Assembly: GCA_001777915.1 (NCBI GenBank)
Contig: MFFN01000004.1
Location: forward strand, 551,744-615,743
Direction: 5' to 3'
DNA: 64,000 nucleotides
Origin: Candidatus Edwardsbacteria bacterium RifOxyA12_full_54_48
Lineage (GTDB): Bacteria; Edwardsbacteria; AC1; EtOH8
Shown here: positions 1 to 64,000 of the stretch, piece after piece
Position numbering within the stretch: position 1 is the first letter of the stretch
How the letters are laid out: the number at the start of each line of letters is the position of its first letter
The notes under the pieces: generated by a model
Seen by the model: the letters and a program-made list of their open reading frames with translations, nothing else
Databases searched by the model: none
What the model was told of the DNA's origin: nothing
Position numbers and translations under genes: made by a program

Positions 1-1
1 G

Positions 2-1072
2 GCCACCGTTTTTCTGGTTACTTTCCACTGGAACAAACCGGCCCTGGAAGCGGGGTATAAGTATCTGTTATTGGTGACAGTGGGCGTGGTGTTCGCCCTG
101 CTGGGTTCGGTCCTTTTATATTCGGCGGCCACCCCGTTCCTGCCGGCTTCCCGGGTGTTGCTGCTGACCGAGCTGGGCACCATCGCCACCAAGATACCCA
201 GCAACATCGTCTTGTTGGCCGCCGCCTTCATGGTGGTGGGCTTCGGGACCAAGGCCGGGCTGGTGCCCTTCCATGCCTGGCTGCCCGACGCCCACGCCGA
301 GGCCCCGGCCCCGGTGTCGGCCCTGCTTTCCGGCATTGTCATCAAGGTGGGGGCCTACGCTTTGGCCAGGACCATCTCGGTGTTCGCTCCGCATTACGGC
401 ACCATTCCGCTGTTCATCGCCATCCTCTGCTCCATCTCCATGATCGTGGGCATGATGATGGCCATGGTCCAGGACGACCTCAAAAGGATGCTGGCCTATT
501 CTTCGGTGGCCCAGATCGCCTATGTCATCGAGGGCCTGGGCATGGGCACCTACCTGGGAATCTACGGCGGGCTGATGCATCTGGTCAACCATACCATCGT
601 AAAGGGGCTGCTGTTCCTGGCGGTGGGGGCCATCATCTATGCCGCGGGAAAACGCAAGATATCCGAGCTGGCCAGGGTAAAATTCCGGATGCCCCTGACC
701 GCCTTTGCCTTCTTCGTGGGGGTGTTCGCCATCTCGGGCATGCCGCCTTTCAACGGATTCGTCTCCAAGTTCACCCTGTTCCTGGCATTGGGCCAGGCCA
801 AGCTGATGTGGGCGGCCATCATCGGCATCATCACCAGCCTGTTCACCCTGGTCTGCTTCTTCCGGGCCGGCTATAAGATATTCTGGTCCGAAAAGGAAGT
901 TCACGCAGTCGGAGCCGAGGCCGTCACCGCCGCCGAGGTCCCGGCGGCCATGTGGGTGGGAATGGTCCTGCTGGCCATCGCGGCCATCGTGCTGGGGGTG
1001 TTTCCCCAGATCATGCATCCCCTGCTGGACAGCGCCACCAAGTGCATTTTAAGGATTTTGATCGGTGGATAG
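2..1072 (+). CDS. Proton-translocating membrane subunit of a complex-I-like/hydrogenase complex (5' partial)
   Basis: The frame is open from base 2, so the true start lies upstream of the window; a TTG at 71 is only internal. The product is a very hydrophobic protein of the NuoL/NuoM/NuoN, Mrp-antiporter and group-4-hydrogenase (HycC/EchA type) family. The family hallmark around GTKAGLVPFHAWLPDAHAEAP, with the Lys/His-rich channel helix, is intact, as is the later HLVNHTIVKGLLF helix. Such subunits couple electron transfer to H+ or Na+ movement across the inner membrane. The NuoB-like gene at 2411 and the molybdopterin protein at 3899 support membership of a respiratory complex. Which complex cannot be decided, because the catalytic large subunit is not in the window. 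Confidence 0.88.
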   Translation, partial: ATVFLVTFHWNKPALEAGYKYLLLVTVGVVFALLGSVLLYSAATPFLPASRVLLLTELGTIATKIPSNIVLLAAAFMVVGFGTKAGLVPFHAWLPDAHAEAPAPVSALLSGIVIKVGAYALARTISVFAPHYGTIPLFIAILCSISMIVGMMMAMVQDDLKRMLAYSSVAQIAYVIEGLGMGTYLGIYGGLMHLVNHTIVKGLLFLAVGAIIYAAGKRKISELARVKFRMPLTAFAFFVGVFAISGMPPFNGFVSKFTLFLALGQAKLMWAAIIGIITSLFTLVCFFRAGYKIFWSEKEVHAVGAEAVTAAEVPAAMWVGMVLLAIAAIVLGVFPQIMHPLLDSATKCILRILIGG

Positions 1073-1141
1073 GATCCACCGAAAGTCTATAAGCTACGAT
1101 CAATAAAATTTAAATTTCTTAACATATAAATAGGCGCTAAA

Positions 1142-2326
1142 ATGAAAAGAGTCTTTACTGCTGTAATGGTCTCCCTGGCTGCTGCAGTACTGGCAGTCAT
1201 CTCGGGCTGCGAGGGCGGCGGGGAACAGGTCCGGATAGGGGTGGCCGCGCCGCTGACCGGCGAGCAGGCCAAGGCCGGCCAGGATGTGCTGCACGGTGTT
1301 CAGCTGGCGGTCTCCGAATGGAACGCCAAAGGCGGGGTGCTGGGCAAAAGGATAGTGATCATCGCCGGCGACGACCGGGCCGACGAGAAGGAAGCATATA
1401 TTGTGGCCGAGAAGCTGGCCAATCAGGGGGTCTGCGGGATCGTCGGGCACTACAACAGCCATTGCTCCATCGCCGGCAGCCGGATCTACAATCAAAGGAT
1501 GCTTCCCCAGATCTCCCCGGCCTCCACCAACCCCAAATTCACCGAGCAGGGATTTGCCAATGTATTCCGTAGCTGCGGGCGTGACGACCAACAGGGGCAG
1601 GTGGCGGCCGATTTCGCGGTCAAGACGCTGAACATCACAAAAGTGGCCGTATTCAACGACGGAACAACTTATGGACGCGGCCTGGCCGAAGAATTCAAAA
1701 AATCCATTGCCGCTCTGCAGCCACCGGCCGGCGCCAGAGGCAAGAATGTCATGCCGGCAGTGGAGATCGTGGCCGAGGCCGAGCTGCAGCCGGTCAGGGA
1801 GGGCCAGGCCCCGGGCTATGACGCAGTGCTGGATCCGCTGATCAGCATCCAGCCGGACCTGGTATACTTCGGCGGCAGCTATCCCGAGGGGGCGGTGCTG
1901 GTGAGGAAGATGAAGGAGCGCAAACTTAAAAGCGCCTTTATGGCCGGCGACGCCATTGCCAATTCAGTCTATTTAAAGGCCGGGGGCATTGCCACCGAGG
2001 GCAGCTATTTCACCTTCGGTCCGGCGGTGGAGGATATGCCGGAGGCCGGCCGGTTCTACGGTTCGTTCAAGGCCCGCTACGGCGAGATCGGGCCGTATTC
2101 GGTCTACTCCTACGATGCCGCCATGGTGCTGCTGCAGGCAATTGAGAAGGCCGGGATCACCGCCGGGGATTCGCTGGTCAGCGTGCTGCATTCCCAGAAG
2201 TTCTCCGGGGCCATGGGGGAGATAGATTTCAACCAGAAGGGCGACATCAAGGCCGCACCCTACGTCGTCTGGAGGGTCAAGGGCGGGGAGTTCGTTCCGG
2301 TGAAAGTGGAAGCAGCGTTAGAATAA
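1142..2326 (+). CDS. Branched-chain amino acid-type ABC transporter substrate-binding lipoprotein
   Basis: A 394-residue protein of the LivJ/LivK (type-1 periplasmic binding protein) family. It starts with a lipoprotein signal peptide ending in the lipobox ISGC (Cys23). The mature protein opens with the typical IGVAAPLTGEQAKAGQDVLHG segment and later has the GIVGHYNSHC and ISPASTNP segments that line the ligand cleft. It should be anchored in the periplasm and bind an amino acid or similar small ligand. No LivHMGF permease or ATPase genes are next to it; instead it sits 69 bases after a proton-pump subunit gene and before a NuoB-like gene. It may therefore serve as an orphan binding protein or sensor. 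The ligand cannot be read from the sequence. Confidence 0.88.
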   Translation: MKRVFTAVMVSLAAAVLAVISGCEGGGEQVRIGVAAPLTGEQAKAGQDVLHGVQLAVSEWNAKGGVLGKRIVIIAGDDRADEKEAYIVAEKLANQGVCGIVGHYNSHCSIAGSRIYNQRMLPQISPASTNPKFTEQGFANVFRSCGRDDQQGQVAADFAVKTLNITKVAVFNDGTTYGRGLAEEFKKSIAALQPPAGARGKNVMPAVEIVAEAELQPVREGQAPGYDAVLDPLISIQPDLVYFGGSYPEGAVLVRKMKERKLKSAFMAGDAIANSVYLKAGGIATEGSYFTFGPAVEDMPEAGRFYGSFKARYGEIGPYSVYSYDAAMVLLQAIEKAGITAGDSLVSVLHSQKFSGAMGEIDFNQKGDIKAAPYVVWRVKGGEFVPVKVEAALE

Positions 2327-2363
2327 GCCCAAAATCACAAAGATGCCAGGGGTTAAGGGTTTT

Positions 2364-2383
2364 GTGTCTTGGTGTCTTGGTGG
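2364..2383 (+). repeat. Short tandem repeat in intergenic spacer
   Basis: The spacer between the LivJ-like and NuoB-like genes contains GTGTCTTG followed directly by GTGTCTTGGTGG-like sequence, after ACAAAGATGCCA. It looks like an intergenic simple-repeat element, not a regulatory site. It is one of several repeat types scattered through this window. Confidence 0.5.
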
Positions 2384-2410
2384 TAGAATGAAATTCATTG
2401 GATTAAAGAT

Positions 2411-2893
2411 ATGTTTCTAAAAAAACTTTGCGCCAAGGCGTTCACCAAATCGCTGTGGATCTACCACATCAACACCGGGTCCTGCAACGGCTGCGACATC
2501 GAGATCGTTGACGTCATCACCCCCTACTATGACGCCGAGCGGTTCGGGATCAAGCTGGCCGGATCGCCCCGCCACGCCGACATCATGCTGGTCTCCGGGC
2601 CGGTCACCCGGCAGGCCCTGCCGTCCCTCAAGCGGGCCTATGACGCCATTCCCGATCCCAAGCTGGTGATCGTGGTGGGCTCCTGCGGCTGCGGCGGCAA
2701 CCTGTGGTTCGACACCTACAACGTCACCGGCGGGGTGGACAAGGTGATCCCGGTCAACTTCTACATCCCGGGCTGCCCGCCCCGGCCCGAGGCCATTCTT
2801 TACGGAGTGGCGGTGGCCCTGGGGCTGGCGCCCAAGAAGGTCCAGGCCGAAGCTTCAGTGGAAGGGCCGATCCGGGAGGGAATGTGGAAATGA
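2411..2893 (+). CDS. NuoB-like / group-4 [NiFe]-hydrogenase small subunit-like protein
   Basis: A 160-residue protein of the NuoB/HycG/EchC/MbhJ family. The signature SCNGCDIE (Cys25, Cys28), then VGSCGCGGN and PGCPPRPEA, provides the cysteines for the single proximal [4Fe-4S] cluster (N2 in complex I). The CNGCDIE form is typical of energy-converting hydrogenases and related complexes; bacterial NuoB usually has adjacent cysteines here. It sits on the cytoplasmic face and passes electrons between the catalytic subunit and the membrane arm. The partner large subunit (NuoD/EchE type) is absent from the window and may lie upstream. The stop codon overlaps the start of the next gene (ATGA). Confidence 0.9.
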   Translation: MFLKKLCAKAFTKSLWIYHINTGSCNGCDIEIVDVITPYYDAERFGIKLAGSPRHADIMLVSGPVTRQALPSLKRAYDAIPDPKLVIVVGSCGCGGNLWFDTYNVTGGVDKVIPVNFYIPGCPPRPEAILYGVAVALGLAPKKVQAEASVEGPIREGMWK

Positions 2894-3813
2894 CAATGAC
2901 AATGACAATTCAGAATTACAAATTACGAATTAATAAAACAAGATTTACCAGCTTAAATGGGGTGCTATTAATTTGTAATTTGGCATTAGTGATTTTGTCC
3001 GCCGGCTGCGGCAAGCTGTCCCAGGGACGATACGGCCAGGCGGTCAAGATCGCGGTGCTGCCGGCCTACTCCACCGCCGCCATGAGCGCCAGGTACCTGC
3101 CGCTGCTGAACAGGCTTTCCCGGGAGACCGGCTTTGACGTACAATACATCTCGGCCGAGAACATACCCGGTTTTGGGGCCGCCATAGAGAATTCCCAGGC
3201 CCAGCTGGCGATCTGCGATGCTTTGACCTTCCTGACCCTGCAGAAGACCAAGAACGCCATGGCCCTGGCCATCGGCCGGGATCAGAACGGCTCCACCGAG
3301 ACCGGCGGAGTGATAATCACTTCTTTTGCGGCCTATGCCAAGGGGATCAACGATGTCTCCAAACTGAAGGGCCGGGCGATCTGCTGTGCCTCCAAGCAGT
3401 CTGCCGAGGGCTATCTCTCCCAGGTAAAATACCTTTTTGACCAGGGGGTCGACCCGGAGCGCGACCTGAGGGTGGTTGCCGTCGGACAGCTGGACCGGGT
3501 GCTGGCCGCCCTGGAGAAGGGCGATTTCGCAGCCGGCTTCATACCCCAATCCCAATGGAATGACAGCCTGTCCAAATGTTTCAGGATCCTGGCAGCCGGC
3601 CAGCCGGTGCCCAACTGGGTGCTGGCCTCACTCCAGGGCGGCCATACCGAGATGGACGACAAGGTAAAAGACGCCATTCTGGCCCTGGACCCCGCCAAAC
3701 CGGAGGACCAGAAAATACTGGCCGGCCTGGGGATTTTCCGTTTCGCCGATGCCGGCAGTGTCGATCTTCGGGCCTTTTCCGATATGGCCGACCAGATGAA
3801 GATACCATACTGA
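2890..3813 (+). CDS. PhnD-like substrate-binding lipoprotein
   Basis: A 307-residue protein if started at the ATG overlapping the NuoB-like stop codon; ATGs at 2896 and 2902 are alternatives. The mature part resembles phosphate/phosphonate-type (PhnD) binding proteins: IAVLPAYSTAAM strand, a helix ending LLNRLSRETGFDVQ, then a cleft segment GRAICCASKQSAEGYL. A lipobox LSAGC (Cys40) predicts a membrane-anchored periplasmic protein. The first 35 codons are strikingly AT-rich and lie within an inverted-repeat element (2914-2980), unlike the GC-rich rest of the gene. No ABC permease is adjacent. The ligand is unknown; orphan PhnD-like proteins often feed sensors or electron-transfer complexes. 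Confidence 0.78.
   Translation: MTMTMTIQNYKLRINKTRFTSLNGVLLICNLALVILSAGCGKLSQGRYGQAVKIAVLPAYSTAAMSARYLPLLNRLSRETGFDVQYISAENIPGFGAAIENSQAQLAICDALTFLTLQKTKNAMALAIGRDQNGSTETGGVIITSFAAYAKGINDVSKLKGRAICCASKQSAEGYLSQVKYLFDQGVDPERDLRVVAVGQLDRVLAALEKGDFAAGFIPQSQWNDSLSKCFRILAAGQPVPNWVLASLQGGHTEMDDKVKDAILALDPAKPEDQKILAGLGIFRFADAGSVDLRAFSDMADQMKIPY
2914..2980. repeat. AT-rich inverted-repeat element inside the 5' end of the PhnD-like gene
   Basis: AATTACAAATTA at 2914-2925 is perfectly inverted as TAATTTGTAATT at 2969-2980. The surrounding 2893-2990 stretch is AT-rich in a GC-rich gene. The element supplies codons for the N-region and hydrophobic core of the predicted lipoprotein signal peptide. Confidence 0.7.
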
Positions 3814-3828
3814 TCTGATCCCTGCCAG

Positions 3829-3885
3829 CCGCCGCCGGGCATATTGACGACAACTTAACAGACTCTGCCCATTCAACGGCGGCGG
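3829..3885. other. Long-loop inverted repeat upstream of the molybdopterin gene
   Basis: CCGCCGCCG (3829-3837) can pair with CGGCGGCGG (3877-3885), enclosing about 39 bases just before the start codon at 3899. It could form a structured leader. There is no U-tract, so it is not a typical terminator. The role is unknown. Confidence 0.4.
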
Positions 3886-3898
3886 AGCGAAGGGATCG

Positions 3899-5728
3899 AT
3901 GTTAAAAGCAAGAAAAAACCAAGCAAGAGTTGGATCGATGAAACATAATTTCAGCATATGTCCGCATTGCGGCTGCGGCTGCGGCCTTTACCTGGTGGAA
4001 CAGGACGGGATGATAGGCGGGGTAAGCGCCAGCCAGAATCATTATTTGGGGCAGGGTCAGTTGTGCGCCAGGGGATGGACCAGTTATCAGCTGCTGACCG
4101 CCGATGGAAGGGTCAGACAACCGATGACCAGGAACGGCCAGGAGCTGGCGGCGGCTTCCTGGGACAAGGCCCTGGAGACGGCGGCCAAAAAACTGAAAGC
4201 GGTCAGGGAAAAACATGGCCAGAACAGCATCGGGATAATAGCCTCCTCACGGCTGACCAATCGGGAAGCCTGCGCCGTTAAGGACTTTGCCCTGGGAGTT
4301 TTGGAGACCCAGAATTACGACAGCGCGGCGCGGCTGAGCGCCGTGCCCCTGAAGTTTCCCAATCAGGCGAATACCCAGAGCCTCGAGCAAGCCGATCTGA
4401 TAGTGGTGATCGGGTCCAATCTGTTGGAGGATAATCCGATCCTGGGTCAGCGGGTCCTTTCCCGCTGCAAGCCGGAAGAGGACCGGCCCTATGTTTCTCC
4501 CGATCTGGCCCATGTGATTCCCGGGCCTTCGGCCAGGCTGGCGGTGCTGGACAGCCAGAAGAACCCGCTGGCCAAACATGCCGGGCTGTTCCTGTGGTCC
4601 CGGCCGGGCCGGGAGGGCCATGTGCTGACCGCACTATTAAAGCAGCTGGTGGAAAAACATAATATCCAATCAGCCGATCCGGAATTCCGCAAATTGAAGG
4701 AAACCCTGGCCAAACTTTCGCCGGGGCAGCTGCTGGACGGCTCGGGCGTCAACCATACCGACCTGGAAACCCTGGCCAAGGATCTTTCCTCGGCCAAGTC
4801 GCCGGTCCTGCTGTTCGGAAAAAATCTGCTGCACCAGCCGGAGGCCTTTGAGGCCTGGACCGCCCTGACGGACATAGCTCTGCTGCTGCAAGACAGGCTA
4901 TCGGTGCTTCCGGTGATGAACGGAGCCAACGACCACGGCGCCGGACGGATCCTTAATTCGCCGGACGGCCTGAGCTACATGGAGATCATCGAAGCGGCCG
5001 GTAAAAAGCGCCTCAAGGGGCTGATCCTGATAGGAGAGGATCCCCTGAAGACGCTGCCGGGAAGGGAATCGGTGGACAAGGCTCTCGCCCAGCTGGAGAC
5101 CCTGATTGTGATAGACTCCTATCCCAACGACTGCTCAGAAAAGGCCGAGGTGGTCCTCCCCTGGCAGCTGTCGCTGGAAAAGGAAGGAAGCTTTAATAAT
5201 CTGGATGGCAAAGAACAGTCATTCAAGGCCGCCAGTGTTCCCGACAAGGACAGCCGGGCTTTGGGGGACATTATGGAATATCTGGCAAAAACCATGGGCG
5301 GCAAGTTGAATATAAACGAAAAATTGCCGGAGCCCGAAGCGGTGAAACTGGACCCCTTCAAGGTGATCGAGATAGAAGGCGCGGTCCTGCCGTTCAACCT
5401 GGAGCTGGGCAGCGTCTACCCGCATCTCTACGGCGACGAGGGGCAGACCATGGGCAGCTACCACCTGGCCCGGGAGTTCACCGGAGGTTATATCGAACTG
5501 CACCCCGAGGACATCGCCGACCTGGGCCTGCGTTCCGGGTGGAAGGCCAGGGTGGTCTCCGATGCCGGTTCGATGGTGGCGGTCATCAGGGCCAATCACC
5601 ATATCTACAAGAAGACGGCCTTCATGCCGATACATTTCGGCGGCAATGCCCTGGCCCCGTTCCAGTACGATGCCAAACTTAAGACCCCGGTATTCAAGGG
5701 GATTTCGGTCAAGATAGAGAAGATATAA
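3899..5728 (+). CDS. Molybdopterin oxidoreductase-family protein (NuoG/FdhF-like)
   Basis: A 609-residue protein with an N-terminal [4Fe-4S] motif CPHCGCGC...LCARGW (Cys21, 24, 28, 56), as in formate dehydrogenases and NuoG, followed by the molybdopterin domain (IVVIGSNLLEDNPI; VVLPWQLSLEKEGSFNNLDG) and a C-terminal dinucleotide-binding domain of about 100 residues. Around residues 135-145, where FdhF carries its catalytic Cys or Sec, the sequence reads NYDSAARLSAVPL with no Cys, so formate dehydrogenase activity is doubtful. It may be a structural, NuoG-like electron-transfer subunit. Start: ATG 3899 has AAGGGA close upstream; an in-frame ATG at 3938 would also keep the cluster motif. Its neighbours suggest it belongs to the complex begun at base 2. 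Confidence 0.85.
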   Translation: MLKARKNQARVGSMKHNFSICPHCGCGCGLYLVEQDGMIGGVSASQNHYLGQGQLCARGWTSYQLLTADGRVRQPMTRNGQELAAASWDKALETAAKKLKAVREKHGQNSIGIIASSRLTNREACAVKDFALGVLETQNYDSAARLSAVPLKFPNQANTQSLEQADLIVVIGSNLLEDNPILGQRVLSRCKPEEDRPYVSPDLAHVIPGPSARLAVLDSQKNPLAKHAGLFLWSRPGREGHVLTALLKQLVEKHNIQSADPEFRKLKETLAKLSPGQLLDGSGVNHTDLETLAKDLSSAKSPVLLFGKNLLHQPEAFEAWTALTDIALLLQDRLSVLPVMNGANDHGAGRILNSPDGLSYMEIIEAAGKKRLKGLILIGEDPLKTLPGRESVDKALAQLETLIVIDSYPNDCSEKAEVVLPWQLSLEKEGSFNNLDGKEQSFKAASVPDKDSRALGDIMEYLAKTMGGKLNINEKLPEPEAVKLDPFKVIEIEGAVLPFNLELGSVYPHLYGDEGQTMGSYHLAREFTGGYIELHPEDIADLGLRSGWKARVVSDAGSMVAVIRANHHIYKKTAFMPIHFGGNALAPFQYDAKLKTPVFKGISVKIEKI

Positions 5729-5740
5729 AATCAAGAGCAC

Positions 5741-5770
5741 GACCTCGCCATTGATGGCGGGGTCTTTTAT
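5741..5770 (+). terminator. Rho-independent terminator
   Basis: GACCTCGCCAT and ATGGCGGGGTC form an 11-bp stem with a two-base loop, followed by TTTTAT. It closes the respiratory-complex gene set and sits 12 bases after the molybdopterin gene. Confidence 0.85.
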
Positions 5771-5788
5771 TTTAACCAACCAGGACAT

Positions 5789-6298
5789 ATGACGACAAAC
5801 AGCCCGGAAGAGATGATCAAACTGCTGAACCTGAAGCCGCTGGAGATCGAGGGCGGATATTTTAGGGAGACCTACCGCTCCGAAGAAATTCTGAGCAAAG
5901 AGGTTTTACCGTCTTGGTACCAATCCGACCGCTGCATTAGTACAGCCATTTATTACTTGCTGACCCCGGAAAATTATTCGGCCCTTCATAAAGTCAACAG
6001 CGATGAGATATTTCATTTCTACCTGGGCGACCCGGTGCAGATGCTGCTGCTTTATCCCGACGGGACCGGCCGGGAGGTAACTCTGGGCCAGGATATTAAA
6101 AGCGGACAGGCGGTTCAGTTGGTGGTTCCCCGCGGGGTATGGCAGGGAGCTTCCCTGCAGCAAGGCGGCAGGTTTGCCCTGCTGGGCACCACCGTCTCCC
6201 CGGGATTTGAATATCAGGATTATATCCAGGGTCAACGCCAATCACTATCGCCCGATTATTCAAAGTATGCCAGACGGATAGCGGAATTGACCCGGTGA
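5789..6298 (+). CDS. DUF985 (cupin_5) family protein
   Basis: A 169-residue cupin of the DUF985/cupin_5 family. It shows the family pattern: LNLKPLEIEGGYFRETYRS near the N-terminus, STAIYYLLTPENYSALHKVNSDEIFHFYLGDPV in the first cupin motif (with His and Glu likely near the barrel centre), and the second motif near GVWQGASL and GTTVSPGFEYQDY. Family members are small soluble beta-barrels of uncertain enzymatic role, some linked to sugar epimerisation. It stands alone between terminators. AGGA lies just before the ATG. Confidence 0.85.
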   Translation: MTTNSPEEMIKLLNLKPLEIEGGYFRETYRSEEILSKEVLPSWYQSDRCISTAIYYLLTPENYSALHKVNSDEIFHFYLGDPVQMLLLYPDGTGREVTLGQDIKSGQAVQLVVPRGVWQGASLQQGGRFALLGTTVSPGFEYQDYIQGQRQSLSPDYSKYARRIAELTR

Positions 6299-6357
6299 AA
6301 TGTTATATAATCCGCGTATTTGTGACATAATCTTAAAAAGGTGCTATATGGAAAGGA

Positions 6358-6972
6358 ATGATGAAACAATTAGACAATATCCAGCTTGACGCCCTAAAAG
6401 AGGTGTCGAACATCGGCTCGGGACATGCCGCCACCGCCCTGTCGGAGCTTACCGGGCAGAAAGTCACCATCAATATCCCGGTGATCAGCATAGATCCCCT
6501 TTCGGCGGTATTTAAAAAGTGCGCTGATTCCGGGCAGAAGATCCTGGGGATCCGGATAGACCTCTCCGGGGACATCGTGGGCCGGACCCTGCTGTTCTTC
6601 AGCCAGGACGATGCCCTTAAATTCTGCGACTGCCTGATGAGACGTCCCGTCGGCACGGTCAAGACCCTTTCGGAGCTGGACCGTTCGGGTTTACGGGAGG
6701 TCTCCAACATACTGACCTGCGCCTATATGAATGCCCTGGGGGAGATGCTCAATTTCATGGTGGTCCCCACCACTCCGTCCCTGATCATCGGCCCCCCGGA
6801 GGAGATGATGGCCGGCTTTGCCGAGCAGGCCGGAGGGGCCGATGAATTGGCGGTGATAATAGAGAACGATTTCCGTTTTCAGGGCAATGACACCATACTG
6901 CAGGGATATTTCCTGCTGTTGCCGGACGACAGCTCCCTGCAGGCCATGTTCAAGGCCATGAATATAAAATAG
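6358..6972 (+). CDS. cheC: CheC-type CheY-P phosphatase
   Basis: A 204-residue CheC family protein with two copies of the phosphatase motif E-x2-N: KEVSNIGSGHAATALSEL near residue 15, and LREVSNILTCAYMNALGEML near residue 120, each followed by a conserved proline about 22 residues later (INIP; VVPTTPSL). CheC proteins dephosphorylate CheY-P and can bind CheD. No chemotaxis kinase, CheD or flagellar gene is nearby, so it may act on another response regulator. ATG 6358 is directly followed by ATG 6361; GGAAAGGA touches the first, which favours the second as the real start. A strong terminator follows. Confidence 0.85.
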   Translation: MMKQLDNIQLDALKEVSNIGSGHAATALSELTGQKVTINIPVISIDPLSAVFKKCADSGQKILGIRIDLSGDIVGRTLLFFSQDDALKFCDCLMRRPVGTVKTLSELDRSGLREVSNILTCAYMNALGEMLNFMVVPTTPSLIIGPPEEMMAGFAEQAGGADELAVIIENDFRFQGNDTILQGYFLLLPDDSSLQAMFKAMNIK

Positions 6973-6989
6973 GTATTTGGGCATTCTTT

Positions 6990-7016
6990 AAACGGGGCGG
7001 CAGCCCCGTTTTTTAT
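6990..7016 (+). terminator. Rho-independent terminator after cheC
   Basis: AACGGGGC and GCCCCGTT flank a short GGCA-type loop and are followed by a run of T. It separates cheC from the TetR promoter. Confidence 0.88.
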
Positions 7017-7023
7017 TTCCCTA

Positions 7024-7051
7024 TTGACAAATAAAATAAAAGGTGTATAAT
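7024..7051 (+). promoter_or_regulatory. Sigma-70 promoter of the tetR-exporter operon
   Basis: TTGACA at 7024-7029 and TATAAT at 7046-7051 are separated by 16 bases; both hexamers are perfect consensus. A GTG at 7043 lies within this promoter, so the TetR gene must start further down, at 7091. Confidence 0.85.
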
Positions 7052-7054
7052 ACA

Positions 7055-7082
7055 GGAAACCATAAACACCAAACAAGTTTCC
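7055..7082. promoter_or_regulatory. Candidate TetR operator
   Basis: GGAAAC (7055-7060) and GTTTCC (7077-7082) form an inverted repeat with a 16-base spacer, located immediately after the -10 box and before the TetR start codon. A repressor bound here would block initiation, which fits TetR autoregulation. Confidence 0.5.
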
Positions 7083-7090
7083 ATAGTATT

Positions 7091-7720
7091 ATGAAAGCAA
7101 GAGCCGATAAATTAAAAGCACGCATCATCGACAGCACCAGCCGGCTGTTCTTCGAGCGGGGTTTCTCCAGGGTCAGCATGGACCAGATCGCCTCCGGCCT
7201 GGGCATCAGCAAAAAGACCCTCTACCAACATTTTCCCAGCAAACAGGCCCTGTTGTACCAAGTGGTCAGCAGTATGATGAATGAGAACGGAAAGATCATC
7301 GAGGACATCGTCAACGACCGGGGAATGGATTTCCACCGGAAGCTGTCCCGGCTGATGAACCATCTCAGCGGGGTGGTCGGCCGGATGGCCCGGCCCTTCG
7401 GAGAGGACCTGCGCCGCAACGCACCGGAGATGTGGGATGAGATCGACCGGTTCCGGAAGGAAAAGATACTGCTCAATTTCAGGAAACTTCTGGAGTTGGG
7501 AATCCGGCAGGGGGTGTTCCGGAAGGATGTCGACCCCCAGCTGATGACGCTGATGTTCGCCACCCTGATGCAGAACATGATAGATCCAAAATTATTCAGC
7601 CAGATTCCCTTTACGGCGTCCCAGGTATTCGAAACCATCGTGGAGGTGGTATTCCGGGGGATATTGACCGAACCGGTCAGGAAAGATTTCATAAAAAAAG
7701 TTAAAGAGGTAAGTAAATGA
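7091..7720 (+). CDS. TetR/AcrR family transcriptional regulator
   Basis: A 209-residue regulator starting at ATG 7091 (MKARADKLKARI), chosen because the longer frame begins inside the promoter. The N-terminal helix-turn-helix is clear: STSRLFFERGFSRVSMDQIA then GLGISKKTLYQHFPSKQALL. The remainder is a helical ligand-binding/dimerisation domain. The TGA stop overlaps the ATG of the next gene, so it is the first gene of the exporter operon and probably its repressor, as CecR/YbiH is for the ybhGFSR genes of E. coli. The inducing ligand is unknown. Confidence 0.9.
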   Translation: MKARADKLKARIIDSTSRLFFERGFSRVSMDQIASGLGISKKTLYQHFPSKQALLYQVVSSMMNENGKIIEDIVNDRGMDFHRKLSRLMNHLSGVVGRMARPFGEDLRRNAPEMWDEIDRFRKEKILLNFRKLLELGIRQGVFRKDVDPQLMTLMFATLMQNMIDPKLFSQIPFTASQVFETIVEVVFRGILTEPVRKDFIKKVKEVSK

Positions 7721-8535
7721 AAAGGTATCTGACAATGATCGCCATCCTGCCGCTGCTGCTTGCTTCCTGCGGGACCAATGGCAGCAGCCAGGAAAGGATA
7801 CAGGCTTCCGGGACCATCGAGGCCCTTCAGGTGAATGTCTCGGCCAAGGCGGGCGGCCAGATAAAAGGCCTTTGGGGGAGGGAGGGGGATGATGTTCGCC
7901 TTGGCGATACCCTGATGGTAACGGACCATGTGATGCTGGATCTGCAATTGCGCCAGTCTCTGGCCGGGCGGGAACTGGCCCGGATCCAATACGAGAACGA
8001 CCGCAAAGACGACCAACGCACCAGCGAGCTGTTTCAGAAGGGCAGCGTCACCCAGAAACAGCGCGATGATGTCAATGCCAGGTTTCGGGCCTCCGGAGCC
8101 AGACTGGAGCAGGCCAGGGCCTCAGCCGATATGATCAGGAAAAACATCTCCGATTGTTATGTTACGGCTCCGCTGGGCGGAACCATCACCAATTCAACCT
8201 ATGAGATCGGCGAGACCGCCGGGCCCGGCTCCATCCTGTTCACCATATCCAAAATGGATACCGTCGAGCTGGTGGTATATGTGAACGAAAAAGAGCTGGG
8301 ATATGTAAAGCTGGGGCAGGGCGCCGAGATCCGAATAGATACCTTCAAAGATAAGACCTTTTCCGGAAAGGTGGTATACATCTCCCCCCAGGCCGAATTC
8401 ACCCCCAAAAACATTCAGACCAAGCAGGACCGGGTCAAGCAGGTCTTCGGCGTCAAGCTGAAGATCCCCAATCCCGAGCAGCAGCTTAAGCCGGGGATCC
8501 CGGCCGATGCGGCAATATTCATCAAGGGGCAGTAG
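7717..8535 (+). CDS. HlyD/YbhG-like membrane-fusion (periplasmic adaptor) lipoprotein
   Basis: A 272-residue adaptor protein. The signal peptide ends in a lipobox LASC (Cys18). After it come the first barrel-sandwich/lipoyl half (GTIEALQVNVSAKAGGQIKGL), a coiled-coil hairpin of about 75 residues rich in Arg/Glu/Gln, the second lipoyl half (APLGGTITNSTYEIGETAGPGSILFTI) and a beta-barrel domain (VVYVNEKELGYVKLGQGAEIRID). It should bridge the inner-membrane ABC transporter to the TolC protein encoded at 9473. It overlaps tetR by ATGA and lies 9 bases before the ATPase gene. Confidence 0.92.
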   Translation: MKRYLTMIAILPLLLASCGTNGSSQERIQASGTIEALQVNVSAKAGGQIKGLWGREGDDVRLGDTLMVTDHVMLDLQLRQSLAGRELARIQYENDRKDDQRTSELFQKGSVTQKQRDDVNARFRASGARLEQARASADMIRKNISDCYVTAPLGGTITNSTYEIGETAGPGSILFTISKMDTVELVVYVNEKELGYVKLGQGAEIRIDTFKDKTFSGKVVYISPQAEFTPKNIQTKQDRVKQVFGVKLKIPNPEQQLKPGIPADAAIFIKGQ

Positions 8536-8544
8536 CAAAAACCT

Positions 8545-9462
8545 ATGACCAAGCCTTTGGTCGAAATATCCGGCCTCAGAAAATCATTTGGCCCGCATCA
8601 GGTGCTGAAGGGAATAGACCTTGATATTCTGCCGGGCGAGATGCTGGCCATGGTGGGGCCGGACGGGGCCGGCAAGACCACCCTGATCAGGGCCATCTGC
8701 GGCCTGCTGCCTTTTCAATCCGGCAGGATAAGCGTATTGGGCCATGATGTTCCGGCACAAATGGGCCTGATCAAGCCCCATATCGGGTATCTTTCCCAGC
8801 GGTTCAGCCTGTACGGCGATCTGACGGTGGACGAGAATATCGAGTTCTTTGCCGAGATCCACGGGGTGCGTGACTACCGGGCCCGGCGGGAGGAATTGCT
8901 TGATTTTACCAGGATGAAGCCCTTCCGCAGCCGCCTGGCCGAAAGACTGTCGGGCGGGATGAAGCAGAAGCTGGCCCTGGCCTGCACCCTGGTCCACACC
9001 CCCCAAGTCATATTTCTGGACGAGCCCACCACCGGAGTGGATCCGGTCTCCCGCCGGGATTTTTGGAAGATCCTGTCCCGCCTGCTGACCGACGGCCTGA
9101 CCATCTTCCTGACCACCCCCTACATGGACGAGGCCGAGAGGTGCAGCCGGGTGGCCATGCTGGATAAAGGCAACATCCTGGCCCTGGACAGCCCCCAGAA
9201 CATCAAACTGCTGATGGGGGGCAAGGTGATGGAGTTGGTCTGTCAGGATATAAAAAGGGCGGCCCAGATGATATCGGAAGAATTGAGCCCGGTAAATGTC
9301 CAGACCTTTGGCGACCGGCTTAATGTGATGATGCCCGACCAGGGAAAACAGTGGCCGGGTTTGATCGAGAAGCTTGCGGCAGCAGGGATGAAATGCGATA
9401 AATGGCAGGAGGTGTCCCCCTCGCTGGAGAATGTGTTCATAAAACTGATGAAGCCAAAATAA
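8545..9462 (+). CDS. ABC exporter ATPase (YbhF N-half-like)
   Basis: A 305-residue ABC ATPase. Walker A is GPDGAGKTT (Asp in place of the usual Asn, as in the first half of YbhF), signature motif LSGGMKQKL, Walker B VIFLDEPTTGVDP. The last 75 residues form the regulatory extension common in drug and polysaccharide ABC-2 exporters. It pairs with the second ATPase at 10800; in E. coli YbhF both halves are fused in one chain, here they are separate genes with the tolC-like gene between them. The substrate is unknown. Confidence 0.92.
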   Translation: MTKPLVEISGLRKSFGPHQVLKGIDLDILPGEMLAMVGPDGAGKTTLIRAICGLLPFQSGRISVLGHDVPAQMGLIKPHIGYLSQRFSLYGDLTVDENIEFFAEIHGVRDYRARREELLDFTRMKPFRSRLAERLSGGMKQKLALACTLVHTPQVIFLDEPTTGVDPVSRRDFWKILSRLLTDGLTIFLTTPYMDEAERCSRVAMLDKGNILALDSPQNIKLLMGGKVMELVCQDIKRAAQMISEELSPVNVQTFGDRLNVMMPDQGKQWPGLIEKLAAAGMKCDKWQEVSPSLENVFIKLMKPK

Positions 9463-9472
9463 AGGTGAAAAG

Positions 9473-10795
9473 ATGCGCCATTTTATCATAATAACCCTGT
9501 TATTCTTCTGGTTTGGCCCTGGTCGGGCCCAGGGAAAAGAACCGATGTCCCTGGAATCCTGCCTCCAAACCGGTTTGGAAAACAACAAGGGTCTGGATGC
9601 CGCCCAGGCCAGCGCCCAGGGGAGCCGGGCGGCGGCCGACCAGTCGGCCACGGCCCTTCTGCCCAGCCTGAAACTGTCGGCCGGCTACAGCCGGCTAAGC
9701 GATGTTCCCCCGTTTGAGATGACCATCCCCGGCTTTCCGGCGCCCCGGACCATAACCATCGCCGAGCCGGTGCTGGACAACAGCAATATCAAGCTGACCC
9801 TGCAGCAGCCACTGTTCACCGGAGGGCGGGTGACCGGCAGCCTAAAAATAAACCGTAAAAATTACCAGGCGGATTCCAGCGATTATCTGGCCCAGCGCTG
9901 CCAGGCGGCCCTGAATATAAAGATCCTATATTGGAGACTCTACCAGGCGCAGCAGGTGAAGGAATTGGCCGAAGAGAACCTTCGCATCTTGGGCAATCAT
10001 CTCAATGACGTCGGCAACCTGCTGGGCCAGGGCCTGGCCACCGAGAATGACCGGCTGAAGGTAAAACTGCAGATGTCCAATGCCCGGCTGATGCTGATAG
10101 ATGCCGAAAACAACCGGAGGGCCATAGGGATACATCTCAACAGTTTCATCGGCCGTCCGCTGGATAAGCAGATAGACCCCACCTCCATTCCCGACACTTC
10201 TGAGGTTGCCGTGTTAAGCCCGCCGGAATTGATCCAGATAGCCCTGGCCGAAAGACAGGATATTGCGGGCCAGAAATACCGCCGGGACGCCACTGCGGCG
10301 GGAAGGATGGCCGCCAAATCCGGCTGGTATCCCCAGGTGTTTGCGGTGGGGAATTACACTTATGCCCGGCCCAATCCCCGGATATTTCCGGCCCGGGACC
10401 AGTTCGATGCCACCTGGGACGCCGGGGTGATGCTGTCGATGGATCTCTGGAACTGGCAGGCCGCCAAGCACCAGGTGCGTCAGGCGGGCTCTCTGCTCCG
10501 TCAGGCCGAGGACCGGCTGGTTTTGTTGGAGGATGCTGTCAGGGTTGAGGTCAATCTGGCGGTGCTGGATGTCCAACAGGCCGGAGAGAAGACCGCCGTC
10601 TCCCGGAGCGGGCTGGATCAAGCCCAGGAGAACTATCGCAACGTCAAGAACCTGTTCCTGGAGGGCATGGCCACCAATTCCGATCTGCTGGACGCCGAAG
10701 GACTTTTGCTTCAGGCCAAGGTGGGCCACGCCGGGGCCTTGGTGGAATGCCAGATCGCCAAGGATAAGTTAAAAAATGCCCTGGGAGAGTATTGA
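9473..10795 (+). CDS. TolC-family outer-membrane efflux protein
   Basis: A 440-residue outer membrane factor with a signal peptide (hydrophobic residues 3-17, cleavage near GRAQG). It shows the two OEP repeats: long alpha-helical stretches around residues 135-240 and 345-430, with beta-barrel segments such as PSLKLSAGYSRLSD and YPQVFAVGNYTYARPN. As a trimer it would form the exit duct for the ABC exporter. Its position inside the operon, between the two ATPase genes, means the cell makes a dedicated exit channel for this system. An AAGGTGAA Shine-Dalgarno precedes the start. Confidence 0.92.
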   Translation: MRHFIIITLLFFWFGPGRAQGKEPMSLESCLQTGLENNKGLDAAQASAQGSRAAADQSATALLPSLKLSAGYSRLSDVPPFEMTIPGFPAPRTITIAEPVLDNSNIKLTLQQPLFTGGRVTGSLKINRKNYQADSSDYLAQRCQAALNIKILYWRLYQAQQVKELAEENLRILGNHLNDVGNLLGQGLATENDRLKVKLQMSNARLMLIDAENNRRAIGIHLNSFIGRPLDKQIDPTSIPDTSEVAVLSPPELIQIALAERQDIAGQKYRRDATAAGRMAAKSGWYPQVFAVGNYTYARPNPRIFPARDQFDATWDAGVMLSMDLWNWQAAKHQVRQAGSLLRQAEDRLVLLEDAVRVEVNLAVLDVQQAGEKTAVSRSGLDQAQENYRNVKNLFLEGMATNSDLLDAEGLLLQAKVGHAGALVECQIAKDKLKNALGEY

Positions 10796-10799
10796 TATA

Positions 10800-11753
10800 A
10801 TGACGGCCCCATCGATAATAGCGGACAAGCTGAGCAAGCGTTTCGGCGGCTTTGTGGCGGTCGATAGCGTCAGCTTTGAGGTGAGGGAGGGGGGGATCTT
10901 CGGATTTCTGGGGGCCAACGGAGCCGGCAAGTCCACCACCATCAAAATGCTGTGCGGTCTTTTGTCCTCCAGCTCCGGCACCGCCCGGGTGGGCGGATAT
11001 GACATCAACCGCCAGGCCGATCTGGTCAAAAAGAACATCGGCTACATGTCCCAAAAATTTTCGCTTTACGATGATCTGACCGTAGCGGAGAATATCAATT
11101 TCTTCGGCGGGGTCTACGGACTGGATGGTCAAAATCTGAAAAACAGGAGGCAATGGGCTCTGGAGATGGCGGGGTTGTCGGAACGCCAGCGTTCGCTGAC
11201 CCGGGAGCTGGCCGGGGGGCTGAAACAGCGGCTGGCTTTGGGCTGCGCCATCCTTCATAAGCCCAGGATATTGTTCCTGGATGAACCCACCGGCGGGGTG
11301 GACCCGGTCTCCCGGAGAAGCTTCTGGGACCTGATAAATGAACTGTCATCAGGCGGCACCACCATCTTCGTCACCACCCACTACCTGGACGAGGCCGAAT
11401 ACTGCAACCAGATCACTCTGATGCATGCCGGCCGGATCGTAGCCGGCGGAAGCCCCAATCAACTGAAAAAAGAATGGATCAAAAACCCCATCCTGGAATT
11501 CAGGTCCGACGATGTGGTCAAGGCCATGGGCATGATCCAGGGCCTGCCCTGGGCCTTGGAGACCACCATCTTCGGCAACTCGCTTCATGTCAGCGTAAAG
11601 GAGGTCCAGTCCGGCAAAAGGGAGATAATCAAAGCCGTGGGAGCTGGCAATATAAAGCCTGAAAATATAAGGGAGGTAAGCCCCACCCTGGAGGATGTCT
11701 TCATCACCCTGATAGAAAAAAAGACACCGACCGAAAATCCGGAAGGAAAATGA
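10800..11753 (+). CDS. ABC exporter ATPase (YbhF C-half-like)
   Basis: A 317-residue ABC ATPase. Walker A GANGAGKSTT, signature region LAGGLKQRLALG (a slight departure from LSGGQ), Walker B ILFLDEPTGGVDP, H-loop VTTHYLDEAEYC. The start at ATG 10800 leaves a short gap after the TolC stop; an upstream ATG at 10776 would overlap the TolC gene. The C-terminal extension of about 70 residues resembles that of the first ATPase. It probably forms a heterodimer with the product of 8545 to drive the two ABC-2 permeases that follow. Confidence 0.9.
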   Translation: MTAPSIIADKLSKRFGGFVAVDSVSFEVREGGIFGFLGANGAGKSTTIKMLCGLLSSSSGTARVGGYDINRQADLVKKNIGYMSQKFSLYDDLTVAENINFFGGVYGLDGQNLKNRRQWALEMAGLSERQRSLTRELAGGLKQRLALGCAILHKPRILFLDEPTGGVDPVSRRSFWDLINELSSGGTTIFVTTHYLDEAEYCNQITLMHAGRIVAGGSPNQLKKEWIKNPILEFRSDDVVKAMGMIQGLPWALETTIFGNSLHVSVKEVQSGKREIIKAVGAGNIKPENIREVSPTLEDVFITLIEKKTPTENPEGK

Positions 11754-11756
11754 ACA

Positions 11757-12911
11757 ATGCCTTTGATCAGCTCCGGCACAAAAGCAGACAGGGTGGCTTC
11801 GGTCATTAAAAAGGAACTGCGCCAGATAATGCGGGACAAGCGGAGCCTGGGCATACTGTTCTTCATCCCGCTGTTCATGCTGGTGATGTTCGGCTATGCC
11901 CTGAATTTTGACGTTAAACACACCTCCCTGGCGGTGGTGGACCTGGACCTCAGCCGGGAAAGCCGGCATTTGATCAGCGAATTCTCTCACAGCGAATATT
12001 TTACGGTGAAACATTTGCCATCGGCGGTAAAAGAGCTGGACCATCTCCTGGGCAGCGAAAAAGTACGGGCGGCCATCGTGATCCCCCGGGGATATGCGGC
12101 CGACCTGGCCCAGGGCCGGAGCCCGACGGTGCAGGTGATATTGGACGGGGTGAATGCCAATGCCGCCAACACCATTCAGGGATACCTTAATGCTTTTTTC
12201 CTGAATTATTCATATCAGCTTACCATCAAGGTCGCCCGGCGGCTGGGGGTGGCCGCCATTAACCAACCGATAGATTACCGGCCCAGGATATGGTTCAATC
12301 CAGAATTGAAGAGCGCAAAATTTCTGATTCCCGGGCTGATCGGCTTTATCCTGATGGTGGTGGGGGTCATCTCCACCTCGCTGTCAATAGTCAAGGAAAA
12401 GGAAAGGGGCACCATGGAGCAAATATTGGTCTCCCCGATAAACCCCCTGGAATTGATAATGGGCAAAACGATACCCTACATTGCCATTTCGCTGCTGTCG
12501 ACGGCAATCATTTTGGTGGTGGGTTATGTTTTATTTGATGTCTACGTCATGGGCAGCCTGTTATTGCTGTTTCTGACCACTTTTATCTTTCTGCTGGGCG
12601 CTTTGGGCATGGGACTGCTGATATCGTCAATATCCGAAACCCAACAGCTGGCTTTTTTGGTGGCGGTGATATCCACCATCCTGCCGTCCTTCCTGCTGTC
12701 GGGGTTCGTCTTTTCCATCCGAAACATGCCGGAGGCAATACAACTGATAACCTATGCCGTGCCCACCAGGTATTATCTGGTGGCTCTGAGGGGGATAATC
12801 CTAAAAGGGGCCGGGTTCGGTGCGATCTGGGACCAGCTGCTGTTCCTTATGGGATTTGCCACGGTTATGCTTTTGGTGAGCGCCATCAGGATCAAAAGGT
12901 CGGGGCTGTGA
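11757..12911 (+). CDS. ABC-2 type permease (YbhS/YbhR-like)
   Basis: A 384-residue inner-membrane protein of the ABC-2 permease family. One N-terminal membrane helix (LGILFFIPLFMLVMFGYAL) is followed by a periplasmic domain of about 150 residues, then five membrane helices. The cytoplasmic signature IVKEKERGTMEQILVSPINPLELIMGK matches YbhR/YbhS. It is preceded by GGAAGGAAAA and begins 3 bases after the ATPase stop codon. It forms the translocation pore with the next gene product. Confidence 0.92.
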   Translation: MPLISSGTKADRVASVIKKELRQIMRDKRSLGILFFIPLFMLVMFGYALNFDVKHTSLAVVDLDLSRESRHLISEFSHSEYFTVKHLPSAVKELDHLLGSEKVRAAIVIPRGYAADLAQGRSPTVQVILDGVNANAANTIQGYLNAFFLNYSYQLTIKVARRLGVAAINQPIDYRPRIWFNPELKSAKFLIPGLIGFILMVVGVISTSLSIVKEKERGTMEQILVSPINPLELIMGKTIPYIAISLLSTAIILVVGYVLFDVYVMGSLLLLFLTTFIFLLGALGMGLLISSISETQQLAFLVAVISTILPSFLLSGFVFSIRNMPEAIQLITYAVPTRYYLVALRGIILKGAGFGAIWDQLLFLMGFATVMLLVSAIRIKRSGL

Positions 12912-12924
12912 TGATAAATATTGG

Positions 12925-14076
12925 ATGTCGATAGAACTCGACCGCAACAAAGACATGAAAATAATCCTTCATATAATCAAAAAAGAGTTTCTGCAGTTTA
13001 TGCGGGATCCCAAGATGGTGGCCATCAACATCATTGCTCCGGCCATACAACTGCTGGTCTTCACCTATGCGGCCACTCTGGATGTCCGGGAGGTGAGCAT
13101 GATTGTCTGCGACCATGACAATTCCTATTATAGCCGCCAGCTGTTGAGCGGCTTCACCAATTCCGGCTATTTTCGCACCGTGGAAAGCACCACCAGAAGC
13201 GCTGATATAGATATCGCCCTTATCGAGACCAGAGCTTCGGTCGGGATTGTGATCCCGGCCGGGTTCGGAAACGATCTGCTGGCTGGCAAGCAGCCTCAGA
13301 TCCAGGCCCTGGCTGACGGTTCGGATGCCAATTCTTCCGGCATCGGCCTGGCCTATGCCAGCCAGATCATCAACCGCTATATCGGCCTGCAGTTGGCCGG
13401 ATCATCGGGCCCCCGAAAAACGGCCCGGCTTTCGGTTAACCCCGAGATCCGGATATGGTACAACCCAGAACTCAGCAGCCGGAATTTTATGGTGCCTGGC
13501 GTTCTGGGGCTGCTGCTGATGATAATGACCATGATGCTGACCTCCCTGGCCATAGTCAAGGAACGGGAGAACGGCACCATGGACCAGCTGCTGGTAACCC
13601 CCATTAAATCGTATCAGCTGATCATCGGCAAACTGACCCCATTCTTCTGTATCGGGGTCATCGACATCCTGTTGGTGATGCTGGTGGCCACCCAGTGGTT
13701 CGGGGTCCCTGTCCGGGGCAGCCATCCGCTGTTGTTCTCCCTGTGCCTGCTGTTCATCATGACCACATTGGGGCTGGGTCTGTTCATATCCACCGTGTCC
13801 TCCAACCAGCAGCAGGCCATGATGACCGCCATCTTCTTCGTGATGATGCCGATGATCTATCTTTCGGGCTTCGTGTTTCCCATAGAGAACATGCCCCGGG
13901 TGATCCAGGCCCTTACTTATCTGCTGCCGTTGCGGTACTTCTACACCATCATCCGGGGAATATTCTTAAGGGGATCGGGGTTGGCCGAACTGTGGCCCCA
14001 TGCCCTGGCCCTGTTGATTTTTGGGGTCGGCATCCTGTCGCTCAGCGTCACGCGGTTCAGAAGAAAGCTGGAATGA
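12925..14076 (+). CDS. ABC-2 type permease (YbhS/YbhR-like), second subunit
   Basis: A 383-residue paralogue of the preceding permease with the same layout: N-terminal helix after MRDPKMVAINIIAPAIQLLV, a periplasmic domain, then a five-helix membrane domain beginning near LGLLLMIMTMMLTSLAIVKE and the motif ERENGTMDQLLVTPIKSYQLIIGK. ATG 12955 is an alternative start that would remove ten non-conserved residues. It is the last gene of the operon; a terminator shared with the convergent gene follows at 14100. Confidence 0.92.
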   Translation: MSIELDRNKDMKIILHIIKKEFLQFMRDPKMVAINIIAPAIQLLVFTYAATLDVREVSMIVCDHDNSYYSRQLLSGFTNSGYFRTVESTTRSADIDIALIETRASVGIVIPAGFGNDLLAGKQPQIQALADGSDANSSGIGLAYASQIINRYIGLQLAGSSGPRKTARLSVNPEIRIWYNPELSSRNFMVPGVLGLLLMIMTMMLTSLAIVKERENGTMDQLLVTPIKSYQLIIGKLTPFFCIGVIDILLVMLVATQWFGVPVRGSHPLLFSLCLLFIMTTLGLGLFISTVSSNQQQAMMTAIFFVMMPMIYLSGFVFPIENMPRVIQALTYLLPLRYFYTIIRGIFLRGSGLAELWPHALALLIFGVGILSLSVTRFRRKLE

Positions 14077-14099
14077 CAGGTTCCATCAGGATCAACAAT

Positions 14100-14129
14100 A
14101 AAAAGGCCTCCCTAAGGGGAGGCCTTTTT
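14100..14129. terminator. Bidirectional terminator between convergent operons
   Basis: A perfect 13-bp stem: AAAAAGGCCTCCC at 14100-14112 pairs with GGGAGGCCTTTTT at 14117-14129. It has a T-run in both directions. It also encodes the last residues of the minus-strand TPR gene, so terminator and coding sequence overlap. Confidence 0.9.
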
Positions 14130-14717
14130 GTCCATCACCATCTGGCGGTAGGACTCAAGTAGTTGGTTATGGGGATCCAGCTCCAGGGCCCGGTCCAGAT
14201 GTTTCAGGGCTTCTCCGTACAGCCTCATCTCCACCAGGCAGACCGCCAGGTCGTTCAGGATGCCGGCGTCGCATTCATCCAGGGCCGCGGCCTGCTCCAA
14301 TATCTGCCGGCCGCTCTTGTGATCGCCGGACATGAAGACCGCCCACCCCAGCAGGTGCATGGTCTGGGGGTGGGCGGGCCGGAGGTCCAGGGATTTCTTC
14401 AGCTGGGCGATGGCATCCTCGAAGCGATCCATATAGCTGCAGAGCGAGCCCAGCTGCTGGTAATAGTTGGCCTCGTTGGGATTGAGCCCGATGGCAGCCA
14501 GCAGATGGCTCTCGGCTTCGGCGGTATCCCTCTCCAGGATCAAAAGCTCGGCCAGGCCCCAATGGGCCAGTTCCCTGGCCAGATCGCCCCCTTCTTTCAA
14601 TTCCGGAAGGGCCAGTACCGCCCGGTAGGCTTTGATGGCCTCCTTGCGCTTGCCCTGCCGGGAGAACCGATCGGCCCGGGCGAAAAGCCGGGCGCTGTTA
14701 TTTGCCGGGCCGGGCAT
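14112..14717 (-). CDS. TPR-repeat protein
   Basis: A 201-residue soluble protein made of about five tetratricopeptide repeats, for example GKRKEAIKAYRAVLALPELK, AEAESHLLAAIGLNPNEANYY, FEDAIAQLKKSLDLRPAHPQ and YGEALKHLDRALELDPHNQ. There is no signal peptide. Such proteins are scaffolds for protein contacts. It overlaps the preceding 69-residue gene by 20 bases and is the last gene of the long minus-strand run that includes the Tol-Pal genes. Its partner is unknown. Confidence 0.82.
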   Translation of the reverse strand: MPGPANNSARLFARADRFSRQGKRKEAIKAYRAVLALPELKEGGDLARELAHWGLAELLILERDTAEAESHLLAAIGLNPNEANYYQQLGSLCSYMDRFEDAIAQLKKSLDLRPAHPQTMHLLGWAVFMSGDHKSGRQILEQAAALDECDAGILNDLAVCLVEMRLYGEALKHLDRALELDPHNQLLESYRQMVMDKKASP

Positions 14718-14907
14718 GATGCTGGTTCTGGCCGGATATCTTCTTCAACTCATCCAACAGTTCCTGGCGGGTGCAGAGATCCTTGGCCACCAGGACATTT
14801 ATCAGGGCCTGGATGGAAAGGGCATTGGCGGCCACCCCCTGCTGAAGGCTGATGGCATGGCCGGTCTTGGCTTCCTTGGCTCCGAAGATATTCTTTAAAA
14901 AATTCAT
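14698..14907 (-). CDS. Small hypothetical protein (69 aa)
   Basis: A short frame preceded by AAGGAAAAAATG, a good ribosome site. The product is mixed helical (SIQALINVLVAKDLCTRQELLDELKKI) with a charged N-terminus and no recognisable family. The central helix pair resembles small subunit-interaction domains. It overlaps both neighbours by a few bases (ATGA with the upstream 49-residue gene; 20 bases with the TPR gene), which suggests translational coupling. Function unknown. Confidence 0.6.
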   Translation of the reverse strand: MNFLKNIFGAKEAKTGHAISLQQGVAANALSIQALINVLVAKDLCTRQELLDELKKISGQNQHHARPGK

Positions 14908-15053
14908 TTTTTCCTTCGCTCCTCCCAGGCCCGGCGCTCCTTTTCGGTGGCCCGTCCGGTCTCTATCAGATCCCGGAATTCCTTCTCCGAAAGCGGGGCC
15001 CGGCGCTCACCGCTTCTCTTCAGGGCTTTTTTTTTGGCGGCAACTTTGGGCAT
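14904..15053 (-). CDS. Small basic protein (49 aa)
   Basis: An unannotated-size frame: MPKVAAKKKALKRSGERR, then an acidic/basic helix (LSEKEFRDLIETG, KERRAWEERRKK). GGAGA lies 7 bases before the ATG, and the stop overlaps the next start as ATGA. About 40% of residues are Lys or Arg, so it could bind nucleic acid or be a small coupling peptide. It lies between cpoB and two other small genes in the same operon. No family recognised. Confidence 0.55.
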   Translation of the reverse strand: MPKVAAKKKALKRSGERRAPLSEKEFRDLIETGRATEKERRAWEERRKK

Positions 15054-15082
15054 TCTTATCTCTCCAAAAATGGTTGTAGGGT

Positions 15083-15823
15083 TTAGGGCAGTTCTTTTAT
15101 CCGGTCCTGGGCCAGTCCGGCCTCGGGGCTGCGCGGAAATTTGTTTATCAGGGTTTGCCAGCTTTTCCGGGCCTCCATGGCCCGTCCCAGCTCCTTGTAA
15201 CAGAGGCCGGACTTGTAATAGGCCGCCGCCGCCTTGTCCTGGTTGGGATACTGGGCCAGGACCTTTTCGAACTCGGCCAGGGCCTCCTGGTATTTCTTCT
15301 GGGCGTAATATCCTTCACCGATCCAATATTGGGAGTTGTCGGCCAGACTGCTGGAGGGATAAAGCTTCAAAAATTCCCGGAACCCGGCGATGGCCAGGTC
15401 GTAATTCCCCCGGGTGATGTCCAGATAGGCGGTGTCATACAACTGCTTGGGATCGGGCTTGGAGCCGTTATCTTTAGGCTTATCCGGCGGGGCCGGCGGG
15501 GTGATCCCCCTGCTGTCCGGTTGGGAGGAGCCCAGCGGCAGGGCTTGGACCATGGTCCGCGACCGCTGGTCCTCGTATTGCTGGTCCATGCTCATCATCC
15601 GTTCGTTCAGCGATCCCCAGCGGGTGCGCATCTCGGCGTTCAGCTGATAGGTGATGTCGGTCTGGGCCCGGAGCAGGCTGTCCATCAGGGTCATCTGGGC
15701 CTCCATCTTCTTCTGGCTGGTCTCCAGGTAATCCAGCTGGTCGCGCATCCGGACGTATTCCCTCTTGACCCCGCAACCGGCCAGCAGGGGGAGGCAGAGA
15801 ATTAACAGGGTTGTTTTCTTCAT
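15083..15823 (-). CDS. cpoB: Tol-Pal accessory protein CpoB/YbgF-like lipoprotein
   Basis: A 246-residue protein with a lipoprotein signal peptide (LLAGC, Cys17), a predicted coiled coil (about residues 22-85, DQLDYLETSQKKMEAQMTLM), a Pro-rich linker (TPPAPPDKPKD) and three C-terminal TPR repeats (residues ~125-245) typical of YbgF/CpoB: YDTAYLDITRGNYDLAIAGF, SQYWIGEGYYAQKKYQEALAEF, AAAAYYKSGLCYKELGRAMEA. CpoB coordinates peptidoglycan synthesis with outer-membrane constriction at division. The E. coli protein is soluble in the periplasm; here a lipobox anchors it. It directly follows pal by one base. Confidence 0.9.
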   Translation of the reverse strand: MKKTTLLILCLPLLAGCGVKREYVRMRDQLDYLETSQKKMEAQMTLMDSLLRAQTDITYQLNAEMRTRWGSLNERMMSMDQQYEDQRSRTMVQALPLGSSQPDSRGITPPAPPDKPKDNGSKPDPKQLYDTAYLDITRGNYDLAIAGFREFLKLYPSSSLADNSQYWIGEGYYAQKKYQEALAEFEKVLAQYPNQDKAAAAYYKSGLCYKELGRAMEARKSWQTLINKFPRSPEAGLAQDRIKELP

Positions 15824-15824
15824 G

Positions 15825-16325
15825 TTACTTCTTTTCGACCACGAATTCCACCCGGCGGTTCTTGGCCCAGCTGATCTCGTTGTGCCCCAGGTCAGCCGGC
15901 TTCTCCTTGCCGAAGCTGACGGTGGCCAGGCGGGAGCGCTCCACCCCCAGGTTCACCAGATAATCCCTGACGGCCACCGAACGCTTCTCCCCCAGCGCTA
16001 GGTTGTATTCGGTGGTGCCCCGTTCGTCGCAATGGCCCTCCAGCCTGACCGCCACCTGGGGATAGCTGCGGAGCAGTTTGGCGGTCTCGGTGAGCCGGGA
16101 GACGGAGGCCTCCTCTATGGAGTATGAATCGAAGCCGAAGTAAACGGTGGAGAAATCGATCTTCACCTCGGGTTTTTTCTCCTCAGCCGGCGGGGTGACC
16201 GGCTGCTCAGCGGTCAGCTCGGGCTTGACGATCTCCTCCTGCTTGGTGGCCTGTTTTTTGGCGCAGCCGGCCAGGATCAAAGAGATCAGCAGTACCCCGC
16301 TGATAATATTGATGGTTCTTTTCAT
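15825..16325 (-). CDS. pal: Peptidoglycan-associated lipoprotein Pal
   Basis: A 166-residue protein with lipobox LAGC (Cys21), a Pro/Glu-rich linker, and a C-terminal OmpA-like peptidoglycan-binding domain: FSTVYFGFDSYSIEEASVSRL, VRLEGHCDERGTTEYNLALGEKRS and VSFGKEKPADLGHNEISWAKNRRVEFV. The conserved Asp and Arg that hold diaminopimelate are within this pattern. Pal tethers the outer membrane to the cell wall and binds TolB. Gene order tolB-pal-cpoB is the standard one. Confidence 0.95.
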   Translation of the reverse strand: MKRTINIISGVLLISLILAGCAKKQATKQEEIVKPELTAEQPVTPPAEEKKPEVKIDFSTVYFGFDSYSIEEASVSRLTETAKLLRSYPQVAVRLEGHCDERGTTEYNLALGEKRSVAVRDYLVNLGVERSRLATVSFGKEKPADLGHNEISWAKNRRVEFVVEKK

Positions 16326-16365
16326 GATTACCTCCTTGTATTTATATTAACAGGGTCCCGTTTGT

Positions 16366-17676
16366 TCAGGGGGTTGGCGGGAAGGGGCTCCAGGCCGGCA
16401 TCAATGCCCCGCTAAGGTTGGTGACGGCCTTCTGGCCGGAGCCATCCCAGTGCATCAGCCACAGCTGGCTGCTGCCGGTGCGGCTGGAGGAGAAGGCCAG
16501 GTGCAGGCCGTCGGGCGACCAGGAGGGGTCCTCGTTATCCCCCTCGTAGGTCAGCTGGGTGTAGCCGTCGCCGGTGACATTCATGGCGCAGATCTGGAAC
16601 AGCCCGTTGATGCGGGAGACGAAGGCGATCTTGTCGCCCTTGGGCGACCACACCGGGGAGGTATTGTAATTTCCCTGATAGGTCAGCCGCCGGATGTTGG
16701 AGCCGTCGGCATCCATCAGGTATATCTGCGGGCTGCCCGGCCGGTCTGAGGTGAACACCAGTTCCCGGCCGTTGGGGGACCAGCCCGGCGAACAGTCGAT
16801 AGCCCAGCTGTTGGTCAGCCGCTGCAGCGACCGGCTGTCCAGGGTATAAAGATATATCTCGGCATTGCCGTCCCGGGAGAGGGTCAGGGCCATTTTTTTC
16901 CCGTCGGGAGACCAGGCCGGGGAGGTGTTCAGCCCCTCGACCTGGGAGATGGCCTGAAGCTTCCAGGCCCTCATGTCCAGCGAGTAGATCTCGGTCCGGT
17001 TGCGCTGAAAGGATATGAAGGCCAGCCGGCTTCCGTCCGGGGACCAATCGGGCGAGAGGTTGATGGTGCTCAGGGCGGTCAGTTTCTGCAGGTTGTGGCC
17101 GTCGTAGTCCAGCACGGCCAGCTCCTTGTTCTGGCCGTGCTTCTGGCAGAAGGCTATCCTGGTGGAGGCCACGCCGTTCTCCCCGGTCAGGGTTTTTATT
17201 ATTTCATCGCAGATCCGGTGGGCCTGGCCCCGGGAATGATCAACAACAATCTGCTTGGTGAAGATATCGCGCCCCACGCCCAGGTCATAGATCCGGATCT
17301 TCAGATGTTCCTGTTTCTTTTCAGTGCGGAGTTCCGGGATCAGCAGCATCTTGGCGCCCAGCAGCTGCCACGATCCGGCCAGCACCTGGCCCTTTTTAAA
17401 ACCGTACCCGGGATCGCTGTCCGGGGGCTCTATCAGCTGGAAGTACAGCGAGAAGGCCAGGTCGTCCGACAGCACATCGATGATCTCTTTAACTTTGGCG
17501 ACAGTCTCCCGGGGGATCTTGCCCTGGGCCTGGATGGGGGACACCACCAACTCGATGGGCCTTCTTTCCGAGGTGGAAAGCTTCAAATAGACGTCGGTCT
17601 GGGCGACCGCACAAGAAGTCGTGCCAGAAAGTAGTAAAATTATATAAATGGTTATCAGATTTGCCTTGCGCATCAT
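16366..17676 (-). CDS. tolB: Tol-Pal system beta-propeller protein TolB
   Basis: A 436-residue periplasmic protein close to the usual TolB length. A signal peptide of about 25 residues is followed by the N-terminal alpha/beta domain (RPIELVVSPIQAQGKIPRET...) and a six-bladed propeller with repeated SPDWSPDGSRLAF, PAWSPDGKKMAL, PGWSPNGRELVF, PVWSPKGDKIAF and PSWSPDGLHLAF blades. TolB contacts Pal and signals to TolA. The start (two adjacent ATGs) overlaps the tolA-like stop codon. Confidence 0.95.
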   Translation of the reverse strand: MMRKANLITIYIILLLSGTTSCAVAQTDVYLKLSTSERRPIELVVSPIQAQGKIPRETVAKVKEIIDVLSDDLAFSLYFQLIEPPDSDPGYGFKKGQVLAGSWQLLGAKMLLIPELRTEKKQEHLKIRIYDLGVGRDIFTKQIVVDHSRGQAHRICDEIIKTLTGENGVASTRIAFCQKHGQNKELAVLDYDGHNLQKLTALSTINLSPDWSPDGSRLAFISFQRNRTEIYSLDMRAWKLQAISQVEGLNTSPAWSPDGKKMALTLSRDGNAEIYLYTLDSRSLQRLTNSWAIDCSPGWSPNGRELVFTSDRPGSPQIYLMDADGSNIRRLTYQGNYNTSPVWSPKGDKIAFVSRINGLFQICAMNVTGDGYTQLTYEGDNEDPSWSPDGLHLAFSSSRTGSSQLWLMHWDGSGQKAVTNLSGALMPAWSPFPPTP

Positions 17677-18296
17677 TTTACATACTCGAATTCAAAATGC
17701 ACGCCCAACACCGACAGATTCATCTCCTGGGGGAAGGGCGGGAAGTTCTTGGCCTGGTAGACCGCCCGGATGGCAGCCTGGTCGAACAGGGCGTCGCCGG
17801 AGGATTTCTCCAGGCTGGCCTCCAGCAGGTTTCCCTGGCGGTCGATCTTGAAATAGATGGTGGCCCGGATCTCCGGCTGGCCGCCCTGGTAGGGATTGCG
17901 CCAATGCTGGCTGATCTTGGTCAATATCATGCCCAGGTAATATGACCCCTCCGGGGAAACCCCTTCGGCGGCCAGCACCTTCATGCCTTTGGGAAGGTTC
18001 GGCACCACCGGGCCGCTGGCCGATTTTTGTTTTTTATCCGGGGTCTTGGCTTTGGGCTGCGGCTTGGCCTTTGACACAGCTGGCTCTTTTTTGACCGAGG
18101 GCTTGGCCTCCGGAACCGGGGCGCTCTCCATGTCCTGGCCCTGGTTTCCCGAGACTTGGGGCAGGGCCACCAGGTTCACCTTATAGACTGCCGGGTAAGC
18201 CGGTTTGGAGAAAAGCCTCAGCCCCCTGGCAAAAAAAAGCACTGTCAAAAACAACAGGAGATGAAAGGACAGCGATATGGAGAATTCCCGTTTCAT
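17673..18296 (-). CDS. TolA/TonB-like energy-transducing protein
   Basis: A 207-residue protein: short cytoplasmic N-terminus, one membrane helix (SFHLLLFLTVLFFARGL), a Pro/Lys/Ala-rich periplasmic linker (residues ~60-95) and a C-terminal TonB domain (SQHWRNPYQ, ATIYFKIDRQGNLLEASLEKSSGDALFDQAAIRAV, then FPPFP). It occupies the place of TolA between tolR and tolB and would carry energy from TolQR across the periplasm. The C-terminus is TonB-type and shorter than proteobacterial TolA. It overlaps both neighbours by 4 bases. Confidence 0.88.
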   Translation of the reverse strand: MKREFSISLSFHLLLFLTVLFFARGLRLFSKPAYPAVYKVNLVALPQVSGNQGQDMESAPVPEAKPSVKKEPAVSKAKPQPKAKTPDKKQKSASGPVVPNLPKGMKVLAAEGVSPEGSYYLGMILTKISQHWRNPYQGGQPEIRATIYFKIDRQGNLLEASLEKSSGDALFDQAAIRAVYQAKNFPPFPQEMNLSVLGVHFEFEYVK

Positions 18297-18700
18297 TTGC
18301 TGGCTTTGGGTTCGGTTACCAGCCCCAGATTGTCGACCTTCAGCTCCTTCAACTGCCCGATGATCTCCACCACCAGGCCGTAGGGCACCGATTTGTCGGC
18401 CTTGAGGTAGACCGGCCGGCCGGCATTGCGGGCCAGCAACCCCTTGACCACCTGGGAGAAGGCTTTGCCGGACACCGGCTGGTCATTGATCAATATCTTG
18501 CTGCCGGATGTCAGGACGATGGTCAATCCTTCTTCGATCTGCGGCTTGGAGGAGTCGGCCTTGGGCAAAGCCACATCCACCCCGGAGCGCATCATGGGGG
18601 CGGTGATCATGAAGATGATCAACAGGGCCATGCAGACATCCACCAGGTTGGTGATGTTGATGGAATCCATGGGCGGGATATGGAAGCGCTCCCGTCGCAT
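18293..18700 (-). CDS. tolR: TolR/ExbD-family protein
   Basis: A 135-residue protein with a single N-terminal membrane helix containing the essential Asp (TNLVDVCMALLIIFMIT), then a periplasmic domain with MRSGVDVALPKADSS and VYLKADKSVPYGLVVEIIGQLKELKVDNLGLVTEP. With TolQ it forms the proton channel that powers TolA. It starts 3 bases after the TolQ stop. Confidence 0.93.
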   Translation of the reverse strand: MRRERFHIPPMDSINITNLVDVCMALLIIFMITAPMMRSGVDVALPKADSSKPQIEEGLTIVLTSGSKILINDQPVSGKAFSQVVKGLLARNAGRPVYLKADKSVPYGLVVEIIGQLKELKVDNLGLVTEPKASK

Positions 18701-18703
18701 GGG

Positions 18704-19387
18704 TTATTTCCCTCCGAACACCGAATGGACCCGCAGATCGCCCAGGAATTCCGAGGACAGATTCTCCATCTGGCCGGCCATGTGGCGGATGCGGCTGTTG
18801 AAAGCGTTGAAGGCGATGGAGGCCGGGATGGCCACCACCAGCCCGGCGATGGTGGTCACCAGGGCCTCGGCGATGCCGGGGGCCACCACCTGAATGCTGG
18901 TGGACCCGAAATTTTTTATGTCCACGAAAGCCACCATGATCCCCCAGACCGTGCCCAGGAGCCCGATCAGCGGAGCAACGTTGGCGATGGTGGCCAGAGT
19001 GATCAGCCGCCGGCTGATGGCCTCCACCTGATCGCCGATGGCCCGGTCCATGGCGGCCTGGATGTTGGGCAGCACCTCCAGGGGAAAGGACAGCTTCTGC
19101 CCGCCGGACAGGCGCTGGGCCTCGGCCAGCCCCTCGGCCAGGATCAAAAACAGGGGTGAAGCGGGGTGGGATGAGGCAAAGGCGTCATCAAAGGTCTTGC
19201 GCTGTTTGAACTTCTCCATGAATTTTCTATTGGCCTGGGCGATATTGTTCAGGGAGCGCCGTTTATAGATTATCACCGTCCAGGAAAAAACGGAGACCAG
19301 CAGCAGGCCGATCATGATGATGCCGGTGAAGATGTCGTAGCCGAAGATCATCCCCAAAGTACTGCCGCGCTGAAAAATCTGAAACAT
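18704..19387 (-). CDS. tolQ: TolQ/ExbB-family proton channel protein
   Basis: A 227-residue protein with three membrane helices: IFTGIIMIGLLLVSVFSWTVI, ATIANVAPLIGLLGTVWGIMVAFV and VTTIAGLVVAIPASIAFNAF. The second and third contain the conserved Gly/Pro/Thr pattern of the MotA/TolQ/ExbB channel. Together with TolR it converts proton-motive force into motion of TolA. It is the first gene of the canonical tolQRAB-pal-cpoB set. Confidence 0.94.
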   Translation of the reverse strand: MFQIFQRGSTLGMIFGYDIFTGIIMIGLLLVSVFSWTVIIYKRRSLNNIAQANRKFMEKFKQRKTFDDAFASSHPASPLFLILAEGLAEAQRLSGGQKLSFPLEVLPNIQAAMDRAIGDQVEAISRRLITLATIANVAPLIGLLGTVWGIMVAFVDIKNFGSTSIQVVAPGIAEALVTTIAGLVVAIPASIAFNAFNSRIRHMAGQMENLSSEFLGDLRVHSVFGGK

Positions 19388-19414
19388 AGTGGTTCCTAAT
19401 TATTATAAAAATAT

Positions 19415-19840
19415 TCAATCCGGCAGTTTGAAACGCGGTTCTTTCCATTGGGCCAGATATCTGGCGTAGGTTTCCTGCAGGGCGGGATCGGGAGGCTGTA
19501 TCTCCATCCGGCGGACCTGGTCCTCGAAATGCTTGCCGATCAGCCCCATGGGCAGGGTGATGATCCCGAAGAGGAACAGCTGCCCCATGGCGGTGGCGAA
19601 GGAGAGGCCCCCCATCACCAGATAGGCCAGGACCGCCAGCAGCAGCAGCGACATGGCGATGTAATATATGGCCAGCTGCATGCTGAGGTTGATGAACTCC
19701 CTGACCAGCTGCAGGTCGCGGCTGCTGCGGATGATGCCCCTGGTCTGCTGGGTCAAACCCCGGCTCTTGGCGATGTTGTAAAGATGCATCAGGGCGGCAA
19801 TTATTATGGCAGACCAGGCCGGGATCCGGTAATATTCCAT
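19415..19840 (-). CDS. Small inner-membrane protein of unknown function
   Basis: A 141-residue protein. The start at 19840 is chosen because GGAGGTGA lies 3 bases before this ATG; an ATG 12 bases upstream overlaps that ribosome site. There are three predicted membrane helices (IPAWSAIIIAALMHLYNIA; LAIYYIAMSLLLLAVLAYLV; AMGQLFLFGIITLPMGLIG) and a charged C-terminal tail. It lies between purC and tolQ in the same direction. Not recognised as a known family; it might modulate the Tol channel, but only position suggests this. Confidence 0.7.
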   Translation of the reverse strand: MEYYRIPAWSAIIIAALMHLYNIAKSRGLTQQTRGIIRSSRDLQLVREFINLSMQLAIYYIAMSLLLLAVLAYLVMGGLSFATAMGQLFLFGIITLPMGLIGKHFEDQVRRMEIQPPDPALQETYARYLAQWKEPRFKLPD

Positions 19841-19854
19841 GGTCACCTCCAAGA

Positions 19855-20748
19855 TCAGATGGTCGGTTTTATTCCGGCCAGGATATCCAATGCTTCAAGA
19901 TATTTATCACTGGTCTTTGCGATGACCTCTTGGGGCAGCTCCGGGCCCGGCGCCTGCTTGTTCCAGGCCAGGGTGCTCAGATAGTCCCTGACGAACTGCT
20001 TGTCGAAACTGGGCTGCGATCTTCCGGCCTGATACCCGGCCCTGGGCCAGAAACGCGAGGAATCGGGGGTCAGCACCTCGTCTATCAGGATCAGCTCCCC
20101 TTCAAAGTCCCCCATCTCGAACTTGGTGTCGGCGATGATGATGCCCTTCTCCTCGCCGATCTTCCGGGCGGCGCCGTAGATCTCCAGGGACAGCTTTTTG
20201 ACCAGGCCGGCCTTTTCTCTTCCCAGGATCTCAGACATCTTTTCAAAGGGGATGTTCTGGTCATGGCTGCCGATCTCGGCCTTGGTGGAGGGGGTGAATA
20301 TGGGGCTCTCCAGCCGACTGGATTCCACCAGCCCTTCGGGAAGTTCTATTCCGCAGACCATGCCGCTCTTCTGGTAATCCTTCAGCCCCGAACCGGTCAG
20401 GTATCCCCGGACGATGCATTCCACCGGCAGGGGCTGGGCCTTTTTGACCAGCATGGAGCGGCCCTCCAGCTCCTCCTTGTATTTATGACATTCGGCGGGA
20501 AAATCGGTCACGTCGACACTTATAAGATGGTTGGGCATGAGGGATGACATTTTTTGAAACCAGAATTTTGAGATCTGGGTCAGCACGTAGCCCTTGCAGG
20601 GGATGGCGTCGGGCAGGACCACGTCGAAGGCCGAGATGCGGTCGGTGGCCACTATCAGCAGATTTTCTCCCAGATCGTAGATGTCGCGCACCTTGCCCTG
20701 GGAGATCTTTTTAAGTTCCGGGAAATCGGTCTGGGTGATGGTCTTCAT
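19855..20748 (-). CDS. purC: Phosphoribosylaminoimidazole-succinocarboxamide synthase (SAICAR synthase)
   Basis: A 297-residue SAICAR synthase of the longer, Ade1-like type. It joins CAIR and aspartate with ATP in purine synthesis. Diagnostic segments: [32 protein letters not shown], then [39 protein letters not shown] and [15 protein letters not shown], followed by [14 protein letters not shown]. All expected substrate-binding residues appear present. purE lies upstream on the same strand with one TPR gene between them. Confidence 0.97.
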
Positions 20749-20828
20749 GAAGGCGGATGCTCTCTTTTTATTTAAGGTGAAGGTTTGAATACTATTGTCC
20801 GGCAGGGTGTTTTCCAGATCTCGGGCAC

Positions 20829-21998
20829 TTATTTCAGAAGCAGCATTGCTTTTGCCGCCAGTTCGTCATCGCCGATCTCCCGGGCGGCGGCCAAGGCCAA
20901 GTTGGCCGTTTCCCGGGCCTGAGCGGCCGCGCCTTTTTTAAGGTACATTTCGGCCAGGCCCAGATAATCCGTTGCCAGGTCGTTTTGGAATCCGTGCTCC
21001 AGGTCTACGGCAATGGCCTGCTTGAAATATTTCTCCGAATTTTCATAATCGCCCAATTGGGCAAAAACGTTGCCCAGCCCGCTGCAGGCGCCCTCGATGC
21101 TTTCGGGGTCGTCCGCTTGGCTGGAGACAGACAGCTGGCGCTCGAAGCACTGGCGGGCCTCGGGATATTTTCCCGACTCGGACAGCACCAATCCCATGTT
21201 TCCCAAGGCCTGCTGGATCCCCATGGCATAGCCAAGTTTTTGCGACAACTCCAATTTTTCCCGGTAACAATCCAGGGCCAGGTCGTACTCTCCGCGACGG
21301 TTGTGGATGTTGCCGATATTTCCCACCGCCACGCTGATGTTGGCCAGATCGCCGAACTTGTAGGCCAAGGCAAGCTGCTTTCGGTAATACTCCAGGGCCA
21401 GGTCGTAGTTTTCCAGAAAGAAGTGGGCGTTCCCTGTGCTTCCCAGCAGGATGGTCGAAAAAGTATTGTCGTTCTGCCGCTGGGAGATCTCCATGCAGCG
21501 GTCGAGGCATTTTAGAGCCTGCTCATGTTTGCCGTTGATCATGTGGATCTGGCTCAGATTCCCCAGTCCGCTCATCTGATGTTTGGTGTCGTCGATCTTT
21601 TCTGACCGGGCTATCAGGTCGGTAAAACATTCTTCCGCTTTGGGAATATCGCCCGAAAAACGGTAAGCCAAACCGACCTCGTTCAAAGCCTGATTGATCC
21701 CGCATTGATCTCCCAATTCGGTGTAGGTATCCATAGCTCGGTTAAGGGGCGCAAGAAAATCGTTGTTCCTGCCCATATACCGGAGCAGCCGGATCCGTTT
21801 TATTTCGGAATCGGCTTCCTGTTTCTTGGCTCCGGCTTTCCGGGCGAAGTCGTAATTGTCATCCAGCGTCGCCAGCGATTCCTGCCAATCGCCTGCCAGG
21901 TCCAATACCTCCGCCTTGTGCAGGTGAACGGTATAGGCATAATAGCTTTCACCGGCCTGCAGCCAGAGGTTCTTTATTTTGTATTGTGGGGCGGCCAT
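20829..21998 (-). CDS. TPR-repeat protein (389 aa)
   Basis: A soluble protein built almost entirely of tetratricopeptide repeats of the longer (about 40-residue) Rapsyn/LGN kind: [120 protein letters not shown]. Such arrays often form the C-terminal part of adenylate cyclases or kinases; here the gene stands alone, 27 bases after purE, so it could be a detached fragment. It has no signal peptide. Confidence 0.82.
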
Positions 21999-22025
21999 TT
22001 CGGCTTGAATGCGTTGGCGAGATTT

Positions 22026-22523
22026 CTAATTGTATCTCAGCTCCGCTTCGGCGGATTTTTTCTCCACCTCCCGGCGCATCCCGGCCCGCATATCCTCCAG
22101 TTTCCGGGCGATGTCGGGGTATTTGATGGACAGTATCTGGGCCGCCAGGATGGCGGCATTTTTGGCCCCGTCGATGGCCACGGTGGCCACCGGGATGCCG
22201 GAGGGCATCTGGACCGTGGCATACAGGGCGTCCACCCCGGCCAGGGCGCCGGACTTCAGCGGGACGCCGATCACCGGCAGTGTGGTGTGGGCGGCCGCCG
22301 CACCGGCCAGGTGGGCGGCCAGCCCGGCCCCGGCGATGATGCACTCAAAACCATTGCCGCGGGCGCTTTTGGTAAACTCGGCCACTTTATCGGGAACCCG
22401 GTGGGCGGAGAGGATCATCACCTGGGGCTTTATTCCGAATTCCTTCAGGGTCTCGATGGCTTTTTCCATCACCGGGAGATCGCTGTCGGAGCCCATCAGT
22501 ACCGCCACCTTGATATCGGGCAT
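22026..22523 (-). CDS. purE: N5-carboxyaminoimidazole ribonucleotide mutase
   Basis: A 165-residue class I PurE, converting N5-CAIR to CAIR. The N-terminal MGSDSDLPVMEKA loop, the SAHRVPDKV catalytic segment (His) and IAGAGLAAHLAGAAAAHTTLPVIGVP are all present. Class I proteins work with PurK, which is not in the window. It lies 61 bases after greA, in the same direction. Confidence 0.96.
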   Translation of the reverse strand: MPDIKVAVLMGSDSDLPVMEKAIETLKEFGIKPQVMILSAHRVPDKVAEFTKSARGNGFECIIAGAGLAAHLAGAAAAHTTLPVIGVPLKSGALAGVDALYATVQMPSGIPVATVAIDGAKNAAILAAQILSIKYPDIARKLEDMRAGMRREVEKKSAEAELRYN

Positions 22524-22584
22524 ATTGCTCCTTTGTTGTTGCGGTTAATTTATGGCAATAGTTCAAGGCCTGATAGATCAGACC

Positions 22585-23052
22585 CTAGACGATAGATATT
22601 ATCTTGTATTTGATGGTGCCGGCCGGCACCTGTATCTCCGCCACCTCTCCCACCTTTTTTCCCAGCAGGCCCTTGCCGATGGGGCTCTCCACCGAGATCT
22701 TGCCCTGGTCGAAATCTCCCTCATGCTGCCCCACCAGGATGTAGGTCTCCTGCGAGCCGTCGCCCAGGTCCTTGACCTTGACGGTCTTGCCGAAGACCAC
22801 CACCCCCTTGGCCAGCTTGCTCTGGTCGATCACCTCGGCATTGGTCAGGTCGGTCTGCAGCTGGCGGATCTTCCGTTCGATCATGCCCTGCTTTTCCTTG
22901 GCGGCATGGTATTCGGAATTCTCCGAAAGGTCGCCCAAGCTTCGGGCATGGGCCAGGGCCGCCGAGACATTGGGCCGGTCCACCGACACCAGTTTTTCCA
23001 GCTCGGTCTTCATTTTGGCCAGGCCCTCTTTGGTGGTCACCACTCTGGACAT
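22585..23052 (-). CDS. greA: Transcription elongation factor GreA
   Basis: A 155-residue GreA. The start at 23052 (MSRVVTTKEGL) matches the family; a longer frame from 23109 would add 19 residues not seen in GreA. The N-terminal coiled coil carries the acidic tip ARSLGDLSENSEYHAAKE that reaches into the RNA polymerase secondary channel to trigger transcript cleavage. The C-terminal FKBP-like domain ends with SPIGKGLLGKKVGEVAEIQVPAG. It is the first gene after a consensus promoter at 23163-23191. Confidence 0.96.
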   Translation of the reverse strand: MSRVVTTKEGLAKMKTELEKLVSVDRPNVSAALAHARSLGDLSENSEYHAAKEKQGMIERKIRQLQTDLTNAEVIDQSKLAKGVVVFGKTVKVKDLGDGSQETYILVGQHEGDFDQGKISVESPIGKGLLGKKVGEVAEIQVPAGTIKYKIISIV

Positions 23053-23107
23053 AAGTATGCTTCCGTAGGTTTTTAGGATTTTGGTTAAATCATTACCCCT
23101 ATAACTC

Positions 23108-23136
23108 ATACCCCCCTGAGGATGATTTTCAGGGGG
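23108..23136 (-). other. Hairpin in the greA leader
   Basis: CCCCCTGA and TCAGGGGG flank an unpaired stretch in the transcribed region between the promoter and the greA start. There is no U-tract. It could stabilise the leader or affect greA translation. Confidence 0.45.
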
Positions 23137-23162
23137 ATGTTTGAGAACAGAGGGACAGAATC

Positions 23163-23191
23163 ATTATATATTTTAAGGGGGAGGTTGTCAA
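23163..23191 (-). promoter_or_regulatory. Consensus sigma-70 promoter for greA and downstream genes
   Basis: Read on the minus strand: TTGACA (23191-23186), 17-base spacer, TATAAT (23168-23163). Both boxes match the consensus exactly. It is positioned to drive greA-purE and possibly the purC/tol genes. Confidence 0.88.
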
Positions 23192-23216
23192 GCTTATAAA
23201 GGAGCTTTCGGCCCCA

Positions 23217-24311
<1,095 letters not shown>

Positions 24312-24318
24312 TTTTCTC

Positions 24319-25575
24319 TCAGTTTCCTTCCGATTGGGTGAGCGGCGGATTGTTTTTGCTTAACGTGTCCAGGCCTTCAGTTTCCTCGGTCACCTGGCTG
24401 CCGCTGTGCATCAGGCCGACCATCATTATCAAACTGGAGACCAGGATCACGAAGAACAGCACCCCCTCCCCGAACCTTTTCAGCACGAACTGCTGGGGGA
24501 TGCTGTAATACAGAATGATGGTGATCAGCCCGCGGGGGGCGATGAACAGCTCGGGAAACAGGCTGACCCGGGCGATGTACTTAAGGTGAAAATAACGGAC
24601 GGTGAAGATCATGACCATGATCAGGCTGCCCAGCAGGATGATCTCCAGGTTGAGCAGATAGGCCAGGTGGATGGAGTAGCCGAAAAGCACGAAGAAGAAG
24701 GTCCGGATGACGAAGGCCGACTCCGAGGTGATCAGCTTGAGCTGCCGGAGTTCGTAATTAAGCTTATAGGGATTGAGATACCGCTTGATGGGGCCCCGGA
24801 CGATCAGATTGACGTTGCTGAGGGTCAGGCCGAACACCAGTATCAGCAGCAGGGACGAAAGGCGGAACAGCTCTCCCAGGGAATACACCAGGAACAGAAT
24901 GGAGAGCAGCAGGAAGAACTTATTGTGCCCGGCGATCTTGTCTATGAACAGCAGCAGCAGCAGCGAGCAGACCGCCGATATCAGCGTGATGACCGTCAGG
25001 TTGCCGGCGAAGGAAAACAGGGAGGAGGCCGACCACAGGCTTTTCTGGATGGCGAAGTTGAAGATCATTATGCCGACAATGTCCGAGAAGGTGGCCTCGT
25101 AAACCATGAACTCTTTTTTATCGGGGCTCAGGTTACAGACCGAGGGGATCACAATGGCGCTGCTGATGACGGCCAGGGGGACCGCGTTGACGAAGCAGCT
25201 CTGGAAGGGGGCGTTCAGCACCAACTTGATCACCAGGGCTATCAACAGGGAGGAGGCCAGGAAAACCAGCACCGCCGAAATCAGTGATTTTTTTATCACC
25301 GGCAGCTTGGCCCGGGTGAGGCTCAGCTCCAGGGTGGCCTCCAGCACGATCAGTATCACTCCGATGATGCCGAACAGCTCCAGGTACATCCGGGAGTTGA
25401 GAAAGGCTATGTTCAGGTGGCTGCCGACAAAGCGCAGGACTATCCCCACCGTCAGCAGCAGCAGCACCGAGGGAATGCGCGACCTTCGGGCCAGGATGTC
25501 GAACAGGTACGACAGTATCACCAGAAGGCTCAGGGAGATGATCACCGAATATGAAAGCAATCCCGGATGATCCAT
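24319..25575 (-). CDS. Cation:proton antiporter (CPA family)
   Basis: A 418-residue membrane protein of the NhaP/KefB-type monovalent cation/proton antiporter superfamily, with about 11-12 predicted helices. Typical segments: ARRSRIPSVLLLLTVGIVLRF (helix 2), ELFGIIGVILIVLEATLELSL, LAVISSAIVIPSV, and FPELFIAPRGLITIILYYSIP near the end. It probably exchanges Na+ or K+ for H+. No cytosolic TrkA domain is attached. The TM5 equivalent has FSDIVGIMIFNF, where an Asp is expected to bind the ion. Confidence 0.87.
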   Translation of the reverse strand: MDHPGLLSYSVIISLSLLVILSYLFDILARRSRIPSVLLLLTVGIVLRFVGSHLNIAFLNSRMYLELFGIIGVILIVLEATLELSLTRAKLPVIKKSLISAVLVFLASSLLIALVIKLVLNAPFQSCFVNAVPLAVISSAIVIPSVCNLSPDKKEFMVYEATFSDIVGIMIFNFAIQKSLWSASSLFSFAGNLTVITLISAVCSLLLLLFIDKIAGHNKFFLLLSILFLVYSLGELFRLSSLLLILVFGLTLSNVNLIVRGPIKRYLNPYKLNYELRQLKLITSESAFVIRTFFFVLFGYSIHLAYLLNLEIILLGSLIMVMIFTVRYFHLKYIARVSLFPELFIAPRGLITIILYYSIPQQFVLKRFGEGVLFFVILVSSLIMMVGLMHSGSQVTEETEGLDTLSKNNPPLTQSEGN

Positions 25576-25668
25576 AGGTTAAACCAGATAATGATGTTAG
25601 GTGTGTTGTTCAAGGGGAATTATCTTATATATCCGGGCCGAAGTCAATCCAAATTGAACCAGGATATT

Positions 25669-27129
25669 TTACAGAACCAGCCATGACAGCAATATCATAG
25701 CGATGAATACGGTGAATATCGCCCCGTAGGAGATGGAGAGGAGGTTCAGCTTGATAAAGGTGGGCCAGAAACCCTGCCGGTAGAACCTTTTCAGGCTTAG
25801 GTACAGGTACAGGGGAATGGTCATGATCAGCAGACTCAGCCACTGGCTGAGCACCGGGATGTGGAGAAAACGGGTGGCGGTGATAACCAGAATGGTCAGA
25901 AAAACGAAGGCGTGGAAATGGATGGAGAATATCAGGTGCTGCATATAATAGCGGCCGGAACGGATATAGAGCATTTTCAGCAGCAGGGCAAACAGCGGCA
26001 TCAGCAGGAACATGCCCTGGGCGAATCGCTCTATCAGTGTTTCCACAAACAGTTCGGGATTGTCGGTGCCGCGGCGATAGCCCTTCTCGACCATCTGTGT
26101 GAAACGGTGGTCGAAGCTTAAAGTATCCTCCAGGGCGGCGGCAGTGTCCGGCCCGGCCAATGGCTGAGGGGCGGTCTCCACAGCTTTGATTTCGCTCCTT
26201 GCCTCGGGCTCATCCTGCAGCCCTTCCAGATGGGAGCGCCTGCTGGTCATGGCCAGCAGCAAAAACAGCACGAAACTGATGATCACATAGGTCCTCAGGG
26301 GCGGTACGTAACGCATTCTTTTTCCGGCCACGTAATCGGCGGTCAGGAAGCCGGGCCTGATGATCAGCGGCACCAGGGTGTGGACAAAGCGCGAGTCGAT
26401 CCGCAGTTCGTCCCACAGGAACTCGTGCAGCAGCTCCCTGAAGGGGACGTTGATGTCGGTGTTCTTCTGTCCGCAGTCATGGCAGTATTTGCCGTGCAAC
26501 AATGCCCCGCAGTTGAGGCAGTTCTCCGGCAGGGCCTGACGGATGGCCGCCCGGCGGGGAACGAAGAACCCGGTGGCCCCCTGGTAGTTCAGATATTCCT
26601 CGCCCAATTGCAGCTCCAGGCCCTTTTCCTCGATCCGGCACAGCAGGTAGAAGGCGGGGATCCACAGCAGGGAGAACAGCGCCAGGAAGGGGGAATTGAG
26701 CATCAATGCAACCACCAGGGGGAGGGCCATCTTGCCCAGGGCCTGGGGATGGCGGATCCTTTGGTAGATCCCGCGGGCGGAGGCCCGGCGGTCCTTTAGG
26801 GCGATGCTCTCCGGCCCGGCGTCGATCATTCCCCTGATCCAGATGACGGCGGCGGGAAGGCCGATGATGGCGGCGGCGGCCAGGGAGAACCAGCGGTCCC
26901 ATAAAAATTCGGCCGGGATGAATTTGAAGGCCGGGAAGGCCTTGTACAGCAGATAGCTGAAGAAATGCAGCACCAAAGCCGCCACCGACAGGACCCGGAA
27001 AATTACGGACCGCAGGTCGGTCCGGCTTTCCTGGGCCAGGGCCCGAATGAACCCGGCGACGCTGCGGTATCCGAAGAACAGATACAGCCCGGCGGACAGG
27101 AACATTGTTATGACGATCAACCACGACAT
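25669..27129 (-). CDS. Isoprenylcysteine methyltransferase-like / DUF3667 fusion membrane protein
   Basis: A 486-residue fusion, started at ATG 27129 (MSWLIVITMFLSAGLYLFF); the frame extends 23 codons further up without homologous sequence. Residues ~1-195 look like the ICMT/PEMT membrane methyltransferase fold, with IYQRIRHPQALGKMALPL and GEEYLNYQGAT. Residues ~200-230 are a zinc ribbon CLNCGALLHGKYCHDCGQK. The rest matches DUF3667: FLWDELRIDSRFVHTLVPLIIRPGFLTADYVAGKRMRYVPPLRTYV, a charged loop, and four C-terminal helices. Substrate and reaction are unknown. Confidence 0.8.
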   Translation of the reverse strand: MSWLIVITMFLSAGLYLFFGYRSVAGFIRALAQESRTDLRSVIFRVLSVAALVLHFFSYLLYKAFPAFKFIPAEFLWDRWFSLAAAAIIGLPAAVIWIRGMIDAGPESIALKDRRASARGIYQRIRHPQALGKMALPLVVALMLNSPFLALFSLLWIPAFYLLCRIEEKGLELQLGEEYLNYQGATGFFVPRRAAIRQALPENCLNCGALLHGKYCHDCGQKNTDINVPFRELLHEFLWDELRIDSRFVHTLVPLIIRPGFLTADYVAGKRMRYVPPLRTYVIISFVLFLLLAMTSRRSHLEGLQDEPEARSEIKAVETAPQPLAGPDTAAALEDTLSFDHRFTQMVEKGYRRGTDNPELFVETLIERFAQGMFLLMPLFALLLKMLYIRSGRYYMQHLIFSIHFHAFVFLTILVITATRFLHIPVLSQWLSLLIMTIPLYLYLSLKRFYRQGFWPTFIKLNLLSISYGAIFTVFIAMILLSWLVL

Positions 27130-27143
27130 ATATGATCCATAAA

Positions 27144-27596
27144 TTATTGTTTTGCCAGATCCTCGGCCTTGGAGAAATGCATCTGGAAGATCTTCCACCG
27201 ACCGTCAATTTTCTCCAGGACCCCTGTCCAGCGGACCTTCTCCCAGTTGGCCGGCCTGCCTTTATAGGTGTTGAAATCATCCAGCAGGCAGGCAAACCAG
27301 GCGGTCTGCAGGGATGGCGACAGGCTTATTCTCAGGTCGAACAGTTCATACCTTATGGCCTTGAAATCTTCCTGCAGGAAAAAACTCTCGGTCATCTCTT
27401 TGAACCGGGAGATGCCCCTGATGGTGCTTTTGGAATCGGTCTGAAAGAAGAACAGTTCGTCGCTGGCTATCACGGAGGAATAAAGCTGGTCCAGGTTCTT
27501 GTTGTTCACCGCCCAGCCGATGCTGTCCCGTATGACCTGGTCAATTATTTTTATCTCGGGATGGGGATTGTCGATGTTATTGTAGGTGTAGGGCAT
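27144..27596 (-). CDS. SnoaL/NTF2-like protein
   Basis: A 150-residue protein starting at the Met of MPYTYNNIDN (27596). It has the cone-shaped NTF2-like pattern: an N-terminal helix (IIDQVIRDSIGWAVNNKNLDQLYSSV), FRGISRFKEMTESFF-like middle, and C-terminal strands ending RWTGVLEKIDGRWKIFQMHFS. This is the SnoaL_3/DUF4440 type used for ligand binding or as a small hydrolase-like scaffold. Its start overlaps nothing but lies 4 bases after the GNAT stop. Ligand unknown. Confidence 0.78.
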   Translation of the reverse strand: MPYTYNNIDNPHPEIKIIDQVIRDSIGWAVNNKNLDQLYSSVIASDELFFFQTDSKSTIRGISRFKEMTESFFLQEDFKAIRYELFDLRISLSPSLQTAWFACLLDDFNTYKGRPANWEKVRWTGVLEKIDGRWKIFQMHFSKAEDLAKQ

Positions 27597-27600
27597 GGCG

Positions 27601-28119
27601 TTATTCCTTTCGATTATCAATCCAGAACCGCAGAATGTTTTTGCCGGTGGATTCCTCTAAAACGACGTTCTCGAGGATCCCGCCGTTTTTCTCGATCACT
27701 TTACGGGAATGAATATTCTCCTCATTGCAGGTCACCAGGACGCGATCAATATCATGTTTGGCGGCTTCTATCAATGTTTGTCTTAATATTTCCGTGGCAT
27801 ATCCATTCCGGCGGTGTTCGGGCGACACATCAAAGCCAATATGCCCCCCGATGTTTAAAAAATACTCGTTGAGGTTAAGCCTGAGCCTACTGTTGCCTAC
27901 AAGAATATCATCATCATTCAAGAACCAAAAGGATTTTTGCAGAACCTTTCCCGGCGGCAGGTTCTCCGTGTCCTCGAAGCGGTTGAGCACGGTAATATAT
28001 TCCCGAAAGGTCTGGCCTTCTTTTATCTGATGCCGGTCCTCGTTGTGCCGGCGGTAGGTTGCGGAGAATGCCAGGAAAGTATCTTCTTGGACATCGTTCA
28101 ATCTTATATGATGAAGCAT
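27601..28119 (-). CDS. GNAT family N-acetyltransferase
   Basis: A 172-residue acetyltransferase of the RimJ/RimL-like GNAT group. The acetyl-CoA binding motif is IGFDVSPEHRRNGYATEILRQTLIEAA, followed by VLVTCNEENIHSRKVIEKNGG, the characteristic asparagine/serine/lysine segment. The N-terminal half is less conserved. Base composition is lower in GC than the neighbours, so it may be a recent arrival. The acceptor is unknown. Confidence 0.88.
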   Translation of the reverse strand: MLHHIRLNDVQEDTFLAFSATYRRHNEDRHQIKEGQTFREYITVLNRFEDTENLPPGKVLQKSFWFLNDDDILVGNSRLRLNLNEYFLNIGGHIGFDVSPEHRRNGYATEILRQTLIEAAKHDIDRVLVTCNEENIHSRKVIEKNGGILENVVLEESTGKNILRFWIDNRKE

Positions 28120-28132
28120 AAGGTATATTCTT

Positions 28133-28897
28133 TTAGAGATTTTTGATCACCGGCAGGTATTCCAATTTGGGGTTTGAGATGGCCTTCAATATATTTTCTT
28201 TGACCGGCGAGCCCTCGGATTGCAAACGATTCAGCATTTTTCTGATAGTGAGCCGCTTGGAATCCTTTGCCCCGGAGCAGGAGAAGGTCTTTATTCGGCC
28301 GAATCTTTGAACGGAATATTTTACGATCTCCTCCTTCCACACATAGGCTAGGGGGCGGATGATATGCAGCTTGCCCTTGAGGATCGACTGCTTGGGCAGG
28401 ATGGCGGCCAGTTTGCCGGAATACAGGATGTTCAGCAGGGCCGTCTCCACCACATCATCCGCATTGTGTCCCAAAGCGATCTTGTTGCAGCCCTGCTCCT
28501 CGGCCAGGTCGAACAGCGATCTCCTGCGGGCCAGGGAACATTTGAAGCAGTCGTTATAAATATCATCGCTGAGCAGGGAGGAAGAGGCAACAAAGGGGAC
28601 CTCCAGCCCGGCGCAGATCTTATCCAGTTTTTTTACCGGGGCGATGGGCTTTCCCTGGAACTCTCCCGGCACGTGCCCGGCGATGAGGGATATTCCCAGG
28701 CTGCGGCCCAGTTTTTTATGCTGCCGGGACAGGATGTCCAGCATCACCAGGCTGTCGCTGCCCCCGGAAAGGCCTATCAGTATCCGGTCGCCCCGCTCTA
28801 TCTGGCAAAAATCCTTTTCGGCCCGGATGGCCCGGGAATAGACCCTGCCCCAATTGTCAGGCTTGACCGGGGTCGGCCTTATATTCCGATCGTTCAT
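28133..28897 (-). CDS. TtcA-like PP-loop ATPase (tRNA 2-thiocytidine synthesis family)
   Basis: A 254-residue protein of the TtcA/TilS superfamily. The PP-loop is IGLSGGSDSLVMLDIL; CFKCSLARRR gives the paired cysteines, and ALGHNADDVVETALLNILYSGKL is the family motif. A further cysteine occurs in TFSCSGAKDS. TtcA-type enzymes bind a [4Fe-4S] cluster and thiolate tRNA cytidine 32. The start at 28897 is chosen because the longer frame runs through a strong promoter (28904-28932). Whether it is TtcA itself or a related thiolase is not certain. Confidence 0.85.
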   Translation of the reverse strand: MNDRNIRPTPVKPDNWGRVYSRAIRAEKDFCQIERGDRILIGLSGGSDSLVMLDILSRQHKKLGRSLGISLIAGHVPGEFQGKPIAPVKKLDKICAGLEVPFVASSSLLSDDIYNDCFKCSLARRRSLFDLAEEQGCNKIALGHNADDVVETALLNILYSGKLAAILPKQSILKGKLHIIRPLAYVWKEEIVKYSVQRFGRIKTFSCSGAKDSKRLTIRKMLNRLQSEGSPVKENILKAISNPKLEYLPVIKNL

Positions 28898-28903
28898 TGA
28901 AAA

Positions 28904-28932
28904 AGTATATTTTACCGGCCGGGGAATGTCAA
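28904..28932 (-). promoter_or_regulatory. Sigma-70 promoter immediately before the TtcA-like gene
   Basis: Minus strand: TTGACA (28932-28927), 17-base spacer, TATACT (28909-28904). Only six bases separate the -10 box from the start codon, so transcription should begin at or within a base or two of the ATG, giving a leaderless mRNA. Confidence 0.75.
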
Positions 28933-29002
28933 GGAAATAGTGCGAGCAATGCCGGCAAGTGAACATCATTAATTCATTAAAGGCAGTTTAACGGCGCCAT
29001 GG

Positions 29003-29086
29003 ATTCCTGCCGGAAGCCTGCCCTGAGTAAGGCAAGCAAGCCCTGCTGGCTCAGGGTTTATCCCTCACTTGATGCGGGGCAGGAAT
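29003..29086. repeat. Intergenic palindromic repeat element (ATTCCTGCC type)
   Basis: ATTCCTGCC at 29003-29011 is inverted as GGCAGGAAT at 29078-29086, with an inner stem CCCTGAG (29021-29027)/CTCAGGG (29050-29056). It lies between divergent genes. A related element is found at 51288-51382. Confidence 0.7.
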
Positions 29087-29125
29087 GACAGGAAAAAGAT
29101 CAATAACCTCCGAGTATAAAAATCA

Positions 29126-29154
29126 TTGACCTGGCGGAGGGATTAAAGTAAAAT
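29126..29154 (+). promoter_or_regulatory. Promoter of the DUF401 gene
   Basis: TTGACC (29126-29131) and TAAAAT (29149-29154) with a 17-base spacer, 26 bases before the start codon. Each box differs from consensus at one position. Confidence 0.65.
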
Positions 29155-29180
29155 GGTGTCAATGATTTTATGATGATCCG

Positions 29181-30392
29181 ATGCTGATAATCTTAAAAAT
29201 ATTACTGATATTTGCCCTGATAGTATTCCTGCTGTGGCGCAAATGGCCCTTGGGCCCGGTGATGCTCCTGGCTTCGCTATCCCTGGGCCTTTTATTCACC
29301 GTATCGCCGGGAGATATGGGGCGGAGCGCCCTGCGGGCGGCCCTGGATTTTGAGACCACCATATACCTGGTCATCGTACTCTACCTGATAGCCATTCTGG
29401 AGAACCTGCTGCGGACCGGCGGCCTGCTGGCCAGGATGGTCGGCGCTTTAAAGGTGCTGTTCCGCGACCACCGGCTGGTGGCCTCCTTCATGCCGGCCTT
29501 CATCGGATTCCTGCCCTCGGCCGGGGGGGCCATGTTCTCCGCCCCGCTGGTGAGGGAGGCCACTCAGCATATGGAGCTGTCGCCCGGCCGGAAGACCTTC
29601 ATCAACTACTGGTACCGCCATATCTGGGAGACGGTGTTCCCGCTGTACCCCGGCCTGATCCTGGCGGCGGTGCTGGCCGGCCGTCCGGTGGCCGACCTGA
29701 TATACAAGCAATGGCCCTATGCCGCCGGCGCCATCGTCATCGGCTGGCTGGTGGGCTGGCGCGGGGTGAAAAGGGACCGGTGGGATCAGGCGGCCGATTA
29801 TAAAAAGGCCTGGAGGGATGTCCTGCTGACCATGGCCCCGGTGCTGTTCGTGATAGTATCGGTGCTGGCCTTCAAGTTCGATCTGGCGCTGATGACCGCC
29901 CTGGCGGTGCTGGGCCTGGCCCTGGGGTTGAGATACCAAATGAGAAAGATCCCCGGCCTGCTGTGGGAATCATTCAAGCCGATGACCCTGCTGCTGATCG
30001 TCGGGGTGATGGTCTTCAAGGGAATGCTGGAGACCAGCGGGGCCATAGCGGCCCTGCCGGGGATACTGTTGGGCGGCGGGGTGCCCACGGTGGTCATAAT
30101 ATCCCTCCTGCCGTTCCTGGTGGGCCTGTTGACCGGGATCAGCCAGGGCTATGTGGCGGTGGCCTTCCCGCTGCTGCTGGGGATCTTCGGGTCTCCCACG
30201 GGATCGCTCAACTGGTATGTCCTGGCCTTTGTGGCCGGGCTGGGCGGGGTGCTGATCTCCCCCAGCCATCTGTGCCTGGCTTTGACCCGGGAGTATTTTA
30301 AGGCCAACTGGGGCCAGGTATACCGCTATCTGCTGCCGGCCTCGGGCGGAATAGTTCTATTGGGATTCCTGTTGTATTATTTGTGGCGGTAA
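29181..30392 (+). CDS. DUF401 family integral membrane protein (putative permease)
   Basis: A 403-residue membrane protein with about 10-11 predicted helices, matching the DUF401 family. Conserved pieces: IAILENLLRTGGLLARM, FMPAFIGFLPSAGGAMFSAPLVREA, FINYWYRHIWETVFPLYPGLIL, and near the end ISQGYVAVAFPLLLG with LGGVLISPSHLCLALTREYF. The family is distantly related to anion/ion transporters with two inverted repeats, but no substrate is established. It is monocistronic, with its own promoter. Confidence 0.85.
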   Translation: MLIILKILLIFALIVFLLWRKWPLGPVMLLASLSLGLLFTVSPGDMGRSALRAALDFETTIYLVIVLYLIAILENLLRTGGLLARMVGALKVLFRDHRLVASFMPAFIGFLPSAGGAMFSAPLVREATQHMELSPGRKTFINYWYRHIWETVFPLYPGLILAAVLAGRPVADLIYKQWPYAAGAIVIGWLVGWRGVKRDRWDQAADYKKAWRDVLLTMAPVLFVIVSVLAFKFDLALMTALAVLGLALGLRYQMRKIPGLLWESFKPMTLLLIVGVMVFKGMLETSGAIAALPGILLGGGVPTVVIISLLPFLVGLLTGISQGYVAVAFPLLLGIFGSPTGSLNWYVLAFVAGLGGVLISPSHLCLALTREYFKANWGQVYRYLLPASGGIVLLGFLLYYLWR

Positions 30393-30492
30393 AGAAAGTG
30401 CATTCGACGATCAAGTTTTTATTCGATTTCCTTGGTGATAGATTTTTACAATAATTATTTTTCAATCTATACAAATAAGTTTAGGAGAACAA

Positions 30493-31497
30493 ATGAGAAA
30501 ATATATTATGGTGTTATTAATAATGCTCAATTCTTCATTGTTTGGAATAGAGTATTACACGCCGTGGTCATACAATTTAAAAGTTATACATAATGCCAAT
30601 GGGGATTACATAATGCCCCAATGGTCACCTAACGGTAATTATATCGCTTTTTTTGATACTGATACGTTATTTGTATATGAGTTTAATAGTTCTAAGTATC
30701 TTATAAAGAAACCGATGTTCATTGAAAACCGGCAAATGCTGTGGGATAAAAATAGTTCGAAAGTAATATTTAACACAGACAAAGAAGTGTATATTTTAGA
30801 TATAAAAACTAAACTTATAAATAAAATCAAACATATGCCTCAAGGCAAAAATGACTGGATCGATTTATGGTATTGTTATGACGATGGCAGATTGTTAATT
30901 AACTACAACAAAACGAGAAAAAAGGATACAGTTTTAGTATACAGTTTAAAGAAGAATAGATTTGTTGATGATAAGATCAAATATCCTTCAATATCTGGTT
31001 CTTGTAAGATATCCCCAGATGGAAAACTCGCTTTAAAAGTTAATTGTGATAAGATAATTTGTTATGATTTCGAGGCCCAAAAGGATAGAATTATTTATAA
31101 TATAAATATTGGTTCAGTGTTTTGGAGAAGTGATTCTAAGTCTTTCTTTACAATATCAAGGACAGGAGACTCTGTTTCCATTGGTAACATAGACGGAAGT
31201 GAATTAAAACAAACCGCACTGTTCCCATATGAACGTGCTGTTTTATTCAAAGATTCCCCATTCGAAAGATATTTTATTAAATGTAATAATATTTATTCTT
31301 TTATTGATGAGGGACCATATCAAGGATGGGGTGGTGTAAGTGTAGTTGATGAATATAATTCTCATACATTTGATATGGTGTGGGTAGGTTATTATGCAGA
31401 GTGGTCACCTTGCGGTAAATACATTGCTGTTTCAACGCCCAATGTTGTTGGTATAATAAATTGGAATGAATTTGTGAAAAAATACAGGATAGAATGA
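30493..31497 (+). CDS. AT-rich TolB/WD40-like beta-propeller protein, probably acquired
   Basis: A 334-residue exported protein. A signal peptide (MRKYIMVLLIMLNSSLFG) is followed by propeller blades with TolB-like PQWSPNGNYIAFFDTD, SCKISPDGKLALKV and AEWSPCGKYIAVS. AGGAGA precedes the ATG; a weak TTTACA-17-TATACA promoter can be seen at 30445-30473. The gene is far more AT-rich than everything around it and uses many AAA/AAT/TTA codons, which suggests horizontal transfer. Directly after its stop codon is the GC-rich remnant of another gene on the opposite strand. The role is unknown. Confidence 0.75.
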   Translation: MRKYIMVLLIMLNSSLFGIEYYTPWSYNLKVIHNANGDYIMPQWSPNGNYIAFFDTDTLFVYEFNSSKYLIKKPMFIENRQMLWDKNSSKVIFNTDKEVYILDIKTKLINKIKHMPQGKNDWIDLWYCYDDGRLLINYNKTRKKDTVLVYSLKKNRFVDDKIKYPSISGSCKISPDGKLALKVNCDKIICYDFEAQKDRIIYNINIGSVFWRSDSKSFFTISRTGDSVSIGNIDGSELKQTALFPYERAVLFKDSPFERYFIKCNNIYSFIDEGPYQGWGGVSVVDEYNSHTFDMVWVGYYAEWSPCGKYIAVSTPNVVGIINWNEFVKKYRIE

Positions 31498-31498
31498 A

Positions 31499-31650
31499 AT
31501 CTACCGAGGCCATTGCCTGCAGTTCCTTCTTGCATTTAACCTTCACCTTGTCCATTCTCTCCAACTGCCCGGTCTTGGCGTCGTAAACCTTGCCCATCAG
31601 CTCCAACCGGTGCTGCTTGAACTCCAGGTTGCCTTTCTGATAAGGTGATA
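31499..31650 (-). pseudogene. Gene remnant truncated at both ends
   Basis: The minus strand reads an open GC-rich stretch of about 48 codons, YQKGNLEFKQHRLELMGKVY then DAKTGQLERMDKVKVKCKKE, with normal host-like codon use. It has no start, and its 3' side is joined directly to the end of the AT-rich gene at 31497. A perfect palindrome begins at 31652 on its 5' side. I read it as a fragment of a destroyed gene. The parent family is not recognised. Confidence 0.5.
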
Positions 31651-31651
31651 T

Positions 31652-31677
31652 TTACTTTCTTGTGACCAAGAAAGTAA
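31652..31677. repeat. Perfect 11-bp palindrome
   Basis: TTACTTTCTTG (31652-31662) and CAAGAAAGTAA (31667-31677) with a TGAC loop. It resembles dispersed intergenic hairpins seen in many genomes. Inserted next to the gene remnant. Confidence 0.75.
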
Positions 31678-31980
31678 CAAAGAAGTCTTTCCTGCCCAGT
31701 TGCGCGGTGGGCAAGGCGTTTGCTCCGGCATTCACTGAACCAGAACCGACCATAAGCCAATAACCCACTGAATGCTTTTTCGGAGCTGCAGCAATGCCGC
31801 TCCACTGCCTGTCCGCCGAAGCAGAGCGTAGGAGGGATGGCGGGGACCAGAAAGCCCAGAAATTTGTGGAGGCACTTAAGAATTTGGCAGTGTTCGAGCA
31901 CAGCGAGTTTGTCAAATTTAGGCCGACGCCATAGGGCTGCCAAGCAGAGGTTTAGCGACGAGCTTTTGACCTCACCCTTC

Positions 31981-32004
31981 CCTCTCCTAATGCTTTAGGA
32001 GAGG
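31981..32004. repeat. Palindromic repeat
   Basis: CCTCTCCTAA (31981-31990) pairs perfectly with TTAGGAGAGG (31995-32004) across a TGCT loop. Confidence 0.75.
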
Positions 32005-32097
32005 GGTAGGGGAGAGGTGCGGGATAAAAAAGGAAAAGAACAATATCGTTACTGGGTATCCGGTCCTTACTTTCTCTTGTAACACCTCTCCTTTTAA

Positions 32098-32118
32098 CCC
32101 TCCCCGTTGCGGGGAGGG
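32098..32118. repeat. Palindromic repeat
   Basis: CCCTCCCCG and CGGGGAGGG are separated by TTG. It looks like the partner of the preceding hairpin within one composite element. Confidence 0.7.
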
Positions 32119-32366
32119 TAGGGTGGGGTTGGAAGTCCTGGGGGCGCACCAGCTAATGCCTGTCAAAATAAATACGAATAAGAATATTCTTCATTATCTT
32201 TATCGCTCTGTCCTTGCCCGATGACGCCGACCGCCCCCCGCCATTAGCGCGGGGTAAATATTGGCGGACAAGCCATAACCCGGCCGATCATTTTGGCAGG
32301 CAAAATGTTCGCTTTAAATGATAAAAGAACACCCAAGCCATAAAACATATGGAATGCAAATTATCA

Positions 32367-32393
32367 ACCGCCTTTCGGCGGTTTTTTTATTTT
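32367..32393 (+). terminator. Rho-independent terminator-like hairpin
   Basis: ACCGCC and GGCGGT enclose TTTC and are followed by seven T. No intact gene lies directly upstream on the plus strand, so it may be a leftover from rearrangement of the region, or terminate read-through from the AT-rich gene. Confidence 0.75.
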
Positions 32394-32476
32394 AAGGGAA
32401 CCGAAAAGGAGGCAATGTTATCTAAATCTGCATAACCTCTTAAAAGCAAGACAATTATAATTGATCAGAGGGAAAT

Positions 32477-34486
32477 ATGTTAAAAAGATCATGGCTGTTA
32501 TTTCTTCTTCTGCCGGCCCTGGCTATGGCCCAGGGTCAGGGAGTTACCTGGGATGCCCAGGTGCGGGTGGACGATGCCTTAGGCACAGGCCCTCATCAGG
32601 CCATCCATCCCTACACCATCATTGATGACAGCCTGCGGGTCTATACGGTCTGGGAGGACGACCGGGATGGCAACGGAAGGCACGCCATCTATTTCGCCAG
32701 ATCGGCGGATCTGGCGGCCAGCTATTCCCGGCCCAACCTGGTGGTCTGCAGCGACAGTCTCTACGACAATATTTACCCATGGATGGTCAAGGGAAGCTCG
32801 GGAACCATATACCTGGTATGGCAGGTTAAATACCCGGACACCAGATGGCGGGTCTATCTTTCCAAGTCCACCGATGGCGGCAATACTTTCAGCCAGCCGG
32901 ATACCATTGCCGGACCCTTGATTGAAAACAATAAAAATGATGCAAACAACTTCGGGCCGCTGCCCAGGATCGCTGTTGACCCCGGTGACAGCATCCTCTA
33001 CCTGGTCTGGACCGAGTCCACCGGTGCCCTGGCCACCAAAGTCCGATGTTCCCGATCCTTAAGCCGTGACGTTAATTTTACCGGGATGGTCCGGGTGAAC
33101 GTGGATTCGCTGAAGGCCGCCAAGCACCCGGCCATCGTCTGCGATGCCGGGGGCAAAGTGTTGGTGGCCTACGAGCAAAGCGACGGGGGCAACACCAACG
33201 ACCCCCAGTGCGACATTTTTTTCAACCAGTCGAATGATTACGGGCTGTCCTTTGGAGCGGCCGACCTGATGATCAACGACAATGGCGATGTCAGCAGGAT
33301 GCAGAATCCCACCATCGACCGCATCAACAGCAAGACCATGGTGATCTGGGAAGATACCAGAATGCCGCCGGCGGCCAACAATCAAAGCCCCCAGTTATTC
33401 TTCAGCCAAAAATCTGACACGGCGTCGAACTTTATTCCCAATATCAGGGTGAGCGACTCCCTTACGGGGAATTATAACTTCAGGCCCAGGATGGCGATGG
33501 ATAAAGTCACGGGGAACATGATAGTGGTTTGGAACTCCAACAGAACGACGGATACCACGCATTTTGAAATGAGGCTTTGCGCCTATAATGACAGCCTCAA
33601 CAAGTTCAATCCTTCCGTATCGATGTTCAATACCTACACCGGCAACAGCGGGGCCAACTTCGGCAACATCTTCTACCCCCCGGCGGTGGCCATCACCAAC
33701 ATCGACTCGGTGGCCAATTATTTCCTGGTTTGGCGCGACCTGTCCGAAGACACCTTGGGTAACATTTACTCTGTCCACGGCCTGGTGGTTACCAGCCGGG
33801 TGGACCTGGACATCTTTCCCGATGCCCTGGACGCCCACGGCGACAGTCTGGACTTCGGCATCCTGCCGGCCGGCCCGGCCTGGGTCTCCCGCGGCTTCCG
33901 CCTGGCCAACACCGGCAGCGGGATCAACCCCGACTCCCTGGACGGACCCAGCACCGCGGTGATCGACAGCCTGACGGCCAACGGCATCACTTTGCACAAC
34001 GTCGACAATCCCTCGCTGACCCTTACCGCCGGGTTCATCGAATATCCGGAGGTCTTCCCCGACCTGAGCATCGGCCAGACCCTGGACGTCAGCGTCACCC
34101 TGTACGTGCCGGAGGGCACGCCGGCCGGGCGCTATGTGGGCTACGCCAAACTGCGGGCGGTGGGCAACGACCTGACGGTGGACAGCGATTCCATCCGGAT
34201 AGTGGTGCAGGGCCCGACCGCCCCCGCCGACCTGGAGAACCTGAAGGTCTTTCCCAACCCGTTCAAATACTGGCTGGGTCACCGGACCGTCAGCTTCGAG
34301 GGGCTGACCCCGGCGGCCACCCTGAAGATCTACGACATCAAGGGCCGTCTGCTGGCCACCATCGAAGAAAGCAACGGCGACGGCCTGGCCACCTGGGCCC
34401 CGGAAGCTGCCAGCGGCGTCTACCTATGGTCGGTCACCAACCCCCTGGGGCAGAAGAAGACCGGCAAGATCGCAATCCTGAGATGA
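32477..34486 (+). CDS. Secreted sialidase-like (BNR-type) propeller protein with FlgD/T9SS-like C-terminal domain
   Basis: A 669-residue exported protein. Signal peptide MLKRSWLLFLLLPALAMAQG. Residues ~25-430 form a propeller-like region with Asp-box-like pieces (LSKSTDGGNTFSQPD, VWEDDRDGNGRHAIYFARSAD, VIWEDTRMP). Residues ~440-575 are an Ig-like domain (LDFGILPAGPAWVSRGFRLANTGSG). The C-terminus (LENLKVFPNPFKY, LKIYDIKGRLLATIEE, SGVYLWSVTNPLGQKKTGKIAIL) is the FlgD-Ig/T9SS-type sorting domain, suggesting surface or extracellular location. Sialidase activity is not implied; catalytic residues are not evident. The PorV-like gene is 13 bases downstream. Confidence 0.82.
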   Translation: MLKRSWLLFLLLPALAMAQGQGVTWDAQVRVDDALGTGPHQAIHPYTIIDDSLRVYTVWEDDRDGNGRHAIYFARSADLAASYSRPNLVVCSDSLYDNIYPWMVKGSSGTIYLVWQVKYPDTRWRVYLSKSTDGGNTFSQPDTIAGPLIENNKNDANNFGPLPRIAVDPGDSILYLVWTESTGALATKVRCSRSLSRDVNFTGMVRVNVDSLKAAKHPAIVCDAGGKVLVAYEQSDGGNTNDPQCDIFFNQSNDYGLSFGAADLMINDNGDVSRMQNPTIDRINSKTMVIWEDTRMPPAANNQSPQLFFSQKSDTASNFIPNIRVSDSLTGNYNFRPRMAMDKVTGNMIVVWNSNRTTDTTHFEMRLCAYNDSLNKFNPSVSMFNTYTGNSGANFGNIFYPPAVAITNIDSVANYFLVWRDLSEDTLGNIYSVHGLVVTSRVDLDIFPDALDAHGDSLDFGILPAGPAWVSRGFRLANTGSGINPDSLDGPSTAVIDSLTANGITLHNVDNPSLTLTAGFIEYPEVFPDLSIGQTLDVSVTLYVPEGTPAGRYVGYAKLRAVGNDLTVDSDSIRIVVQGPTAPADLENLKVFPNPFKYWLGHRTVSFEGLTPAATLKIYDIKGRLLATIEESNGDGLATWAPEAASGVYLWSVTNPLGQKKTGKIAILR

Positions 34487-34499
34487 GGGAGAAAACAAG

Positions 34500-35390
34500 A
34501 TGAAAAAAATATTTATCATACTATTGCTGGCGGCCGGCGCGGCCGTTTCACCGGCCCTGACCCCCGGCGACAGATCGGGCGTCTTTCTGACCCTGCCCCA
34601 GGGAGCCCGGCCCACCGCCATGGGCGAGGCCTTCTGCGCCGTCACCGGCGATATCTACAGCTCCTACTGGAACCCGGCCGGATTGGCCGACCTGGGCAGG
34701 ATGACCTTCAGCGCTTCGATGGCCCCCACCTATCTGGACATGTACTACGGATATCTGGCCGGGGCCATGACCTCCGGCCAGAATGCCTTTTCCCTGGCAG
34801 TGAGCCATTTCAACTACGGCGACATGATCGGCCTGGACGAACACGCCCGGAACCAGACGGTCTTCAACGGCAGCGACCTGGGAATGATCGCCGGCTATGC
34901 CCGCAAATTTCCCGGCAAAAAGCTGCAGGCCGGGGTGAATGTCAAAATACTGCACGAGGCCATCGAGCAGGAATCGGCCAGCTCGGTGATGTTCGATATC
35001 GGAGCGATAAAAAAATTCCAAAGGATCACCCTGGGTTCGTCCCTGAGGAATATCGGCCCGGGGCTTAATTTTCATGATCAAAGCGGCGGGCTGCCGCTTA
35101 CCTTATCGCTGGGCGCCACCTATTATTTCTACGATACTCCGCTGGTTCCGGCGGTCTCCATTGATCTCCCATTGGACGATACTCCGGTTCTCTCGCTGGG
35201 AGCCGAGTATTCCCCCTGGCAGTATCTGGCGCTCCGGGCCGGCCTGAAGACCGAGCGCGACCAGGGTTTCCTGTCCTGGATGCGGTTCGGATTCGGCACC
35301 TCCATCAGAGGGATCTCGGTGGACTACGCCATGATCCCGGGGAAGGACCTGGGCTCCACCCACATGTTTTCCATCGGGTACCGGAAATAG
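34500..35390 (+). CDS. PorV/PorQ-like (UPF0164) outer-membrane beta-barrel protein
   Basis: A 296-residue protein with a signal peptide (MKKIFIILLLAAGAAVSPAL). The N-terminal plug-like motif LPQGARPTAMGEAFCAV...SSYWNPAGLADL is the family hallmark, shared with PorV/PorQ of the type IX secretion system and FadL-like barrels. Alternating strands follow, ending in SIGYRK. PorV shuttles T9SS cargo to the surface, which fits the co-transcribed cargo-like gene 13 bases upstream. No other T9SS core gene is in the window. Confidence 0.83.
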   Translation: MKKIFIILLLAAGAAVSPALTPGDRSGVFLTLPQGARPTAMGEAFCAVTGDIYSSYWNPAGLADLGRMTFSASMAPTYLDMYYGYLAGAMTSGQNAFSLAVSHFNYGDMIGLDEHARNQTVFNGSDLGMIAGYARKFPGKKLQAGVNVKILHEAIEQESASSVMFDIGAIKKFQRITLGSSLRNIGPGLNFHDQSGGLPLTLSLGATYYFYDTPLVPAVSIDLPLDDTPVLSLGAEYSPWQYLALRAGLKTERDQGFLSWMRFGFGTSIRGISVDYAMIPGKDLGSTHMFSIGYRK

Positions 35391-35462
35391 AATAGAAATT
35401 CCCTCCATATTATTGGTTGAAGGTGTGTTTACGTCGAGTGGTGTGAAGACCAACCTCCAGTT

Positions 35463-35504
35463 AAAAGCCGTTGCCAGAAATTCTGGGGCGGCTTTTTTAT
35501 TTTT
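35463..35504 (+). terminator. Terminator after the PorV-like gene
   Basis: AAAAGCC and GGCTTTT bracket an inner CCAGAA/TTCTGG stem and are followed by TTTATTTTT. It ends the 32477-35390 operon. Confidence 0.75.
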
Positions 35505-35508
35505 GAAA

Positions 35509-35537
35509 TTGACAGCCGGGCCGGATTGTATTACAAT
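35509..35537 (+). promoter_or_regulatory. Promoter upstream of the DUF302 gene
   Basis: TTGACA (35509-35514), 17-base spacer, TACAAT (35532-35537). The start codon is about 110 bases on, leaving a leader in which I see no known riboswitch. Confidence 0.75.
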
Positions 35538-35649
35538 CAAATCCGGAATAAGCTAAGATTAACGATAGGCCAAACGGGCCGCAAAATACACTGCACGATG
35601 TTCATTGACCGGCACCATTCTAAGCAATATCGGGTAAAGGGGGAATATC

Positions 35650-36036
35650 ATGAGCTATTACATGAGCAAAGTGATACAGGCATCTTTCGACAAGGCGCTA
35701 CGCAGGGTGACCTTCAACCTCCAAAAAGAGGGATTCAGCATTGTGACCCAGCTGGACATGCAGGAGACCTTCAAAACCAAGCTGAACATGGATTTCCGCA
35801 GGTATCTGATACTGGGGATCTGCAATGCGCCTTTTACCTACAAGGTCCTTCAAAAGGAGGCCAAGATCGGGTTGCTGCTGCCCTGTAATGTGGTGGTGGA
35901 TGAGGTCTCCCCCGAGAGGATCGAAGTGTCGATAGTGGATCCGGTGGCCGGGGTCAGGGCCATAGACAGCCCCTCGCTTTTAGGGGAGGCTTCGCAGATA
36001 AGGGATAAGCTCAAGGTGGTGCTGGCTGCGATATAG
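35650..36036 (+). CDS. DUF302 domain protein
   Basis: A 128-residue soluble protein of the DUF302 family, a small alpha/beta fold. Typical elements: SFDKALRRVTFNLQKEGFSIVTQLDMQETFKTKL and ILGICNAPFTYKVLQKEAKIGLLLPCNVVVDEV, the most conserved stretch of the family. Its biochemical role is unknown; it is often found near sulfur, thiol or anaerobic stress genes. GGGGGAA precedes the ATG. It lies just before the Rrf2 operon in the same direction. Confidence 0.88.
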   Translation: MSYYMSKVIQASFDKALRRVTFNLQKEGFSIVTQLDMQETFKTKLNMDFRRYLILGICNAPFTYKVLQKEAKIGLLLPCNVVVDEVSPERIEVSIVDPVAGVRAIDSPSLLGEASQIRDKLKVVLAAI

Positions 36037-36081
36037 CCCGGAACGACTTTAATATTCCACCAACCTGCATCAAGATAAAGC

Positions 36082-36109
36082 TTGACATTTTCTTTTTTTG
36101 ATGTATAAT
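36082..36109 (+). promoter_or_regulatory. Promoter of the Rrf2 nitrosative-stress operon
   Basis: TTGACA (36082-36087) and TATAAT (36104-36109) with a 16-base spacer. Both boxes are consensus. Confidence 0.82.
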
Positions 36110-36127
36110 AGGACTAAATAAGTCTTA
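36110..36127. promoter_or_regulatory. Candidate Rrf2-type operator
   Basis: An inverted repeat GACT-N5-AGTC within AGGACTAAATAAGTCTTA, directly downstream of the -10 box. AT-centred dyads of this size are typical binding sites for Rrf2 regulators such as NsrR and IscR. It is placed so that binding would block transcription and autoregulate the operon. Confidence 0.6.
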
Positions 36128-36138
36128 TTAATAAAATT

Positions 36139-36528
36139 ATGCTGATCACCAAACGAAATGAATATGCCCTGCAGGCCATGATCCTGCTGGCCCGGCAGAG
36201 GGAGGGGCAGCCGCTGGCGGCCTCGGCCCTGGCCCAAAAACTGAAGACCACCCCGGCCTTCATGTCCAAGATCGCCCAGCAGCTGGCCAAGGCCGGCCTG
36301 CTCAGCACCAAAAGGGGAAAAGCCGGGGGTCTTTTCCTGGGCCGTGCGGCGGATAAGATAGTGGCCAAGGAGATCTTTGCGGCGGTGGACGGAGCCCTGT
36401 CGGTCAGTGCCTGCATGAGCCAGGGGCGCTGCAGGCACCACGTCTGCCCGATATATCCGGCCCTTACCAGACTGCAGAAGGACCTGGATGATAAATTGAA
36501 CTTGGCCAAACTGTCAACCTTTGTGTGA
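36139..36528 (+). CDS. Rrf2-family iron-sulfur transcriptional regulator
   Basis: A 129-residue Rrf2 protein. The winged helix-turn-helix is MLITKRNEYALQAMILLARQ through ALAQKLKTTPAFMSKIAQQLAKAGLLSTKRGKAGGLFL. Three cysteines, Cys92, Cys98 and Cys103 (ACMSQGRCRHHVC), form the cluster-ligand set of the IscR/NsrR/RsrR group. Downstream Hcp and flavorubredoxin genes suggest that it senses nitric oxide or a related stress through an Fe-S cluster, like NsrR. No clear ribosome site precedes the ATG. Confidence 0.88.
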   Translation: MLITKRNEYALQAMILLARQREGQPLAASALAQKLKTTPAFMSKIAQQLAKAGLLSTKRGKAGGLFLGRAADKIVAKEIFAAVDGALSVSACMSQGRCRHHVCPIYPALTRLQKDLDDKLNLAKLSTFV

Positions 36529-36537
36529 ACCTTAACC

Positions 36538-36562
36538 AGGGGCGATCGGCCGATCGCCCCTA
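36538..36562. repeat. REP-like palindrome (copy 1)
   Basis: AGGGGCGATCGG and CCGATCGCCCCTA form a near-perfect hairpin in the 48-base gap between the Rrf2 and ferredoxin genes. Same family as 36793-36820, 57064-57090 and 57116-57138. Confidence 0.82.
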
Positions 36563-36576
36563 CGAAATGGAAAATA

Positions 36577-37281
36577 ATGAAACGCAAGATCGTCCAAATA
36601 GACCAGGATAAATGCAACGGCTGCGGAGAATGCATTCCCAACTGCGCGGAGGGCGCGCTGCAGATAGTGGACGGCAAGGCCCGGCTGGTCAGCGACAAAT
36701 ACTGCGACGGGCTGGGAGCCTGCCTGGGGCATTGCCCCCAGGATGCCATAAAGATAATCGAGCGCGAGGCCGAGGGATATGATGAAAATATTGTAGGGGT
36801 GATTCGTGAATCGCCCCTACGGGATAAAATAAACAATTCCCCGGCCTGCGCCTGCCCCGGATCGCAGATCCGACAGCAAAAGCCGTCCCCGGCAACTTCA
36901 AACGACACAACTGTAAACTCTCAGCTGGCCCACTGGCCCATCCAACTGCACCTGGTGCCGGTCAACGCCCCATTCTTTCAAAATGCCGACCTGCTGATCG
37001 CCGCCTCCTGCCTGCCTTTCTCCTACGGGGATTTCCACCGGGTGATGCTGGCCGGCAAGTCTCTGATCATAGCCTGTCCCAAGCTGGACCGTACCGAGCC
37101 CTATCTGGAAAAGCTGACCGGGATCTTCCGGCAGAACGATATCCGGTCGATCACCGTGGCCATCATGGAGGTGCCCTGCTGCCAGGGCCTGCTGCGGCTG
37201 GTGCGTCAGGCTTTGAAGGATTCCGGCAAACGGATGTCCATCACGGTGGAGACCATCACGGTCAAAGGGGAGAGGCTGTGA
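36577..37281 (+). CDS. Two-cluster 4Fe-4S ferredoxin-domain protein with an in-frame REP insertion
   Basis: A 234-residue protein. Two [4Fe-4S] motifs occupy residues ~10-65: [11 protein letters not shown] and [12 protein letters not shown]. Residues ~72-83 ([13 protein letters not shown]) are encoded by a REP palindrome that keeps the frame open. After a variable linker comes a conserved C-terminal domain ([59 protein letters not shown]) with Cys pairs. Proteins of this type accompany Hcp in anaerobes and may deliver electrons to it. Stop overlaps the next start (ATGA-like). Confidence 0.85.
36793..36820. repeat. REP-like palindrome inside the ferredoxin gene (copy 2)
   Basis: GTAGGGGTGATTC and GAATCGCCCCTAC arms flank a short GT loop, followed by GGGATAAAAT. 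It inserts codons in frame into the linker between the ferredoxin and C-terminal domains. Confidence 0.88.
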
Positions 37282-37943
37282 TAGACCTTACCACATTGAA
37301 TGAACTGACCTACGGCCTGTATATCATCACCTCGGTGGACCAGGGCCGCTGCAACGGATTCACCGCCGATGCGGTGTTCCAGGCCGGCGCCAACCCGCCG
37401 ACTATAGGGGTTTGCATCAAAAAGGACAACCTGACCCACGATTTCATCTCCAAGAACCAGGTGTTTGCCGTATCCATCCTGGCAGACACCGCTCCGGCGG
37501 AACTGATCCGCCACTGGGGGCTAAGATCCGGGCGCCAGGAGGACAAATGTGTCGATACCGAATACAAGACCGGGGCCACCGGATGCCATCTGATCACCAA
37601 GGATACCCTGGGTGCCATCGAGTGCAAGGTCATAAACGCTTTTGACGCCGTAAGCCACACCATCTTCCTGGGGGAAGTGGTCTCGGCGGAGACCTTCTCC
37701 GGCGGAGAACCCCTGACCTACGCCCAATACCGGAAGAACATCAAACCGGCCTTAAAACAAACCGATAGCAAAGGAGGAGCCATGAAAAAATACCGCTGCG
37801 TGGTCTGCGATTACATCTACGACCCGGCCGCCGGCGACCCCGATTCCGGCATTGCCCCGGGCACCCCGTTCGAAAAGATACCCGATACTTGGGTCTGCCC
37901 CATCTGCCAGGTGGACAAAAGCAACTTTGAACCGTTGGACTAA
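37278..37943 (+). CDS. Flavin reductase-rubredoxin fusion (high-molecular-weight rubredoxin, Hrb-like)
   Basis: A 221-residue fusion. Residues 1-~155 form an FMN-binding split barrel of the flavin reductase group ([47 protein letters not shown]). Residues ~168-221 are a rubredoxin: [17 protein letters not shown] and [15 protein letters not shown], with the four iron-binding cysteines. This is the layout of Hrb of Moorella, which passes electrons from NAD(P)H to flavodiiron nitric oxide/oxygen reductases. No flavodiiron gene is in the window; it may feed Hcp or an enzyme elsewhere. Confidence 0.9.
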
Positions 37944-37958
37944 AACCACCCCTTACGT

Positions 37959-37980
37959 CCCCTCCTTGTTCAAGGAGGGG
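37959..37980. repeat. Perfect palindromic repeat
   Basis: CCCCTCCTTG (37959-37968) and CAAGGAGGGG (37971-37980) around TT, inside a larger CCACCCC...GGGGCGG frame. It sits in the 64-base gap between the flavorubredoxin and cupin genes, within an operon, without a T-run. Confidence 0.82.
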
Positions 37981-38007
37981 ATCGAGGGGCGGTCAAAAGG
38001 AGTGCCC

Positions 38008-38325
38008 ATGGTAACCATCGAAACCTTGGACTTCAACACCGCGGAGAAGGCCCGCAAGGGCGTGTTCAGCCAGCCCCAGGCGCTGGTCAACTATCTCCAC
38101 CTGAAGCAGGGCCAGGAAGTGCCAAAGCATCTGGCCAACGCCGACATGGTCTACCTGATAGTACTGCAGGGCGAAGGAGTTTTCAACTTTGAGGAAAAAG
38201 ACCACGTCATGAAACACGGCCAGCTGGCCGCAGTGACGCGGGGAACGCCGATGCACATCACCAACCAGAGACCGGAAGACCTTGGTTTTTTGGTGATAAA
38301 GACCCCCAACCCCGAAATTGAATAA
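38008..38325 (+). CDS. Small cupin-domain protein
   Basis: A 105-residue single-domain cupin starting at ATG 38008, with AAAAGGAG 7 bases before it. Beta-barrel motifs: VNYLHLKQGQEVPKHLANADMVYLIVLQGEGVFNF and GQLAAVTRGTPMHITNQRPEDLGFLVIKTP. The single His/Asn-Asp pattern differs from the full metal-binding set (HxH...E), so metal binding is uncertain. It is one of the Hcp operon genes; cupins next to Hcp and Rrf2 genes recur in anaerobes, but no function is established. Confidence 0.85.
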   Translation: MVTIETLDFNTAEKARKGVFSQPQALVNYLHLKQGQEVPKHLANADMVYLIVLQGEGVFNFEEKDHVMKHGQLAAVTRGTPMHITNQRPEDLGFLVIKTPNPEIE

Positions 38326-38371
38326 TCCTTTGCCCACTAAAAACACGAAACATTTATGAAAGAAGAAGATA

Positions 38372-38692
38372 ATGAAATTGGGCATCATCATCTACTCCCA
38401 GGACGCTGAAACGGTCTGGAACGCCTTCCGGCTGGGAGTCTACTCGCTGGGACAGGGCGACCAGGCCAGCGTCTTTCTGCTGGCCAAGGGGGTGGACTGC
38501 CAGTCATTGGACAGCGACCAGCTCAAGGTCACCGAACAGATGCAGGCATTCCACGACCAGGGCGGCAGGATCCTGGCCTGCGGCACCTGCCTGAAAATGC
38601 GCCACCAGGAAGGCACGGAGATGTGTCCGCTTTCATCCATGAAGGACCTGTATGAAATGATAAAGACCTCGGACAAAGTGGTAAGCTTTTAA
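38372..38692 (+). CDS. DsrE-like sulfur-relay/redox protein
   Basis: A 106-residue protein of the DsrE/YchN family. It begins with the typical beta-strand [22 protein letters not shown] and continues [10 protein letters not shown]. The conserved Cys region is [31 protein letters not shown]; DsrE-like proteins use one or two such cysteines to carry persulfide sulfur. Its place between the cupin and Hcp suggests a role in thiol or NO/H2S handling in this operon. Confidence 0.85.
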
Positions 38693-38714
38693 ACAACCAA
38701 TAAAGGAGATTTTC

Positions 38715-40364
38715 ATGACCATGTTCTGTCATCAATGCCAGGAGACGGCCGGGAACAAGGGCTGCGCCGGGGCCAGGGGCGTCTGCGGCAAGCCCGACCA
38801 GGTGGCGGTATTACAGGATCTGCTGATCCACACCCTGAAGGGCATCTCATATCTCAATGTACAGGCCAAGGAGACAGGGAAATGCGATCCCCAAGCCTCG
38901 GAGTTCGTGATGGAGCAGCTGTTCGCCACCATCACCAACGTCAATTTCGATCCGGAATATTTCGTCAGGCAGATAGACCGGGCCAGGGAGTTCCGCGATC
39001 AGCTAAAAAACGCCGCCCCCAAGGATCCCTCCGGCAAATTACCCGATGCCGCCGTCTGGACCGCCCAGAGCGGCCTGAACGAATACCTGCTCAAGGGCGC
39101 CGAGGTGGGCATTCTGGCCACGGCCAACGAGGATGTGCGTTCCCTGCGGTCGCTCATATTGTTCGGGCTAAAGGGACTGGCGGCCTACGCCCATCATGCC
39201 TACGTGCTGGATGCCAAGGACAACGATATACTGTTGTTCATGCAGCAGGCCCTGGCCGCCACGCTGGACGACAGCCTTTCGGCCGACGAGCTGACCGGCC
39301 TGGTGCTGAAGTGCGGAGAGTACGGGGTCAAGGCCATGGCATTATTGGATAAGGCCAATACCGGAAAGTACGGGCACCCGGAGATCACCAGCGTCAAGCT
39401 GGACGTGGGCATCAACCCGGGCATCCTGATCAGCGGGCACGACCTATTGGACCTGGAGGAATTGCTGGAGCAGACCAAGGGCCAGGGGGTGGACGTTTAC
39501 ACCCACGGCGAGATGCTGCCGGCCAACGCCTATCCAGCCTTCAAGAAATACGCCAATTTCCACGGCAATTACGGCGGATCCTGGTGGCACCAGAACGAGG
39601 AGTTCGAGAAGTTCAACGGCCCGGTGCTGATGACCACCAACTGCCTGGTCCCGCCCAAGGACAGCTACAAGGACCGGGTTTTCACCACCGGGGTGGTGGG
39701 CTTTCCGGGAATGAAGCACATCGCCGACCGCCAGCCGGGAAAGCAAAAGGATTTCTCGGCCGTCATCGCCATGGCACAGAAGTCCAAGGCGCCGGAGAAA
39801 CTGGAAGACGGCAATTTGACCATCGGCTTCGCCCACAACCAGGTGCTGGCCCTGGCCCCCAAGGTGATCGAGGCCGTCAAAAGCGGCGCCATCAAGCGTT
39901 TTGTGGTGATGGCCGGATGCGACGGAAGGCACAAGTCCCGGGAATATTTCACCGACATAGCCAAAACCCTGCCCCAGGACGCGGTCATTCTCACGGCCGG
40001 TTGCGCCAAGTACCGCTATAACAAGCTGAATCTGGGCGACATCGGCGGGATCCCAAGGGTCTTAGACGCCGGGCAGTGCAACGACAGCTACTCCCTGGTG
40101 CTGATCGCTCTGGCATTAAAGGATGCCTTCGGGTTGAAGGACGTCAATGAACTGCCGGTCAGTTATGACATCGCCTGGTACGAGCAGAAGGCGGTGCTGG
40201 TGCTGCTGGTCCTGCTGCATCTGGGGGTGAAGAACATCCACCTGGGGCCGACCCTGCCGGCCTTCGTGTCTCCCAATGTGCTCAAGGTGCTGGTGGAGAA
40301 ATTCAATGTCCAGCCGACGGCGGGCGCGGAGGAGGATGTGAAGAAGATGATGGCGGGGACCTGA
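38715..40364 (+). CDS. hcp: Hybrid cluster protein (hydroxylamine reductase)
   Basis: A 549-residue Hcp. The N-terminal motif [23 protein letters not shown] (Cys5, 8, 17, 24) is near the class I type of anaerobes, which holds a [4Fe-4S] cluster. Hybrid-cluster ligands are present in [69 protein letters not shown] and the Glu region near the end. Hcp reduces nitric oxide and/or hydroxylamine in nitrosative stress. AAAGGAGA precedes ATG 38715; ATG 38721 is possible. Last gene of the Rrf2 operon. Confidence 0.97.
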
Positions 40365-40375
40365 CCTAACCCCTA

Positions 40376-40398
40376 CCCCTTCCCCATGGGGGAAGGGG
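40376..40398. repeat. Palindromic repeat after hcp
   Basis: CCCCTTCCCC and GGGGAAGGGG arms around a short AT-containing loop, 11 bases after the hcp stop codon. No T-run. Confidence 0.7.
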
Positions 40399-40433
40399 AA
40401 TATATTCGGAGAGGGAGAATTAGAAAACGAAGA

Positions 40434-40456
40434 AGCCGTGGCGTTATGCCACGGCT
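40434..40456. repeat. AGCCGTGGC hairpin, copy 1
   Basis: AGCCGTGGC and GCCACGGCT separated by GTTAT form a perfect 9-bp stem. Nearly identical copies are at 41086-41108 and 49901-49923. Located between hcp and the convergent SRPBCC gene, it may act as terminator, although the flanking T-run is weak. Confidence 0.85.
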
Positions 40457-40492
40457 GCTTCTGGTTGCACCTTGCTATTGTGTCTACATTGT

Positions 40493-40981
40493 CTATAGAT
40501 TTTCGTTTTCCAATATCCTTTTGAGATTCTCGCCCTCTTCTTTCATGTGCTTTTCCACGGAAGCTATTCCGCTTGCCAGCTTGTTTTTTGCAAAGGTTTT
40601 AACCAGCCGTCCAACCCTAAAAGACCCCATTGCGGTGAAAATGCATCCATCTCGCTTCGGCTCAATGATAAATGAATTCTTGGGGTAGTATATTCTGAGC
40701 AGCCAAAAGGCAGGTACATATTCAATTGTTTTGTTGGGAATTACCTTTGTAACGCAAAAGGTCAAGGTATGCAATTCTCCCTTAATATATTCTTTGGCGC
40801 GAAGGATAGAGCCTTCTTTCCAAGGCTCACCCTTGATCCAGCAAAAAGCGACATGGTCTTGAGGATGCCAGACCTGGTAGCTTTTATCGTCAGTAATGCC
40901 CGTCAGGAAATTAAAAACTGCCTCGGGGGCGGCTTTGATTTCAATTGAATCTTTTAGAATGATGTCTTCCAATATCCTCAT
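40493..40981 (-). CDS. SRPBCC-family protein
   Basis: A 162-residue protein of the START/polyketide-cyclase-like SRPBCC fold: DSIEIKAAPEAVFNFLTGITDDKSYQVWHPQDHVAFCW at the N-terminus, then antiparallel strands (GSILRAKEYIKGELHTLTFCVTKVIPNKTIEYVP) and a long C-terminal helix (ASVEKHMKEEGENLKRILE). These proteins hold hydrophobic ligands in a cavity. The gene is less GC-rich than the Hcp operon. Two AGCCGTGGC hairpins flank it. The lipid-related cassette is next to it on the same strand, 217 bases upstream. Ligand unknown. Confidence 0.78.
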   Translation of the reverse strand: MRILEDIILKDSIEIKAAPEAVFNFLTGITDDKSYQVWHPQDHVAFCWIKGEPWKEGSILRAKEYIKGELHTLTFCVTKVIPNKTIEYVPAFWLLRIYYPKNSFIIEPKRDGCIFTAMGSFRVGRLVKTFAKNKLASGIASVEKHMKEEGENLKRILENENL

Positions 40982-41085
40982 GTATTTGATCTCCTATATC
41001 GGCAATAAGGTCATCAATGTGTATTAGTAATAATAGATAGTACAACGTTATTTGTCAAGATAAATAGAGAATATTGCATTAAAAA

Positions 41086-41108
41086 AGCCGTGGCGTTATG
41101 CCACGGCT
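41086..41108. repeat. AGCCGTGGC hairpin, copy 2
   Basis: Same stem and GTTAT loop as copy 1. It lies about 90 bases after the end of the seven-gene minus-strand operon and could terminate it. AAAAAA flanks it on one side; for minus-strand transcripts this gives a T-run. Confidence 0.85.
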
Positions 41109-41198
41109 TTATGATTGCTGGGTACAAAATGGAGATGTTTGAAATATAGAAGTACCGAAAAACCTTACGAGAGGGTTGCCGGTCGGATGAAAGCTAAT

Positions 41199-42416
41199 TT
41201 ATAATCCGGCAGTAGCATCCTTGAAAACCTGGAGCGGTTTCAGATCAACCCTGGGGAATATCAGACTCCGGAATGCATTCAGGGCCATGTGCACAAATGG
41301 ATTCCGCACGCGGAACCAGTGATATTCATGTATTCCCTTACCGCCTATACGTTGTTTAAGAGGATACGAGGTCTGCCCCAAGTTAAGCCGCCGGCATCCC
41401 TTTCGGATCGCATGTCCCACGATTGCATATACAAGAATGAAATAGGTGTCATAATCGTCACGCATTGAATAGTCCATACCAATCAGCAGAAAGGTCATCT
41501 CTCCGCCATGCTCGGTCACAAGCGCCGCTCCAAAAACACTACCGTTCTTTTCAAGAGAAATGACATCCAGGGCATCACCCCATCTTTGGAAAAGCTCATT
41601 GAAGAACCCGCCGTTGAGCACTTCCAGTTTCATTTGGGCCCTGTTCATGACCTGGAGGTACAATTCGTGAAATAGCGAAGGTGAAAACAGCGACGCCTTA
41701 TCAATCTTCAGAAGCGGCATGCCTTCGCGTGCGGTAGCACTGACCTGCCAAGGATCCGTGATGGCGTATTTCCGTAGGGTCGCATTGATTTGCCGGCGGT
41801 ACCCGTGCCGGAAAGAGTTCAGGTACGCATCGAAACCCTTCCATGAAATATCGAGGATAACATACGGTATACTGTGCGCACGGAAATATCCGTGGTTTCC
41901 GAGTCGGTCAGGGCCACTGTCCCCTTTGTAAAACTCCTTGAAACAAAGGTATCCCGTTTTATCTTCTTTGGCGATATTTTCCATGCAACCTGCAACGGCA
42001 TCGAATACAATGGCCGAATCATCCTGGGATCGAACGACGATGTTTTTCTGACCAAGCGAAACGGGTATGCCACAAAAAAGCACTCGAATCTTTAGAAACT
42101 GCGGATATATTTTCTGTACAGCCGTAATGGCGCGCCGCAAAAAACCACCGGTGAATATATCAAGAGAGACTATTAACGACGACAGTGCCGCAGTGCCTAT
42201 TATAACATTCCCGCGGTATACCGTGACATAGCGGAAGGTTCCGTTTTCTACGCGGGCATCCTCAACACAGGCGAGAAAGCTGTGCCGATGGAAACTGTCG
42301 ACGCAGGACAATATGGAATCCCAATCGTTGGCATCAATGTCATGAATGGAACGCGCAACTTTGGTCCTGACGGCTTTCCCGGTATCCGCAATGGCAGAGG
42401 TATTAGGCATGATCAT
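41199..42416 (-). CDS. FemAB/BioF2-like GNAT acyltransferase (cassette gene 7)
   Basis: A 405-residue protein of the double-GNAT FemAB/GNAT_6 (BioF2-like) group. N-terminal GNAT half: DIDANDWDSILSCVDSFHRHSFLACVEDARVENG, TVYRGNVIIGTAALSS. C-terminal half: KGFDAYLNSFRHGYRRQINATLRKY, then LISLEKNGSVFGAALVTEHGGEMTFLLIGMDYSMRDDYDTYFILVYAIVGHAIRKG and LNLGQTSYPLKQRIG. The family transfers acyl or aminoacyl groups. It overlaps the radical SAM gene before it by 4 bases and closes the operon. In this setting a role in acylating a lipid intermediate is inferred, not shown. Confidence 0.72.
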   Translation of the reverse strand: MIMPNTSAIADTGKAVRTKVARSIHDIDANDWDSILSCVDSFHRHSFLACVEDARVENGTFRYVTVYRGNVIIGTAALSSLIVSLDIFTGGFLRRAITAVQKIYPQFLKIRVLFCGIPVSLGQKNIVVRSQDDSAIVFDAVAGCMENIAKEDKTGYLCFKEFYKGDSGPDRLGNHGYFRAHSIPYVILDISWKGFDAYLNSFRHGYRRQINATLRKYAITDPWQVSATAREGMPLLKIDKASLFSPSLFHELYLQVMNRAQMKLEVLNGGFFNELFQRWGDALDVISLEKNGSVFGAALVTEHGGEMTFLLIGMDYSMRDDYDTYFILVYAIVGHAIRKGCRRLNLGQTSYPLKQRIGGKGIHEYHWFRVRNPFVHMALNAFRSLIFPRVDLKPLQVFKDATAGL

Positions 42417-43843
42417 TTTTCCACCCGCATATCAGGAGCTTTTGCTGCGGAAATTAATCCGTGATGGTGGTGCGCGGCAAGCATCTGGAAGAAGATGCGC
42501 CACGCCCCGGCCCAGATCCGCAGATAACTTGGAGACCAGACCGGCGGAGCGCGACGATGTATGATCCGTTGAGCGCGCGGCAAGTCCAGGATCGCCTTGG
42601 CGTATGTCCAAAGCAGGGCCCGGTAGTATTTCTTCAGCGGCATGCGCGTGGGTAAAAGAACGTGCGACAGGTCCCAAACTGCATGGTTGCGACGGTGTAC
42701 CTCCGCTTGGGCGCCATATTTCTTCCATTCACTAGTGCCGGGTAGCGGGGTGAATGGCGAAATATTCAGAAAGTATAGTCCATTGTCATCAATGAATTTC
42801 CGCAGGCGATCCCAGTCAGCGGGAGTGTAATCGGGTTGTGTGATAAACGAAGCGTAAGTGTCCACCCTGCACCGCTGTAGCACGGCTATGGCCTGCCGGT
42901 TTTGATCAACCGTGCTTCGTTTCTCCAAGGCAGTAAGTTCATTATCGGTAGATGCTTCGAGCCCAACCAGCACTGCCGTCAACCCGATGCCCGCCCATCG
43001 TCTTACAATATCCTCGTTTTCCGCTATGAAATCGGCCCTTCCGAAAACGAGATAGTTTTTACGGATGCTGCGTCTATCAATGAGATCGGCGATTCTTTCG
43101 AGGCGCTTCCTGTCAAACAGGAACAGGTCGTCCACTATATAAACGTCTGGGGCCTCAATCTGCGCCAGTTCATCCACAATTGATTCAGGGGACCGGAGGT
43201 ACACCTTTCCCCCGGTCACCGTCCGGTTGAAACAGAACCCGCATTCGTACGGGCACCCCCATGCGGTCTTGATAATTGCTAGCGGCCGGTGGAAGACGTA
43301 ATAGTACCGGTTCCGGAGGTGCGCGACCAGATCCCGCCGCGGCAGGGGCAGCGTGTCGGGGTGCGGCATATACTCCCGCGGTGCGGTCAGTCTCATCCCG
43401 CTCCGCCCGTCGGGCAAGGCCAGGCCCGCGACCGTATCGAGCGGCCGGCCAGCCTCTAGGGCACGTACGACCTCCCCCGCAACAGATGTGCCGTCACACA
43501 TGACAACGCAGTCAATCGAGGGATCGCTGAAATCACCGGGACACCGCGAAGCGTGAACGCCGCCGACAAGCGTCGTGCAGGCGGTATTCCATGCCTTCAC
43601 ACTACGGCAGATCCGTTTTACCTCGTCCACGCCATTGATGTACGATCCCGTGCCGACCACGGCAGGCCGGAAAGAACGCAGCCGCTTTTCCAGGCCTTTC
43701 TCCATGATGCCATCGAAGATCATTACTTCATGGCCCTTAAGCCCGGCCGCAACATACTCGAGCTCAAGCGGTTCGCACCGCATAATGTGCTTCAGCCCTA
43801 TAGTGCGCGACGGAACCGGAGGCCGGACCAGAAGTATTTTCAT
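42413..43843 (-). CDS. Cobalamin-binding-type radical SAM enzyme (cassette gene 6)
   Basis: A 476-residue protein. Residues ~1-150 form the Rossmann-like B12-binding domain (MKILLVRPPVPSRTIG, then VGTGSYINGVDEVKRI, TLVGGVHASRCP), with no DxHxxG motif seen. The radical SAM motif is CPYECGFC near residue 200, followed by YIVDDLFLFD and TAVLVGLEASTDNELTAL. The C-terminal ~100 residues contain aromatic/positively charged helices. Family members methylate or link unactivated carbons, including lipid chains and hopanoids. It overlaps the following FemAB-like gene by 4 bases. Confidence 0.86.
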   Translation of the reverse strand: MKILLVRPPVPSRTIGLKHIMRCEPLELEYVAAGLKGHEVMIFDGIMEKGLEKRLRSFRPAVVGTGSYINGVDEVKRICRSVKAWNTACTTLVGGVHASRCPGDFSDPSIDCVVMCDGTSVAGEVVRALEAGRPLDTVAGLALPDGRSGMRLTAPREYMPHPDTLPLPRRDLVAHLRNRYYYVFHRPLAIIKTAWGCPYECGFCFNRTVTGGKVYLRSPESIVDELAQIEAPDVYIVDDLFLFDRKRLERIADLIDRRSIRKNYLVFGRADFIAENEDIVRRWAGIGLTAVLVGLEASTDNELTALEKRSTVDQNRQAIAVLQRCRVDTYASFITQPDYTPADWDRLRKFIDDNGLYFLNISPFTPLPGTSEWKKYGAQAEVHRRNHAVWDLSHVLLPTRMPLKKYYRALLWTYAKAILDLPRAQRIIHRRAPPVWSPSYLRIWAGAWRIFFQMLAAHHHHGLISAAKAPDMRVEK

Positions 43844-43860
43844 TGTCGTATGTCCTTTCC

Positions 43861-45180
43861 TTAAACGATGCCGGGGCAGATTCTCTTTTTAATATGCCTC
43901 CGGTAATGCAAGTTCGTCCCAATGACGAAAATTCTTGTGAATATATCAAGCGATGCGTTGTTGTGGACCGTGCGGTGGAATATCGCGGGCAGGCTGAACA
44001 GCCTTTGGTAAAGCCGCCAATATTCAGCCTGCAGGCGGGCAGCGCTGAACGCACGCGGCTGGAAAACAACCTGGCCGCCGGAGTAGCACGAAAAGTCATC
44101 GCTCGTGATCCGTCCTTCGCTCTTGAGACGCGAGCGGATTTCCGTTCCCGGTACGGGTGTAAGTATGTGAATACGTGGGACAGATATCCTGTTTTTCATT
44201 ATAAAATCGTAGGTTCGCTCGAAAACAGTTTCGTCATCTCCGTCGAACCCTATAATCATTTCCGTGGACACGTCAATGCCGTTTTTTCGTATTAGGTCTA
44301 TGGCATTTGCATACCTGTCCGGATGGTTGCGTTCTTTTCCTATCTCTTTCAGGCTTTCAGCATTGACAGATTCCACGCCGAAAGATAGTATTCTACATCC
44401 GCTTTTGCGGGCCAGAGCGAGAAGGCGTGGGTGATCAGCGATTGTCAGACTGCACTGACTCATCCAGATAATATTCTCCCCGGCGAGAGCCGTGCATAGC
44501 TCTTCAAAATAAACCGGATCAGCGCCGATATTGTCGTCAATGAAAGCGATCCTGCGCCGCCCTGTACAGGTCGCCGCACGCACATCGCGAATGACCATTT
44601 CCACGGGTCTTTTCCGGTATTTACCAGAATAAAAAGCTGAGACCGAACAGAATGTACATGAGAACGGACAACCTCGGGTGGCCTGGACCGGCATCCATGT
44701 TCCTATGTGGCGGCCTTTGAAAAGATCGTACCGAGGCACGGGCAGATCGTTGAGATCGGGCGGAGCCTCATTCACATACACCGGCAACAACGCGTTTTGC
44801 GCGGCATCGTCCACGATGCGAGGCCAAGCCGCATCGGCCTCGCCTATAACCAGTGAATCAGCATGAGCGAGGGTTAATTCTTTCTGCCCTAGGCTGGCTG
44901 CAATGCCGCCGATAATCACCCGCCCACCGCGCTTTCTGAATTCGTCAGCGATTTGCCACGCGCGTACGATACCCGATCCCATTCCGGTCAAGCCGACGAG
45001 ATCCCATTTTTCGTCGTACGGTATGTCTTCTATGGTTTCGAACACAAGACGCACCTCGTGCTCGGGAGGAGTAAGCGCCGCAAGCAGTGGTAGGGTAAGG
45101 CACGGCAAGTGCAGCCACCGCTGGCGCACTGGCTTGCCGTTTCGGTCAAGGGCTGTTGGAGCAACAAGAAGGATTTTCAT
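43861..45180 (-). CDS. Cobalamin-binding-type radical SAM enzyme (cassette gene 5)
   Basis: A 439-residue protein. B12-binding domain: MKILLVAPTALDRNGKPVRQ, LTLPLLAALTPPEHEVRLV, VGLTGMGSGIVRAWQIADEFRKRGGRVIIGGIAASL. Radical SAM motif CPFSCTFC near residue 178, then RRIAFIDDNIGADP, LSFGVESVNAESL and STEMIIGFDGDDE. The tail has AEYWRLYQRLFSLPAIFHR, as in the DUF4070-bearing B12-radical SAM group. It is 16 bases after the CdsA-like gene. The substrate is unknown. Confidence 0.86.
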   Translation of the reverse strand: MKILLVAPTALDRNGKPVRQRWLHLPCLTLPLLAALTPPEHEVRLVFETIEDIPYDEKWDLVGLTGMGSGIVRAWQIADEFRKRGGRVIIGGIAASLGQKELTLAHADSLVIGEADAAWPRIVDDAAQNALLPVYVNEAPPDLNDLPVPRYDLFKGRHIGTWMPVQATRGCPFSCTFCSVSAFYSGKYRKRPVEMVIRDVRAATCTGRRRIAFIDDNIGADPVYFEELCTALAGENIIWMSQCSLTIADHPRLLALARKSGCRILSFGVESVNAESLKEIGKERNHPDRYANAIDLIRKNGIDVSTEMIIGFDGDDETVFERTYDFIMKNRISVPRIHILTPVPGTEIRSRLKSEGRITSDDFSCYSGGQVVFQPRAFSAARLQAEYWRLYQRLFSLPAIFHRTVHNNASLDIFTRIFVIGTNLHYRRHIKKRICPGIV

Positions 45181-45196
45181 TGAATATATCTTCCGT

Positions 45197-46003
45197 TTAC
45201 ATTTTGTGTATGAGGGACAACACCGCGATCACGAACGGCAGGGCGAATGATAGTCCGTCTATCGCGTCAAGCATGCCGCCCTGGCCGCCAAGAAGTCTGC
45301 CGGAATCTACGACGCCTGCAGCACGCTTAACGGCTGATTCGGCAACATCCCCCACCTGGCCCGCAATTCCGGTGGCCACCGCACAAAGGCATATACCACC
45401 GACGGAAATATTTTTTAGAAAAAGAATCCCCGCAACGATGAATATTCCAGCCGCAGCAATGGCGCCTATAGCTGCCGCATCGAGCGATTTACGCTCGTTG
45501 ACCCACTTCGGCAGCATATACAACTTTCTTCCGCTGTATCTGCCCCATAAGAAAGCGAAGATGTCTCCGGTCCATACAGCGGCGATCGTTATGATAACCA
45601 GTTCCCGGCCCTGTGGCAGGGCGCGCATCGTGCTTAGCGAAAGAATAAACACCATGGGCATCAGGCAAGCCAGCACGAAAATATGATCTCGGCGTACTGC
45701 TATGCAGGCGGCAACATATGCTGCCCCGATAACCGCAGCCCATCCGGCATATATGCCGCTCTCCCGCGCGGCGTAAACGGTACATGCCACGCTTGCTGCC
45801 GCCAACCCCGCATACGGCAGGCCCCGACCTGCCCAGCGGACATTCCACATGTCAAGGGACTCCCTGCATGCAAGAACCGCCACGGCGCAGCAGACAACGA
45901 CAAGCACTGCAAAGGTCGCAAACCCCACAAACATAATCCCGACGGTCCATCCGGCGACCACGACCACTGCCCGTGGAACGTGTGCCCTCCCCGGTGCGGT
46001 CAC
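45197..46003 (-). CDS. CdsA-like CTP:phosphatidate cytidylyltransferase family protein (cassette gene 4)
   Basis: A 268-residue membrane protein with about seven helices. The start is put at GTG 46003, which overlaps the kinase stop codon as GTGA; a TTG at 46033 would overlap the kinase by 34 bases. The C-terminal CdsA signature is recognisable but altered: SAVKRAAGVVDSGRLLGGQG then GMLDAIDG, where classical CdsA has K-D, HGG and DRxD. The two Asp that bind metal (GMLDAID) remain. CdsA makes CDP-diacylglycerol from phosphatidate; here the acceptor may be another lipid phosphate. Confidence 0.78.
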   Translation of the reverse strand: MTAPGRAHVPRAVVVVAGWTVGIMFVGFATFAVLVVVCCAVAVLACRESLDMWNVRWAGRGLPYAGLAAASVACTVYAARESGIYAGWAAVIGAAYVAACIAVRRDHIFVLACLMPMVFILSLSTMRALPQGRELVIITIAAVWTGDIFAFLWGRYSGRKLYMLPKWVNERKSLDAAAIGAIAAAGIFIVAGILFLKNISVGGICLCAVATGIAGQVGDVAESAVKRAAGVVDSGRLLGGQGGMLDAIDGLSFALPFVIAVLSLIHKM

Positions 46004-46863
46004 GGGACTACCACCGTGAGAGTTGCGGGACAATGGTGCAGGGTCACTTTTCCGCCGGGAAGCAATTCCCCGTCAATCTGCACCATCCCTGTAGTGTCGA
46101 GTACAGCGCTCGTCCATCCTTGTACCCGCCGAATCCCGGCGGCGTATTCTCCGCCCGTCAAGAGTGTTTTGGCATATGACAAGGGAGTTTTGTACACAAC
46201 AGCCCAGGTGTCGAACGCACCTGGTGTTCGCTCCGGGAAAATGCGCCGTCCAAACGCAAGCGAAGGACACATATAGAGGCCCGCGCTGAACAGTGCTTCC
46301 GACGCTGCGCACAATACTACCCCATCTGCGGCAAGAGATATGCCGGCGGTCAGTGATACTGCCGCCTTTGAAAGACGGTGCATTGATCGTAACCTTTCGC
46401 CATGCCGCCACTTTTCGCGGGAGTCAATAATAGACGGTTCAAACCCCGCACTTACCGAGATGAGCGCGGTGTCTTTTTGCGGATGGTCTGTACGGACCAC
46501 CGCCAGTTTTCTTGTTTTACCTCCTCGTAATGCCTGCGCCGTCGCATCTGTGGACGTGAGCCCGATGGAGTGCGCCAGGGCATTGCCTGTGCCTATGGGA
46601 AGCAGCGCAAGTGGTATATCCGTTCTGCCAACTGAAAGCAGGGCGCTGGCTGCCATGTTTGCCGTTCCATCTCCGCCTGCCGCCACTATTACCTTCTCTC
46701 TACCGATCCGAACGATTTTCTTAATAGATTCCTCAGAGGAACCGACGTCTGCCACACGTGACCTTCTTGCGATGTCCGGATGTGAGCGAAGAAAATATCC
46801 GCATTGGTCGGTGGTCCGGCCGCCGCCCGCCTTGGCATTGCAGAGGAACAATAAATCAGCCGC
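46000..46863 (-). CDS. LCB5/DagK-type lipid kinase (cassette gene 3)
   Basis: A 287-residue kinase of the diacylglycerol/sphingosine kinase (DAGK catalytic) family. ATP-binding and catalytic motifs: LFLCNAKAGGG, VIVAAGGDGTANMAASALL and LALLPIGTGNALAHSIGL. The C-terminal beta-sandwich ends VQIDGELLPGGKVTLHHCPATLTVVVP. The start at 46863 has GGAGGA six bases before it; the longer frame from 46899 overlaps the previous gene more. It should phosphorylate a diacylglycerol, ceramide or similar lipid alcohol, giving the substrate for the CdsA-like enzyme encoded next. Confidence 0.87.
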   Translation of the reverse strand, partial: AADLLFLCNAKAGGGRTTDQCGYFLRSHPDIARRSRVADVGSSEESIKKIVRIGREKVIVAAGGDGTANMAASALLSVGRTDIPLALLPIGTGNALAHSIGLTSTDATAQALRGGKTRKLAVVRTDHPQKDTALISVSAGFEPSIIDSREKWRHGERLRSMHRLSKAAVSLTAGISLAADGVVLCAASEALFSAGLYMCPSLAFGRRIFPERTPGAFDTWAVVYKTPLSYAKTLLTGGEYAAGIRRVQGWTSAVLDTTGMVQIDGELLPGGKVTLHHCPATLTVVVP

Positions 46864-48544
46864 CATCAGTTCCTCCAGCTGTGAAGGGGCTATATTCACG
46901 CCTTATTGTGTCGGGTTGGTCGCCGTGGGGACTGACCCGGTGCAGCAGGTCCTTCCAGGCGCAGTGGACGAGCATAACGGGAAATATGATGATACCAATG
47001 GCCGCTCCCGTGTACGCCCCCAGAGGATCGGCTGCAGCCATTCCCAAAGCCGACCGCATCCAGCGGCGGCGGAAGTCCCTGCCGTAGAAAAACAGAACGC
47101 TGATAAAAGCGAGCGGAAACACGCGACGCGCAAGTTTTCTGCACGACGTAGCCCTGAGATGCAGAACCGGGTCTGTACTGAAACGCAGAGTATGGTATCC
47201 CGAAAGATAATTTTCAAAAAACCTGAAGAGCGACGGGCCGCCAATCTGGGCCAGCTTTTCGTGCGCCGTACCAATGCACGCTCGGAGATCCGCTTCCGAA
47301 ATGTCCGCATACCGGAACACCGGCCTGCTTACACCGCTGTCCTGGTAGGGAAATTCGGTTGTAAGCCGTCCTGCTTCTTTCATTCTGTGCCACAGAGGTG
47401 TCCCGGGCGGAGCCTGAAGGGGAAGAATCTGGCAGACGGTGGGGTCGAGAGCAGTAAAACACTCAAGCTCCTCGGCAAGCCGATTACGGTTCTGTCCATC
47501 CCATCCCGCCACGATCGAACAAAGCGTGGAAATTCCCGCCCGGTGGAGTTCTGTGACGAGTTCGGCGGGGTCACGGCCGTCACGTTTTCCGGGTGTATCC
47601 CTGTCAAGAGTTGCGCGGTTGAATGATTCTATGCCGATAAAAACAAGTCCTATTCCGCATTGGATAAGTTCTTTAGTTGTAAAACGCGACAGGGACCGTA
47701 TAGAAGTGAATACCGTTAGAAGCAGCGGCCGGGTGGCGAGTTCGCTGTCACTGCTCATATATCCTGCAAACTCGAGTACTCTTTCTCTATCGGCGAGAAA
47801 ATCCTCGTCGTAAATTATCGAACTCCGTACGTTTTTATGACGAACGGCTTTCTCTTTAATAAGCTGATAAAGTTCACGGGCAGACACCATGGTGATTTTC
47901 TCATGCCCGTATTGTGATGATGTGGCACAGAACGCGCACCCGTTCCTACAGCCGAGTGCCGAAAGGAAACAGATCTGCCGTTCGAGTGCGATGCCGCTCC
48001 TGAAAAGACCGATCTTCGTGGGTATAAAATCCTGCCGCAGGGGGCCCTTTTTTGTGGCAATACCCCAGTTTTGTTCAAGGTAGTTCCGCATAAACGTAAG
48101 GCCCTCACCACGACAGATACCATCGGCCAGTTTTGCGAACTCATGGACCTCGTGCGTGTCTTCACAGAATATAGCGGTACCGTACCCCCCAAGTATGATT
48201 TGTACGCAGGGTGTTTCGGCCCGCAGCCACGTGACCATTTCGAGGACCTTTTTCGCCGAGAGTACAGTGAACGTCAAGGCGACGATATCGTAGGCGCCCC
48301 GCCTTACTTCATCAGTGAAACGTTTCCACGTCGGGTTCTCTAAAACAACAGAATTGACGGGCAGGTTCTGCGCGAGAAAGTGGAGAGGGTACCAGCTCTG
48401 CATCTGGCGCAGAGAGAATATTCCCTGTCCAAGCGTGTTCCGATAATAGAAAAAATCCATAGTGTCATCTTCGGGCCGTGCTTTGGGGTTTGGGATATAC
48501 GGGGAAACGAAAAGCACCCGGGGGATTTTCATTTGTGAGTCCAT
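46856..48544 (-). CDS. Cobalamin-binding-type radical SAM enzyme with hydrophobic C-terminus (cassette gene 2)
   Basis: A 562-residue protein, starting at the ATG that shares bases with the preceding stop (TGATG). Residues ~1-180 are the B12-binding domain (RVLFVSPYIPNPKARPED; VALTFTVLSAKKVLEMVTWL; IILGGYGTAIFCEDT). The radical SAM motif is CRNGCAFC near residue 197, then SIIYDEDFLAD and GLVFIGIESFNRATLDR. After residue ~480 come hydrophobic segments (VFPLAFISVLFFYG; GAAIGIIIFPVMLVHCAW), suggesting membrane association. This supports a lipid substrate. Confidence 0.86.
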   Translation of the reverse strand: MDSQMKIPRVLFVSPYIPNPKARPEDDTMDFFYYRNTLGQGIFSLRQMQSWYPLHFLAQNLPVNSVVLENPTWKRFTDEVRRGAYDIVALTFTVLSAKKVLEMVTWLRAETPCVQIILGGYGTAIFCEDTHEVHEFAKLADGICRGEGLTFMRNYLEQNWGIATKKGPLRQDFIPTKIGLFRSGIALERQICFLSALGCRNGCAFCATSSQYGHEKITMVSARELYQLIKEKAVRHKNVRSSIIYDEDFLADRERVLEFAGYMSSDSELATRPLLLTVFTSIRSLSRFTTKELIQCGIGLVFIGIESFNRATLDRDTPGKRDGRDPAELVTELHRAGISTLCSIVAGWDGQNRNRLAEELECFTALDPTVCQILPLQAPPGTPLWHRMKEAGRLTTEFPYQDSGVSRPVFRYADISEADLRACIGTAHEKLAQIGGPSLFRFFENYLSGYHTLRFSTDPVLHLRATSCRKLARRVFPLAFISVLFFYGRDFRRRWMRSALGMAAADPLGAYTGAAIGIIIFPVMLVHCAWKDLLHRVSPHGDQPDTIRREYSPFTAGGTDGG

Positions 48545-49674
48545 CAACAGATCTTCTTTCCGTATACGCGGTAGGTCTTACTGATATAACCACCGAGCTG
48601 ACGTGCCGCTCTATTCATGGTTAAGTTGTCTTCCACTACCCACGACATCTCGGCAGCGGGCATGCCTGCCGCAACTATGTTTCTTGAGATGCGTGAGTAA
48701 AGGAGACTGCCGAAGCCGAGGTGGGCGTATTTTCGGCTTATCCCCGCGGTAATAACACGCGCGGTCCGTATATTTTTCTGTCCCGAGAGAAATGTGAAAA
48801 TACCAAATGGAAATAACCTCCCACTCCGGATCTTAATGAATATCTCGTTGAAATTCGGCAGTGCGAGGAGAAAACCAGCCGGTTCGCCCTTGTATTCAAC
48901 GATAAGAACAAGGTCGGGTCTAATTATGTTTTTCATATCGTAGGCCATATATCGGAACTCCTCCCATGTCGCAGGTGTAAAACCCCAGTGGCCTGTCATG
49001 GCATCGTTATATAGCTCGTGGATGATTTTCAATTCATGTTCAAACCTGTCGGCACGTGCAGTACGAATTGTCACCTGGTATCGCTTTTCAATCCTGGCAG
49101 AGATGTCGTCGTGCTTCGAGTTCCATTTAAATTTATCTTTATCAATAAAATAAGAATAGAAATCTTTCTGTTTAACGAATCCTGCATCTTCAAACCGACG
49201 CCCGTACCAAGATGGATTATAGGTCATCATGAAAAACGGCGGCGTATCGAACCCGTCCACAAGGCAGCCGGTTGTGTAATGCATGTCGGGATTTACTGGA
49301 CCGGTAATGGACGTGCATCCGCGCACGACAAGACTCTGCTCCGCGGCGCGCAGAAGAATATCGAATACCTTCGCATCGTCCTCTGCCTCAAAAAAACCGA
49401 AGAACCCCGTACTGCCCCCATGGAACCGGTTATGTTCATTGTTCTTAATGGCCGCGACTCTTCCCGCAGGTTTGCCGCCGCGAAGGGCGATGAACCAGTC
49501 AATTGAATTCTCCCTAAAAAAAGGGTTGTTCTTTACGTCGAAGAACTTACGCATATCGCTCACCAGGGGCGGAACCCAGTTTGGGTCACCATCATAGATG
49601 TGCCAGGGGACTTTTATAAAGTGTCCTTGGGCCTGTCTGCCGTCAACTTTAATGATGGAGTATTCAGATTGCAT
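48544..49674 (-). CDS. YghO/BcerS-like GNAT acyltransferase (cassette gene 1)
   Basis: A 376-residue protein that begins the operon. Start at 49674 (MQSEYSI) has AAGGAG 5 bases upstream; a Met 15 bases earlier is outside the ribosome site. It matches the YghO-like GNAT family, which contains the bacterial ceramide synthase described in Caulobacter: VPWHIYDGDPNWVPPLVSDM, STGFFGFFEAEDDAKV, TSITGPVNPDMHYTTGC, VDGFDTPPFFMMTYNP, and the C-terminal MSWVVEDNLTMNRAARQLGG plus SKTYRVYGKKI. The expected reaction is N-acylation, but no serine palmitoyltransferase gene is in this window. Substrate inferred only from the family. Confidence 0.82.
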   Translation of the reverse strand: MQSEYSIIKVDGRQAQGHFIKVPWHIYDGDPNWVPPLVSDMRKFFDVKNNPFFRENSIDWFIALRGGKPAGRVAAIKNNEHNRFHGGSTGFFGFFEAEDDAKVFDILLRAAEQSLVVRGCTSITGPVNPDMHYTTGCLVDGFDTPPFFMMTYNPSWYGRRFEDAGFVKQKDFYSYFIDKDKFKWNSKHDDISARIEKRYQVTIRTARADRFEHELKIIHELYNDAMTGHWGFTPATWEEFRYMAYDMKNIIRPDLVLIVEYKGEPAGFLLALPNFNEIFIKIRSGRLFPFGIFTFLSGQKNIRTARVITAGISRKYAHLGFGSLLYSRISRNIVAAGMPAAEMSWVVEDNLTMNRAARQLGGYISKTYRVYGKKIC

Positions 49675-49900
49675 TTTTCTCCTTGGCAAGATTGGGTATG
49701 AAAGTCATTCAGTAGCGAGGAATGCATTAATGTCAATGACGTAATATAAAACTGGTAAAAAAAGATTTGAAAAATATTATGTGCACAAGTACCAGCAGTT
49801 GCAAGGGAACCAATGTAAAATAATTAGTTAACAAGCAGAAAATAGTATATTACATCTAATTTATTATTTTATTACAATAATCTAAAGAAGTCAAACTAAA

Positions 49901-49923
49901 AGCCGTGGCGTAATGCCACGGCT
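49901..49923. repeat. AGCCGTGGC hairpin, copy 3
   Basis: Same arms as copies 1 and 2 with a loop GTAAT. It lies about 225 bases upstream of the cassette's first gene and downstream of the minus-strand MsrB gene (49980), so it may terminate msrB and also mark the cassette boundary. Confidence 0.85.
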
Positions 49924-49945
49924 TCTGACCTAACCCACTTCGACG

Positions 49946-50006
49946 TTGCTCAGTGCAGGCCTACCCACTTTCGCATGTTTCAATATACTGTTTGCTCAGT
50001 GCAGGC
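49946..50006. repeat. 15-bp direct repeat near msrB 3' end
   Basis: TTGCTCAGTGCAGGC occurs at 49946-49960 and again at 49992-50006, 46 bases apart; the second copy lies in the 3' end of the msrB frame. Together with a C9 tract at 50028-50036 it suggests local rearrangement. Confidence 0.75.
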
Positions 50007-50471
50007 TCTTCCCCATAAGGGAAGGTTCCCCCCCCCAAATAATTTTTTATACTCCCCGTACCCTTCCTTCTCCAGGTCCTCCACCGGGATGAATCTCAGC
50101 GAAGCCGAGTTAATGCAGTAACGCAGGCCTGTCGGTTGCGGGCCGTCATCGAAGACATGGCCCAGGTGGGAGTCTCCGGCCTGGCTGCGCACTTCGGTCC
50201 TTATCCGGCCGAAACTGGTGTCCTTCTTTTCCACCACCAGTCTTGTCTCCAGGGGCCTGGTGAAGCTGGGCCAGCCGCAGTCGGAATCGAACTTGTCCTT
50301 GGAACTGAACAGGGGCTGGCCGGTGGTGATGTCAACATAAATGCCGTCACGCTTCTCGTCCCAGTATTTGTTGGCAAAGGGCGGCTCGGTGGCGCTCTTC
50401 CGGGTCACCTGGTATTGCAGGGAAGTCAAACGCTTTTTAAGTTCCGAATCCCCGGCTTTGGTGTGTTTCAT
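49980..50471 (-). CDS. msrB: Peptide methionine sulfoxide reductase MsrB
   Basis: A 163-residue MsrB, which reduces methionine-R-sulfoxide in proteins. Motifs: [31 protein letters not shown] and [16 protein letters not shown], with catalytic Cys in RYCIN. The zinc-binding CxxC pairs of some MsrBs are absent. Normal MsrB ends near EYKKLF; here 17 more residues ([18 protein letters not shown]) are encoded after a C9 homopolymer and a direct repeat, so the true end may be shifted by slippage or by sequencing error. Confidence 0.93.
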
Positions 50472-50617
50472 TTAAGAAACCTGATAAAAATTATTGTTGA
50501 CGACGTACACTAATGTAACACATTTTTAAAATAAATCAAGAGGCTGGTGAAAATATCATTGAATATTGCTTTATCCGGTGGTATCATGATGTGCAAATCA
50601 TCAAAAAGGAGTAAGTC

Positions 50618-51259
50618 GTGTTAAAGAAAATCCTTTTAACGGGGCTTGCGGTGGGAGTTGTTGCGATCATCGTCATGGCTGTGCTCTTCTTTTTGAGCAT
50701 GAAGGGCCCGGACCTGGCAAAATACCAATATTTAAAGGAACCGCAGATCTCCCCAAAGCCCAGCCAGAAGATGCTGGTGGTGGAGACCAGGGGGGATCCC
50801 AATATCGTGGGAGCCAAGGCCTTTGCCCTGCTTTTCAAGGTTTATTTTAAAACGGTAAAAGGCGGCAAAATACAGACCCCCCGGGCCCGCTGGCCCCAGG
50901 ACCTGGGCACCAGCCTGGACGAATGGATAGGGCAATATGCCCTGCCGGTCCCGGAGCCCACGGATAAACTGCCCGATATCAGCATCGAGCCGGGATTCAA
51001 AATATCTCTGGCCGAATGGGAATACGGCATGGTGGCCGAGATCCTGCATATCGGCCCTTATTCAAAGGAAACCCCGACCGTCGAAAAGTTAAAAAAATAC
51101 GTCCATGACAACGGCTATTACATAACCGGCCTGCACGAGGAGGAATATTTGAAAGGGCCGGGAATGTTCGGTCCGGGAGATCCGGGAAAATACCAGACCA
51201 TCATCAGATACCGGGTGGAGAAAACGGCGGTTGGTGATACCAATTACTCCGGCAATTGA
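50618..51259 (+). CDS. Membrane-anchored GyrI-like (SOUL/AraC-effector fold) protein
   Basis: A 213-residue protein started at GTG 50618, with AAGGAG six bases upstream. One N-terminal membrane helix (ILLTGLAVGVVAIIVMAVLFFL) precedes a periplasmic or extracellular domain of the GyrI-like small-molecule-binding group: MLVVETRGDPNIVGAKAFALLF and the typical VAEILHIGPYSKETPTVEKLKKYVHDNGYYITGLHEEEY. This domain binds varied ligands in transcriptional activators. Alone it is a candidate ligand carrier. Monocistronic. Confidence 0.8.
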   Translation: MLKKILLTGLAVGVVAIIVMAVLFFLSMKGPDLAKYQYLKEPQISPKPSQKMLVVETRGDPNIVGAKAFALLFKVYFKTVKGGKIQTPRARWPQDLGTSLDEWIGQYALPVPEPTDKLPDISIEPGFKISLAEWEYGMVAEILHIGPYSKETPTVEKLKKYVHDNGYYITGLHEEEYLKGPGMFGPGDPGKYQTIIRYRVEKTAVGDTNYSGN

Positions 51260-51287
51260 ATAGGTTAATACTACCGGTTGTCATGCC

Positions 51288-51382
51288 ATTCCCGCATCAA
51301 GTGCGGGATAAATTCCGAATGGCATCCAGGCCTGGATTCCCGCCGGAGTTTACACTGAATGTAGTGAAGTGCGGGAATGACA
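51288..51382. repeat. Intergenic palindromic repeat element (ATTCCCGC type)
   Basis: ATTCCCGC at 51288-51295 and again at 51336-51343 lie inverted to GCGGGAAT at 51371-51378, and GTCAT/ATGAC form the outer ends. Related to the element at 29003-29086. Confidence 0.72.
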
Positions 51383-51445
51383 CATTGCGCTATTTACCAG
51401 TCGAAATAATAATTTTTAAAACCAAATAAGAATAAAATATAACCT

Positions 51446-51793
51446 ATGCCAGTTATTCAGATATTCGGGACCGTCAAATGCCGGGACACCCGGGCCGCCC
51501 AGAGATTCTTCAAGGAGCGCCGGCTAAAGTTTCAGTTCATCGACCTCAACCAGAAGGCTCTCAGCCGGGGGGAGCTGAACAGCGTCAAGAATGCGGTGGG
51601 TCTGGAGAACCTGCTGGATGCCGAGGGAAAGGAATACCAAAGACAGAATCTCAAATATCAGAAATACGATATAGAACAGGTCCTGCTGGAAAATCCCGGA
51701 CTGTTCAGAACCCCCATCGTCCGCTGCGGGCCCAAGGCCACGGTCGGTTATCAGCCGGAGGTTTGGCAAAATTGGCTGGAGGCCGGAACATAG
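51446..51793 (+). CDS. ArsC/Spx-family thioredoxin-fold protein
   Basis: A 115-residue protein of the ArsC/Spx/YffB group: VIQIFGTVKCRDTRAAQRFFKERRLKFQFIDLNQKALSRGELNSV, with one active-site Cys (Cys12) and no CxxC, then NPGLFRTPIVRCGPKATVGYQPEVWQNWL. This is nearer to the uncharacterised YffB-like branch than to arsenate reductase with the full Arg triad. It may reduce a glutathione-like or persulfide substrate. A terminator follows. The start codon has no clear ribosome site. Confidence 0.85.
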   Translation: MPVIQIFGTVKCRDTRAAQRFFKERRLKFQFIDLNQKALSRGELNSVKNAVGLENLLDAEGKEYQRQNLKYQKYDIEQVLLENPGLFRTPIVRCGPKATVGYQPEVWQNWLEAGT

Positions 51794-51809
51794 CCTGAAA
51801 GAAAAATTC

Positions 51810-51835
51810 AGCCCCGTTTTAACGGGGCTTTTTCA
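51810..51835 (+). terminator. Rho-independent terminator
   Basis: AGCCCCGTT and AACGGGGCT with a TT loop, followed by TTTTTC. Confidence 0.88.
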
Positions 51836-51894
51836 ATTTATCTAATCTGGTTTCAAACCATAAAAATAACGAATAACCAAGGCCTATTTAATTC

Positions 51895-51923
51895 TTGACT
51901 TGCCATAAAAAAGGGTATATATT
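51895..51923 (+). promoter_or_regulatory. Promoter of the exported DUF362/GGDEF operon
   Basis: TTGACT (51895-51900), 17-base spacer, TATATT (51918-51923), 26 bases before the first ATG. Confidence 0.72.
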
Positions 51924-51948
51924 GATAAACGGTTTGAAATAGTTTCTA

Positions 51949-53034
51949 ATGAATAATGCGATTTTCATGAAAAAGAACCTTATTTTTATTGCCACCATAG
52001 CCTTGCTGACTGGGCAGATTGCCCTGGCCCAAAAGACTTCGCCGGTCTACTTCACCAAGGACCTTTCCGGCCAGGGAGTGCTCAAGGTCTACCGGATGAT
52101 CAAGGACCAGGTGAAGGGCAAGGTGGCGGTCAAGGTGCATTTCGGAGAGGAGGGTAATAAAAATTACCTCAAGCCCGAACTGTCAAAACCCTTGGTGGAA
52201 CTTTTAAAGGCCACTTATGTGGAGACCAACGTGCTGTATTCCGGACCGCGCCAGAAAACAGAATCGCATCTTAAACTGGCCAAGGCCCATGGCTTCGGCT
52301 TTGCGCCGATAGACATCCTGGACTCCGAGGGCGAAAAGGCCTATGCCTGCAGCACCGCCTGCTACACCCGGGTGCTGGCCGGCAGCCACATGGACCGTTA
52401 CAGCACCTTCATCATCTTCAGCCATTTCAAGGGGCACGGACTGGCCGGGTTCGGGGGGGCCATCAAGAACGTGGCCATGGGGCTGGCCTCCCGGATGGGC
52501 AAGCGGGCCATGCACGCCGACTACGTGCCCGATTATGATACCTCCAAGTGCATTCGCTGCGGGGCCTGCGTCAAGCAGTGTCCGGCCGGGGCCATCTCCA
52601 TCAATCCCCTCAAGATAGACACCAGAAAGTGCATCGGATGCGGCCAGTGTCTCAAAGACTGTCCGGTGGAGGCTTTTGAGGCCAGCAAGGACCGGATAAG
52701 CTCCGAACTCTTCAATAAAAGATTGGTGGAATACGCCAAGGTGCTGGCCGACAGCAACCATTTCGTCTACATCAATGTGCTGGCCAACCTCTCGCCGGAC
52801 TGCGACTGTTCGGGGAGAGCCCGAAAGCCGTTCACCGGGGATATCGGGATCCTGTCCTCCACCGACCTGGTGGCCATCGAGCAGGCCAGCCTGGACCTGG
52901 TGAATAAGGCCCACAATTGCCAGGACGCCTTCCTCAAGGAGAGCGGCCGGAGCGGCAACATCCAGATAGAATACGCTGAGAAACTGGGGATGGGCAGCCG
53001 GAAGTACCGCTTGGTGAACCTCGATGGCAGATAG
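51949..53034 (+). CDS. Exported DUF362 protein with two 4Fe-4S clusters
   Basis: A 361-residue protein. A signal peptide (KKNLIFIATIALLTGQIALAQ) is present with either start: ATG 51949, or ATG 51967, which gives a more standard n-region. The DUF362 core is CSTACYTRVLAG...IIFSHFKGHGLAGFGGAIKNVAMGLAS, followed by a bacterial ferredoxin pair: CIRCGACVKQCPAGAI and CIGCGQCLKDCPVEAF, then CDCSGRARKPFTGDIGIL. A periplasmic ferredoxin-containing DUF362 protein is unusual because Fe-S proteins are usually folded in the cytoplasm; the signal is Sec-type without a twin-arginine. It is 5 bases before the GGDEF gene. Confidence 0.88.
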   Translation: MNNAIFMKKNLIFIATIALLTGQIALAQKTSPVYFTKDLSGQGVLKVYRMIKDQVKGKVAVKVHFGEEGNKNYLKPELSKPLVELLKATYVETNVLYSGPRQKTESHLKLAKAHGFGFAPIDILDSEGEKAYACSTACYTRVLAGSHMDRYSTFIIFSHFKGHGLAGFGGAIKNVAMGLASRMGKRAMHADYVPDYDTSKCIRCGACVKQCPAGAISINPLKIDTRKCIGCGQCLKDCPVEAFEASKDRISSELFNKRLVEYAKVLADSNHFVYINVLANLSPDCDCSGRARKPFTGDIGILSSTDLVAIEQASLDLVNKAHNCQDAFLKESGRSGNIQIEYAEKLGMGSRKYRLVNLDGR

Positions 53035-53039
53035 GCCGG

Positions 53040-53885
53040 ATGAAGAGGCTTTTTAACATAATAGACGGGCTGCCCAAGCCCTGGGTGATCGTTGCCAGTT
53101 TTTTAATGGTGGTTCTATTGGGGCTGGTAGATCACTGGACCGGCCCTCTGTGGGCCTTCTCCGCCTTCGACTGGTTTCCGGTGGCTCTGGCCGCCTGGTT
53201 CATAGGACTGGGCTGGGGGCTGGCAGTGGCCCTGACCGGAGCGGCGGTGTGGCTTATCGCCGACATCACCGGCGTAAGCAATTACAGTCACCCAATGATG
53301 CCATTGTGGAACACGGCCGCCCGGCTGACCGCCTTTCTGGTAATGGCCTACGCACTCTCGGCCCTTCGCCGGACCCTGGGGTCCGAGCGGCACCTGGCCC
53401 GCAACGACTTCCTGACCGATGCCGCCAACAGCCGCTGTTTCTCCGAGGCGGCCGAAAGGGCCATTGAGCAGGCCAAGAGGGACGGGACCAGGATAGCCCT
53501 GGCCTATATCGATCTGGATAATTTCAAGGGCATCAATGACACCTTTGGGCACAGCGTGGGCGATCAACTGCTAAAACTGGTGGCGGAGATAATCAAAAAG
53601 AATTTGCGGGATGGCGATCTGGTAGCCAGGCTGGGCGGCGATGAGTTTGGGGTGCTGCTGCCGATGGCCACCGAGGATTCGGTTCTGGCTGTCATGGAAA
53701 GGATGAGGGAACATTTCATGGCGGAGGTTAAAACTAGGAAATGGCCGGTAAGCTTCAGCATGGGGCTGGTGCTGTTTAAAAAACTGCCCGATAATGTTGA
53801 TGAGATGATCAAACAAGCCGACAACCTGATGTATACGGTCAAGGGCAGCGGAAAGAACGGTATAAAATTCATAGTGTATCAATGA
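53040..53885 (+). CDS. Membrane-bound diguanylate cyclase (GGDEF)
   Basis: A 281-residue protein. Residues ~15-110 carry four predicted membrane helices, similar to MASE/DUF4118-like sensor domains; residues ~120-281 form the GGDEF domain with LAYIDLDNFKGINDTFGHSVGDQLLK and the active motif VARLGGDEFGVLLP, so it should make cyclic di-GMP. The N-terminal helices include FSAFDWFPVALAAWFIGLGWGLAVALTGAAVWLIADITG. No inhibitory RxxD site was looked for in detail. It follows the DUF362 gene by 5 bases. Confidence 0.93.
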   Translation: MKRLFNIIDGLPKPWVIVASFLMVVLLGLVDHWTGPLWAFSAFDWFPVALAAWFIGLGWGLAVALTGAAVWLIADITGVSNYSHPMMPLWNTAARLTAFLVMAYALSALRRTLGSERHLARNDFLTDAANSRCFSEAAERAIEQAKRDGTRIALAYIDLDNFKGINDTFGHSVGDQLLKLVAEIIKKNLRDGDLVARLGGDEFGVLLPMATEDSVLAVMERMREHFMAEVKTRKWPVSFSMGLVLFKKLPDNVDEMIKQADNLMYTVKGSGKNGIKFIVYQ

Positions 53886-53904
53886 TAGTGAAAGGAAGAC
53901 GGCA

Positions 53905-55713
53905 ATGAACAATCAGATCTTATTTTTTGCCTCACTTTTGCTGATGGTCTCCAATGCGGCCTGGGCCAAGCCGAACGACAGGGCCCCGGCCGATATCGAA
54001 GATCTCTTTAAGGGATATTTCCGGGAGAACATGGAGCTGTCTCCGGAGACCGCCAGCTCGCTGGGGCTGACACCGGCGATGGGCTATCCGGTCAACAACG
54101 ACAAACTGGACGACGACTCCGAGGAGGTCCTGGAGAGGGCCTATGCCATGAACCGGAAATACCGCCAGTGGCTTAAAAGTTACGACCTTAAAAAGCTCAC
54201 CCCTTCCCAGAGGATGGACGCCGAACTGCTGGCCTGGCAGCTGGACCGGATCCTGGACGGCTACAAATACCGCTATCACAATTACGTGGTCACCCCCATG
54301 CAGGGGGTCCACGCCACCCTGGTCACCGTGATGACCGAATACCACAATATCTCCAACCGCCAGGATGCCCTGGATTATCTGGCCCGCCTGGAAAAGATCG
54401 AAAAGAGGCTGGACCAATCGGCCGCCCGGATGCAATTGCAGTTCAAGAAAGGCATCCATCCCACGACCGGCATATTCCAGCATATCGGGCAGATGATGTC
54501 AGAATTCGTCGCCGCGCCGCCGGACAGCAATCTTTACTACACCTCCCTGAGCAACCGCATTGGACCTTTGAACGACATCCCCGGGGCCGAGAGGACCCAG
54601 ATGCTGGATAAGGCCAAAAAGACAGTGACCGAAAGCATCTACCCCGCTTACCGGCGATACCTCTCGCAGCTGCAGGAATTGGGGGCCAAGGCCGGGCAGA
54701 ACCCGGGAGCGTGGAAATTACCGGACGGCGATAAATATTACCGATACTGCCTGCGCAAACACACCAGCACCAAACTGTCCCCGGACCAGATCCACCAACT
54801 GGGGTTAAAGGAGGTGGCCCGGATCCAGGCCGAGGTCAATATCCTGCTGGACTCGCTGGGCATTCCGGCGGCCCGGAACTTCAGCGATCGCTTGAACCAA
54901 TACCGGCAAACCCTCAATTCACCGGAGAACCGGGATAAATTCACCTATCCCGCCACCCCCAACGGCAAAAGACAGGTGATCAAGGATTACCAGGCCATCA
55001 TCGATGACACCTGGGAAAGGCTGCCGGCATTGTTCGCCCTGATACCCAGGACAAAGGTCTCCGCCCAGCCGGTGCCGCAGTTCAAGGAGGCCTCCGGCGC
55101 CACCTATTACGAGCCCGGCTCACTGGACGGCCGGCGCCAGGGCACTTTCTATGTCAATCAGGGCTGGCTGCCCTTGAAGCCCAATATGGCCACCCTGGCC
55201 TACCACGAGGCCATCCCCGGTCATCATTTCCAGATCGCTTTGCAGCAGGAGATGCCGGACAACCGGATATTCAAGGCCCTGTTCTTCATTCCGGGCTTCG
55301 GCGAGGGCTGGGCGCTGTATTCCGAGCGGCTGGCCAAGGAGCAGGGCTGGCTGCCCGACGCCTATTCCCGCCTGGGCTACCTCAACTCCGAACTTTTCCG
55401 GGCGGTGCGGCTGGTGCTGGATACCGGCATCCACCAGAAAAGATGGACCCTGGAGCAGGCCGCCGGATACATGAAGGACAACCTGGGCTGGGCCGGTTAC
55501 GGCGAACTGGGGCGCTACAGCGTCTGGCCGGGCCAGGCCTGCTCCTACAAGGTGGGCGAGCTGAAGATCGTCGAACTGCGGGAGAGGACCAAAGCCAAAC
55601 TGGGAGGCAAATTCGACATCAAGGAATTCCACCGGATGGTGCTGCAACAGGGCAGCATCCCGCTGGAGATGCTGGAGAAACTGACCGACGATTTCATACA
55701 GCGCAGCAGCTGA
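53905..55713 (+). CDS. DUF885 family exported metallopeptidase-like protein
   Basis: A 602-residue protein with a signal peptide (MNNQILFFASLLLMVSNAAWA). The helical DUF885 architecture is seen in YRQWLKSYDLKKLTPSQRMDAELLAWQLDR and YHNYVVTPMQGVHATLV; the catalytic pattern is LAYHEAIPGHHFQIALQQEM (residues ~431-450), followed by FGEGWALYSERL. Such HExxxGHH proteins are M3/M32-like zinc peptidases. The C-terminal PGQACSYKVGELKIVELRERTKAKLG is also family-typical. It lies 20 bases after the GGDEF gene, likely co-transcribed. Substrate unknown. Confidence 0.9.
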   Translation: MNNQILFFASLLLMVSNAAWAKPNDRAPADIEDLFKGYFRENMELSPETASSLGLTPAMGYPVNNDKLDDDSEEVLERAYAMNRKYRQWLKSYDLKKLTPSQRMDAELLAWQLDRILDGYKYRYHNYVVTPMQGVHATLVTVMTEYHNISNRQDALDYLARLEKIEKRLDQSAARMQLQFKKGIHPTTGIFQHIGQMMSEFVAAPPDSNLYYTSLSNRIGPLNDIPGAERTQMLDKAKKTVTESIYPAYRRYLSQLQELGAKAGQNPGAWKLPDGDKYYRYCLRKHTSTKLSPDQIHQLGLKEVARIQAEVNILLDSLGIPAARNFSDRLNQYRQTLNSPENRDKFTYPATPNGKRQVIKDYQAIIDDTWERLPALFALIPRTKVSAQPVPQFKEASGATYYEPGSLDGRRQGTFYVNQGWLPLKPNMATLAYHEAIPGHHFQIALQQEMPDNRIFKALFFIPGFGEGWALYSERLAKEQGWLPDAYSRLGYLNSELFRAVRLVLDTGIHQKRWTLEQAAGYMKDNLGWAGYGELGRYSVWPGQACSYKVGELKIVELRERTKAKLGGKFDIKEFHRMVLQQGSIPLEMLEKLTDDFIQRSS

Positions 55714-55812
55714 TGAAAACCGGGCGGGCTAATTATTTAAGTGGAATTATCCAGGCGGTTTTGCTATGATATCAGGATGATTGTTAATCTTAGCGCCTTG
55801 AGTCTGAGGGGA

Positions 55813-56220
55813 ATGAACATTTACCCGATAAAGCGCCGGCGGTTGTTTATAGGTCTGGCCCTGATCCTGGTCGGCCTCTGGGGATGCACCAACAGCAAGC
55901 CGGTCAGGCCGGAGAATGCTTCGGTGATCTATGCCAGCATCGCCAACATATATTTTACCGAACCCTCCCAGGAGATAAGTTTTGCCCTGAGGTATCTGGG
56001 GGGCTACGGTTCGCTGGCCTGGCATGTATCCAGCAAGCCGGACTGGGTGGAGCTGTTTCCCGACAGCGGATACCTGACCGGCGAGTTCCAGTATGTGACC
56101 GCCAGGCTGAACGGAGCGGTGGTGGCCTATCTGGCCAAGGGCACGTACAGCGGCCTGCTCACCATTTACTCCAGCGAGGGGTCCAAGGACATCCCTGTCA
56201 CTTTCGTCTACAGCAAATAA
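55813..56220 (+). CDS. BACON-like lipoprotein
   Basis: A 135-residue lipoprotein if started at ATG 55813 (MNIYPIKRRRLF); ATG 55777 gives 12 more residues. GAGGGGA is directly upstream. Lipobox LWGC at Cys25 is followed by one BACON-like immunoglobulin domain: ISFALRYLGGYGSLAWHVSSKPDWVELFPDSGYLTGEF...GTYSGLLTIYSSEGSKDIPVTFVY, a fold found in carbohydrate-active and surface proteins of Bacteroidota. It is 14 bases before the heptose gene but functionally unrelated as far as can be seen. Confidence 0.72.
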   Translation: MNIYPIKRRRLFIGLALILVGLWGCTNSKPVRPENASVIYASIANIYFTEPSQEISFALRYLGGYGSLAWHVSSKPDWVELFPDSGYLTGEFQYVTARLNGAVVAYLAKGTYSGLLTIYSSEGSKDIPVTFVYSK

Positions 56221-56234
56221 TAAGCAAGGATATC

Positions 56235-56720
56235 ATGGACCAGAAGATCATTACCCTGCCGGAATTGTCGGCCATCCGCCAAAGGGTCAAAAAGGAACAT
56301 AAGAAAGTGGTCTTCACCAACGGGGTGTTCGACCTGCTGCACCGGGGGCATGTGGAGTATCTGCAGAAGGCCAGGCAGCTGGGGGACATGCTTATCATCG
56401 GTCTGAATTCCGATGCCTCGGTGCACGCCATCAAAGGGCCCCAGCGTCCTCTGGTGAGCCAAGAGGACCGGGCAACGGTGCTGGCGGCCCTGGCCTGCGT
56501 GGATCATATCGTCTATTTCGATGAGGACACCCCGGCCGAGCTGATCGAGGCCATCCTGCCGGACATCCTGGTGAAAGGGGCCGATTATTCGATCGAGCAG
56601 ATAGTAGGCGCCGAGGCGGTGCTGAAGAACGGCGGGCAGGTGATACCCATCGAGCTGACGCCGGGGAGGTCCACCTCCGAACTGATCAGAAAGATCGCGG
56701 AGAGTTACGGCAGGGAGTGA
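56235..56720 (+). CDS. rfaE2: D-glycero-beta-D-manno-heptose 1-phosphate adenylyltransferase (HldE C-half / RfaE2)
   Basis: A 161-residue nucleotidyltransferase. Start at ATG 56235, with AAGGA seven bases upstream. Motifs: VVFTNGVFDLLHRGHVEYLQKARQLGD (HxGH) and SDASVHAIKGPQRPL, then RATVLAALACVDHIVYFDEDTP and LVKGADY. It activates heptose-1-phosphate with ATP to ADP-heptose for LPS inner core. In E. coli it is fused to the kinase half; here it stands alone. The kinase, epimerase and heptosyltransferases are outside the window. It supports an LPS-bearing outer membrane. Confidence 0.93.
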   Translation: MDQKIITLPELSAIRQRVKKEHKKVVFTNGVFDLLHRGHVEYLQKARQLGDMLIIGLNSDASVHAIKGPQRPLVSQEDRATVLAALACVDHIVYFDEDTPAELIEAILPDILVKGADYSIEQIVGAEAVLKNGGQVIPIELTPGRSTSELIRKIAESYGRE

Positions 56721-56777
56721 AGTTTAACCAGTATTTAACCTAAAATAAAAACACAGGTTTCTAATTCATAAAAACCC

Positions 56778-57365
56778 GTGTCGGCCAACGGTAAAAAATA
56801 TCACCGGCGATCCATCCGCCTTCCGGAATACGATTATGGCCAGGAGGGGGCGTATTATGTGACAATCTGCGCCCAGGATCGCAAATGTATTTTCGGGCAA
56901 ATAAAAAACGGCCGGATGCAATTGAACGAATGGGGATCGATGGTACATTCGTTCTGGGAAAGATTGCCGGAACATTATTGCGGGTTGGTCTTGGATTCCT
57001 TTGTCATAATGCCCAATCACGTTCATTTTATAATTATCATTGCCAACGATGTTGTTCCGCGGGGTAGGGGCGAGGTCACCTCGCCCCTAGGGGACGGTGA
57101 TAATAATTTAGTAATGGGCGAGGTGACCTCGCCCCTACGGGATTCGGCAAAACATACATTAGGACAGGTATTGGCATTTTATAAATATCAAACGACAAAG
57201 GCAATTAATCTGGCAAATAGCACGCCAGGGCGTAAAATATGGCAACGAAATTATTTTGAACATATCATCCGCAATGAAAGATCTTATAATGAGATCAGAA
57301 AATATATCATAGAAAATCCCAGATATTGGGCCGCAGACGATGAAAATCCCGAACGAAAATCATAA
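56778..57365 (+). CDS. REP-associated tyrosine transposase (RAYT, IS200/IS605-like) carrying two palindromes in frame
   Basis: A 195-residue protein started at GTG 56778. Family pieces: RRSIRLPEYDYGQEGAYYVTICAQDRKCIFGQI, the HUH motif VIMPNHVHFI, and WQRNYFEHIIRNERSYNEIRKYIIENP. RAYTs act on single-stranded hairpins of REP/BIME elements and are single-copy, domesticated relatives of IS200 transposases. Residues ~94-120 (VVPRGRGEVTSPL, then VMGEVTSPLRDSAK) are encoded by two REP palindromes. The frame remains open through both. Confidence 0.85.
   Translation: MSANGKKYHRRSIRLPEYDYGQEGAYYVTICAQDRKCIFGQIKNGRMQLNEWGSMVHSFWERLPEHYCGLVLDSFVIMPNHVHFIIIIANDVVPRGRGEVTSPLGDGDNNLVMGEVTSPLRDSAKHTLGQVLAFYKYQTTKAINLANSTPGRKIWQRNYFEHIIRNERSYNEIRKYIIENPRYWAADDENPERKS
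57064..57090. repeat. REP-like palindrome inside the RAYT gene (copy 3)
   Basis: TAGGGGCGAGGT and ACCTCGCCCCTA arms form a nearly perfect hairpin in the middle of the transposase gene, after the HUH region. Confidence 0.88.
57116..57138. repeat. REP-like palindrome inside the RAYT gene (copy 4)
   Basis: GGGCGAGGT and ACCTCGCCC arms, followed by CTACGGGAT, as after copy 2. It is separated from copy 3 by 25 bases. Confidence 0.88.
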
Positions 57366-57380
57366 AAGGAGATAAAATAA

Positions 57381-57593
57381 ATGGAATGCTGGCATTGCGA
57401 ACGGCCGGCCAATGCGGTCTGCAGTTTCTGCGGGCGCTCGGTCTGCAAGGAACACGCCAAGACCCTGCCCATCGTCCTGACCATGTACCGCGACAAGCAG
57501 GACAAACTGAAGGGCCTGGCGGTATCGGACTCGGTATATTGCGGGGTGTGCCATCCCAAGGACGAGCCGGTGGACCTGGACGATATCGGGTAA
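57381..57593 (+). CDS. Small B-box-like zinc-finger protein (70 aa)
   Basis: A 70-residue protein with AAAGGAGA 10 bases upstream. The pattern CWHCERPANAVCSFCGRSVCKEHAKTLP and a later CGVCHPKD provides seven to eight Cys/His ligands, as in B-box and similar treble-clef zinc fingers. The fold is clear, the partner is not. It follows the RAYT gene by 15 bases and precedes the leader-like protein at 57681. Confidence 0.75.
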   Translation: MECWHCERPANAVCSFCGRSVCKEHAKTLPIVLTMYRDKQDKLKGLAVSDSVYCGVCHPKDEPVDLDDIG

Positions 57594-57602
57594 GGCTCCG
57601 GA

Positions 57603-57640
57603 ACGCAGATTACACAGATGGGACAGATCTGCGCAGATCT
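57603..57640. repeat. Intergenic GCAGAT-type repeat
   Basis: ACGCAGATTACACAGATGG is followed by GACAGATCTGCGCAGATC, a short degenerate repeat of the GCAGATNACACAGAT kind frequent in intergenic DNA of some bacteria. It also contains the palindrome AGATCTGCGCAGATCT (57625-57640). Confidence 0.55.
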
Positions 57641-57680
57641 TGTTTTTCGGGTTCTGGTCCTTTAAAACATATTTTATGCT

Positions 57681-58112
57681 ATGACGGATAATCCGGTCTT
57701 AAAAATAATCGAAAAGGCCTTCGGGGACAATTCCCTGCGGCAGAAGCTGCTGTCGGACATGCCGGAAACCCTGAAGAAGCTGGGGGTAAATCTGTCGCCC
57801 GAGCAAATGCAGGAGCTGCTCCGGGCGCTGGACGAGAGCGGGGAGGCTTTCGCTTCCGGGCTGGACCAGAGACTCTCCCAGAGCGGGGTCTCGCTTAATC
57901 CGCATTCATTGCTGCAACAGAGCAAAAAGAAGGCTGGCCAGAAAAAGGATACATTGGATCTGTCTGCGGTGCGCAATTCTTTCGGAGATGCGGAGGTGGT
58001 AAAAGGGAAAAAAGCCCCAGAAGCTCGGGTGAGAGAAGATCATCAAGATATACCGGAGGGCGATGTGTCATACGATCAGGATGAGCCGGATTATGAGGTG
58101 GAGCGGGATTGA
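57681..58112 (+). CDS. Protein with RiPP-leader-like N-terminus (143 aa)
   Basis: A 143-residue, very hydrophilic protein. The first 50 residues (NPVLKIIEKAFGDNSLRQKL, then LSDMPETLKKLGVNLSPEQM) resemble the NHLP/Franean1_4349-type leader of some RiPP precursors, with the FxxKLLxDPxxxLxxxGxxLs pattern. The remainder is charged and has no Cys or other obvious core peptide, so RiPP function is doubtful; it could be a small regulatory or linker protein. No modification enzyme is adjacent. Not in a named family that I recognise. Confidence 0.5.
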   Translation: MTDNPVLKIIEKAFGDNSLRQKLLSDMPETLKKLGVNLSPEQMQELLRALDESGEAFASGLDQRLSQSGVSLNPHSLLQQSKKKAGQKKDTLDLSAVRNSFGDAEVVKGKKAPEARVREDHQDIPEGDVSYDQDEPDYEVERD

Positions 58113-58304
58113 GGTTGCCTAAATGTATAACAGAGGCCCCAAAAGTATTAAATAAATTTGTAACGGTGCTGATGTAAAACGAATATTAATCTTTTATATC
58201 ATAACGTTTTATCTTATTATGATAAATGGAACAATTTTTGCTGTTTGATTAAGTGTCCCCTCTGGATCTGTGAAGGAAAAAATAAACCTTGGGAGGTAAT
58301 TGAT

Positions 58305-61300
58305 ATGAAAACGTCCAAAGCTATTTTACTGCTGTTTGGGGTCATTCTTATTTCCGGCCTGGCCCAGGCACAGTACTACCAGAAGAGCGCGCTGACCACC
58401 GGTATCGGGCCGAAAAATTTCGCCTATAACAGCGACAGCGGCAAGGTGTATGTCTCCAACACCGGGGAGTCCACCATCGGGATCATAAGAAACTATTCCT
58501 ACCAGCCCTGCACCCTGGGCTACAGCCCCGGGCAGATGACCTACAATGCGTTGAGCAGAAAAATGTTCGTGGCCACCGGAGTGGGCTATGTCTACATCCT
58601 CGATGCCGATGCTGACACGGTGGAAACATACCTGACGCCGGGGATGGGCCCGGTGAATCTGGCATACAACAGCGCGGTCAACAAGCTCTACGCCAACTCC
58701 TCGGCCTACGGGCTGTATATCTACAACGGCAGCACCTATTCCCAGCTGAATTATTTCACCGGATTCGAGGGCCGGCTGTACTCCTACCCCGGGACCCAGA
58801 CCTACGTGGCCCACGGCTTTGACAGCCTGATCGGGGTTATCGACGGGGCCGGAGACGGCATAAACGATACCATAGTTTTGGGCGGCGTCACCTCGTACAG
58901 CGAGATGGTGGGCAGCCCCGAGATGCAGAAGCTGTATGTCACCCTGCCGGGCCGCAACCAGGTGGGGATCATCAATGCCGCCACCAACAGCCTGATCACC
59001 ACGGTCAGCGTGGGGGCAGGACCCTCGGCCCTGGCCTACTGCCCGGAGTACAAGAAAACCTACGTGGCCTGTCCGGGGGACATCAACATCTGGGTGATAG
59101 ACAGCATGAATGTGGCCAGTTCTTTTTCACTGGGGGATTCGATCACCGCCGTCTACTACAACCAGGCCAGCAGGCAGGTATGCTTTACCGACCAGAACAA
59201 TTCCATGCTAAGGGTGTGGGATCCCGTCGGGGACTACCTTGTCAAGACCATCAACCTGCCGGTCATCAACCCGGCCGGGGTGTTCGCCGATCCGGCCAGC
59301 GGGGATATCTATGTGTCGCTCACCGGGCTGGGCGGGCCCGGGGCGGTGGCGGTAATGGGCTACGATACGCTGGCTCCCGCCGGGGCCGTCATCTACAACA
59401 CCCCGGACATCATCAACACCGACACCCTGACGGTGTTCTGGAGCCCGGGGGCCGATCCCGGAGGCTCCGGCATTGTGGCCTACGATGTCTACTTTCAGCC
59501 CGACTCCACCGAACCATCCATGAACACTTATTTCCCGCCGGACACCTCGGCGCTCCTGATGCTGAGCAGCGACTCCACCATGTACCACCTGATGGTGGTG
59601 GCCCGGGACAGCGCCGGCAATCCGATCAACGTCGATTATCTCTGGCAGGACAGCGTCTATGTCGATTTCAGCTATGTCCTTCCGGTGGACAGCATTCCCC
59701 CGGCCGCCCCGCTGACCCCCCTGATCTACGGGACAAACCCCGGCTTCTGGCTGAGCTCCGTCTACACCACCGCCCAGCTAAGCTGGGACAACCCCGAGCC
59801 CGGCATCACCAAGGCCTTCTTCAAGCTGGGCTCCCCTCCGGGCTTCGAATTAGACCACCACGATTCCATGTACTCCTCCGGAGGAATGGCCGACACCTTC
59901 TATCTTCCGGTGGACACCCTCAACGGCGACTATCAGCTGTATATCTGGCTGGCCGACAGCTCTGGCAACTCCGGTTACAACAACCCGGCCGCGGTGGGCG
60001 TCAGGCGCGACCTGGACCCGCCCCTCAACACCATGGTCAAGCCGTTCCCCGGCGACACGGCCTACAGCACCAGCTTTCCGGTCAGCTGGACCGGGGGGAT
60101 GGACGCGTTGTCGGGCATCGCCTCCTACCGGCTGAACTACCGGGTGGACACCAGCGGCAGTTGGTACACGGTGATAGATTATCATCCCGATACTTTGGTG
60201 GTCTTCTCCGGGGCGGTCCCGGGCCACCGCTATTATTTCGAGGCGGCGGCCTACGATTCGGCCTACAACCTGGAGACGATATTCAATGTCTCCGAGGCTT
60301 CGGTATTCGTGGCCCTCACCGCCGCCGACACCACCCGGCCGCAGATCATCTCCACCACCCCCGCCCAGGGCGACAGCCTGGTGTCCCTGGGTAACCAGAT
60401 CTATATAAACTTTTCCGAGCCGGTGGATACTCTATCGTTAAGGTTTCACTGCACCCCCGACCCCGGCGGCTGGAACCTTTACTGGGGCTTCAGCCGGGAT
60501 TACCTGATGCTGATCCATAATAATTTATTGCCCGGGACGGTCTACACCATCACGGTGGACTCGCTGGCTGACAGCTCGGGGAATCTTCTGGCCGCCGGCC
60601 CGGTGCCCAATCCCTGGTCTTTTGCCACCAAGCCCAGCATCACCCTGAGCACCGCCTGGCAGGGCGGGGCCTACCGCCTGTTCTCGGTCCCGCTGCTGGC
60701 AACCGACAGCTCGGCCCTTGGGATGCTGGGCGACGATCTGGGGGCCTACGGATCCACCGGCTGGCGCCTGATAGGATATAAGACCGAAGTGGATTCTTTC
60801 ATCGAAAGGCCTTTTATAACCAACGGGCGGGGCTACTGGCTGGCATCGGTCAACAGCGCCTCCCTGGACGTGGCTGGGGCGGTCCACGATTCCTTTGCCT
60901 CGGCGAAGATCCCGATGTTTCCCGGCTGGAACCTGATCGGAACGCCTTTCAACGCCCCGGTGGCGGTGGCCTCCCTCCAGGTGGTTGATACCATCTGGAG
61001 GCCATACAGCGATCCTTCTTCTTGGGACCTGGTCAGCCCCCGGATGTGGCATTACACCGACAATACCCCGGACCTTGTCAACAACGGCGCCTGGGACAGT
61101 TTGTCTCCGGCCGACACCGCCGCCCGGATGAACCCCTGGAAGGGCTATGCCCTGTATGCCGCGACCGGATGCTCGCTTTACATTCAAACCCTGGCCACCA
61201 AGGGAGGCCTGCCGAAGACGGCCCATAACGACTACCGGATTGACTGGCAGTTGGAGGTTAGCGCCGCCAGCGGCCGGGCCTCCGATGGGGGCCTCCGGCT

Positions 61301-61955
61301 GGGGGTGTCATCCCAGGCCAGGGAGGGCTACGACCGGCTGGACTCCGAGAAGCCGCCCTTGGTAAGCAACCAGGTCAAGATCTATATTCCCCATGATGAC
61401 TGGGACCGCGGGCCCTGCCGGCAGTACCAGTACGACTTCCGCCCGCCGGCCGATCATATCGAATGGCCGCTGACGGCCCAGACCTCCGATAAAGAGGGTG
61501 CCTTGTCGTTCAAATTAAGCGGGGCGCTTCCGTCGGGCCATAAACTTTACCTGGCGGACCGCTCGGCCGGCATCGGCCTGGAGATCGTCCCCGGCCAGCC
61601 GGTGGGTTTCAGCGGCACCGTGCAGTACTCCGTCATCTTTACGGATCGTAAACTTTCCCAGCTGAATATCAAGCCGCTGCATCTGCTGATGAACCGGGCG
61701 GCCCCCAACCCCTTCCGGAATCAAATGAACCTATCCTACCAGATCCCCCGGGCCGGGCCGGTGAGCATCACCATCTACAACATCTCCGGACAGCGGGTCC
61801 GGACCCTGGTGGACCAGGATATGAGCCCGGGCTACTATTCGGCCGGGTGGGATGGCCGGGACGACGCCGGCAGCAGCATCTCCTCCGGGGTCTATTTCGT
61901 CCGCCTGGCCTCCGATGGGAAGGCCTTGACCCAGAAGATACTTAAGATCAAATAG
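58305..61955 (+). CDS. Large secreted YVTN-propeller / Ig-like protein with T9SS-type C-terminal domain
   Basis: A 1216-residue exported protein; start at ATG 58305 with GGGAGGTAA upstream (the frame extends 20 codons earlier without signal features). Signal peptide MKTSKAILLLFGVILISGLAQAQ. Residues ~25-365: YVTN-type propeller blades (KVYVSNTGESTIGII; MQKLYVTLPGRNQVGIINAAT). Residues ~370-690: fibronectin/Ig-like modules (FWSPGADPGGSGIVAYDVYFQP; FPVSWTGGMDALSGIASYRL). Residues ~690-790: SbsA/Big-5 type domain (IISTTPAQGDSLVSLGNQIYINFSEPVDT). The end carries NLSYQIPRAGPVSITIYN and SSGVYFVRLASDGKALTQK, a FlgD/T9SS-like sorting domain. Confidence 0.85.
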   Translation: MKTSKAILLLFGVILISGLAQAQYYQKSALTTGIGPKNFAYNSDSGKVYVSNTGESTIGIIRNYSYQPCTLGYSPGQMTYNALSRKMFVATGVGYVYILDADADTVETYLTPGMGPVNLAYNSAVNKLYANSSAYGLYIYNGSTYSQLNYFTGFEGRLYSYPGTQTYVAHGFDSLIGVIDGAGDGINDTIVLGGVTSYSEMVGSPEMQKLYVTLPGRNQVGIINAATNSLITTVSVGAGPSALAYCPEYKKTYVACPGDINIWVIDSMNVASSFSLGDSITAVYYNQASRQVCFTDQNNSMLRVWDPVGDYLVKTINLPVINPAGVFADPASGDIYVSLTGLGGPGAVAVMGYDTLAPAGAVIYNTPDIINTDTLTVFWSPGADPGGSGIVAYDVYFQPDSTEPSMNTYFPPDTSALLMLSSDSTMYHLMVVARDSAGNPINVDYLWQDSVYVDFSYVLPVDSIPPAAPLTPLIYGTNPGFWLSSVYTTAQLSWDNPEPGITKAFFKLGSPPGFELDHHDSMYSSGGMADTFYLPVDTLNGDYQLYIWLADSSGNSGYNNPAAVGVRRDLDPPLNTMVKPFPGDTAYSTSFPVSWTGGMDALSGIASYRLNYRVDTSGSWYTVIDYHPDTLVVFSGAVPGHRYYFEAAAYDSAYNLETIFNVSEASVFVALTAADTTRPQIISTTPAQGDSLVSLGNQIYINFSEPVDTLSLRFHCTPDPGGWNLYWGFSRDYLMLIHNNLLPGTVYTITVDSLADSSGNLLAAGPVPNPWSFATKPSITLSTAWQGGAYRLFSVPLLATDSSALGMLGDDLGAYGSTGWRLIGYKTEVDSFIERPFITNGRGYWLASVNSASLDVAGAVHDSFASAKIPMFPGWNLIGTPFNAPVAVASLQVVDTIWRPYSDPSSWDLVSPRMWHYTDNTPDLVNNGAWDSLSPADTAARMNPWKGYALYAATGCSLYIQTLATKGGLPKTAHNDYRIDWQLEVSAASGRASDGGLRLGVSSQAREGYDRLDSEKPPLVSNQVKIYIPHDDWDRGPCRQYQYDFRPPADHIEWPLTAQTSDKEGALSFKLSGALPSGHKLYLADRSAGIGLEIVPGQPVGFSGTVQYSVIFTDRKLSQLNIKPLHLLMNRAAPNPFRNQMNLSYQIPRAGPVSITIYNISGQRVRTLVDQDMSPGYYSAGWDGRDDAGSSISSGVYFVRLASDGKALTQKILKIK

Positions 61956-61970
61956 AAGGAAAACGGCTGG

Positions 61971-62753
61971 ATGAAAAAAAGATATTATTCATACATCGCA
62001 ATACTTTCGGCCCTGTTCGTCCTGTGGCCGCTGAAATTATCCCAGGGGGAGTACCGGCCCACCGAAGCCAGGATAAATTTTTTAAAGGGCCCGGTCAACA
62101 TTCAACGGGTGGCCACCGAAGCCTGGAGGCCGGCTTTTATCAAGATGTCCCTTTACACCGGCGACAAGGTCAGATGCCAGGAACTGGCCGAGACCGAGAT
62201 CATCCTGAACGACGGCAGCATCCTCAAGCTTAGGGACAACAGCCTGATGGAGATCGAGCTGATGGAGCGGGACAAAAAGGACCGGGCCGCCCGGACCGCC
62301 CTGAAGGTCTACCAGGGCAAGCTCCTGGGGTCGATCAAGAAACTGGCCGGCAAGAGCTCCAAGTTCACGGTGTCGACGCCGACGGCGGTGGCCGGGATCC
62401 GGGGGACGGTGTTCGGGGTGTTCGTGGAGGGGGATTCCACCGAGCTGAACGTGCTGAAGGGTGAGGTGGCCATCCAGGGCGACTCCGGGGGCGAGGTGCT
62501 GGTGAAGGACAAGATGATGATCACGGTGGCCAAGGGGGACTCGGCCCACAACCCGGTGGTGATGACGGCGGCCAAGCTGGCGTTCATGACCATGTGGGCC
62601 GGAGCGGCCATCAAGATAGGATCGATGGGGAGTGCGGCGGCGGTGGTGGCCACCACTGCAGTCATAATCATCGCCGGCGGCGGGGATGACGAGCCGGCCC
62701 CGGAGCCGGGCGCCCAGACCATCCCCGCCCCGCCGGGATGGCCCAATCCGTAA
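61971..62753 (+). CDS. FecR-domain protein
   Basis: A 260-residue exported protein with a signal peptide (KKRYYSYIAILSALFVLWPL) and a FecR domain: INFLKGPVNIQRVATEAWRPAF, GDKVRCQELAETEIILNDGSILKLRDNSLMEIE, VYQGKLLGSIKKLAGKSSKFTVSTPTAVAGIRGTVFGV and TELNVLKGEVAIQ. FecR domains sense or transmit signals across the envelope. A late hydrophobic region (MTMWAGAAIKIGSMGSAAAVVATTAVIIIAGG) may insert into membrane. No sigma factor is next to it; it lies between two large secreted proteins. Confidence 0.85.
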   Translation: MKKRYYSYIAILSALFVLWPLKLSQGEYRPTEARINFLKGPVNIQRVATEAWRPAFIKMSLYTGDKVRCQELAETEIILNDGSILKLRDNSLMEIELMERDKKDRAARTALKVYQGKLLGSIKKLAGKSSKFTVSTPTAVAGIRGTVFGVFVEGDSTELNVLKGEVAIQGDSGGEVLVKDKMMITVAKGDSAHNPVVMTAAKLAFMTMWAGAAIKIGSMGSAAAVVATTAVIIIAGGGDDEPAPEPGAQTIPAPPGWPNP

Positions 62754-62802
62754 TAAAGCCATCAAAATAAAATCAAAGGAATAAATAATGCTGGGAGGGA
62801 AC

Positions 62803-64000
62803 ATGAAGAAATTAGGTTTGATAACAATAACGCTGCTGTTGGCCGCAATGCCTGGCTGGGCCGTCAGGTACGGGGTCAAAAAGCAGATCTACACCGGGGC
62901 CAGCATGGCCTATCCGACCTACCTGGTCTACAGCAGCGTAAGCGACAGGATGTATTCGGGCAATGCCGGGCCGGGCAACTTTTTGGCCATGGACTGCGCC
63001 GGGGACTCATCCTTGGGGCCGGTGGCGGGGGCCGTGAGCCCTTACCCCCCGGCCTACGATTCGGTGAACAACCGGTTCTACTACAAGGGCGGCAACGAAA
63101 CCTTTTACGCGGTCGAGTGTGCCACCAACACCGTGGATACCTCCCTGGGTGGCTGGCAGGGCGGAACCTGGACCGCCTGCAATCCCGACAACAACAAGAT
63201 CTACGTCAACGATGACTGGAACGGGCAGACCCACGCATACAGCGCAGTCGATTATTCCTTCAACGGGGCGTTGACTAACTACTGCGGGTTTGTCCATTAC
63301 TATTCGCCGACCAACAGCGTTTACGTTCCCAATGCCAACCCTCTGGGGACCAAGGATTCGCTGGGGGTCTTCAGCGGAGCCACCAACGCCCTGACCGCCG
63401 AGATATACATCCCGGGGATGATGTCAAACTTCAACAAGGCCATGGCCTCCAATCCGACGGCCAGTCGTCTTTACCTGTCCCTGCCCAATACCGACCAGAT
63501 GGCCATCGTCAACACCTCGGACAATACCCTGGCCAACATCCTGACGGTGGGAGACAACCCCTCCGATTTCGCCCTGTGTCCGATCAATAAACGCATGTTC
63601 TTCGCCTGCAACGGCTCCAGCCAGTACTCCCTGCAGTTCATGGACAGCATGGACGTGCTGGACTCGGTGCTGGTGGGCGATTCGGCCAGCGCGGTGGTCT
63701 ACAATCCGTCCGATTCCCTGATCTACGTCGGGTGCAACACCGGCGGGTACGTCAAGCTGGTGGACCCGAGGCTGGCGACCCCCGTGGTGATGGACAGCGT
63801 ATATGTGGGATTCAACCCGCAATTCCGGGACATGGCGGTGGATGGAGGCGGCGACGTCTACTGCGCCATGTACAATTCCGACGACATCTACGTCATCGGC
63901 AAGATACCGCTGCGGATCTGGCAGTGCGTCAACTCCTTCTTTTGGGGAGAATACTTTACCTGGGACTACTCCGATGACGGCGGCTTCAGCTGGACCGGCA
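62803..64000 (+). CDS. Secreted YVTN-type propeller protein (3' partial)
   Basis: The frame is open from 62803 to the end of the window (399 residues seen). Start at ATG 62803 (MKKLGLITITLLLAAMPGWA, a signal peptide) is favoured by GGGAGGGA just before it; ATG 62788 is also in frame. The mature part has propeller blades related to the protein at 58305: RLYLSLPNTDQMAIVNTSDNTLANILTVGDNPSDFAL and LIYVGCNTGGYVKLVDPR. The last visible residues FSWTG may begin a further domain. C-terminal sorting domain, if any, lies outside. Confidence 0.82.
   Translation, partial: MKKLGLITITLLLAAMPGWAVRYGVKKQIYTGASMAYPTYLVYSSVSDRMYSGNAGPGNFLAMDCAGDSSLGPVAGAVSPYPPAYDSVNNRFYYKGGNETFYAVECATNTVDTSLGGWQGGTWTACNPDNNKIYVNDDWNGQTHAYSAVDYSFNGALTNYCGFVHYYSPTNSVYVPNANPLGTKDSLGVFSGATNALTAEIYIPGMMSNFNKAMASNPTASRLYLSLPNTDQMAIVNTSDNTLANILTVGDNPSDFALCPINKRMFFACNGSSQYSLQFMDSMDVLDSVLVGDSASAVVYNPSDSLIYVGCNTGGYVKLVDPRLATPVVMDSVYVGFNPQFRDMAVDGGGDVYCAMYNSDDIYVIGKIPLRIWQCVNSFFWGEYFTWDYSDDGGFSWTG

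Follow-up and report, generated by a model that had tools for sequence, protein, structure and literature searches.

The locus examined here raises the question of why a gene for a REP-associated tyrosine transposase (RAYT, or TnpAREP) should hold two REP palindromes inside its own reading frame, and how these REPs relate to the enzyme that the gene encodes. The gene lies in a 64-kb stretch of DNA (hereafter, the window; Table 1). The first-pass annotation of this stretch had stated that the palindromes add about 25 codons and leave translation uninterrupted. This statement stands: we found an intact ORF with a GTG start that encodes 195 aa, in which the REP dimer (57064-57138) takes up 75 nt, or exactly 25 codons.

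Table 1. Features of the RAYT locus, with positions counted from the first nucleotide of the window.
Feature	Position	Strand	Basis
RAYT/TnpAREP gene, HUH-Y1 single-strand DNA nuclease family	56778..57365	+	ORF; NCBIfam NF047646; best solved-structure match 4er8
HUH motif PNHVH, residues 79-83	57012..57026	+	M78, P79, H81, and H83 invariant in 77-relative alignment
Loop between HUH strand and alphaC, holding the REP dimer, residues 89-127	57042..57158	+	No secondary structure; low pLDDT
REP palindrome 1, GTAG foot on the left, GTAG-GGGCGAGGT-C-ACCTCGCCC	57064..57089 (palindrome 57064-57086, stem on to 57089)	+	Perfect palindrome, in frame
REP palindrome 2, right-hand CTAC foot (opposite strand GTAG), GGGCGAGGT-G-ACCTCGCCC-CTAC	57116..57138	+	Perfect palindrome, in frame
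Helix alphaC, residues 128-147, proposed reader of the REP stem	57159..57218	+	Structure model and covariation
Coupled alphaC residues Q130, A133, F134, Y137, and Q138 around conserved K136	Within 57159..57218	+	Covariation
WQRNYFEHII segment with Q156; R165 just after	57240..57269	+	Alignment to E. coli TnpAREP
Tyr176, predicted catalytic tyrosine	57303..57305	+	Near-invariant in 77 relatives; aligned to Tyr of the 4er8 DYIYINP segment

The window gene and its REP dimer

The gene is a RAYT, as had been annotated, and is classified here by protein features rather than by flanking REPs. A conserved HUH motif and a single predicted catalytic tyrosine, also conserved, occur in HUH-Y1 order. The sole family match of the protein is to NCBIfam NF047646 (REP-associated tyrosine transposase; E 1.4e-14, 54 bits, curated cut-off 80); all eight relatives tested also score below this cut-off, including L107, in which the loop is empty. 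The match to Pfam Y1_Tnp was marginal. In the AlphaFold model (mean pLDDT 85), the HUH-Y1 elements are present in order, namely, the HUH motif (79-83), a strand (81-88), a disordered loop (89-127), a helix (128-147), a strand (155-164), and a helix with Tyr176 (167-186). The closest solved fold is 4er8, which is E. coli TnpAREP with a REP hairpin. Q156 and R165 of the window protein align with Q95 and R104 of the E. coli enzyme, which contact the GTAG foot of the REP (Corneloup et al., 2021; PMC8266576). A variable insertion with in-frame REPs lies between beta3 and alphaC, a feature by which the gene probably belongs to the subclass 2.4/group 4 kind of RAYT. No REP was found in the 400 nt upstream or the 400 nt downstream of the gene; the gene lacks the inverted flanking REPs of a REPtron, though most relatives have them.

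The two palindromes also constitute a perfect inverted repeat of 23 nt, in which the GTAG feet face outward and the cores are 48 nt (16 codons) apart. The GTAG/CTAC foot at the base of a perfect, G+C-rich stem of 9-10 bp places them in the GTAG-tagged REP superfamily. The segment had been suspected to occupy a flexible loop between structural elements, and the predicted model agrees: pLDDT is approximately 51-55 at loop residues 91-120 versus 95-98 across most of the core. The related claim that all copies read through was correct for the frame in use, in which both window copies read RGEVTSPL, and was too broad for the palindrome as such, since only three of its six frames are open. One frame is closed by the TAG of GTAG, and the center-G copy also has a TGA in a second frame.

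The REP core has no further match at up to 3 mismatches in the 64-kb window, and 100 shuffled windows gave a mean of 0.06 core matches and never two. A search of the whole genome (0-2 mismatches) located the core in just one place besides the window gene, an intergenic array on a different contig. Many dispersed genomic copies of this REP type were thus not found, its occurrences being the in-gene dimer and this one array, whereas about 10 double-foot palindromes of other types are dispersed in the genome. Because the gene has no flanking REP and the genome has very few copies of its REP, current activity of the window RAYT is doubtful.

Several other REPs were observed in this genome. The intergenic array (L008 1480-1610; contig C6, ~31.97-32.08 kb) contains three REP types within ~110 nt (GAGGT, GCGGT, and CACGATG), two of which match the two intact RAYTs of the genome, namely, the window gene and L019. 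The approximately 10 double-foot REPs on contigs C2, C4, C5, and C8 (L072-L082; e.g., GAGGGTTT) belong to types that suit neither of the intact RAYTs detected in this genome, a mismatch suggestive of lost RAYTs or imported REPs. Within the window, another in-frame in-gene REP, GTAGGGGTGATTCGTGAATCGCCCCTAC, is found at 36793-36820 (and 36538-36564) inside an ORF that starts with a ferredoxin-like 4Fe-4S domain, and a distinct REP, GGGCGATCGGCCGATCGCCCCTAC, immediately precedes this ORF.

Prevalence, reading phase, and turnover of in-gene REPs

The survey set comprised 125 RAYT relatives from the family of the window gene and from many phyla; 31 more genes were fetched later, and about 150 were compared overall. 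A palindrome between the HUH and WQ motifs was found in 96 of the 125 relatives, compared with 3-10 genes in dinucleotide shuffles, and the HUH-WQ region was far richer in palindromes (129 in 24.8 kb) than the remaining gene sequence (15 in 43.5 kb). These in-gene palindromes have many different sequences between genes, nearly all with a GTAG or CTAC foot, and none was detectable in 27 of 119 intact genes. The first-pass annotation had regarded a target inside the enzyme as something unusual. However, in-gene REPs are given as the hallmark of TnpAREP subclass 2.4, or RAYT group 4, in the main text of Quentin et al. (2018; PMC6006769). The main surprise of the annotation is thus already published, and the window locus is a further member of the subclass; that paper and the survey led us to reject the idea that an in-gene REP is unique to the window gene.

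The segment might instead belong to the protein domain proper and be palindromic by accident, given that a loop exists at the same place in nearly all relatives and has a near-invariant Pro. However, this Pro is the CCC or CCT codon of a REP end, and the other loop sequence is unrelated. Furthermore, the palindromes are far above chance, both reading phases occur, and lengths differ by whole REP units. The comparison with relatives, which the annotation had called for, returned one palindrome, other palindromes, or none at the loop, so the segment is not a conserved protein part. Based on the survey, the 77-relative alignment, and the shuffles, we rejected this explanation, which has next to no chance of being correct. 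The "conserved" Pro and loop motifs in these proteins are REP DNA rather than a protein signal.

The left foot is translated in phase 0 or 1 (GTA G.. and.GT AGG) and never in phase 2, in which TAG would end translation. A special selection for an open palindrome frame had been offered as one account of the locus. This candidate was rejected as needless, since two of the three phases avoid the TAG of the foot and the genes use either of them. As a separate observation, the right foot CTAC was never found in phase 2 (..C TAC, giving PY; 0 of 88) in the loops of 119 genes, although no stop codon forbids it; for right-foot-only copies, the count was 0 of 37. Shared descent or protein constraint may explain this absence.

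The loop has different contents even among close relatives. The closest relative, L023 (~85% protein identity, with shared downstream sequence), has one double-foot palindrome where the window gene has the dimer and is 48 nt (16 codons) shorter, in frame. Judging from these sequences, loss of the dimer center in L023 is the likelier direction because the same-clade genes L045 and L055 have dimers or longer arrays; such a loss was proposed as a route to double-foot REPs in the main text of Quentin et al. (2018; PMC6006769). The loop of L045 contains two REP copies. That of L055 (G006 C8:426100-428900) is expanded in frame and contains at least three, with cores 144 and 72 nt apart. The HUH-to-W length is 125 aa in L055, 71 aa in the window gene, and 44 aa in L107, in which the loop is empty and the core full. 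Palindromes are decaying in several genes (e.g., L049 and L020). In L020, a paralogue in the genome of the window gene, a deletion of 7 nt within the palindrome shifts the reading frame; the palindrome is intact in the relative L065, with which it was compared. Since single, expanded, empty, and frameshifted versions all occur in relatives, the segment is unstable REP DNA that the gene can do without, housed in a loop that tolerates it.

Of the 58 genes that have REPs in their flanks, 36 show a match between the internal REP and one of the flanking ones, versus 2.1 with shuffled partners. By this measure, the internal REP is of the cognate type, i.e., the same as the flanking REPs.

Covariation between the REP and helix alphaC

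In the genes compared, REP sequence covaries with one protein segment only, namely, alphaC, which is encoded directly 3' of the loop. Similarity between REPs tracks alphaC similarity when the N-terminal part is corrected for, with a partial r of 0.41 against a maximum of 0.09 in 999 shuffles, and barely tracks the C-terminal part (partial r 0.06); the genes sampled are related and not independent of one another. In a sliding window with the REP-encoded residues masked, coupling peaks at residues 125-142 and is near zero farther off. A leave-one-out nearest-neighbor test with close relatives excluded (92 genes) assigned the right REP type in 71% of cases from alphaC, 28% from the N-terminus, 14% from the C-terminus, and 6% at random. 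Out of sample, the in-gene REP type of the 31 new genes was predicted in 19 from alphaC, 6 from the N-terminal part, and 3 from the C-terminal part.

The pairs can be listed by helix type. KYQ helices, including that of the window gene, go with GGGCGAGGTC, KMN helices with GGGCAATTCA, and KTV helices with GGGCGGTTCG; RSFKSA helices pair with ..CACGGC and EIVRAFKTF helices with C(G/A)GGTTT. Relative to the conserved Lys of alphaC, coupling is strong at offsets -6, -3, -2, +1, and +2 and weak at -5, -4, -1, and 0; the coupled positions lie on one helix face. When the residue at -3 is Arg, base 7 of the stem is a purine in 48 of 48 cases, and when it is Gly, this base is a pyrimidine in 31 of 37. 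On a loop-free tree of all genes, which is poorly resolved (20 of 115 inner branches starred), the best rule, that for offset -3, has only three well-supported independent contrasts, of which a mean of 2.6 agree and none opposes it. At a separate locus (L177; G212 C2:2299800-2302700), three RAYT genes stand in tandem, and the two intact ones have CAATTCA and CGGGTTC REPs with matching helices.

The REP and alphaC also differ together between related genes. L026 and L050 occupy a shared locus in two congeneric genomes. Their DNA identity is 98-99% over the stretch that starts at WQ and includes the downstream flank and 88% immediately 5' of the gene, but only 63% in alphaC. Their REPs differ, and each fits its own alphaC. 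L025 and L055 provide a weaker case (alphaC 71% versus 80-87% elsewhere). These mosaic genes show joint exchange of REP and helix between related RAYT genes. A ranking of donors for the exchanged alphaC segments by DNA identity was dropped, as it produced artefacts from tiny overlaps.

Such mosaics, in which the segment moves as a block, are also what would be expected from linkage only, that is, if the REP and the adjoining alphaC travel together by recombination and agree without alphaC reading the REP. However, only one face of the helix shows the coupling, which is weak at the intervening residues, and there is none either immediately ahead of the loop or in the C-terminal part next to alphaC. 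Furthermore, genes without an internal palindrome tend to obey the code via their flanking REPs: in this small sample (n = 15), the flanking REP was predicted in 8 genes from alphaC, 5 from the N-terminus, and 1 from the C-terminus (6% at random); here alphaC outperformed the N-terminal part only slightly. One example is L101, which has a KYQ helix and flanking REPs with GGGCGAGGT. Linkage as the whole explanation is therefore improbable.

The exchange of REP and helix together, the cognate type of the internal REP, and its presence at one site in most members across phyla might also indicate that this REP serves some function itself, acting as a DNA site or mRNA hairpin by which the enzyme would find, regulate, or recombine its own gene. 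Against this, intact genes without a detectable palindrome are not rare (27 of 119), the core of L107 is full with an empty loop, several palindromes are decaying, and simple tolerance accounts for the prevalence if insertion is frequent. We consider such a function unlikely, though its variants, i.e., autoregulation or a crossover site for cassette exchange, are compatible with a tolerated REP dimer that alphaC reads.

Proposed recognition and comparison with known systems

Because of the alphaC coupling, the match to flanking REPs, and the joint exchange, the internal REP is most likely of the type that serves the enzyme as substrate, with a flexible loop beside the reading helix tolerating it. 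From the comparisons above, we consider it probable that the gene carries a tolerated REP dimer of the enzyme's own type, that alphaC reads its stem, and that both are replaced by cassette exchange. The loop after the HUH strand would then carry an outward-facing dimer of the type recognized by the enzyme itself. This REP would have entered, or would ride in, an in-frame surface loop that is not conserved and accepts such DNA in two of the three frames; it would change by in-frame slippage and unit expansion. AlphaC, encoded directly after the loop, would read the stem, and the conserved residues around WQ...R...Y would bind the invariant GTAG foot and cleave there. Own-type REPs would settle and persist in the loop beside alphaC. 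Being adjacent, the REP and its reading helix may be exchangeable as one unit, such that recombination at the loop and alphaC would replace target and reader together as one specificity cassette. We infer that physical recognition underlies the covariation and that the enzyme's own activity brought the REPs into the gene.

The broader claim that a short code on one alphaC face specifies the REP stem, that the gene shows its own substrate, and that specificity spreads as a cassette of REP and helix is, on present sequence evidence, somewhat favored. If true, the REP target of such a RAYT would be predictable from the enzyme sequence. If the in-gene REP labels the substrate of each enzyme, many natural enzyme-substrate pairs would be readable from genomes, the recognition code could be written down, and the evolution of specificity by cassette exchange would be traceable. 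This bears on how RAYTs recognize REPs and how new REP/RAYT pairs originate, for which we found structural data on REP complexes in the literature for the E. coli enzyme only. A match between alphaC and REP type and the exchange of cassettes are not mentioned in the main text of Quentin et al. (2018; PMC6006769), and neither the code nor the exchange was found in our literature search, which covered main texts available without subscription.

The window gene shows no essential difference from subclass 2.4/group 4, which is described in the main text of Quentin et al. (2018; PMC6006769) as having double-foot and canonical REPs and as scattered over many phyla. GTAG-footed REPs and dimers have also been reported inside coding regions, where dimers add 20-30 aa (Di Nocera et al., 2013; PMC3733652). 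Those REPs lie in unrelated genes and mostly at different sites, whereas the REPs described here lie in the gene of the enzyme itself, at one site, and are of the cognate type. With E. coli TnpAREP (group 2; PDB 4ER8), the window protein shares the HUH-Y1 fold and the residues aligned to the GTAG contacts. In contrast, the REPs of E. coli form imperfect hairpins that contain a bulge, the E. coli gene has no loop with an in-gene REP, and no helix code for the stem has been described there. In the E. coli enzyme, helix alpha3, located between HUH and WQ, binds the REP, and an alpha3 helix was suggested for group 3 as well (Corneloup et al., 2021; PMC8266576). By analogy, the putative recognition of the REP by alphaC agrees with this DNA-binding role of alpha3.
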